Source: Salinarchaeum sp.
GTDB taxonomy: Archaea; Halobacteriota; Halobacteria; Halobacteriales; SKNY01
Assembly: GCA_007123105.1 (NCBI GenBank)
Contig: SKNY01000048.1
Location: forward strand, 1-40,188
DNA length: 40,188 nucleotides
Reading direction: 5' to 3'
Part shown: positions 1-40,188 of the stretch, in pieces
Layout: each line of letters opens with the position of its first letter
Position numbering within the stretch: the stretch's first letter is position 1
Program-made: the position numbers and the translations under genes
Notes under the pieces: model-generated
What the model saw: only the letters and a program-made list of their open reading frames with translations
What the model was told of the DNA's origin: nothing
The model's database searches: none

Positions 1-346
1 AATCGCCCGCGAGGTGCCTGGCCCCATAACAGTTGTTGGCATGTAAACGCAGAGTACTCGGATCCACCGAACGTCGGTACGCTGCTGAACGATGGGAGGT
101 TGCACACCTTGCTTCCCGAGACGACAGGCAATCCATCCCACAGTCGGAGCCGGCAAGATGTCCATGTTCGACCTCGTCGGGCCGTTCGTTCCGTCGGTCG
201 GAGGACCCGTAGGCGAACAACGTGGATATGTCCTGGTGGCACACGAGGAAGGCCAACTGGGCATCCGAATGGTGTGAACCGTCTCGGGTTCGGAGGCACG
301 CGACTCGCGTTGCGCTGTAGATCAGAATGCCACCAACCGAGCACCG

Positions 347-1681
347 TCAGCAGCCGTGTCGGTCGTCGTACCGGGATCTGATTTCCTCGTATTCGAAGCC
401 CGGGACGGCCGGAAGATCATCGATGCCGTGGGCGTAATGTGAATTGAACCGGTCGTCGGTCTCGAGACACCACTCGAGCAGCAGCTCCCGGTGGCGGTCA
501 AGGACGGCCTCGTGGCCGGCGTCGACGGCGAGATTGACCAGCTCATCGCGGTCTTCCTGCATGTCGAACAACTGCTCGGGTGGCCGGCCCCGGTCGTAGA
601 CCGCATATTTGTATCGCGGCGTCCGCACCATGCGAGCCGCAAAGTGCGCGGTGGACGCGGTGACGAGGTAATCACGCCAGTCGGTCGGTTCCTCGCCCCG
701 GGCCGGTTGCCGCAGACTGTATCCCCGCAACGTGTCGGGGACGGTGGCGCCGGCGTACGCACAGATCGTCGGCACCAGATCGAGTCCGTTCGACACCAGC
801 CGGTCGTCGGTGACGTCGCGCTTGGTGTCCGGTCCGGCGATGATGAGCGGCACCCGGACGCTCTCCTCGTAGAGAACCCACTTCTGTTGGAGCCGGTGGG
901 CACCGTGCATGTCCCCGTGATCGGACGTGAAAATGACCACCGTCTCCTCCTCGAGTCCCGTGTGGGCGAGTGTATCGAGGATCCTGGCAAGGGCGCGATC
1001 GACGCGCTCGATCAACCGATAGTACACGTACCGGTACTGGCGCCACTCGTCCGGGGTGGCTGCTGCCATCGGCTGGCCGTCTCGATGCTCCTCGACCGTG
1101 AGTGGTTCATAGGGTGGGATCGGGTAGTTCGCCGGAAGCGGTGGACAGTCCGCCGGCGCCGGCGGATCGACGTTCCCCCACGGGAGCAGCTCGCCACGGG
1201 GCCACTCACAGATGTTGTGCGGATTGTCGAAGGACGCGACGAGACAGAACGGATCGTCGCGATCGGCGCGCAGAAACGACTCGGCTGCCTCGACGACGTC
1301 GTGGTCGTTGTAGCCGGCGATGCGTTCGAATCCGTGGTCCGGACCGATGTCGTGGGCGGGGACGTGCCACTTTCCAGCGTAGGCACACTCGTATCCCGCT
1401 GCCGACAACAGGTGGCCAAGGGTACGTTTTCGAACCTCGTCCGTGAGATGCTGGCGATTGCCGGTGACGCCGGTCCGATGGCTCGGCTCCCCGCTGAACA
1501 TGGACGCCCGGGACGGACTGCACACGGGATTGGCACAGTACGTTTCGGTAAACCTGACGCCCCGGCCAGCGAGCTGATCCATGGCCGGGGTCGAGAGATG
1601 ATCGGTTCCGGCACACGAGAGGGCACCGGCGAACTGTTGGTCCGTACAGACGAGGAGGATGTTCGGCCGATCGGTAGCCAT
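347..1681 (-). CDS. sulfatase (arylsulfatase/choline-sulfatase-like, alkaline phosphatase superfamily)
   Basis: ORF track 347..1708; start set at MATDRPNILLVCTDQQ. Contains N-terminal RPNILL..TDQQ and the CxPxR formylglycine motif (VCSPSRASMFSGE), plus FTSDHGDMHGAH. Confidence 0.9.
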   Translation of the reverse strand: MATDRPNILLVCTDQQFAGALSCAGTDHLSTPAMDQLAGRGVRFTETYCANPVCSPSRASMFSGEPSHRTGVTGNRQHLTDEVRKRTLGHLLSAAGYECAYAGKWHVPAHDIGPDHGFERIAGYNDHDVVEAAESFLRADRDDPFCLVASFDNPHNICEWPRGELLPWGNVDPPAPADCPPLPANYPIPPYEPLTVEEHRDGQPMAAATPDEWRQYRYVYYRLIERVDRALARILDTLAHTGLEEETVVIFTSDHGDMHGAHRLQQKWVLYEESVRVPLIIAGPDTKRDVTDDRLVSNGLDLVPTICAYAGATVPDTLRGYSLRQPARGEEPTDWRDYLVTASTAHFAARMVRTPRYKYAVYDRGRPPEQLFDMQEDRDELVNLAVDAGHEAVLDRHRELLLEWCLETDDRFNSHYAHGIDDLPAVPGFEYEEIRSRYDDRHGC

Positions 1682-1708
1682 CGTCTCCGATGACCCAGGT
1701 AGGCCCAA

Positions 1709-3733
1709 CTAGCTTTCCGTTTGACCCTGGCCGTCGAATTTCTCCAGCAGCTGGCGGTAGAAGTCCGCCCGGTCGTCGGATGCGGTACTTGCTAAGCTCT
1801 CGACGATGAGCTCGGGCGTCGACCGGGCGTGGTGGTTCGGTACTGGCGAGCGGTTGACCACGAGCTCGCCGTCGACGACCCCCTCGGCCCGGATGCCGTC
1901 GACCCGGACATCGACGTCGGCAACATCACGAATCTCGCCGGCGAGGTGAGAAACGACGATGCCGATCGCACCCTCCCGAAGTGCCTCGATGATACCGCCG
2001 ACGATGATCGCCGCTGCGCCGGGTTCGGTAATCGATTCGAGTTCGTCGACGAGCACGAGTCGGCCGTCCGGGCCGTCGACGACCGCGGCGAACTCCCGCA
2101 AGGTGGCCTCGAAGGCGCCCGCGTCGACGGTTCCCTGGGTAGCTGCGTGGTAATGTAACGAGTCGAAATACTGGAGTTCGACCTCGTCTGCGGGGACGGG
2201 AAAGCCCATGTGGGCGAGGATCACCGTTGCGGCGACGAGATCGAGCACGGAGGTCTTTCCCCCGCTGTTGACGCCCGAGAGCAACACCACGTCGTCGACC
2301 GCGTACTCGATCGGTTCGATCTCGTCTGGCGGGAGGTCGAGCAACGGCGATCGACCACCGACGATCCGCACGCCAGGACCCGAGAACGTCGGCATCGTAC
2401 AGTCGTATGCGGCCGCGAACGCCGCGATCGCCATGTCGACATCGAGTTCGAGTGCCGCGTCGATGAGCTCGCCGATCGCCGGGAGCTGCTCGGCAAGGGC
2501 GGTGGCGAGGTCCTGTTTCAAGGTCGCGGCACGGCGATCACGTACCCCCACAATTTCGTCTCGAAATCGAGTAACTGCACGGTCGTTTGGCTCCACTGGA
2601 AAAGAAGGTTCAACGTCGAAAATCGCCGCCGCACGTTCCCGTTCGTCAGGGGTGAGTGCAAGGGCGTCAATCAGGTGGGTGCGTGCGTCCTCGATTGCTG
2701 CGTCGACGTCGTCGGCGAGTTCCCGTGTGAGGAGGGCTTCCACGCCGGCGCCCTGTTCTGCCATCGACAGCAGATCGGCCCCTTCAATGGTGACGTCGCG
2801 TTCCCGGATTGCCTGGCGCACCCGATCGTTCGCGACGCTCGTGGCGGTAGATACACAGGTGTCGAGGTCGTCGACGGCCGTCTGCAGCCGGGCGAGCTCG
2901 TCATCGGCGACCGGTGTCCCGTCCTCGTCGACGCGTTCAATGGCCGCCGCGAGCCGAGCGAGATCGAGCGGCGGCTCCAGGTCCGCGTGGCGGTGGACCG
3001 CGATGGCCGCGGTAATCGATTCGCGATTGGCCGCAACGGTCGTGAGGATACGCTCCGGCACGGTCTCCGCCGGCGTCTCGAGTGCGTTGGGGTCGACGGT
3101 CACGTTCTCGGGAACATCTGCCCCGGCGTACGTCTCATCGAGGATGGTCACGTGTGCGTACCCGGCCGCGAGGTCACGGATCGTCTCCCGTCGGTCGATG
3201 ATCTCGACACTCAGTTCCGGAATCGCCTCGCGTGCGGCGACGGCCCGTTCTGCATCCCCGGTGGCAAGACACCGATCGCGGACCCGAACGGGAGCTGGCT
3301 CGTCGAGGGGGGCCAGCCCGGCCATCGCGTCCCGGACGGCCGGATCGGGGTCGCGTTCCATGGCGCGTTCCACGCGGTCACGTACGTCCTCGACGTGCGC
3401 TGGCGCCCCGGTCGGCACGAACGTCTCGAGCCGCTTGGCGGCGTAGTCGGTTGCCGTAAACGACGTGAGCAACGCGAGCAGCTCGGCGTGGACGGCGTCT
3501 GCACGGTCGGTGGCGAGAAACGGATGCTCGACGCCGTAGCGACGCCGGATACCGGCCCGGACGATGTTGACGGCCTGCCCCGTCGTGACGCCATCGGCAC
3601 CGGCGAGGGTGAAGACATCCCCCTGCTCGATGGCACCGATCGGGTCCTCGAGTTCGGCCAAGGCCCTGGCCGTCTTCTCGCCGATCCCGGGGATGGCCGT
3701 CAGTTCCATTCGGGGCGACGATACGTTCGGCAT
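1709..3733 (-). CDS. MutS5-like DNA repair ATPase with N-terminal helix-hairpin-helix region
   Basis: Walker A GVNSGGKTS, Walker B-like RLVLVDELESITEPGAAA, IVVSHLAGEI; N-terminal LTAIPGIGEKTARALAELEDP (HhH). No N-terminal mismatch-recognition domain recognised. Confidence 0.85.
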   Translation of the reverse strand: MPNVSSPRMELTAIPGIGEKTARALAELEDPIGAIEQGDVFTLAGADGVTTGQAVNIVRAGIRRRYGVEHPFLATDRADAVHAELLALLTSFTATDYAAKRLETFVPTGAPAHVEDVRDRVERAMERDPDPAVRDAMAGLAPLDEPAPVRVRDRCLATGDAERAVAAREAIPELSVEIIDRRETIRDLAAGYAHVTILDETYAGADVPENVTVDPNALETPAETVPERILTTVAANRESITAAIAVHRHADLEPPLDLARLAAAIERVDEDGTPVADDELARLQTAVDDLDTCVSTATSVANDRVRQAIRERDVTIEGADLLSMAEQGAGVEALLTRELADDVDAAIEDARTHLIDALALTPDERERAAAIFDVEPSFPVEPNDRAVTRFRDEIVGVRDRRAATLKQDLATALAEQLPAIGELIDAALELDVDMAIAAFAAAYDCTMPTFSGPGVRIVGGRSPLLDLPPDEIEPIEYAVDDVVLLSGVNSGGKTSVLDLVAATVILAHMGFPVPADEVELQYFDSLHYHAATQGTVDAGAFEATLREFAAVVDGPDGRLVLVDELESITEPGAAAIIVGGIIEALREGAIGIVVSHLAGEIRDVADVDVRVDGIRAEGVVDGELVVNRSPVPNHHARSTPELIVESLASTASDDRADFYRQLLEKFDGQGQTES

Positions 3734-3764
3734 CGTCAATAGGGGTTGCGTACCATGCCGTCGT

Positions 3765-5144
3765 TCAGGCTGGTGCGAGCGGGTCGTTCACAGCCCGCTT
3801 GGCGTCCGCCAGCGTCGCGGTTAATCGATCCCGGACGTCGGCGTGATCGGGGTCGGTCCCGAGATTCTCGGTCTCATGTGGATCGTTCTCCAGGTCGAAC
3901 AGCTGAACGTGAGGATCGCCAGGGCGGACGTACTCGATCAGCTTGTATCGGTCCGTGCGGACCGCGCGCTGGGTGTCGCCGAAGGCGGTGAACGCCGTCT
4001 CACGCGGGCCATCGGCGTCGTCCTCGATGACCGACACCAGGCTCTCGCCGTCGCCGGTCGCTGGTTGTGGAAACTCGAGGAGATCCGCAAGCGTTGGATA
4101 CAGATCGAAATGGTAGGTGAACGCGTCTCGGGTGATGCCTTCCGGAAGACCCGGGCCGGCAAGCACCAACGGGATCCGCACGCTGTGTTCGTAGACGTTT
4201 TGTTTGCCGAGGAGGCCGTGGCGCCCGACTGCCAGTCCGTGGTCGGCAGTGAACACCACGATGGTGTTGTCGGCGAGGCCGGTCCGTTCGAGGGTGTCGA
4301 GGATGCGGCCGACCTGCGCATCGAGGTGGGAAATGATGCCGTAGTAGTCCGCGAGATGGCGTCTGATCGTCTCCTCGTCCCGCGGGTGGGGGGCGAGATC
4401 CTCGTCGCGCGTGTGGAGGTACCCGTTGTTGATAGGATGGCCGTCGGCGACGGCGGGCGATAAGGGTAATTCGTCGGGGTCATACCGGGCGAGATACTCG
4501 CCGGGGGCCGTCCGCGGATCGTGGGGCGCCATGAACGCGCCGTACGCGAAAAAGGGCTGGTCGTCATCGGCCCGGTCGAAGAGGTGCTCACAAAGGGTGT
4601 CCGCGAAGAGCTCGCTCGAGTGGCGGCCGCTCTCGTAGCGCTCGTAGGATCGTCGCTGAGTGACGACTCCGCGTGGATCCCCTGGATCGAACCGATGGGG
4701 GCGACCGGACGGGTAGGCCTCCAGTGGACGACGGTCACAGACGGGCACGTTCCAGTGGTCGTCCATGCCACCGAAGAACACGTTCCGCCCAGCGGCGAAT
4801 GACCGGTTGAACGCTTCCTGGCCGTTGTGCCACTTGCCGGTGGCGAACGTATGATAGCCGGTGTCTGCGAGGGCTTCACCGAGACATGGATGGTCGGCCG
4901 TGATGTTCCCCGGTCCGTCGAGTCGGAACAGCGATCGGCCGCTGTGTATCATTGCCCGGGCCGGGACGCACACGGCTCCGTGTTCTGAGCCCATGTTATG
5001 CGCGCGGGTGAACGTACAGCCGTCCGCGACGAGGCGATCGAGATGTGGGGTATGGACCGGCGCGTCCGCGCACGCGCTGATTGCGTCGTAGCGAAGATCA
5101 TCGGCCACGAGAACGAGAAGATTCGGTTGGTTCTGGCTCGCCAT
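3765..5144 (-). CDS. sulfatase
   Basis: PNLLVLVADDLRYD start, CVPARAMIHSGRS (CxPxR), FTADHGLAVGRHGLLGKQNVYEHS. Start placed at MASQNQPN; ORF extends upstream to 5273. Confidence 0.88.
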   Translation of the reverse strand: MASQNQPNLLVLVADDLRYDAISACADAPVHTPHLDRLVADGCTFTRAHNMGSEHGAVCVPARAMIHSGRSLFRLDGPGNITADHPCLGEALADTGYHTFATGKWHNGQEAFNRSFAAGRNVFFGGMDDHWNVPVCDRRPLEAYPSGRPHRFDPGDPRGVVTQRRSYERYESGRHSSELFADTLCEHLFDRADDDQPFFAYGAFMAPHDPRTAPGEYLARYDPDELPLSPAVADGHPINNGYLHTRDEDLAPHPRDEETIRRHLADYYGIISHLDAQVGRILDTLERTGLADNTIVVFTADHGLAVGRHGLLGKQNVYEHSVRIPLVLAGPGLPEGITRDAFTYHFDLYPTLADLLEFPQPATGDGESLVSVIEDDADGPRETAFTAFGDTQRAVRTDRYKLIEYVRPGDPHVQLFDLENDPHETENLGTDPDHADVRDRLTATLADAKRAVNDPLAPA

Positions 5145-5290
5145 GGCATGGGCTCGCCGACGGGTGCCGTAAAACCAGGGGTCGACCGAAGCGGTACGAA
5201 CTACCCCACGTGAAACGGGGATACGAGACAAACGAGACAACGTCCCCGGGGTAAACTCGTCGCTCACGTTCACCGTTCCCGACTAATGGG

Positions 5291-5860
5291 TCAATTGATA
5301 GTTGGTACGTCCACGGGAGATTTCTTCCACCCGCGGTCATGCATGATTCCGATGTTCTTTCCCACATTGTAGTCTGCACAGCACCGCTCCTGTTTTCGTC
5401 GGTTCCCTCGCTTGGTGTGACCGCGCTTCTAACGTCGTTGGGACGTATACGCCGCCATACCTACGTGGTCCGGATCCTGAACTCGGCGGCGTTGTACTTG
5501 ACGTCCGCGTAGAACCGCCGGAACGCCCAAGCGTGGAACGCTTGCACGACGGGCATCCGCTCCCGAACGCTCGGTCAAGCCTTCCAACGCGATTGTCGCT
5601 CAGGCGTACGCGATCGGTTCTTGGACGAGCGCCTTCGAGATCCGGTGTCGATAGTCTTGTGCCCATCGGCGTTCTCGGTCGCCTACCGAGGCGATTGTCT
5701 GGTGAGCCGATTCCGTTCCGGTCTATAGGCGGGACACTACCAGGCGAAGATTGGCGAACTCGTGGCCGTCGCGGTAGGTGGCGAGCAACGGATTGTACTA
5801 ACATGTTGGGTACGCCACAAGGCGTTCACCAACAGGGCCATTACGTGAGATCACGAATAC
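5291..5860 (-). pseudogene. decayed IS200/IS605-group (IS1341-type) TnpB gene, C-terminal two thirds
   Basis: Reverse-strand translation across frames gives SVGDRERRWAQDYRHRISKALVQEPIAYA*ATIALEGLTE, then HAWAFRRFYADVKYNAAEF, then AAYTSQRR*KRGHTKRGNRRKQERCCADYNVGKNIGIMHDRG. TnpB-like blocks are broken by several stops and frame changes. The 5' boundary is approximate. Confidence 0.8.
5844..5855. promoter_or_regulatory. candidate operator, short inverted repeat CGTGA-GA-TCACG
   Basis: Perfect 5-bp arms with 2-bp spacer, ending 12 bp before the ATG of the HTH gene at 5867. Confidence 0.4.
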
Positions 5861-5866
5861 ACAACT

Positions 5867-6220
5867 ATGTCCCGCGAACGCGAAGACACCGGCCGATACG
5901 CCGAGAAAGTCACTCTCGAGGACGTATTTGGTGTCTTCGAGACAGTAGATGGACCAGTAGTCACATCTGGCGATGTTGCGGGAGCGCTGGATTGCTCCCG
6001 GGAAACCGCCCGCCGAAAGCTTCGTACACTCGAAGAGCAGGGAAGAGTCGCCAGTCGGAAGACCGCTGGAAGAGTCGTGTGGTGGGTTGTTGACGAACCA
6101 GAGCCCGCGCGAGGCGTCGATCCGGAAGATACGTTCTGGGAGTTCGAACCAGGCGCGTCGGGTGAGTCAGACGTGTCCGAGAACGTCGATGAAGTCTTGT
6201 ACGGCAAGAAATCGGCATGA
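5867..6220 (+). CDS. winged-HTH DNA-binding protein, putative antitoxin
   Basis: VTLEDVFGVFETVDGPVVTSGDVAGALDCSRETARRKLRTLEEQGRVASRKTAGRVVWW is a wHTH pattern; ATGA overlap with the PIN gene. Confidence 0.8.
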   Translation: MSREREDTGRYAEKVTLEDVFGVFETVDGPVVTSGDVAGALDCSRETARRKLRTLEEQGRVASRKTAGRVVWWVVDEPEPARGVDPEDTFWEFEPGASGESDVSENVDEVLYGKKSA

Positions 6221-6672
6221 GCGCCGCAAGCGCAATACCTGTATTCATCGACACCGGTGCGTTCTACGCTCGGGCCGATGAAGACGACAACCACCACGAG
6301 GACGCTATCCGCCTGTTTGGTGGTATTCGGGATGGTGACATAGCCTACCGGCCAATCTATACGTCTCAGGCTGTCCTCTCCGAGTTTGCAACGTTAGCGC
6401 TCTACAAACTCGGGCATGGCACCGCAACTACGTCACTACGTGCCATCCGAGAGTCGAACAGCATCAATATCATCCCCGTTGGGAAGCCCGTATTTGAGAC
6501 TGCGGCAGAACAGTTCGAGGACTACGATGACCAACAGATTTCTTTTGTTGATCACACAACCAGCATCCTCGCCGATGAGCGTAGTGTCGAACACATCTTC
6601 GCATTCGATAGCGACTTCCAAACACTGGGATTCTCGCTCGTTCCTGATGATGGAAACCGGGCTCTCGAATGA
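6217..6672 (+). CDS. PIN-domain protein, putative VapC-type toxin ribonuclease
   Basis: PIN acidic positions: VFIDTGAFYA, VLSEFATLAL, ISFVDHTTSILA, IFAFDSDFQTLGF. Confidence 0.85.
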   Translation: MSAASAIPVFIDTGAFYARADEDDNHHEDAIRLFGGIRDGDIAYRPIYTSQAVLSEFATLALYKLGHGTATTSLRAIRESNSINIIPVGKPVFETAAEQFEDYDDQQISFVDHTTSILADERSVEHIFAFDSDFQTLGFSLVPDDGNRALE

Positions 6673-6911
6673 CGGACGGCGGATCGGCGTTCGACGAGCT
6701 CGGAACGTGGGCGACAGATGTTCGCGACGAATACCAAAACAAGACCGACGACCAGTTCGTTCGCGGAACATACCTCGCTAACACCGCTGTATCCATGATG
6801 CTGGCGGAAGATTGGAGGGAAAACGTCGGCGATCCAGGGGCGGATTTAGTCTTGGATGCTCGAACGCTTCGGATTGATGATCGCGTCGTTGGACCGGGGA
6901 CCCGCTCGTGA
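6669..6911 (+). CDS. small hypothetical protein translationally coupled to the PIN gene; possibly frameshifted at its 3' end
   Basis: ATGA overlap at 6669-6672; 80 aa. A +1 frame continues to TAA at 7000-7002 with a protein-like sequence. Confidence 0.55.
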   Translation: MTDGGSAFDELGTWATDVRDEYQNKTDDQFVRGTYLANTAVSMMLAEDWRENVGDPGADLVLDARTLRIDDRVVGPGTRS

Positions 6912-7217
6912 TGGAGACGCCTACCCCCGTCACGGATCAGTATCATGGGAGGGCGGCTTCCCGGAGATGGCATTTGACTCCGTTGAGGCCGTAGTGGGCT
7001 AATCTGGTCGTCACGGCACCCGCGAACATCGGCCACCCGTACCGCACCCCGTTGTGGAGCGCTTGTCGAGGCCGGACATTGGCGCACAGATGACTGGAGC
7101 GAACACGAGGTCCAGGCCATGAACGAGCGTTTGACTGTCACGGCGAAAGAAGCTGCCTACCAATCGATAGTGGACGAGATGGCCCGGGGGGTGGACCCAG
7201 CTGGTGGCCCGCGTTAG
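6905..7217 (+). pseudogene. decayed coding fragment(s) downstream of the PIN operon
   Basis: Protein-like peptides in different frames: RDGDAYPRHGSVSWEGGFPEMAFDSVEAVVG* (to 7002) and GALVEAGHWRTDDWSEHEVQAMNERLTVTAKEAAYQSIVDEMARGVDPAGGPR* (to 7217). Confidence 0.4.
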
Positions 7218-7516
7218 TGTTGAAGCGTGTTCAGAAATTCGGATGACGATCGAATACTGATAACGTTCTAATATGGGGTATCGTCCCGAATGCTGGTTGC
7301 AAATTGCGGAGGACGTGCAGCGTCTTCAGGTTGTATGTCCTCCGTCGGGCCGGAAGATCCGCCAGAGGGTGAATTCCATATTGGAGTGCGGTAACACAAC
7401 ATACGAGGCCTCGAGCGTGTGGGTTCTCATTCGCGCCCACGCTGTTATTCGTCAGATCCGCAATGGCGAACCCTTGGGCGATGGAGCTCCTTTCAGCTCA
7501 ACAGTAAGATCAATAT

Positions 7517-8557
7517 TCAGTAGGAGACACCGAGCTTGATGCTTTTCTCGGGCCGTTCATCGATCAGGCGCATCCCATCGGGCGCATCCTCGATGGGCAC
7601 GATCGGATCGAGCAATCCTTCGGCAGTGAGGTCACCGGCTCGCAATAACTCGAAGGCGGCAGTTCGGAGCCGATCGAAGCTCCACCGCGGCGCCTCGCGG
7701 TGTGGTTCGCTGGGTGGCCGCACCGACCGAAGGTCGAGTCGGTTGCGGTGCCACTCGCCCGCGAAGGCGACGTTCGTCTGATCGCCGGCGTAATAGCCAC
7801 ACGAGGCGATCGTCCCGCCGAACGCGGTCGCCCGAAGGGCGTCGTTGAGCCCGGCATACGAACCGCTCGTCTCGACGGAGACATCGACGCCGGGCCGATC
7901 GCCGGCGGTCAGTTCGTCCTTGACGAGTTCGCCTACGTCGACGTCGATCGGGTCGAGTACGCGATCGGCGCCGTGTTCGAGTGCCGCTTCCCGCCGGCGC
8001 TCGATCGGATCGGACACCCAGACGGCACTCGCCCCACCGAGGGACGCAACCTGTGCTGCCATCTGCCCGATCGCGCCGGCACCGACGACCAGCACCGTGT
8101 CGGCGACACCGATTTCGCCGATTCTGACGGCATGGAGCCCGACGCGGGCCGGGTCGGCATAGACGATCGATTCGGCGGCCATACCCGCGGGTGCCGGCGA
8201 CACGGTATCGGCAGCGACGGTGTGGGTCTCCCGGATCGGGAGGTGGCCGTACACCCGGTCACCGGGGTCGAACGCCTCGACGTCGGCCCCGACGTCACGA
8301 ACGGTTCCCACGGTCATGTTGCCGAGGGCGATCGGGTAGTCCGGCTCGGTCGTATCACCCTCGCGGTGCACGCCGGCTTCCCAGTCGAACGCAGCCGTGT
8401 AATCGCGAGTATCAGCCCGGTATCCCCGGAGCCCGGTCCCATGCTTGAAGGCGGAGAGCTCGCTCTCGATCAATAGCTCGGTAGCAGCCGGGTCCGATTG
8501 CTCGTACGTCCGGAGCGACGGGCTCCGTGGCGCCGTCGCAACGAGTGCTTGTGGCAT
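7517..8557 (-). CDS. zinc-binding alcohol dehydrogenase / MDR-family oxidoreductase
   Basis: VLVVGAGAIGQMAAQVASLGGASAVWVSDP Rossmann motif, FDPGDRVYGHLPIRETH, C-terminal EKSIKLGVSY. Confidence 0.85.
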   Translation of the reverse strand: MPQALVATAPRSPSLRTYEQSDPAATELLIESELSAFKHGTGLRGYRADTRDYTAAFDWEAGVHREGDTTEPDYPIALGNMTVGTVRDVGADVEAFDPGDRVYGHLPIRETHTVAADTVSPAPAGMAAESIVYADPARVGLHAVRIGEIGVADTVLVVGAGAIGQMAAQVASLGGASAVWVSDPIERRREAALEHGADRVLDPIDVDVGELVKDELTAGDRPGVDVSVETSGSYAGLNDALRATAFGGTIASCGYYAGDQTNVAFAGEWHRNRLDLRSVRPPSEPHREAPRWSFDRLRTAAFELLRAGDLTAEGLLDPIVPIEDAPDGMRLIDERPEKSIKLGVSY

Positions 8558-8603
8558 GCACTGGCCTCAAATGCCGGAGATAAATCGATTTGGATCGCCC
8601 GCA

Positions 8604-8936
8604 CTAGCCCTTCCCGACGAACCACGCGAGGACCGTCGCAGGCTCACCGGCCGGAATCAGGCGCAATCGTAGCCAGTTTCCAAAGTTCTCCAGAGGAATC
8701 TCGTACATCCCCGGCCCGTCTAGTTCGTGGTGACTCTCCCGCACCGCCCACGCACCGGCCCAGTCTTCGTAGCCGATCGGACTGACACCGACATCGACGT
8801 CGACGGAACCAGATTCGAGCACCCGGACGAAAACGACGCCCTCCCGAAACGGTCCGACCTCGACCGGCTCGGTCAGTACTGGGAGGTCGTCGACGACGGT
8901 ATCCGGACAGAGCGGCAGCGTCTCGCAAACGGTCAT
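8604..8936 (-). CDS. conserved hypothetical protein, about 110 aa
   Basis: Start MTVCETLPLCPDTVV; ATGA overlap with the upstream 8933..9829 gene; no family recognised. Confidence 0.6.
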   Translation of the reverse strand: MTVCETLPLCPDTVVDDLPVLTEPVEVGPFREGVVFVRVLESGSVDVDVGVSPIGYEDWAGAWAVRESHHELDGPGMYEIPLENFGNWLRLRLIPAGEPATVLAWFVGKG

Positions 8937-9829
8937 GGCTCCTCCGCAGCCGAGATCACCAGCGAGTCGACGAACAGAAACGCTCGGGTGTCGGCGTTCG
9001 TTTGGACGCTCATTATTGGATTGAAGAGGCCGTCGATGTCGGGCCACGGTGTCGTCCGTTCGTCGTCGTGATATGGATCGGCGGGTTCGAGGGCGACATC
9101 CTCGAGGTCAAGGACGACATCGTTGCACTGGAGTTCTCGATAGCCCCGCTCGGCGAGGTTCAGATCGATTCGGAGATAGTGCCAGTTGGGTTTCCAGGGG
9201 ACGCTGTCATTCGGCGAATTCCAGCAGAGATCCTGTGATCCGTCCGGTACCGGCTCGAATCGGTCCATGGTCGGATCGATCCCGGCCGGGTTGTACTCCC
9301 ACCGGGCGAGTCGATCGTCCCCCGACCAGTTCGCATACCGAATCGCGGGCCAGAATCGGTGGGCGCGGTCGTGAACGTCGAACTCCAGGGTGAACCCGCG
9401 GATCGTCGATTCACCGGTGAGGTCGGCATCATCGGGACGCACCTCGGTGTCGGCGACGGAACCGCGTGGTTCCTCGTGGAACGTGAAGACGGTCTCGAAT
9501 CGGAGCCGCGGGTACGGCTCCCCGCCGTGATACGGCGTCGTCATGCGCTTGATCGCCCGCGTGAGATCCCCGGTGGACGGTCGGGTGGCAAGCTTGAGAC
9601 TGTAGTGGCCGCTCTGGGCGCCGTATGAACCCCAGCGATGGGCGGTCATTGACGACCGACAGATCACACCCCAGCTGACATCATAGCCCGGGCGATCGAT
9701 GTGGTGGCCGTACCACCCGCTTCGGTGAGATTCGAAGGTGTCGAGGGTTATCATCCGCTCGAGCGGTTGATAGGGCAGCCCCCGGGACGCGAGGTCGGCA
9801 GTGATCGATTCCTGGATCGTCTCTCCCAT
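8933..9829 (-). CDS. conserved hypothetical protein, possible DUF6772-type (beta-sandwich-like)
   Basis: MGETIQESITADLASRGLPYQPLERMITLDTFESHRSGWYGHHIDRPGYDVSWGVICRSSMTAHRWGSYGAQSGHYSLKL; family name is from memory. Confidence 0.65.
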   Translation of the reverse strand: MGETIQESITADLASRGLPYQPLERMITLDTFESHRSGWYGHHIDRPGYDVSWGVICRSSMTAHRWGSYGAQSGHYSLKLATRPSTGDLTRAIKRMTTPYHGGEPYPRLRFETVFTFHEEPRGSVADTEVRPDDADLTGESTIRGFTLEFDVHDRAHRFWPAIRYANWSGDDRLARWEYNPAGIDPTMDRFEPVPDGSQDLCWNSPNDSVPWKPNWHYLRIDLNLAERGYRELQCNDVVLDLEDVALEPADPYHDDERTTPWPDIDGLFNPIMSVQTNADTRAFLFVDSLVISAAEEP

Positions 9830-9866
9830 GTGCAAACGGGCGACGTCCCGGAGGATAAAAGGTCAC

Positions 9867-11105
9867 CTACGCCGCCAGGTCGTCGCGATTGGCCGCCAGT
9901 TTCTCGAGGGCCGTCGCCACCAGCTCGACGTTGTGGGCATCGAGGAGGAAGTCCTTCGAAAGCGCGACCACCTCCGTTTCGTAGATGCGTTCGGCGACGG
10001 GACAGGAGACCGTGCCGTAATCGATCGGGTTGTCGTAGAGCAGCCGCTCGTCGATTGATTCGAACGCGGGATGGGTGTAGACGGGGTCGTTGTGGGCCGT
10101 GTGACAGGGGATGCCTTCTGCACCCAATGCCTCCCGGAACGAGTCGCGTTCGACGGGCCACGCCACGGGATCGAATTTGAGGAAGTAAAAGTAGTAGCCG
10201 CGGTCGGTGATCCGAGCATCATCAGGCAACGTCGAGAGACCCGCGATCTGTTCGACGCGGTCGGCCAGCCGGCGGCCGTTCTCGGCCCGGACTGCTGTCT
10301 GTGCTGGCAACCGGTCGAGCTGGGCGAGCAGGAGCCCACCGAGAAACTCCGAGAGCCGAAAGTTGCCCGCCGGGACGCGGTGTTCGTACCGACCGCCATC
10401 GGGCGTCCGCCCCAATCGCGCGTACGAATGGATGCGATCGCCGAGCGTGGAGTCATTGTAGGTGACCGCCCCGCCCTCTCCACACGAGAGCGCCTTGCCC
10501 TGCTGGAAGCTGAAACAGCCAACGTCACCCAGGCTGCCGACCCGTTGACCCCGCCAGGCCGTCCCGTGGGCCTCCGCGGCGTCCTCGACCAGATAGAGGT
10601 CGTGCTCGTCGGCGATCTCGCGAAGTGCGTCCATCTCCGCAGGATACCCACCGTAGTGGACAACTTCAATCGCCGCGGTCCGATCGGTGATCGCATCCTC
10701 CACTGCAGCCGGGTCGAGCTGATAGGTATCCGGATCGACGTCAACGAACCTGGGCACCCCATTGGCCAGTACGACGGCCGTTGCCGAGGCGATGAACGTG
10801 ACCGCCGGGACGATGACCTCATCGCCGGGGTCGAGTCCGATGGCACGGAATGCAAGTTCGAGTGCTTGGGTACCGTTCGGGACCGCCGTCGCGTGGTCGG
10901 TGCCGATGTACTCCGCCCATGCGTCCTCGAATCGGGCGACCGTCGACGTCCGTCGGTCATCGAAGAGGTACGGCGCCGCACACCAGGTTCCCCGATCGAG
11001 TACCTCGAGCAGCGCCTCCCGCTCGGCGTCTCCAAAGCGAGGCCAATCTGTGGCAAGCCCGTCCGGTGCGACCGGGTCGCCCCCGTGGATCGCGAGATTC
11101 GACAT
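9867..11105 (-). CDS. DegT/DnrJ/EryC1/StrS family aminotransferase
   Basis: NGTQALELAFRAIGLDPGDEVIVPAVTFIASATAV, VEDAAEAHGTAWRGQRVGSLGDVGCFSFQQGKALSCGEGGAV (PLP lysine context). Confidence 0.92.
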   Translation of the reverse strand: MSNLAIHGGDPVAPDGLATDWPRFGDAEREALLEVLDRGTWCAAPYLFDDRRTSTVARFEDAWAEYIGTDHATAVPNGTQALELAFRAIGLDPGDEVIVPAVTFIASATAVVLANGVPRFVDVDPDTYQLDPAAVEDAITDRTAAIEVVHYGGYPAEMDALREIADEHDLYLVEDAAEAHGTAWRGQRVGSLGDVGCFSFQQGKALSCGEGGAVTYNDSTLGDRIHSYARLGRTPDGGRYEHRVPAGNFRLSEFLGGLLLAQLDRLPAQTAVRAENGRRLADRVEQIAGLSTLPDDARITDRGYYFYFLKFDPVAWPVERDSFREALGAEGIPCHTAHNDPVYTHPAFESIDERLLYDNPIDYGTVSCPVAERIYETEVVALSKDFLLDAHNVELVATALEKLAANRDDLAA

Positions 11106-11194
11106 ACCCGGCGCCACTGATCCCGGCAACCATAATCCTGCTGGGCACCGCCCCGGGCGATGCGCTTTTCGTCGTGCCCGCATCAGACCGTGGT

Positions 11195-12019
11195 ATGACC
11201 TCGGTCGAGTCGAAACACGCGGCCATGCGCGCAGATCTCGCCGATCGCGAGGGCGCGCTGGTGGCTTTCAGCGGTGGCGTCGATTCGGGCGTCGTGGCCG
11301 CCGTCGCCCACGACGCGCTCGGCGACCGGGCCGTCGCCTGCACGGCCAAGAGTGAGACGTTGCCAGCGGCGGAACTTGCAGACGCCCGCGAGCTTGCTGC
11401 CGAGATCGGCATCCGCCACGAGATCGTCGAGTTCAGCGAACTCGACAGCGAGGACTTCATCCGCAACGACGAAGCCCGCTGTTATCACTGCCGGACGATG
11501 CGGTTGGGTGAGATGTTCGACCGTGCCCGCGAGCTCGGCATCGCGTTGGTCTGTGACGGGACGAATGCGGACGATCCAGGCAGCGGACACCGACCGGGCC
11601 TCCAGGCGGTCGAGGAGCTCGACGCATATTCGCCGCTCCTCGAACACGACATCTCGAAGGCCGAAGTGCGGGAGATCGCCCGGACGTATGGCCTCTCGGT
11701 GGCTGAGAAACCCTCCATGGCGTGTCTCTCCTCGCGCATTCCGACCGGGCTCGCGGTGACAGAAGAACGACTGACCCGAGTCGAGCGGGCCGAACGCCTC
11801 CTCCGGACGTGGGGGTTCTCACAGTTCCGGGTCCGCGATCATGACGGGCTGGCCAGGATCGAGCTCGCCCGGGACGAGCTCGAACGCGCACTCGACCCCG
11901 CATTCGCGGATGCTGCCCGCACCCATCTGTCGGATCTCGGATTCGACCACGTCACCCTCGACCTTGCGGGCTACCGGACCGGGAGCGTCAGCCCCGAGGC
12001 GGATTCGACCGCCGACTAG
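11195..12019 (+). CDS. larE: LarE-like ATP-dependent sulfur transferase (PP-loop ATPase)
   Basis: PP-loop ALVAFSGGVDSGVVAAVA, EARCYHCR, DGTNADDPGSGHRPGLQA, KPSMACLSSRIPTG. Confidence 0.85.
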   Translation: MTSVESKHAAMRADLADREGALVAFSGGVDSGVVAAVAHDALGDRAVACTAKSETLPAAELADARELAAEIGIRHEIVEFSELDSEDFIRNDEARCYHCRTMRLGEMFDRARELGIALVCDGTNADDPGSGHRPGLQAVEELDAYSPLLEHDISKAEVREIARTYGLSVAEKPSMACLSSRIPTGLAVTEERLTRVERAERLLRTWGFSQFRVRDHDGLARIELARDELERALDPAFADAARTHLSDLGFDHVTLDLAGYRTGSVSPEADSTAD

Positions 12020-12663
12020 TCGTCCCGATCCTCGGCCTCGCGTTTGATCGGAACGGGTCCACCGACGGGTGCTTCGGAGGCGCTGGCGACGGCAATCGGC
12101 ACGCCATCCTCGCGCTTCTCGCCGAACCCCGCGCTCAGAATCCGGGTGAGTGCATCCTCGACGGACTCGTCAATCTCGATGAGCTGGTGTTCTTCCACCT
12201 CGATGACGAAGCCGGACGTGATGTTTGGCGCGGTGGGCAAAAACAACATGATCCGATCGTCCGGTGCCGTCCGGCCCGTTTTGAACGCGGTCATGCGCAC
12301 GTTGTCCCAGGTGTAGACCTTGACGGGTTCCTGGAGTTGGGTCGAATCCGAAAGCGCCGTCTCGATCGCCATTTTCGAGGCGTTGTAGACGACCCGTACC
12401 CCGGGAACGCTGTTCATGAAGTCGTCGATAAGTCCTTCGACGAGCGATCCCATCGCTGTCCGCATGAGGTACCCGACCGCCAGCACGAACAGCGCGAAGA
12501 TCACCAACGAGAGGATCACCTCGAGGACCTGGTTGTCCACGATCACCCCGGTCGGGGAAATCGATTCGATCAGCCCGAACAACCAATAGATGACCCAGCC
12601 GGTGACGATGAGGGGCACGAGGACGATGAGCCCGCTCGCGAAGTCCCGTTTCCAGGTCGTCAT
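12016..12663 (-). CDS. DUF502 family membrane protein
   Basis: MTTWKRDFASGLIVLVPLIVTGWVIYWLFGLIESI, second hydrophobic helix, VRVVYNASKMAIETAL, MLFLPTAPNITSGFVIEV. Confidence 0.85.
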   Translation of the reverse strand: MTTWKRDFASGLIVLVPLIVTGWVIYWLFGLIESISPTGVIVDNQVLEVILSLVIFALFVLAVGYLMRTAMGSLVEGLIDDFMNSVPGVRVVYNASKMAIETALSDSTQLQEPVKVYTWDNVRMTAFKTGRTAPDDRIMLFLPTAPNITSGFVIEVEEHQLIEIDESVEDALTRILSAGFGEKREDGVPIAVASASEAPVGGPVPIKREAEDRDD

Positions 12664-12700
12664 CCGGGTGCCTCCACGACCGCGGGTGATATCAGCGTGT

Positions 12701-13537
12701 TCATCGACCGAGGATCGCTCGCGCCGCAAACTTCGCGTTTTCAGAGCGCTCGAGAACACGGCGAGTGAAATAGGCCGCCCAGCGATCGCCGTACGGGACG
12801 TACTCGGCGACGTCGTATGCGGCAGCTAGCTCGTCGCGGAGGTCTGGGTGTACACCCATCAGCAGCTGGAACTGGATCGACCGGTCATGGACTGCCTGGA
12901 GCTGTTTCGCGTACGTGATCAGCGCCGGATCGTGAGTCCCGACGGCAACCCCACCGTCGTGGTGGCGCACTAGCTCCTCGAGGTGCTCCCGAAAGGCAGC
13001 GGTGACCCGGTCGGGATCGCGGTAGGCAACCGGGGTTGGCTCCCGATAGGCCCCTTTGACCAGTCGAATGCGACCCGGAACAGCCGCGAGGTCGGCAATA
13101 TCACCGGCCGTCCGCCGCAGGTTCGCCTGGAGACAGACGCCCACCTGGTTCGGGTGGCGCTCGGCCGCCCGCTCGAAGCCGGCGAGCGTGGCGTCCGTGG
13201 TGCTCGAATCCTCCATGTCGATCCAGACAACGAGGTCGTGGTCGCGGGCGGCCTCGACGATGGTGTCGAGTTGCTCTTCGAACAGCGACTCGTCGATCGA
13301 AAGGCCAATCTGGGTGGGCTTGACCGAAATCGAGGCGTCGAGAGCGGCCCGATCGATCGAGGCGAGCAGCTCGAGGTAATTCTCTGTGTCTTCGAGGACG
13401 GGCTGGCGATCTCGATGGTGTTCGCCGAGGAGGTTGACGATCGCGTGGAGGTTCTGGGCGTCCAACTGCTCGAGGCGATCGATGGCGGTCACCATGTGTT
13501 CGCCCGCCACGAAGCGGGATGCGATCGGAGGGATCAT
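12701..13537 (-). CDS. proline dehydrogenase
   Basis: SVKPTQIGLSIDESLFEEQL, VWIDMEDSSTTDATL, VGVCLQANLRRTAGDI, IRLVKGAYREP, FQLLMGVHPDLRDELA, VPYGDRWAAYFTRRVLER. Confidence 0.9.
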   Translation of the reverse strand: MIPPIASRFVAGEHMVTAIDRLEQLDAQNLHAIVNLLGEHHRDRQPVLEDTENYLELLASIDRAALDASISVKPTQIGLSIDESLFEEQLDTIVEAARDHDLVVWIDMEDSSTTDATLAGFERAAERHPNQVGVCLQANLRRTAGDIADLAAVPGRIRLVKGAYREPTPVAYRDPDRVTAAFREHLEELVRHHDGGVAVGTHDPALITYAKQLQAVHDRSIQFQLLMGVHPDLRDELAAAYDVAEYVPYGDRWAAYFTRRVLERSENAKFAARAILGR

Positions 13538-13619
13538 TGTCCGGGGTTCGATGGACAGCCACTTCGTGGTTTCCCCGGAGATCGGCGCGCCTATAGGCGA
13601 TGCTGGCAAAGCGCCGTCA

Positions 13620-14165
13620 ATGGAGCTGCTGGCCACGGTGTTCATCGCCGTGTGGGTGATGTTGCCCGCGTACGTGCCGAACAACGTGGCGGTCCTCGCC
13701 GGCGGGGGTCGACCGATCGACGGCGGGCGCACCTGGCGGGGCAATCGGATCCTCGGCGACGGCAAGACGTGGCGTGGCACCGTCGCCGGCGTTCTCGCCG
13801 GTGTTGCCCTCGCTGCAATGCTGATCGCAGGAACCGATCCGATCGGCGCGGCGATCGGCGTCGACCTGCCCGCGTTTACGGTCGGGATCGCTATCGCGTT
13901 TCCCGTGGGCGCACTACTCGGTGATATGGCCGCGTCCTTTCTCAAGCGTCGCACGGGACGGGACCGTGGCGCGCCATTCCCGTTGGTCGATCAGCTCGAC
14001 TTCTTGGTGGTCGCGCTGCTGGCAGGGATGGTGGCAGACCCCGGCTGGATGGTCGAGACGTTCGATCTCCTCTTGCTCGTGGTTGTACTCATCCTCACCC
14101 CGGTCTTGCACGTGACCACCAACGGCATCGCCTACGTCACCGGATTGAAGGCCGAACCGTGGTAA
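13620..14165 (+). CDS. carS: CDP-archaeol synthase
   Basis: [48 protein letters not shown] and [13 protein letters not shown]. Confidence 0.92.
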
Positions 14166-14214
14166 CACCCGCCAACACGTGCGCTTATTACGGCCGTCGA
14201 TGGAAGTGCCTGCA

Positions 14215-14739
14215 ATGAGTGGCGAACTGGTTGGCGCCCTGCGGGCGGTCGACGCCGTCAGGTTCGGGGAATTCGAACTGTCCCACGGCGGCACAAGCAA
14301 TTACTATGTCGACAAATATCGCTTTGAAACGGATCCCACCAGCCTCTCGCTGATCGCCAAGGCCTTCGCCGAACGGATCGACGACGAGCTCCTCGCCGGC
14401 GTTGCATTGGGCGCGGTCCCCCTCGTTGCTGTCACCAGCGTCGAGGTTGACCGTCCCTATGTCATCGTGCGCAAAGAGCGGAAGGCCTACGGCACGGGGA
14501 ACCGGATCGAGGGAGCGCTTCCGGAGGATGCAACCGTCGTGGTGCTCGAGGACGTCGCCACGACCGGTCGAAGTGCACTCGATGCCGTCGAGGCGCTGCG
14601 CGACGCCGGTGCCCGCGTCGACCGTGTCATCGTTGTCGTCGATCGCCAGGAAGGGGCGAAAGAAACGCTCGCTGCAGCCGACGTCACCCTCGAATCGTTA
14701 TTGACGGCGGACGCCCTCCTCGCCAACGGAACCGGGTGA
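14215..14739 (+). CDS. pyrE: orotate phosphoribosyltransferase
   Basis: [66 protein letters not shown] (PRPP loop). Confidence 0.92.
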
Positions 14740-14751
14740 GACGGCACCCCC

Positions 14752-15969
14752 ATGCCGATTCCCCTCGAAGAGATCGTTCTCGGCGTCTATCTCGGGTTGT
14801 TGACCGGCGTCTTTCCGGCCTTCATCGCGTTTTCCCTCGCGTTTTCGTTCAAATACTTCACGAACGTGACGGTACCGGGACTCGGGGTCGTCGCGTTGGC
14901 CGGTGCCCTTGCCGGTATTTCCGGGGGGTTGATGGGGATTCTTGATCCCGAGCTCGCCGAGTCCTGGACCGGCATCATCGCAATCGTCGTGATCTTGATG
15001 GCGAGTCTCTGGGCACACGCCGTCGGGGATACGCTCGCGATGAACACGCCGCGCCGGCTCACGTTACAGTCCCTCCGCGAGCGTCGCCTCCCCGATCTCG
15101 TCGAACGGGTCGACGCCTACGGTCATTTCCGTGTCCGGCCAATCGGTGAAATCCAGGATATCCCGGGGTACCCCCCGCTCGGGGCGGAGCTACGCGCCGA
15201 AATCGCCACCGCAACGTGGCGGTTCCCCGGTGATCTCCCGATTCCAACGCTCGAAGAACGATTGACCGACCGATTGCTCGACGAATACGAACTGGCGGAG
15301 GTGGAAGTGTCGATCGATCGCCGCGGCCGGGCCAGAATCGCCGTCGCACCGATCGCCGCGGGGTTATCTCGTCGGTTGCCGGATGGCCACCGGGCGGTCA
15401 CAGTCGACACGGTACTGCCGACGGGCGTGGCCCGTCAAGACGAAATTTCCCTGTTGCTACCCGACGGGACGGTGACCGGACCCGTCGTGAGTGCCCGGAC
15501 CGCAGCCACGGCAGCCGAGCCACTCCCGCTCCCAGTCGAGCCGGACCCAGCAGACACTGATGACACGGGAGAGATCGAGCCCGAACCCGTCCGCGCTCCC
15601 ACGACCGACGGCGGCCCCGGCCGGGTCACAATCGCGGTTCCCCCAGAGACCGCAATCCGGGTCCTCGAACGATCGTTCGCACCGATGTACGTTCATCCGC
15701 GCGGCCATCAGCGGGCCTTCGAGCTGGTGGCCGTACTGAAACGGGGCGGCCATCGATTCCGTCGCGTTCACGTCGGCAGCGGCACCGATGGAGCACCGAT
15801 CGCCGAGATGACCAAGGCGGTGTCGGGCGAGATCGCCGTACTTGCCCTGGAACGCGGGGCAGAAACACAGCTCGTGCCCGATCCACAACGTCTCGTCCGG
15901 TCAGGAGATCGGCTGATCGTCCGGGGAACCAGGGCCGATCTCCGCGCGTTCCAGGAAGGGATGGCATGA
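14752..15969 (+). CDS. membrane protein with C-terminal TrkA-C (RCK_C)-like domain
   Basis: Three or more N-terminal hydrophobic segments; C-terminal GEIAVLALERGAETQLVPDPQRLVRSGDRLIVRGTRADLRAFQ resembles RCK_C. Confidence 0.75.
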   Translation: MPIPLEEIVLGVYLGLLTGVFPAFIAFSLAFSFKYFTNVTVPGLGVVALAGALAGISGGLMGILDPELAESWTGIIAIVVILMASLWAHAVGDTLAMNTPRRLTLQSLRERRLPDLVERVDAYGHFRVRPIGEIQDIPGYPPLGAELRAEIATATWRFPGDLPIPTLEERLTDRLLDEYELAEVEVSIDRRGRARIAVAPIAAGLSRRLPDGHRAVTVDTVLPTGVARQDEISLLLPDGTVTGPVVSARTAATAAEPLPLPVEPDPADTDDTGEIEPEPVRAPTTDGGPGRVTIAVPPETAIRVLERSFAPMYVHPRGHQRAFELVAVLKRGGHRFRRVHVGSGTDGAPIAEMTKAVSGEIAVLALERGAETQLVPDPQRLVRSGDRLIVRGTRADLRAFQEGMA

Positions 15970-17129
15970 TCGATCCGGGCGTGTTGAGCGGCATCGACGT
16001 CGTCATGACGGCAGTGCAGATCGTCGGGTTCGGCCTCGTTGCTGCGATTTCGGCGGGGTCGGTCGCGTTCGTATATCGGACACGGTTCGACATGAAACTC
16101 CCGGACAGCGCCGCCATCATCGTGGGACTGGGTGTCGTCGCTGTCTATCTGAACAGTCGCTTGTTTTTCGTCCAGTTCGTCGGCGTAGATGGCGATCCGC
16201 TCACGGCCTCGGTGGTGCTCACGAATTTTCTGATCTTCGTAGCGTCGGGCGTCGGATCCCTCGGAGGACACTCCGTTGGCGATCGAATCGGTACGGCAGA
16301 GCGGTTCAACTGGCTCGCCCGGCCACCGAGTCTGAGTCCAATCGTTCGCGCGACCGGCCGGTACATCACGGTGACGTTGCCCGCAGACATCGCAGACATC
16401 GAGGGGCACGACCCGATCGACCCGGACCAGAAGGCCGTTCTCGCCGGGCGACAGTTCGACTTTTCACAGGGACTGACCGTCGCCGAACTGGAGACCCAGC
16501 TTCGTGAGCGATTGACCGAACGACACGCGATCGGATACGTGGACCTCGAGTTGACAGCCGACGGTGACGTCGAGTACTTGGCGGTCGGCGGCCGCCCCGC
16601 GGGGCTCGGACCGACTGTGCCGCCAGGGATGGTCGCGGTTGCGGTCACCGCCGATCCGCCGTTTAGCGCGTCGGCCGGCGATTCGGTGGAACTCTGGGGC
16701 GGATCACCGCCAGAGCCGCTCGGCACGGCTGAACTGCGGGCGGTCGTCGACGACGTGGCCACGCTAATCTGTGAACGGGAACTTGCAGCGCAGATCGATC
16801 CGGCTGGCCGGTACCGGTTGCTCACCCTGCCAGACGAACTATCCCCGGATCGAGCCTTTGCCGCAATGATTCGACGGGGCCGGGATGGTATCGCCGCGGT
16901 GACCATCGAGCCCGATGGCGCCCTTGATGGGGCGACAGTGGGTGATATCTCGGTGACGGTCGTGGCCATCGAACGTGCCGAGACAGTGATCGCCACGCCC
17001 GCGGCAGCGATCGGACTCGAGGGAGGAGACAGGCTGTACGTCCTCGGTCCACCGGAGCGGCTCCGCAGGCTCGACGATGACCGTGGTGTCACGGTGGGCT
17101 GGCCCGACGAACTGGTGCCGACCGGGTAG
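15966..17129 (+). CDS. membrane protein with TrkA-C (RCK_C)-like domains
   Basis: ATGA overlap with the preceding gene; N-terminal TM segments; C-terminal AAIGLEGGDRLYVLGPPERLRRLDDDRG. Confidence 0.75.
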   Translation: MIDPGVLSGIDVVMTAVQIVGFGLVAAISAGSVAFVYRTRFDMKLPDSAAIIVGLGVVAVYLNSRLFFVQFVGVDGDPLTASVVLTNFLIFVASGVGSLGGHSVGDRIGTAERFNWLARPPSLSPIVRATGRYITVTLPADIADIEGHDPIDPDQKAVLAGRQFDFSQGLTVAELETQLRERLTERHAIGYVDLELTADGDVEYLAVGGRPAGLGPTVPPGMVAVAVTADPPFSASAGDSVELWGGSPPEPLGTAELRAVVDDVATLICERELAAQIDPAGRYRLLTLPDELSPDRAFAAMIRRGRDGIAAVTIEPDGALDGATVGDISVTVVAIERAETVIATPAAAIGLEGGDRLYVLGPPERLRRLDDDRGVTVGWPDELVPTG

Positions 17130-17429
17130 CGTTAAATCGAGCCTCAAAGTGCGGGTACCGGCGTGACCGAATTCCGGCTGTCCAGGCGTCAACATCGGCC
17201 GGACAGACGGACAAACTGCGGCCGAATGGGACGTCCACTGACATGCACTCTCGTCCATCAGCGCGGTGATCTATTCTGAGTCCCATCGACCGTCGGATGG
17301 TCGTCGACCTCGCCTTGGATGATCGCTCCTGTCCCCGGGACGGGTAATACGGCCGAACAGTGCTTCTTTCCCCTCGCACTTCCGTAAAAAACGCTGATCC
17401 CCGAATGTGCGCAAACGCCGACGGCCCGA

Positions 17430-18416
17430 TTAGGAGAAGGCCGGAATGACTTCCTCGCCGAAGAGCTCGATCTGATCGCGGACGAGTTCGTTTGGCATAC
17501 CAGAGTGGTGGAACCGAAGCGCCAGATGATCGAGGGCCATTCGGTCCTGGATGGCTTCGATCTGCTCGATGATCTGCTCGGGAGTGCCGTAGATGAACCG
17601 ATCGTCGGCCAACTCGTGGAAATCCTCGACGCTGTCGGCGGTCATGAGCGGATGAGAAAATTCGCCACCGTACTCATCGAGATACGTCGTGTGGAGGTAC
17701 TCCTTGCGTTCCATGACCTCCGCTTCGGTCTCCGCGATCACCGCTTCGCGCATCAGCGGATGCTCGACCGCGTCCCAATCGTCACCCGCGCGGTCGACGT
17801 GCTCGCGCTGTTGTTCCTTGCGATCCTCGACGATGCCGAGATCTGCCACAACGCCGGGCACCCACGCGTCGCTGAACCGGACCGACCGGGCGATCTGCTT
17901 TGGTCCCCACCCACCGACCCACAACGGGGGACGCGGGTCCTGGACGACCTCCGGGAGCGGCTCCCAGTCCTCGACCGTAAAGAACGGACAGTCGAACGAG
18001 ATCGGTTCGTCCGAGCGGAAAAACAGATCGAGGAATTGCAGCCCCTCAATCATGCGACCAGCCCGCTCATCCATGGGCACTCCGAACGCGTCGAACTCCT
18101 TCTGGACGTAGCCGAGCCCCACGCCGAGGGTGAGCCGCCCGTCCGAGATGTTATCGAGCATCGCGGCCCGCTGGGCGACGTGTAACGGGTGATACAACGG
18201 CAGGATAAGGACGGAGGTGACGAGTTCCAGGGAATCGGTCCCTTCCGCAATGCTGGTAAGCCGGGTCAGTGGTGCGGGCCAGTAGTTGTCCCCCTCGGTC
18301 GCCTGGTGGTCGTTCACCCAGCAGGATTCGAACCCGAGGTCCTCTGCGAACGCACATTGCTCGACGACGCCTTCCCAGCGACTGCCACCCTCGATCGGAA
18401 AGATCCCGAACTTCAT
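17430..18416 (-). CDS. LLM-class flavin/F420-dependent oxidoreductase
   Basis: MKFGIFPIEGGSRWEGVVEQCAFAEDLGFESCWVNDH, DNISDGRLTLGVGLGYVQKEFDAFGVPMDERAGRMIEGL, PLWVGGWGPK. Confidence 0.9.
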   Translation of the reverse strand: MKFGIFPIEGGSRWEGVVEQCAFAEDLGFESCWVNDHQATEGDNYWPAPLTRLTSIAEGTDSLELVTSVLILPLYHPLHVAQRAAMLDNISDGRLTLGVGLGYVQKEFDAFGVPMDERAGRMIEGLQFLDLFFRSDEPISFDCPFFTVEDWEPLPEVVQDPRPPLWVGGWGPKQIARSVRFSDAWVPGVVADLGIVEDRKEQQREHVDRAGDDWDAVEHPLMREAVIAETEAEVMERKEYLHTTYLDEYGGEFSHPLMTADSVEDFHELADDRFIYGTPEQIIEQIEAIQDRMALDHLALRFHHSGMPNELVRDQIELFGEEVIPAFS

Positions 18417-18486
18417 GTTGACGCATTCGCCAGCGCCTAAATTTAGCTTGTTATTCGATTGGAGCCGGACGAGTCCGAGGCGACGG

Positions 18487-18813
18487 TCAAGCAGGTCCCC
18501 AGGCAACACGCGTGGCGATGAACAGGACGAGACCGAACCCTGCCAGGCCAACACCCAGTTCAACGCCGCCGATTGGGGCAGAAATTCCCTCGAGGGCAAA
18601 CAATGCGAGCGCAGCGATCCCGATAGGGAGTCCGATGTTCGCCACCGGGTCAAACCCGGCGTGGAAGATCCAGACGACCGGCGCGGCGATGAGGAGCCCG
18701 AGGGCGACAACGAACCCCGGTAACAGCCACGCGAGTACGGTAAGAACGATCCCCCCGATGAGGAGGCCGAAGGCGACGTTGAACCGGTGGGCGATGCGAA
18801 CGTTCTCCGACAT
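18487..18813 (-). CDS. small integral membrane protein
   Basis: 108 aa with about four hydrophobic stretches (LLIGGIVLTVLAWLLPGFVVALGLLIAAPVVWIF...). Confidence 0.7.
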   Translation of the reverse strand: MSENVRIAHRFNVAFGLLIGGIVLTVLAWLLPGFVVALGLLIAAPVVWIFHAGFDPVANIGLPIGIAALALFALEGISAPIGGVELGVGLAGFGLVLFIATRVAWGPA

Positions 18814-18889
18814 AGCCGATCATTGCGGTTGCTGGGCTGTTAAGACTCCGGCAAACACCGGTCGCTGCTGGATGAGCGAGTCATTAAAA

Positions 18890-18897
18890 TTATATAG
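18890..18897 (+). promoter_or_regulatory. TATA box of the thermosome gene
   Basis: Sequence attaaaattatatagaag, about 25-30 bp before the ATG at 18922, fitting a leaderless archaeal promoter. Confidence 0.6.
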
Positions 18898-18921
18898 AAG
18901 TACAATCAACGATCCTACGAT

Positions 18922-20493
18922 ATGGCACGACGTCGAGCGAGTGGACAGCGCCTGCTTCTTTCTGAGGACACCCAGCGCACGTCCGGCCGCGATGCACGGT
19001 CGATGAACATTACCGCAGGTCGAGCGATCGGGAACGCCGTCAGGACCACCCTCGGACCGAAGGGGATGGACAAGATGCTCGTCGATTCGGACGGGGACGT
19101 AGTCGTCACCAATGACGGTGTCACGATTCTCTCCCAGATGGATATCGATCATCCCGCAGCGGACATGATGGTCGAGGTCGCAGAGACCCAAGAGGGCGAG
19201 GTCGGCGACGGTACGACTACAGCGGTCATTTTGGCTGGTGCCCTCCTCCACGAAGCCGAAGTATTACTCGAACAGGACATCCACCCGACCACCATCGCGA
19301 CCGGGTATCGGAAAGCGACCGAACGGGCTGGCGAGGTGCTCGAGGACGTCGCAACCGAGGTCGACGTCGACGACGTCGACACGCTCGAGCGCATCGCCCA
19401 GACCGTCATGACGGGCAAGAGCGCAGAGGACGCCCGCGAGCAACTCGCGAAAATCGTGGTCGGAGCAATCACGGCCGTGACGAACGAAGAGGGCATTTCG
19501 ATGGAGGACGTCGACGTCCGCACCGCCCCCGGTCGACCGGTCACGGCGAGCGAACTCATCGAGGGCGTCCTCGTCGAGGGCGAACCGCTCCACGAAGGTA
19601 TGCCGACGGAGGTCGAGGACGCACGGATCGCCTTGCTCGATACGGGTATCGAGATGGACGAACCCGAGATCGATGCCGACATCTCCGTAGACGATCCGGC
19701 CGCACTCCAGGAGTTCAAGGACGCCGAAGAGGCCTCGTTGAAAGAGCGGGTCGAACACATCGTGGATACGGGTGCAAACGTGGTGTTTGCAGCCGACGAC
19801 ATCGAGGACGTTGCAGCCCAGCACTTCGCCGATCACGACGTCCTGGCCGTCGAGGATCTCGAGGACGATGACCTCGCCCGGTTGGCTCGTGTCACCTCGA
19901 CACCCCGGGTTACCACGGTGCAGGAACTGACCGAGGACGATCTCGGCGAGGCCGGTTTGGTTCGCCTCGAAACCATCGGCGAGGACGATTACGTCTCCGT
20001 CGAGGAGGTCCCAGACGCCGCCGTGACGACCGTGATCGTCCGCGGTGGCACCCAAGGGGTCGTCGACGAGATCGAACGCGCCGTCGTCGACAGTCTCCAC
20101 GCGGTCCGGGTGGCGATCCTATCAGAGCAGGTCCTCGGCGGTGGGGGTGCCCCGGAGACCGAACTCGCCATGGCGATCCGGGATTACGCCGACAGCGTTG
20201 GTGGCCGCGAACAACTGGCCATCGAGGCCTACGCCGACGCCCTGGAGATCGTACCGAAAACGTTAGCGGAGAACGCCGGGCTCGACCCGATCGACTCGCT
20301 CGTCGAGCTTCGGGCGCGCCACGACGGCGGCGAACGCGCCGCTGGGCTTGACGCCCAAACTGGTGAAGTGATCGATATGTACGAAGAGGGCACCGTCGAG
20401 CCCTTGCCGGTGAAGCGCCAGGCAATCGGCTCGGCCACGGAGGCCGCGGTCATGATCCTGCGGATCGACGACGTCATCAGCGCCTCGAACTGA
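18922..20493 (+). CDS. thermosome subunit (group II chaperonin)
   Basis: [83 protein letters not shown]. Confidence 0.97.
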
Positions 20494-20534
20494 CCGATCG
20501 AAACCGATAAGCAGTTCTTTCGTTTCCACCCGGC

Positions 20535-21293
20535 ATGTACGTCGGGGTCTGTACGATATCGAATAAGGAACTGCCCGTCACGGACGTGATCGACGTCGTC
20601 GCCAACCTGGACGTCGATGGCATCGAACCGTGGGGTCGCGGCCACGTCGACGGGTCGCTCGAGCGGGCCAGAGAGATCAAGGATCGCGCGGCCGCCGCCG
20701 ACCTCGACATCCCGGTGTACGGCTCCTACTTACGCCCCGGCGACGAGTCCTTCGACGCCGAATACGAACACGAGCTCGCGCTGTGCGAGGCACTCGAGGC
20801 CGATCTGATCAGGGTCTGGGCCGGTAGTGAGGAATACGAGGAAGTCTCGTCGGACCACTGGGACACCGTGGTGGAGGACTTCGAAACACTCGCAGACGCA
20901 GCCGAAGCCGTTGGTGTAGACGTGACCGTCGAACGCCACAGTGGAACGGTCACGAACGCTCGTGCCGGTGCCGCCCGGCTGATCGACGAAACGCCGGACA
21001 CTGTGGGACTCAACTGGCAAGCAGTGCACACGCCCGATCCGGAGACGATCATCGAAGATGCCGTCGAACTGGCGCCGCTGTCGAACAACGTCCACGTCCA
21101 GACCGCCGCGGCACCTGATGCTGGCGAGCGGTGTCCACTGGCGTACTCGTACGCCGACATCGAAGGCGTGATTGATGCATTTGCGGCCGCCGGCTTCGAC
21201 GGCTATCTGGAAATCGAGTTCGTCACCCAGCGGTGTTCGTACGCCCCGGCGGTGGCCGCCGATGTCGCCTTTCTCCGACGCGTCCTCGCCTAG
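20535..21293 (+). CDS. sugar phosphate isomerase/epimerase family protein (AP endonuclease 2-like TIM barrel)
   Basis: DVVANLDVDGIEPWGRGHV..., GVDVTVERHSGTVTNA, GLNWQAVHTPDPE, GYLEIEFVT. Confidence 0.82.
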   Translation: MYVGVCTISNKELPVTDVIDVVANLDVDGIEPWGRGHVDGSLERAREIKDRAAAADLDIPVYGSYLRPGDESFDAEYEHELALCEALEADLIRVWAGSEEYEEVSSDHWDTVVEDFETLADAAEAVGVDVTVERHSGTVTNARAGAARLIDETPDTVGLNWQAVHTPDPETIIEDAVELAPLSNNVHVQTAAAPDAGERCPLAYSYADIEGVIDAFAAAGFDGYLEIEFVTQRCSYAPAVAADVAFLRRVLA

Positions 21294-21296
21294 GGC

Positions 21297-22220
21297 TCAA
21301 TCGTCCGAAGTCGCCTGCGCGCTGGGCGTCTCCACCTGGCCGGCAATGGTCACGTCGCCGAGCAACTGCCGGTGTGGGTAGGGAATGTCGATGCCCGCGT
21401 CGTCGAACGCCTCCTTGACGGTCTGGGTGAGGTCAGAGCGGACGCGGACGAAGTCGGCTCGACTGGGATCGGCGATCCAGAACCGCAACTGCAGTCCGAC
21501 GTCAGAATCGCCGAGGTCGGTGACGCGAACGTCCGGACGCGGGTCATCGAGGACGTCTGGGTGGTCGGATGCGGCCGCCAGGATGGCGTCGATCGCCTCG
21601 TCGATGTCATCGTCGTAGCCGATTCCGAAGACGAGCCGCTGGCGAAGGGTATCGTAGGCGACGGGATTGGTGACGGGATTGTTTGCGAGCTCACCATTCG
21701 GCACGGTGATTTGTTCGTTATCGAACGTCCGGACCCGGGTGACGCGCAGGTCAATGTCCTCGATGCGGCCTGACATGCCGTTCCACTCGACCCAGTCACC
21801 GACGACGAATGGCCGATCCTTCAGGATGAACACGCCCGCGATGAAATTCCCGAGGAGATCGCGGGCGGCAAACCCAACCGCGAGTGCGACCGCGCCGGCG
21901 AAGATGCCGAGTGCGGAAATGAACGCGCCGAATCCCGCGAGCGTCAGCGCGACCGCGAGCGCCAACCCCCACACCGTGGCGATCATGATGCTATCGGCCA
22001 GTGACCGGACCGTCTCGTCAAAGCCCTGTCGGGCGAGCATGCGCCTGCCAGCGGGCACCAAGAGCCACTTGCCAACGAGATAGACGAGAACGAATACAAT
22101 CACGAACGTCGCCAGTGCGCGGATCGTGCCGGCGTACGCTCCCATGAAGGCCCCCGGCGACGTAGGGATGGTACTACCGAGTAGGATAGTTGATGGACTC
22201 TGGATGTGCAGCTCCAGCAT
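21297..22220 (-). CDS. mechanosensitive ion channel family protein (MscS)
   Basis: AVALAVGFAARDLLGNFIAGVFILKDRPFVVGDWVEWNGMSGRIEDIDLRVTRVRTFDNEQITVPNGELANNPVTN. Confidence 0.92.
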   Translation of the reverse strand: MLELHIQSPSTILLGSTIPTSPGAFMGAYAGTIRALATFVIVFVLVYLVGKWLLVPAGRRMLARQGFDETVRSLADSIMIATVWGLALAVALTLAGFGAFISALGIFAGAVALAVGFAARDLLGNFIAGVFILKDRPFVVGDWVEWNGMSGRIEDIDLRVTRVRTFDNEQITVPNGELANNPVTNPVAYDTLRQRLVFGIGYDDDIDEAIDAILAAASDHPDVLDDPRPDVRVTDLGDSDVGLQLRFWIADPSRADFVRVRSDLTQTVKEAFDDAGIDIPYPHRQLLGDVTIAGQVETPSAQATSDD

Positions 22221-22312
22221 AATGTGGGGCTCGATGGGAAGGACCGTAAATCGCGGGTACCGAGCGTTCCCGAAGTAAACACTTTTCGTCGGTCCTCGTC
22301 GTGGTCGTTGGT

Positions 22313-23158
22313 ATGCGCGTCCTTTTGACCGGCGTTTACGGTCGGTGTGGAACCGCCATCCTCGAGCACCTCTACGATCACGACGACTACGAATGGACAC
22401 TGTTCAGCCGATCAGATCGTCCTGACGATCACGAGTGGGGCGGATATGAAACGCACGTCGGAACGGTTCAGGACCGTGAGGCGGTCATGGACGTCGTCGA
22501 CGACCACGACGCGATCGTCCACCTTGCCGCGTATCCAAGCGTCGACAGCACGTGGGAGGACATCCACGAGCCGAACATCATCGGGCAGAAAAACGTCCTC
22601 GACGCCGCCAAAGAGGCGGAAGTCGAGCGGTTCGTGTTCGCCTCGACGAATCACGTCGTCGGCATGTACGAGACGACACTCTCACCGGAGCTGTACCAAG
22701 AGAAGTACGGGCTCGTGGTCGATCACACCGTGCAACCCCGCCCCGACTCGTTTTACGGGGCCTCGAAAGCCATGGGAGAGTCGCTCGGTCGGTTCTACAT
22801 CGAGAACTTCGAGTACCCACAGCGGTTTTACTCGCTCCGGATCTGTAACGTCTCGTGGGGAACCGAGGACGACCCGGCAGCGTATGCACGGGAACTGCTC
22901 GAGAACGGTGCCGATCCCGACGACGAGTCGTTCGTCAACAAGGTCCGCCGAAAAGTGGCGATGTGGCACTCGCGCCGGGACTTCGCACACCTCGTTGATT
23001 GCTGTCTCCAGGATGATACCGTCGAATACGACACCTTCTACGGGGTGAGCGATAACGCGAACCGATGGTTCGATCTCGAACACGGACGGGCAACGATCGG
23101 GTACCGGCCACAGGATCGCGCAGAGGACCAGCCGATCCCGTGGGACGGTCTCGAGTAG
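22313..23158 (+). CDS. NAD-dependent epimerase/dehydratase family protein (Azf/uronate dehydrogenase-like)
   Basis: RVLLTGVYGRCGTAILEHL, IVHLAAYPSVDSTWEDI, FASTNHVVGMYE, YGASKAMGESLGRFY, YGVSDNANRWFDLEHGRATIGYRPQD. Confidence 0.85.
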   Translation: MRVLLTGVYGRCGTAILEHLYDHDDYEWTLFSRSDRPDDHEWGGYETHVGTVQDREAVMDVVDDHDAIVHLAAYPSVDSTWEDIHEPNIIGQKNVLDAAKEAEVERFVFASTNHVVGMYETTLSPELYQEKYGLVVDHTVQPRPDSFYGASKAMGESLGRFYIENFEYPQRFYSLRICNVSWGTEDDPAAYARELLENGADPDDESFVNKVRRKVAMWHSRRDFAHLVDCCLQDDTVEYDTFYGVSDNANRWFDLEHGRATIGYRPQDRAEDQPIPWDGLE

Positions 23159-24889
23159 CTAGTACCCCGACCAGCCCTGGGCCGTTTCACGTTCCCACGG
23201 CCCTCCGGCTGGATCGGTTCGGTAGCGGAATGTCGGGTCGGCCGGAACACGCCCGGACCCATCGGCCAGATATTCCGCGACGGTGATTGTTGCTGGATCG
23301 AGGGTGATCGTCCGGACGTGATAGGATGTCTCGCCGTCAATGGCGAGGCCACCGTTCGATTCGTCGACAAACCACCAGCCGGCTTGGCCCGCGCCGCGGC
23401 CGCCGATCGGCCGGCGGCCAGCACCCCACCCACCGTGGCCGGCGGCGATCAGCCCGGACGGATCGTGGGTCGCCGTGACCTCGTCGTGACACCAACCGAC
23501 GATGTCGTCGTCCTCGAGCAGGCATTCAACGGTGTAGTACTCGCGATGATACTCGTCCGGCACCAACGGGACGGGCCAGGTATTCGGCTCGAACGACACG
23601 CGTTCGATTCGGGCATCGTCGGGTTGCCCCTCATCGATGCCGATCGGTACCGTGCGCGCGTAGTTATGTTCGTGAGCCTCGTTGACCAGACGGACACCGG
23701 CGCGCACCAGCGGTGGCAACCACGCGCTCAGGATCTCACGGTTTTTGATGGTGGCGTTTGGTCGACCCGTACAGAATAACCCGCGGTGCCAGAACGGGAG
23801 GACGTGGGTGTATCGTTCGGCAGCGGATCGACCATCCTCCGGTTCGAGGAGGGTTCGCAGCCAATGATCCTGTCTGACTGCGCCATGGTGTGTGCCGAAC
23901 CAGGGCCAGCGATCGACGATCCGATTTCCTTCCCAATCTCTGAGTTCCGGATCTGGCACCGTCTCCCAGTTCTGATTGTTGTCGAGAACAACGAGCAGAA
24001 GATAGTCCCCAAAACTCAGTTTGCCGAAGCCGCCGTGGCCAAACCCCGCATGTGTCGCAGGATCGGCATTCGGGTGATCCGCCGAGAGCTCGCTCTGCCA
24101 CCCCTCGCTCCGAAACGGCCAGTGAAAGAGGAGTTCGAGCCACTGGGCAGGGATGTAGGTCGGATATCCCGGTTCCGCGCTGCTCGTCGCTACGCAGCTC
24201 GGCCAGCGAAGATGGTTTTCGCGGCCGATCTCGTGGTTGCCGATCACCGTGACGTGGGGGACGATCACGCGTGGATATCGCGCGCCGTCGACCGTCTTCT
24301 CGAGGAGAAACCGACCGTCTGGCAGTCCGTACAGTCCATCGAGATATGCCGCCCACCGCGCCGCCGCCCCGGCAGTCGGCTGCCCGTTCTCACTCACGTA
24401 GTCGCCGCCACCGACGAAGAGGTCGGGGTGTGTCGCGGCCAGTCGGTCAGTCAACCGTCCGGCGACGCCGTCGAATCCGCCCTGTTGGAGGTCAGCCGCG
24501 GTCGCGATCGTAACCGACCGATCGGTGAGCGATGCGGGCATGGTGTGAAGGTGGACCCGTGGGGCCGCGGTACTGACCTCGAGCTCGTAGATTGCATCTG
24601 GTCTGAGTCCACGCAACTCGGCCCGATAGATCCGTTCCTCGCGGTGCCAGAACGGCCGCCAATCGCCGGTCTCGGTCGTCCAATCCCCGCTCGTCGGCGT
24701 CAGTCGACGGTACCGCACCGTGGCGTCCGCCGACTGGTCATCAGTCGGTACCGCGTGCCACGTGAGCACCATTGCAGTGGTTGCATCGAACGGTTCGTCC
24801 GGTCTGCCCGGTCCGTCCGGTAGCCCCCGGTTGGTCCCGTCGTCGAACTCCGCGTACACCCGCTCGACTGCCGCCGTACCGACCGACAT
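23159..24889 (-). CDS. metallophosphoesterase family protein (purple acid phosphatase-like)
   Basis: DLFVGGGDYVSENG, VTVIGNHEIGRENH, VNEAHEHNYAR motifs; N-terminal fibronectin-like region. Confidence 0.82.
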   Translation of the reverse strand: MSVGTAAVERVYAEFDDGTNRGLPDGPGRPDEPFDATTAMVLTWHAVPTDDQSADATVRYRRLTPTSGDWTTETGDWRPFWHREERIYRAELRGLRPDAIYELEVSTAAPRVHLHTMPASLTDRSVTIATAADLQQGGFDGVAGRLTDRLAATHPDLFVGGGDYVSENGQPTAGAAARWAAYLDGLYGLPDGRFLLEKTVDGARYPRVIVPHVTVIGNHEIGRENHLRWPSCVATSSAEPGYPTYIPAQWLELLFHWPFRSEGWQSELSADHPNADPATHAGFGHGGFGKLSFGDYLLLVVLDNNQNWETVPDPELRDWEGNRIVDRWPWFGTHHGAVRQDHWLRTLLEPEDGRSAAERYTHVLPFWHRGLFCTGRPNATIKNREILSAWLPPLVRAGVRLVNEAHEHNYARTVPIGIDEGQPDDARIERVSFEPNTWPVPLVPDEYHREYYTVECLLEDDDIVGWCHDEVTATHDPSGLIAAGHGGWGAGRRPIGGRGAGQAGWWFVDESNGGLAIDGETSYHVRTITLDPATITVAEYLADGSGRVPADPTFRYRTDPAGGPWERETAQGWSGY

Positions 24890-24973
24890 GTTGCGTCGGA
24901 GCGGAGATTGGCATAAACCGTTGTCGTTCCGCGGTTTCAGAACGCTTTTGCCACGCCCAACTACCCACCCGGT

Positions 24974-26020
24974 ATGTCATATCGCATCGGCATCATCGGC
25001 TGTGGCACTATGGGCCGGTCGCACGTTCGGACCTACGACGCGATCGAGCGCGCAGACGTCGTCGCCAACGTGGACATGGTCGCCGACGCCGCGTCCGCGT
25101 TCGCGAACGAGCACGGTACGACGGCCTACACCGACCACGAAGCAATGCTCGCCGAGGAGGAACTCGACGTGGTCTCGGTCTGCACCTGGCATTCGACCCA
25201 CGCAGAACTGACCATCGCAGCCTGTGAGGCCGGTGTCTCCGGCGTGATCCTGGAAAAGCCCATGGCGACGAACATGGGCGAGACGCGGGACATCCTCGAC
25301 GCCGCCGAGCGCAACGACGTTGCGCTCATCGTCTCACACCAGCGTCGTCACGACCCCGTCCACGAAGAAACACGGGCAGCGATCCAGGACGGCGCAATCG
25401 GACAACCACAGCTGGTTCGCGTTGGCTACCGCAACGGCCTGCTCAATTGGGGAACCCACCTGATCGACATGGCTCGGTACGTCCTCGGCGATCCAGCGCC
25501 GGCCTGGGTGAGCGGACACGTCGAACGCCGGACCGACCGGTACGAGCGCGAACTGGCCATCGAGGACAATTGTACGGGTACTGTCGCCTTCGAGGACGGC
25601 AGTCGGCTGATCGTTGAAATGGACGTGCCCGATCCGGACGTGACCGACACCCGGCTGCAGTTTTACGGCAACCGAGGGGTGTGCGAGCTCGCGCTGGGTT
25701 CGACGGCCACCGTCACGTCGATCGACGGGACGAGGGAACTCGCCCCGGAGGGAGATCGGGGGAATCGACACGCCATGACCGAGGAGTTCTTCGACCTCCT
25801 CGATGGCGAACGGACCGATCACCGATGTCTCGGCAATCACGCCGCACCAACAATGGAGATCATGATGGGACTCTACGAGTCAGCACGAACCCGGCAGCTT
25901 GTGGAGTTTCCACTGCGCACCCGGGCGAATCCACTCGCACTCCTCATCGAGGAAGAACTGCCGCCGGAATATCCCGGAGGCTACGACATTCGTCTCCCGT
26001 ACAAAAGCATCCGCGACTAG
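24974..26020 (+). CDS. Gfo/Idh/MocA family oxidoreductase
   Basis: [67 protein letters not shown]. Confidence 0.93.
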
Positions 26021-26985
26021 TGTTGTGCGGGTTCGGCCGAGCGGTCCCAAATCATCTCGCGAACGTCATCTACGTCGCCCATGTCCTCGACTTCGTCCCG
26101 GGAAACGATCGCGGTCCCGTCGATGGACTCCTCACGGGCGTCGTCGACGAAGTACACCGACCGGGTACCGGTCACGCGGCCGATCGACGCCATGAGTTTC
26201 GCCCGCTTCTCAGCCGTCCGAGAATAGGTCGAGTGCCCCGTGAGCACGTGAAGTGGGCCCTCTTCGTCCTCACTGATCGCCTTAAATGGCGACCGCGAGG
26301 TGGGATGGACCTGGAAGCCGGCCTGGGTCATCACGGTGACAATGACCGCATCGTCCGGGTCCATCTCCGGCGGGCTCGGGGTTGGCTCGGATTTCCGGAC
26401 ATCCTCTGCACCCTCGAGAACTTCGACTGGCGTCGCGAGTGGACGCTCGAATAAGTCTTCGAGCTCCATTGCGATCTCGATGCTCGCGTTCATGCCGTCC
26501 TCGTATTTTGAGACGGTCCGTCTGGAGACGCCGAGTTCCTGGGCGAGCCGGCCGAGACTCCAGCCGCGGGCCTCGCGCTCCTCGCAGAGCGTTTCGCTTT
26601 CGATGTTGACGTACAGACCGCCTGGTGCGGCGTAGATGAGGGGTGGGACCTCCTCGACGAACAACTCCATGGCCGTGTCGGGACTCAACACCGGTACCCC
26701 GTGGCGGAAGTACACCACACCGGGGTTGAGATCTTCGTCCCGCGTTCGCAGGCCGACGACCAGCGGCGTAGCGTCGAGATAGGTCCCGAGCCGCCGCATT
26801 TCTTCGCCAGTCTGGGCGTCAAATCCGTCGATGTTGCCCAGAATTTTCAGGAGGATGAGATCCTCACCTCGGCGGGCCGCGACGTCGAAGCTCTTCGGAC
26901 GAATCGAACAACGGTCGCTCACCACGAAGCCCGCATCCACGAGCATGGCCATGACGTTGCCGACGAACGCGGATCGCGACATCAT
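26017..26985 (-). CDS. archaeal HTH (XRE-type) transcriptional regulator, MJ1545-like family
   Basis: [48 protein letters not shown]-terminal [22 protein letters not shown]. Confidence 0.85.
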
Positions 26986-27005
26986 AAGCAAATAGACACT
27001 TCTAC

Positions 27006-27013
27006 CATATATG
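27006..27013 (-). promoter_or_regulatory. TATA-like element CATATATG upstream of the HTH regulator
   Basis: Palindromic CATATATG about 21-28 bp upstream of the start at 26985. Confidence 0.5.
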
Positions 27014-27118
27014 CGTTTTGCCGAGCCGGGTGCGAATACGGACCCCGCCAGTGAGCATACTGGACGTGTCACAGTAGCGATGCGAAACGGGTTAGCCAGA
27101 CCGGCACAAGTGCATGGT

Positions 27119-28396
27119 ATGGCCATTGTGGCCGTCGACGACACCGACTCGCGTTCCGGGGGAATGTGTACCACCTGGATCGGTAGCGAGATCGCCGACC
27201 GCCTCCCGGACCCGACGGCATACCTGGTACGGTTGTGTCCGGCAGTCGAGCACAAAACCCGCGGAAACGGTGCCGTGGCAGTCGCTGACGACACCGTCAC
27301 GGCAGACGCACTGGCGTCAATCGCCCGTGACCTCGTCACAGCGCATGCGGTCCTCGAGGACCCAGAGACGAATCCCGGGGTCGTCGCCGTCGAGAGCTCG
27401 TCCGCACCGACCGAGGTAATTGATTTTGGCCGATCAGCCGTACATCGGGAGGTCACGCGCGAGGAAGCAACCACGGCCCGGGCTCCCCTTGATGCCCGGA
27501 CCCACGCATGGGGGAACGGACGGGGACTCATCGGGGCCACAGCGGCCGTGGCCGCGGTGCTTGGCCGAGCGACGGGACACCCGAGCCGCTGGCTCCGGTC
27601 GTGGTCGTACGAGACCATTGCCTACCGCGAGCACCCGCGGTGGGGCACCGAGCGGACCGTGTCCGTCGAGCCGGCCAAACCGATCATTGCCCGTCGCTGG
27701 CCGGCGGTATGGGATACGATTGATCCAACTGCTGGCGTGTGTGCGTGTGTTCCAAACAGTCCGTGTCCGGTGTTGTTCGGCATTCGGGGTGACGATCCTG
27801 ACGACATCGCCGCAGTGGTCGCGGCGATCGACAGTGAACCCATCGCCCGTCATACGACGTTTCATACAAACCAGGGTACCGACGGCCACTTGCGGCCGGC
27901 CACCATCGCAGCGCTGACTGCCGGCCGGAGCTTTCGTACCGCCGGGACCGTCGGTGCCGAACCCCGTGACCACCGTGGGGGACGGGTAACGGTACCAATC
28001 GTAGCCGAGGGTGTCACCGTCGAGTGCGTGGCGTTCGCACCAACGGGGCCGTTTCGGCATATCGTTCGGGGGCTTCGGCCTGGGGATCGCATTATCGCGT
28101 GCGGAGAAGTCGAGGACGGGTCCCTCAAGCTCGAAAAGCTAGCACTCACAAATCGCAGTCTGACCGTCGATGCCACGCCTCGGTGCCCGGGCTGCAATCG
28201 GACGATGGAAAGTGCTGGGCGCGATCAGGGGTTTCGCTGCCGATCCTGTGGCACGACAGGGAGGTACCGTCGTCGTGTGCCCGACCGGTCCATTGCCATC
28301 GGTTGGTATGAAGTACCACCGGGCGCACGGCGCCACCTCGCGGCACCGTTGGCACGGGTCCAGACAGACCTCCCAGCGTTCGCTTACCGTGGTTAG
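27119..28396 (+). CDS. tiaS: tRNA(Ile2) 2-agmatinylcytidine synthetase
   Basis: [32 protein letters not shown]-terminal zinc ribbon [23 protein letters not shown]. Confidence 0.93.
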
Positions 28397-29352
28397 TATT
28401 CACCGACGTTGGTGCCAACGGTACAGACGTACTCGCCGGTTGCGACCTGCGGAAGCCGGCGTGCCCGCCAAAGCACACCGTCCTCCTCGGCAGTCACCAC
28501 AGCGCGTTCGGTCCCGAAAATCGTCGTAACGCGAAAAAGTGGATCACCGACAGTGACCCGATCACCAAGCGTTGCCACCAGTGATACGAGGCCGCCATCC
28601 GGAGCACCGTACTGTTCGAACGATCGGGCACGAACTTGTGTAGATAGTGAGACAGTCGGTCCCTCGAGGAACCCGTAATAGCCAAGGACGCGTTCGACCC
28701 CACGCACCCCAATTTCGATGCTCGAGTTCGACCAGCCCACGCTCCCGCCGAGTTCCGGATCGATCGTCGGGATACCCGCGTCTGGACCGGCCCGCGCAAG
28801 CTGGCCGTCCGGACCTTTTTGATCGAGTATGTAGCCACAGTCGAACACCTTTGCGAGTTCGAGACAGGCGCCGTGGAGCGTATGGCCCTGTCCACATCGG
28901 ACGCGACATTCTTCGATCATTCGACTGGTCGAGCCCTGGTGGAGATCCAGGATGTAGTCGGCCTCTTTAGCGATGGTAAAAGTGGCGGCCGCGATGCGCT
29001 CGCTTGAGCTACCATCCTCGTCCCCTGGATAGGTACGATTGATCTTGGTATCGTCGAGCGGATTTCGGTGTTTCCCGGCGTGAAACCCGAACGGGTTTAC
29101 AACGCCCACGGCAACGATTTCACCCGAAAGGGCGGTCGGATCGATCGTCGGGAGTACCCGGTTGAGAACGCCGACACCGTTGACTTCGTCCCCGTCGCTG
29201 GCGGCCTGGAGATAGAGTCGCTCGCCCGAGGTCGCACCATTGATTACCGCGACTGGGAGCGTCACCGGCGTGCCGTCACGGTGGTCTCCCACGTCGAGTT
29301 CGCCAACAGCGGTTTCACCGGGGGCAGCACTGGCGGTCCCGACGGAAAGCAT
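28393..29352 (-). CDS. succinylglutamate desuccinylase/aspartoacylase (AstE/AspA) family protein
   Basis: VAVINGATSGERLYLQAASDGDEVNG, NPFGFHAGKHRNPLDDTKINRTYPGDEDGSSSERIA, ADYILDLHQGS. Confidence 0.87.
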   Translation of the reverse strand: MLSVGTASAAPGETAVGELDVGDHRDGTPVTLPVAVINGATSGERLYLQAASDGDEVNGVGVLNRVLPTIDPTALSGEIVAVGVVNPFGFHAGKHRNPLDDTKINRTYPGDEDGSSSERIAAATFTIAKEADYILDLHQGSTSRMIEECRVRCGQGHTLHGACLELAKVFDCGYILDQKGPDGQLARAGPDAGIPTIDPELGGSVGWSNSSIEIGVRGVERVLGYYGFLEGPTVSLSTQVRARSFEQYGAPDGGLVSLVATLGDRVTVGDPLFRVTTIFGTERAVVTAEEDGVLWRARRLPQVATGEYVCTVGTNVGEY

Positions 29353-29399
29353 TACTTCAATAGAATGATCCCCGGGGTTTAGCGATTCTGGAAGTGAAA

Positions 29400-29966
29400 T
29401 TACTTGGTCAGCGATTCCGGGACCTCGATCGCGTACCGACCGTTTTCCTGCAGTTCGATAATACACTCACGGCGTTCATACAGCTCCATGAGGTTGAGTT
29501 CGTATTCACCGCGATCTACGATCTTGATGCTCTCGAATCGGTCCTCGAGCTGTTCCCGGAGGTCGGCCAGGTCGGGTTGAGGTTCAGGATCGGGCTCCGG
29601 ATCGTCGGGCCGTACATCACCCTGCATCGCACCAACGGCAGTCGAATTCGGCAGCTGATCCGCCGAGATTGTGGTCGATCGCGCGTCCGTCTGGGCCGGA
29701 TCCTCACCTGTCAACGTTGACCGATCATGCATCGAAGCGAGGTAGTCTGGATCGGGCTCGGCTTCGATCATGTCGTCATCGTCACCGCGCCGCAGTACGG
29801 CATCGATGAGGGATCGATCGTCCTCGCTTGAATCCTGAGGTACGGACTGTTCGACCCCGTCCGGAAGGTACTGAAACCGATTACCACCGCACTCCGGACA
29901 GCCCGACAGCATCTCGGTCGAACCATCGGGAAAACCGCGTCCGCAGTTAGTACATTCGTGGGCCAT
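29400..29966 (-). CDS. oapC: Zn-ribbon protein OapC (origin-associated)
   Basis: MAHECTNCGRGFPDGSTEMLSGCPECGGNRF plus position after OapB. An alternative GTG start at 29972 overlaps the oapB stop. Confidence 0.82.
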   Translation of the reverse strand: MAHECTNCGRGFPDGSTEMLSGCPECGGNRFQYLPDGVEQSVPQDSSEDDRSLIDAVLRRGDDDDMIEAEPDPDYLASMHDRSTLTGEDPAQTDARSTTISADQLPNSTAVGAMQGDVRPDDPEPDPEPQPDLADLREQLEDRFESIKIVDRGEYELNLMELYERRECIIELQENGRYAIEVPESLTK

Positions 29967-29968
29967 AC

Positions 29969-30355
29969 TCACGAAACGAGCGCCTTGATCAGCGTCTCGT
30001 CCTTATGGAGCGTCTCAATCCGGTTGGCCGGCCCGATAACAGTCAATTTCGAAGACGAGTCCCGGCCGATGATGCGATTGAGAATTCCGCTCGCTTCTGC
30101 ACCCGACCGTGGATAGGTCTCGATTTCGATCCCGCTGAATTCGTCCGGGCTGATCTCGCTCATCGTCACCTCGATGAGTCGGCTCTCCTCGTCAGGGCTG
30201 AGCCCGTCCTCGAGGATAACGATATTGCCTTCGTGGACGCCGTCGAGGATCATTCGAATCTTTTCCATAGTTGCCTTTGATGCCATCCGTTCGCCGCTGA
30301 TCAGGTCGATTTGAACGCCCTCGGCACCAGTTGATAATTCTGCCATCAATTTCAC
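29969..30355 (-). CDS. oapB: OapB, DUF2073 protein
   Basis: EGVQIDLISGERMASKATMEKIRMILDGVHEGNIVILEDGLSPDEESRLIEVTM; between OapA and OapC; apparent GTG start. Confidence 0.85.
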   Translation of the reverse strand: MKLMAELSTGAEGVQIDLISGERMASKATMEKIRMILDGVHEGNIVILEDGLSPDEESRLIEVTMSEISPDEFSGIEIETYPRSGAEASGILNRIIGRDSSSKLTVIGPANRIETLHKDETLIKALVS

Positions 30356-30993
30356 CCGAAGTATTCCGCAATTTTGTCGTACACCTCGTCCATGTTCTTG
30401 CCTTCGAGTGCAGAGAGGGGGACTGTTTCATGTTGAGGAAACGCGTTCGATATTCGTTGCACGCTCGAGTCCTCAAGGTCGATCTTGTTCGCGAAAATCA
30501 ACACCGGAATGTCACGGCTTTCGATGATACCGATAAGCATCGTGTTCACCTGGGTGAACGGATCCTCGGCGCTGTCGAGTACGTAGATCACACCGTCGAT
30601 ATCCTCGCGGAGCCAGTGCATCGCCTCGGCGACGCCCTCTGTTGCCTCCCGGGACCGTCGAATCGCATCTTCCTCTTCGATATCGAATTCGAGGAATTCC
30701 TGATAATCGACCTTGGTTGTTACACCTGGAGTGTCGACGATATCGATCGTTACTGTATTCCCGTTGCGTTTGATCTCTACGTTCTCTTTGCGTCGCGCGC
30801 GACGAGTTTCGTGTGGAATATGACTTTCCGGGCCGATGGCATCCCCTGTCCAATCACGTGCAATTCGATTCGAAAGAGTGGTTTTCCCGGCGTTTGGAGG
30901 CCCATAAATCCCGATCCGCTTCGGTTCTCCATCGCTGAATAAGCGATCGGTTACGTCGGTAATACTGGTGCGAATGCTGGTCAGCAGTCCCAT
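30352..30993 (-). CDS. oapA: OapA, Era-like GTPase (origin-associated)
   Basis: G1 GPPNAGKTT, G3 VDTPGV, FANKIDLED (NKxD); start MGLLTSIRTSITDVTDRLFSDGEPKRIGIYG. Confidence 0.9.
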   Translation of the reverse strand: MGLLTSIRTSITDVTDRLFSDGEPKRIGIYGPPNAGKTTLSNRIARDWTGDAIGPESHIPHETRRARRKENVEIKRNGNTVTIDIVDTPGVTTKVDYQEFLEFDIEEEDAIRRSREATEGVAEAMHWLREDIDGVIYVLDSAEDPFTQVNTMLIGIIESRDIPVLIFANKIDLEDSSVQRISNAFPQHETVPLSALEGKNMDEVYDKIAEYFG

Positions 30994-31171
30994 AGAATCA
31001 CCATCCGACACTCGCGGGCTTGCATACGGTCGTCCACGTAAAGTTTCGACATAAGGTTACGTCAGACGTTCGTCAGACGGATCACGGTTCGAGTTCGATT
31101 ATCTTGTCAATGGATGTACTCCGAGAATATAGCTGGAGTAAGCCGTGTGATCGGTGACGACTGGGGAACGA

Positions 31172-31196
31172 CCCCGACCCCTCTATTTCGGGTGGA
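31172..31196 (-). promoter_or_regulatory. origin recognition box (ORB), haloarchaeal type with G-string
   Basis: Reverse strand TCCACCCGAAATAGAGGGGTCGGGG; aligns without gaps to the box at 31362-31386. Confidence 0.8.
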
Positions 31197-31199
31197 ACG

Positions 31200-31361
31200 G
31201 AATGAACCACCAACCCGCCTAGTTGTGTCAAATAACCCTAGTTAACATCAATTCGTTGGTGTGGATAAATCGAGTTTCCCACTAAGGATATTGTTCTGAT
31301 TATATCCTAATAGCTGTTTTGGTTGTAGTTTAGGTCGATTTGGTGGTAGTAGGTTCTACCC
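31200..31361. other. candidate duplex unwinding element of the replication origin
   Basis: A+T-rich stretch (hand count about 61% A+T over 31201-31350) between two inverted ORBs in otherwise GC-rich sequence. Confidence 0.7.
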
Positions 31362-31386
31362 TCCAGTGGAAATGAAGGGGTGGGGG
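31362..31386 (+). promoter_or_regulatory. origin recognition box (ORB), haloarchaeal type with G-string
   Basis: TCCAGTGGAAATGAAGGGGTGGGGG, inverted relative to the 31172-31196 box. Confidence 0.85.
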
Positions 31387-31747
31387 CCGGGTTGGACAGA
31401 GTACAAACGCCATAACCCTGTTTGACTCGAACAAATTGGATGTGTGTCGAACCCTACCGGTATCCTATGCTCATCGGCCATATACGGGGTGTAAGCGGTG
31501 GTCTCTCCCGGATACAGCCCTGTATGGAATCAGTTATGGTCAGATTAAGGGAATTATCGGCCGATGTGTACGCACAGGAACATGCCAACAGTGGAGGAAA
31601 GAATTTAAGACCCTCCTGTACCCTTCCTTCGTCTGCACTCGGCCACTGGGGATGGGAACGTCGCACGGGGAATGGGGACCGATGCGACACCGGTGGACGT
31701 GAGATCGGAGCGGCTGCGCTGGCGCACACCAGGGGATGGTACGACAC

Positions 31748-33265
31748 ATGACGATACCACATTCGGACGACGACACCGAATTCCGCCGTGGGGCGGCTAG
31801 TTCGAGCGCGTTGGATCCGTTTGAAGGGCTAACGCCTGCAAACGATGCAACTGAGGAATCAAGTGACGGACTCTTTGATGATATTCTCAGTGGAGATCCA
31901 ATCTTTACTAATAAGGAGGTGTTGCGTCCATCGTATACACCCGATGAACTTCCGCATCGGTCGGATCAGATCAACAACATGGCAACGATCCTCGTATCGG
32001 CCTTGCGTGGCCAAACTCCCTCCAATATCCTGATTTACGGCAAAACTGGGACCGGCAAAACTGCGAGCGCAAAGTACGTCAGTCAGGAACTTGAGCGGAC
32101 GTCGCAGCGATATCGCGTACCCTGTGCGGTGCATTACATCAATTGTGAGGTGACTGATACGCAGTATCGCGTCCTCGCACAACTCGCAAACTCCTTTCAG
32201 GACGATAATGAGCGGCTCATCGAACAAGCGATTGAACTCGCACGTACGGACGATCCGATAGCGGGCGACGGGGAGGACGAGCGACGGACCGCAATCGCGG
32301 AGTTCATGCGCGATCGCAACCTCCTCAGTGCCTCCGCCGACGAACAGATCGACGCCTTGCAATCGTATCGCAGTTCCCTGGCGCAGGTCCCCATGACCGG
32401 CTGGCCGACTGATCGAGTCTACGAGGAGTTTTTCAACGCGGTTGATTTTGCCGAGCGCGTGGTCGTCATCATGCTCGACGAGATCGACAAGCTCGTCGAA
32501 AAATCCGGGGATGATACCCTCTATAACCTCTCCCGAATGAACTCGTCGCTCACGCGCTCAAAGGTGTCAATTATCGGTATTTCCAACGACTTAAAATTCA
32601 CAGACTTCCTCGATCCCCGCGTCAAATCCAGTCTTGGCGAGGAAGAAATCGTCTTTCCACCGTACGACGCGAACCAACTCCGCGATATTCTCGAGCACCG
32701 CGCGCGTCATTCTTTCGTCGACGGAGCGCTATCCGAGGACGTTATTCCGTTATGTGCGGCATTTGCAGCCCAGGAACACGGCGATGCCCGACGGGCGCTG
32801 GATCTGCTTCGAACCGCGGGCGAACTCGCCGAACGAAGTCAGGACGATCTGGTGTGTGAAGGTCACGTTCGTGATGCCCAGGAGAAGATCGAACTCGACC
32901 GCGTGGTCGAAGTAGTTCGCACGTTACCGGCACAGTCGAAAATCGTCCTCTATGCGATTATCACGCTCGAACAACGCGGTGCCCGGAGCGTCAACACTGG
33001 TGAGGTATTCAACGTATACAAGCACCTCTGTGGAGAAATTGACGCCGACGTACTCACTCAACGTCGGGTAAGTGACTTGATCAGCGAACTCGACATGCTC
33101 GGGATCGTCAACGCCGTCGTTGTGAGCAAGGGTCGGTACGGTCGGACCAAGGAGATCAACCTCTCGGTCCCGGTCGCCAACACCGAAGCGGTGTTGGTCA
33201 CCGATTCGCGGTTGAGCGACCTCGAGGAGGTCGAACCCTCCTTTCAGACGCATTTCGAGCTTTGA
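31748..33265 (+). CDS. orc1: Orc1/Cdc6 replication initiator
   Basis: AAA+ Walker A IYGKTGTGKTASAKYV, Walker B VVIMLDEIDKLVE, SNDLKFTDFLDPRVKSSLGEEEIVFPPYDANQLRDIL, C-terminal winged helix. Start MTIPHSDDD chosen; ORF extends to 31736. Confidence 0.97.
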   Translation: MTIPHSDDDTEFRRGAASSSALDPFEGLTPANDATEESSDGLFDDILSGDPIFTNKEVLRPSYTPDELPHRSDQINNMATILVSALRGQTPSNILIYGKTGTGKTASAKYVSQELERTSQRYRVPCAVHYINCEVTDTQYRVLAQLANSFQDDNERLIEQAIELARTDDPIAGDGEDERRTAIAEFMRDRNLLSASADEQIDALQSYRSSLAQVPMTGWPTDRVYEEFFNAVDFAERVVVIMLDEIDKLVEKSGDDTLYNLSRMNSSLTRSKVSIIGISNDLKFTDFLDPRVKSSLGEEEIVFPPYDANQLRDILEHRARHSFVDGALSEDVIPLCAAFAAQEHGDARRALDLLRTAGELAERSQDDLVCEGHVRDAQEKIELDRVVEVVRTLPAQSKIVLYAIITLEQRGARSVNTGEVFNVYKHLCGEIDADVLTQRRVSDLISELDMLGIVNAVVVSKGRYGRTKEINLSVPVANTEAVLVTDSRLSDLEEVEPSFQTHFEL

Positions 33266-33973
33266 TTATCCGATGAGCAAACCGACTCCCGACATCGCAA
33301 CCACATCATCTACGAAGAGTCTGATCCTACCCAGGAATGGAACCCGAAGTTCGGCCCGCGCAATAACCCAATCGGCTTTGACCGGCGCACTATTACCACC
33401 GATCTGGTCATAGGTCGCGGTGTTATCCCCGTGGGTGATGAATCCGTCGTGGGGTGCTGGACAATTAGAGATCGCATCACAATTACTCATACCGCCCATT
33501 CGTGTGGGATTCGCCCGCTCGGTCCAGTCCTCACCTTCCTCGACGTAAAACTTGGCGCGATGGATAATCGGGGTTCGTTCGAAGTTTCCGTCCGGTGCGA
33601 AAATGATCACATCGCCGGCGTCACCGAAGGACGTCGACCCGTTTTCGGCGGCGCGATCTCCCGGTACGATCCCGGTTCCATTTATGGCATGCTCCCCGGC
33701 GAATCGATCCGGTTCGACGATGAACACCAAATCACCGGTCATGATATTCGGTTCCATACTATCGCTTTCGACGGCTACGAGCGGGGGCCACACTCCGCTC
33801 ATCGAGAAGAGCAATCCGGCGATCGCTAGCACGATGACGACGCTGATCGCGATTTCACGGACGATCGCGACAGTCGCATGATCGGTATGCCATCCCCAGT
33901 TGATCCAGTCGCGGACCCCACGATCGGAACGTTCTGCGGCGCTGACCCGCTCGGGGTCCTCCGACCCTCTCAT
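33266..33973 (-). CDS. signal peptidase I (archaeal)
   Basis: VAVESDSMEPNIMTGDLVFIVEPDRF, GDVIIFAPDG, IIHRAKFYVEEGEDW, FITHGDNTATYDQ; N-terminal TM. Confidence 0.9.
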   Translation of the reverse strand: MRGSEDPERVSAAERSDRGVRDWINWGWHTDHATVAIVREIAISVVIVLAIAGLLFSMSGVWPPLVAVESDSMEPNIMTGDLVFIVEPDRFAGEHAINGTGIVPGDRAAENGSTSFGDAGDVIIFAPDGNFERTPIIHRAKFYVEEGEDWTERANPTRMGGMSNCDAISNCPAPHDGFITHGDNTATYDQIGGNSAPVKADWVIARAELRVPFLGRIRLFVDDVVAMSGVGLLIG

Positions 33974-34062
33974 CGGTTTCTGTAGCGGGCGTTGCACTTT
34001 GAATCTCGCGGTTACGACGGCGTTCAATACTCTTATTTTCTGATCGGACGTCGGCAGTACTC

Positions 34063-35520
34063 GTGGCACACGCGGCGACAGAAGCGATCGTCCATCGGCT
34101 CCTCGAGCGCGGGTACAACGTCGCGCCGGCTGCTGCCGCCAGAATCGCCGGTGCTGACGATCCAGAGCGCATCCTCGAGGCCGTGCTCGCGTCCGTCTCT
34201 GAGGACGTGCTCTGTATCACGCCCGGGCACGTCGAGGCGGCCATCGATAACCCCCTCGTTTCGGGTGGAGACGATACAAACTACGCACCTCGTCGGGCGC
34301 GTAGCGACCGGCCTGTAGATCCCATCGGTATCGTCGGTGACGTTACCGGGCAGAGCACGTGTACCGGCGAATATGGGGATTTCGTCGCACTGTTCCGCGA
34401 TCGGTACGATCAGCTTGCCGGACTATTACGGGGCCGGATTACGCATCGAAACGCCCGATCGTTGGCCGATGCCCGGGGTGGCTCAGAGGTCGGCATGATC
34501 GGGATGGTCGCGGACGTCCGCTCCACTCGAAATGGTCACTGGCTGGTCGAACTCGAGGATCCGACCGGTGCGTTTCCGGCCCTGTTGATGAGTGACCGAG
34601 ACATCGCCGCAGACGCACAGGGCTTGCTGTACGACGAGGTCATCGGGGTTTCCGGGCGATTGTCCGACGATGCTGGGATTATCTTCGTTGAAGATCTCTA
34701 TCTACCGGACGTCCCGCGAACGTTCGAACCGAACACCGCCGATCGGCACGTCCAAGCCGCCTTGATCAGCGACGTCCACGTCGGGAGCAAGGAGTTTTTA
34801 GCTGAGGCCTGGGACGACTTTTCGGCATGGCTTCACTCGCCCGAGGCCGAGCCGGTCGAGTATCTGGTCATTGCCGGTGACATGGTCGAGGGTGTGGGGG
34901 TCTATCCAGGTCAGGAACACGACTTGGCAATCGAGGATGTGTATGCACAGTATCGGCGATTCGCAGAGCTGTTAAAACAAGTTCCTGGAGACCTGGAGAT
35001 CGTGATGATCCCCGGAAACCACGATGCAGTCCGGCTTGCCGAGCCACAGCCGGCCTTCACAGACGAGATCGCTGACATCCTTGCCGTCCACGACGCACAC
35101 ATCACCGCGAACCCTTCGACCGTCTCGCTCGAAGGCGTGAACATCCTCGTCTATCACGGCGCATCACTCGACGAGGTCATCGCGTCGGTACCCGACGAAG
35201 ACGTCGCCTACGCCAATCCGGATCGGGCAATGGCTGAATTACTGCGCAAGCGCCATGTCGCGCCCCAGTACGGCGGGCGGATCCGTATCGCGCCGGAAGA
35301 ACGAGACTATCTCGTGATCGAGGACGTTCCTGACGTCTTTCACACGGGGCACGTTCATACGATCGGGGTCGGTACCTACCACGGTGTTCGGCTGATTAAT
35401 AGCGGGTGCTGGCAAGCCCAAACCGACTTCCAACGACGAAACAATCTCGATCCGGACCCCGGCTTCGCACCGATTATCGATCTCGATACGCTCGACGTGA
35501 AACTCCGGAAGTTCGTCTAA
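34063..35520 (+). CDS. DNA polymerase D small subunit (DP1, exonuclease subunit)
   Basis: GTG start; LISDVHVGSKEF, YLVIAGDMVEGVGVYPGQE, IVMIPGNHDAVR, DVFHTGHVHTIGVGTYHGVRLINSGCWQAQTDFQ. Confidence 0.95.
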   Translation: MAHAATEAIVHRLLERGYNVAPAAAARIAGADDPERILEAVLASVSEDVLCITPGHVEAAIDNPLVSGGDDTNYAPRRARSDRPVDPIGIVGDVTGQSTCTGEYGDFVALFRDRYDQLAGLLRGRITHRNARSLADARGGSEVGMIGMVADVRSTRNGHWLVELEDPTGAFPALLMSDRDIAADAQGLLYDEVIGVSGRLSDDAGIIFVEDLYLPDVPRTFEPNTADRHVQAALISDVHVGSKEFLAEAWDDFSAWLHSPEAEPVEYLVIAGDMVEGVGVYPGQEHDLAIEDVYAQYRRFAELLKQVPGDLEIVMIPGNHDAVRLAEPQPAFTDEIADILAVHDAHITANPSTVSLEGVNILVYHGASLDEVIASVPDEDVAYANPDRAMAELLRKRHVAPQYGGRIRIAPEERDYLVIEDVPDVFHTGHVHTIGVGTYHGVRLINSGCWQAQTDFQRRNNLDPDPGFAPIIDLDTLDVKLRKFV

Positions 35521-35699
35521 CGAAACCTGCGCGTGTTTCGCGCGTACTTGACCAGTATCGATCTCCTGCACACTGGTGAAGCCGTGGGCTTGCGCTGTCC
35601 TTCTGACATAAACGCTGCGTCGCACTTTCCTTCTTGTGAGTGATAACCCCATGCATGCCCAATGCTGGCCCACCCAATCCGCCCGGAACACGATCGAGG

Positions 35700-36767
35700 A
35701 TGCGCGAGCTCCTGTGCGGGCTCTGCGAATCCGAGGAGCCTACCGATCCCTTCGGTGGTCACTACGATCTCTGTGATTTCTGTCGGTTGCGCATCGTCGA
35801 GCGCCCGATCCGGGCGAAAATTGACGGGCAGGAGTACGCCTTCTGTAGCGCTTCTTGTCGCGACGAACTGGAACGAACCGAATCCGTCTTCACTCAGTAT
35901 CACGGCTACCGTCGGACCCGCCTGGGGATCGCTGGGCTCGATCCCTACTTACCGGAAGGAATGCCACGCAATGCATTCGTATTGCTATCGAGTGAGCCCG
36001 GCACCCGGATCGATGCCATCTCGACAGAGCTCCTCTGGCAGACGCTACGCCGGGGAGAACCCGCCGTGGCGGTCACCTTTACTGAATCCCCGATCGGGAT
36101 TGTACAGCGGTTCATCGATTTGGACTGGAACGTCATTCCAGACCTCGAGGATGGCTCATTTCGCATCGTCGATTGTTTTACGTCCCGGGTCGGCGATTAT
36201 GGGCGGCTCCGCGACCGGATGAATCGCTGGAATCGATATCTGGCATCCGTTGCCGATCAGCGGACAACGGTCGTGAATGATCCGGGTGATCCCGCAGAAA
36301 TCAGCAACAAACTCGATAACGTGTTAGACGACGTCGATGCCATGGACCAGGGGATCGTGTTCGTCGACTCGTTGACTGAATTTGGTGCGCTCGTCCAGCC
36401 GATCCAGGCCTATGACTTCATTAGGAGCATCCGAGCCGACGTCACGAAGGGTCGTGTCGTGCCAATATTCGCCGGCGCGACCGTCGGCTCAGAACCGAAC
36501 ACGTTCCCCCACGATCTTAGTTACGTACTCGACGGAATCATCGATTTCACGCTCGCTGATGAGATCATCCCCGATACCCTCATCAGCAGGTGTCGCATCC
36601 GCAAGATGGCAGGCGTCCTCTCGATTACCGAGTGGACGGCCTACGAATACACCGCGGGCAAGGGCATGATCCCGTTCGACCCGATGGCCGAATTGCGAAA
36701 ACATCAGTCACAACCGCCCCCGGGACCGATTCAGTCGCCACCGAACCCCCAGGATGGACACAGTTAA
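35700..36767 (+). CDS. HTR-like protein, RecA/KaiC-superfamily protein with N-terminal Cys-rich module and degenerate Walker A
   Basis: N-terminal CGLCESEEPTDPFGGHYDLCDFCRLRI...FCSASCRDEL; VLLSSEPGTRIDAISTELLWQTL; GIVFVDSLTEFGAL Walker B-like. Confidence 0.8.
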   Translation: MRELLCGLCESEEPTDPFGGHYDLCDFCRLRIVERPIRAKIDGQEYAFCSASCRDELERTESVFTQYHGYRRTRLGIAGLDPYLPEGMPRNAFVLLSSEPGTRIDAISTELLWQTLRRGEPAVAVTFTESPIGIVQRFIDLDWNVIPDLEDGSFRIVDCFTSRVGDYGRLRDRMNRWNRYLASVADQRTTVVNDPGDPAEISNKLDNVLDDVDAMDQGIVFVDSLTEFGALVQPIQAYDFIRSIRADVTKGRVVPIFAGATVGSEPNTFPHDLSYVLDGIIDFTLADEIIPDTLISRCRIRKMAGVLSITEWTAYEYTAGKGMIPFDPMAELRKHQSQPPPGPIQSPPNPQDGHS

Positions 36768-36821
36768 TTACTCCACCCCGATACACGGATTCATGATCGG
36801 AAATCGCCGTGGGGTGCCGCA

Positions 36822-38015
36822 ATGCGCCTGGTAGTTAAATTCGGTGGCACCAGCCTCGGGAGCGGCGATCGGATCGATCGAGCGGCTGACTCCATCGAGC
36901 AAGCCGTAGCAGATGGTCACGAGGTGGCCGTCGTCGCCAGCGCCATGGGGAACACCACCGACGACCTGCTCGATCAGATTAACTTTGACGCGACGGCGGC
37001 GGACCGAGCTGAAATCGTCAGTATGGGCGAACGCACCAGCGTCCGCATGCTCAAAGCAGCGTTGGCCGCCCGTGACGTACCGGCGACCTTCCTCGAGCCT
37101 GGTCATCCCAACTGGCCGGTGATCACCGACGAACACGGAGAGATCGATGTCGATGAAACGATCGCTCGGTCCCGCGAGCTTGCCACGACACTCGACGAGG
37201 CGGTGCCCGTGATCACCGGCTTTTTGGCCGAATCGAGCGATGGCACGGTAACGACCCTTGGCCGGGGTGGGAGCGACACGACCGCGGTCATGCTCGGCAA
37301 TTACATGGACGCAGATCAGGTCGTGATCGTCACGGACGTCGAGGGCGTGATGACCGGTGATCCCCGTGTCGTCGAGGGTGCGCGAAACGTCGGCGAGATC
37401 TCGGTCGACGAGCTGCGCAATCTCTCGTTCCGTGGTGCGGAGGTCGTCGCCCCGAGTGCGCTCTCGTATAAGACCGGTAATCTGAACGTTCGAGTCGTCC
37501 ATTACCAGCAAGGCGACTTGCTGACGGGGGGTACTCGCATCGAGGGTCAGTTTCAGAATCTCATCGACCTGCGGGAACAACCGGTTGCATGCATGACCGT
37601 GGCGGGCCGTGCAATTCGCAACCAGCGTGGAGTCCTCGCGAAGCTTTCGGGTGAGCTTGCCGAACACGACATCAACGTCGAAGGTGTGGCCAGTGGGATG
37701 GACTCGCTTACCTTCTATGTGGATGAAGAGGATGCCCAGCGGGCCGAAACCGTCCTGCATGGGACGGTTGTCTCCGACGAGGTACTATCGTCGATTACCG
37801 TCGAAGACGGCGTCGCTACGATTCGCGTGACTGGCGGCGAGCTGCCAAACCGGCCCGGCGTGATCCGCCATATCGTCAACCCGCTGGCCGAGGAACACAT
37901 CAAGATCCACGACGTCATCACCAGTGCGACCAGTATCTCGTTGTTCGTGGATTGGGAAGATGGCGAGAAGACGCTCCGGGTCATCCAGGACGTCTTCGAC
38001 GAACAGCGCGACTAA
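36822..38015 (+). CDS. lysC: aspartate kinase
   Basis: MRLVVKFGGTSLGSGDRI, GRGGSDTTAVMLGNYMDADQVVIVTDVEGVMTGDPR, two C-terminal ACT-like regions. Confidence 0.95.
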   Translation: MRLVVKFGGTSLGSGDRIDRAADSIEQAVADGHEVAVVASAMGNTTDDLLDQINFDATAADRAEIVSMGERTSVRMLKAALAARDVPATFLEPGHPNWPVITDEHGEIDVDETIARSRELATTLDEAVPVITGFLAESSDGTVTTLGRGGSDTTAVMLGNYMDADQVVIVTDVEGVMTGDPRVVEGARNVGEISVDELRNLSFRGAEVVAPSALSYKTGNLNVRVVHYQQGDLLTGGTRIEGQFQNLIDLREQPVACMTVAGRAIRNQRGVLAKLSGELAEHDINVEGVASGMDSLTFYVDEEDAQRAETVLHGTVVSDEVLSSITVEDGVATIRVTGGELPNRPGVIRHIVNPLAEEHIKIHDVITSATSISLFVDWEDGEKTLRVIQDVFDEQRD

Positions 38016-38671
38016 CGCCCGCGTACCAGTCGATCACCAACCGTACTCGGCAGGCCGACGGCCGACACTTTCTCACGGACGGCATTGATGTCGTAGTCGA
38101 CCCGGTGGGTGTCGACGGTATCCCGGGTGAGGTCGATGACGGCATAGCCGGCCCGTGGATCGCCGTCCCGCGGCTGACCCACGCTGCCCGGGTTGAGGAC
38201 GGTCCCGTCGTCAACGAATCTGACGAACTGCTGGTGGGTATGACCGAGCACCAGCCACGACTCGTCGCCGAGGATCTCTGCCGTTATCTGGTGTGGCTGG
38301 ACGTATCGATCCGGATCCGCGGGGTGGCCGTGGGCGATGCGGATCTGCCCGTCAGCGATCGCTCTCATGTCGGGAAGATCGGCGAGCCATCTGCACTGAT
38401 CGTCGGTGAGATGGTCGCAAGCGTACTCCACGCCCGCGGTCGCCATGGCGTTGAGTCCACGAGTCCGGCCGGTGACGACTGCCCGGTCGTGGTTGCCCTG
38501 CACCGAGACGATCTCCCGGTTTCGACAGTAGTCAACACAGTCTGCAGGCCATGGATTGTAGCCGACGATGTCACCGGCACAGATGAGACAATCGACGGAT
38601 GGCATGTCCGCGAGCACGGCCTCGAGGGCCGGCCAATTGCCGTGGATGTCAGCAATTGCGCCGATGCGCAT
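38012..38671 (-). CDS. metallophosphoesterase (YfcE/MJ0936-like)
   Basis: MRIGAIADIHGNWPALEAVL, ICAGDIVGYNPWPADCV, VQGNHDRAV, LVLGHTHQQFVR, VLNPGSVGQPRDGDPRAGYAVID. Confidence 0.93.
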   Translation of the reverse strand: MRIGAIADIHGNWPALEAVLADMPSVDCLICAGDIVGYNPWPADCVDYCRNREIVSVQGNHDRAVVTGRTRGLNAMATAGVEYACDHLTDDQCRWLADLPDMRAIADGQIRIAHGHPADPDRYVQPHQITAEILGDESWLVLGHTHQQFVRFVDDGTVLNPGSVGQPRDGDPRAGYAVIDLTRDTVDTHRVDYDINAVREKVSAVGLPSTVGDRLVRGR

Positions 38672-38676
38672 TGGTG

Positions 38677-39249
38677 TCAGTCTGCTTGCACCCACTCGAC
38701 CTTGATCTCGTCGCCGACAGTGACGCCGGCGGCACAGACGGGATGTTCGTACTCGAGTCCGAGCGCACCCTGGGCAGCCTCGTTAGCCGTCGACCAGTTG
38801 ATATCGATTGATTCGGGTGCGTCGGTTTCGTACGTTGCGACGAGGGTCGGTTGGTCGACGGTCTCCACGAGGAGTGCGTCTCGACGGACGATGCCGACAA
38901 TTGTCGACTCTGCGCCGACGACCGCCCCGATACGTGGCGTATCGTAGTCGTCTTTTTCGTAATCGAGTACGAGCAGGCCGTTTACGAGCGCGTCGCGGGC
39001 TGGATAGCCGAGATCGACCTTCTCTGCGATTGGATCTACGTGCGATCCGTTTCCGATGACGGCCGCCTCATCGGTTTCTCGCAGGCAGTGATACGACACG
39101 TACGGATTGTCCGTTGGTTCCGCGTCAGGGGTCGGCACGACGGCGAGCGCGCCGTCTCTTTGAACAATTTGGCGATGTGGAAACGACCGGGAGGAGACTC
39201 GGTAGGCGCCGATGCCCGGTCCGGCGATGACGAAGCGACCGATGTACAT
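38677..39249 (-). CDS. purO: archaeal IMP cyclohydrolase
   Basis: [75 protein letters not shown]. Confidence 0.92.
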
Positions 39250-39337
39250 AGCTGAACGGTCCTCCGGCTTTCGGTTGTACGTACCGATTGGGTTCAACGG
39301 AAACGTTTTCAACCGTCACCGGAGTAGAATCAAGTGA

Positions 39338-39410
39338 AGTCCCGTGGTGTAGCGGCCAATCATCTAGCCCTCTGGAGGCTAGGACGGCGGTTCGAATCCG
39401 CCCGGGACTA
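39338..39410 (+). tRNA. tRNA-Gln (anticodon CUG)
   Basis: AGTCCCG...CGGGACT acceptor stem, anticodon arm TAGCC-CTCTGGA-GGCTA, T-loop GGTTCGAATCC. Confidence 0.9.
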
Positions 39411-39698
39411 TGTTCTCAGGCGCTGGCTGAAGACAGCCACCTATCCCCGGCGTCGGTGTCCACGGACTACCCACTGGCTGCGGTTGCAACTTTATGGGTT
39501 GATACCGACTTCGACATTTGGTCATCCCAACCCATGATCGGTAGGCCAGGTGAGCCCCCGTAATAGTTTGGGACGTGGTACCGTTATCCACGACCGATAC
39601 TCAGTAGTTCACAAATCATTTCCAGTTCTCCGCTCATCCTCAATCGTCGGACGTGCGTCTGACTGACGATTACGGGAATATGGCCGCGGAATTGAGTT

Positions 39699-40188
39699 AT
39701 GCACGCTCACCCCGCGGCCAGCGAGATCCACGACGACCAGCTCCTTAACTTCCTCGTTAACACGCTCTCGACCACCTTCCCGATTGAACTCGGAGCGAAC
39801 GCCGAGATCACCGCCGAGGACCTCTGGGAGATCCTGGTTGGTGCCACCGCCAACGGATCATCAATCTCCGAGCTTTGCAATCGGAGCGAGGACGCACCGT
39901 CCGCAAATGACGTGCTCTATCACCTGCGCACGAAGTTCGATCTGGAGGCGATGCGGCGCGTCGGCAACACACTCGTCCAGGCGGAGATCACGGAAGTCCT
40001 TCCGGACAACGTGGAGGTCGTCGTCGACTTCCATCTCCGGCCCTACTACGGTGACGAGGAGGAAACTGACGGCCTGTATCACTCCGAGGCGAAGGCGGGA
40101 ACCACCGCCTTCCACGCGTTCGCAACGCTGTACGCCAGGGTGCGGAACAAGCGATATACCTTGGCAGTCCGGCGGGTAACGGACGGAG
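39699..40188 (+). mobile_element. ISH3-family transposase gene, 5' part (truncated by window end)
   Basis: MHAHPAASEIHDDQLLNFLVNTLSTTFPIELGANAEITAEDLWEILVGA...VLYHLRTKFDLEAMRRVGNTLVQAEI...VVVDFHLRPYYGDEEETDGLYHSEAKAGTTAFHAFATLYARVRNKRYTLAVRRVTDG. Confidence 0.85.

Follow-up and report, generated by a model that had tools for sequence, protein, structure and literature searches.

The analysed window, a whole contig of 40,188 nucleotides from Salinarchaeum sp. (SKNY01000048.1, here C121), very probably includes at positions 31172–31386 the oriC1 of this organism, that is, the ancestral origin, linked to orc1, from which the main chromosome of haloarchaea is replicated. The identification was made because an inverted ORB pair of the same kind is present in 60 other haloarchaeal loci, and because the pair is accompanied by orc1 and the usual gene neighbourhood. 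The assembly comprises 1.88 Mb in 122 contigs and is 67% complete, and the genomes searched included one other genome of the same genus (G001).

The two ORBs were found at the positions and on the strands given by the initial annotation, the left one (TCCACCCGAAATAGAGGGGTCGGGG) on the minus strand at 31172–31196 and the right one (TCCAGTGGAAATGAAGGGGTGGGGG) on the plus strand at 31362–31386. They match each other without gaps at 19 of 25 positions, in inverted orientation and with 165 bp between them. Both include extended halophile-specific G-strings at their outer ends (GGGGTCGGGG and GGGGTGGGGG), that of the left ORB pointing away from the A+T-rich element. The interval between the ORBs (31197–31361), a candidate DNA unwinding element, had rightly been described as A+T-rich, but the proportion of about 61% obtained by hand count was 59.4% when computed. 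The average A+T content of the window is 38%, and among all 165-bp windows along the 40 kb the maximum starts at 31212.

A position weight matrix constructed from 120 ORBs of the 60 other haloarchaeal loci, with the window left out, gave 29.4 bits for the left and 31.1 bits for the right ORB. The third match in the 40-kb window scored 15.8 bits (34244–34270) and the fourth -15.5 bits, and in 200 simulated 40-kb sequences the maxima had a mean of -9.5 bits (sd 4.5) and a top value of 8.7 bits. The exact consensus TCCANNNGAAANNNAGGGGNNGGGG was present in the 1.88-Mb assembly only in the two ORBs; with three mismatches allowed, four further sites were found in the assembly and two in the reversed control. 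The simulation and the whole-assembly search rule out a chance match of the ORB pair. Within the family the ORBs of the window belong to the low-scoring end, with 29–31 bits against a median of 44.7 and a minimum of 28.7.

Conservation of oriC1 extends to all the haloarchaea that have been examined (PMC3528665). In the 60 other loci, detected with at most four mismatches in the pair and drawn from two collections so that some of them may share species, the pair is situated upstream of orc1 with the minus-strand box upstream, the plus-strand box downstream and the G-strings outward. The spacing of the ORBs ranges from 183 to 363 bp (median 228) and is 190 bp in the window, and the median A+T content of the interval across the other loci is 50%. 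Also the sister genome (L117) includes the inverted pair, at 4143–4169 (minus) and 4326–4352 (plus). Three genomes of about 1 Mb belonging to the same order (L118, L119 and L120) have an oriC1 interval with 84–86% A+T and one ORB without the extended G-string.

In Haloarcula hispanica an A+T-rich region flanked by two ORBs in inverted orientation makes up the minimal oriC1, both G-strings are essential, and an inner G-rich inverted repeat enhances the origin (PMC3936714). The inner repeat is absent from the interval of the window, where the longest runs are of 3 G and 2 C. A replacement repeat in the interval, ACCACCAA/TTGGTGGT, was rejected, being only 8 bp long and by our own estimate at about chance level. 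With a simple run criterion, 37 of the 60 loci have the inner repeat on both sides, 13 have it on a single side and 10 lack it altogether. The repeat, a non-essential enhancer, is no defining feature of oriC1, since ten of the 60 other loci are also without it.

The ORB pair adjoins a member of the universally conserved Orc1 family. The orc1/cdc6 initiator gene (31736–33265, plus strand, 509 aa, with a second in-frame ATG at 31748) is recognised by TIGR02928 and by NF001625 (ORC1-type DNA replication protein; 648.6 bits, cut-off 501), the closest solved relatives of its product are chains of 2qby and 2v1u, and its top match in the relatives is of the single-copy type. On the other side of the pair, on the minus strand, lie an Era/Der-like GTPase gene (30352–31011; MMR_HSR1, small_GTP), kept beside orc1 in relatives and inferred from its position to be oapA, and the genes of the origin-associated proteins OapB (29969–30355; PF09846, E 2.6e-40) and OapC (29400–29972; PF09845, E 1.8e-27). 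Downstream of orc1 follow a signal peptidase I-like gene (33266–34069, minus strand; TIGR02228, E 7e-12, just under the cut-off), found in the same place in relatives, and dp1, encoding the small subunit of DNA polymerase D (34063–35520, plus strand; NF003116, 747.5 bits, cut-off 425). The order oapA–oapB–oapC, orc1, signal peptidase and dp1 is that of the relatives. The protein families, the gene order and the recurrence of the arrangement in the 60 loci all bear out the original assignment to oriC1. The points against it are the missing inner repeat, the ORB scores, which are among the lowest of the family, and the cumulative GC skew over the window, which has no clear turn at 31.3 kb and was uninformative.

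Judged from characterised origins, Orc1 would bind both ORBs flanking the A+T-rich element, with its winged helix on the ORB core and its AAA+ domain on the G-string. The A+T-rich element would then open, Orc1 would recruit MCM for loading, and bidirectional replication would start in the ORB-flanked interval.

The element could also be an oriC1 by descent that is dormant or minor, with most initiation taking place at a different origin, which might lie on a contig missing from the assembly. The incompleteness of the assembly leaves room for this, the inner enhancer repeat and the orc1-proximal box are absent, and according to PMC4595724 dormant origins are known in haloarchaea. However, the window has retained both ORBs with their G-strings, the A+T-rich element between them and an orc1 gene that is intact, oriC1 is the most active origin of Haloferax volcanii (PMC7776575), and the other orc genes of the assembly were found without ORBs nearby, so that a dormant or minor role appears unlikely. 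These two other orc/cdc6-like genes had no oriC1-type ORB in their vicinity, the best motif scores being -17.4 (L125) and -4.8 (L126). The first (contig C109) overlaps its neighbouring gene and has no ORB, and the second (contig C114), located near an integrase-like gene, has weak motif matches and no useful repeats. Judging by these scans, neither gene is likely to belong to an origin of the oriC1 type, which fits with the inference of the initial annotation that the ORB pair marks the main active origin of the replicon, without being proof of it.

The third-best motif match of the window is an ORB core, CTCCACCCGAAACGAGGGGGT, that has no extended G-string and is located inside dp1 (34250–34270, minus strand) in the codons AAC CCC CTC GTT TCG GGT GGA. 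When the scan was extended beyond the intergenic region, the relatives were found to have an inverted pair of ORB cores in the N-terminal linker of dp1; both boxes are present in the sister genome, at 7431–7457 (minus) and 7491–7517 (plus), and in the window the plus-strand partner has been lost. The exact gapped pattern of the dp1 pair occurs in 122 of the 295 genomes of the order, representing 42 of 88 genera, with no matches in the reversed control. The pair was confirmed inside dp1 in 29 of 30 fetched loci (L163–L192), always in the same frame and with a gap of about 38 bp. A second origin is an unlikely explanation of the pair, the gap being only this long and the extended G-string absent. 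Among the papers searched, none was found that describes ORBs in dp1.

The dp1 motif might be a mere by-product of the conserved protein motif DPSVSTG...SPVETKGS and no DNA site at all, as the constant reading frame and the conserved amino acids would allow. This is rather improbable, since the synonymous choice has been fixed on rare codons: GTT in 19 of 19 cases (background 8%), GGA in 19 of 19 (11%), ACT in 13 of 13 (7%) and CCA in 19 of 20 (9%), together with GAA (19 of 20, background 27%) and GGG (19 of 20, 23%). The positions compared were chosen by the protein motif alone. Since the sequences are related, binomial values overstate how significant the bias is. A comparison within dp1 served as internal control: among its 254 conserved codon columns, the five with the strongest bias were all box columns. 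Both boxes also match the ORB core of the origin and are inverted. Because of the rare synonymous codons and the five most biased columns, the dp1 boxes seem to be maintained by selection on the DNA itself. The single core in the window is no origin and is most likely the remaining half of a conserved, putative Orc1-binding control or titration site.

Satellite cores were also found elsewhere. Upstream of orc1, 58 of 71 haloarchaeal loci have an ORB core that lacks the extended G-string. In most of these loci the core ends about 5–25 bases before a start codon (e.g. L011, L017, L089 and L101), and neither the window nor the sister genome has it. This core may already be included among the intergenic ORBs listed in the supplements of PMC3528665. 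In its position it looks like an autoregulatory site. Leaderless mRNA is usual in haloarchaea, and if the orc1 mRNA is leaderless, Orc1 bound at the core would be expected to block its own transcription. Having neither this third ORB core nor the inner repeat, the oriC1 of the window is a stripped-down form.

A search of 15 relatives, with at most one mismatch allowed, detected 4 to 10 ORB cores in each genome, against one match from all the reversed controls together. Many of these cores are within about 50 kb of oriC1, and the distal ones looked at are mostly intergenic. In three genomes from two families (L203, L205 and L210) an isolated core was located a short distance downstream of a gene for a Hel308-type helicase, some 20–40 kb from oriC1. 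Several Natrialbaceae-type genomes (L039, L040, L041, L043 and L044) have a core in a long insertion of orc1, about 530–670 bases past the aligned start of the gene.

That the two boxes of the window are operators for the divergent oapA and orc1, and no origin, would agree with their location between divergent genes and with the core adjoining the orc1 start codon in relatives, but it is highly improbable, as the boxes are about 350–560 bp from the orc1 start and around the A+T peak, and bear the extended G-strings that are essential for oriC1 replication (PMC3936714) and that the likely control boxes of relatives do not have.

The satellite set around oriC1 comprises one box at the start codon of orc1, the inverted dp1 pair and sometimes others, e.g. 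near hel308, none with an origin-type G-string. Cores without the extended G-string would, less certainly than the steps at the origin itself, bind Orc1 without firing, and would regulate either the availability of Orc1 or the transcription of orc1 and dp1. The balance tips slightly towards conserved satellite Orc1 boxes around oriC1 that bind without firing and tie the level of the initiator and the expression of the replicative polymerase to initiation, in the manner of datA and the dnaA-promoter boxes of bacteria; as part of the same reading, the window would have retained the origin and lost most of the satellites.

Taken as an origin, the element is nothing unusual, a further oriC1 that is of use as a reference for an uncultured family of haloarchaea. 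The satellite boxes matter more than the origin itself and are the part worth following. With boxes conserved as DNA in dp1 and at the start codon of orc1, synonymous recoding in Haloferax volcanii or Haloarcula hispanica would give direct access to initiator titration and to autoregulation at this ancestral origin of archaea.

In comparison with known systems, the window shares with oriC1-cdc6A of H. hispanica, and with the haloarchaeal oriC1 family in general, the ORB pair with G-strings, the A+T-rich region, orc1/cdc6 downstream and the location among replication genes. It differs from the H. hispanica origin in having no inner G-rich inverted repeat, and from the family in that its ORBs are at the weak end and no ORB core is present at the orc1 start. 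The Escherichia coli datA and dnaA-promoter boxes, as cited in PMC3936714, resemble the arrangement of the relatives in that initiator boxes are present away from the origin, those of the dnaA promoter also just upstream of the start codon of the initiator gene. However, archaeal Orc1 and the ORB are unrelated to DnaA, making this an analogy only, and the window itself has no box at the start of orc1. The nearest precedent for the satellite boxes would be oriC2D of H. hispanica, an ORB cluster downstream of oriC2-cdc6E that restrains oriC2, likely by titration (PMC3936714). In both cases extra ORB-type boxes lie beyond the initiator gene as seen from the origin, and are no part of the origin itself. 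The dp1 boxes differ from oriC2D in belonging to oriC1, in being located in coding sequence and in their form, as relatives have a compact inverted pair and the window a single box. Like oriC2D and datA, the dp1 box is of the initiator type and outside the origin, and its conservation is at the level of the DNA.
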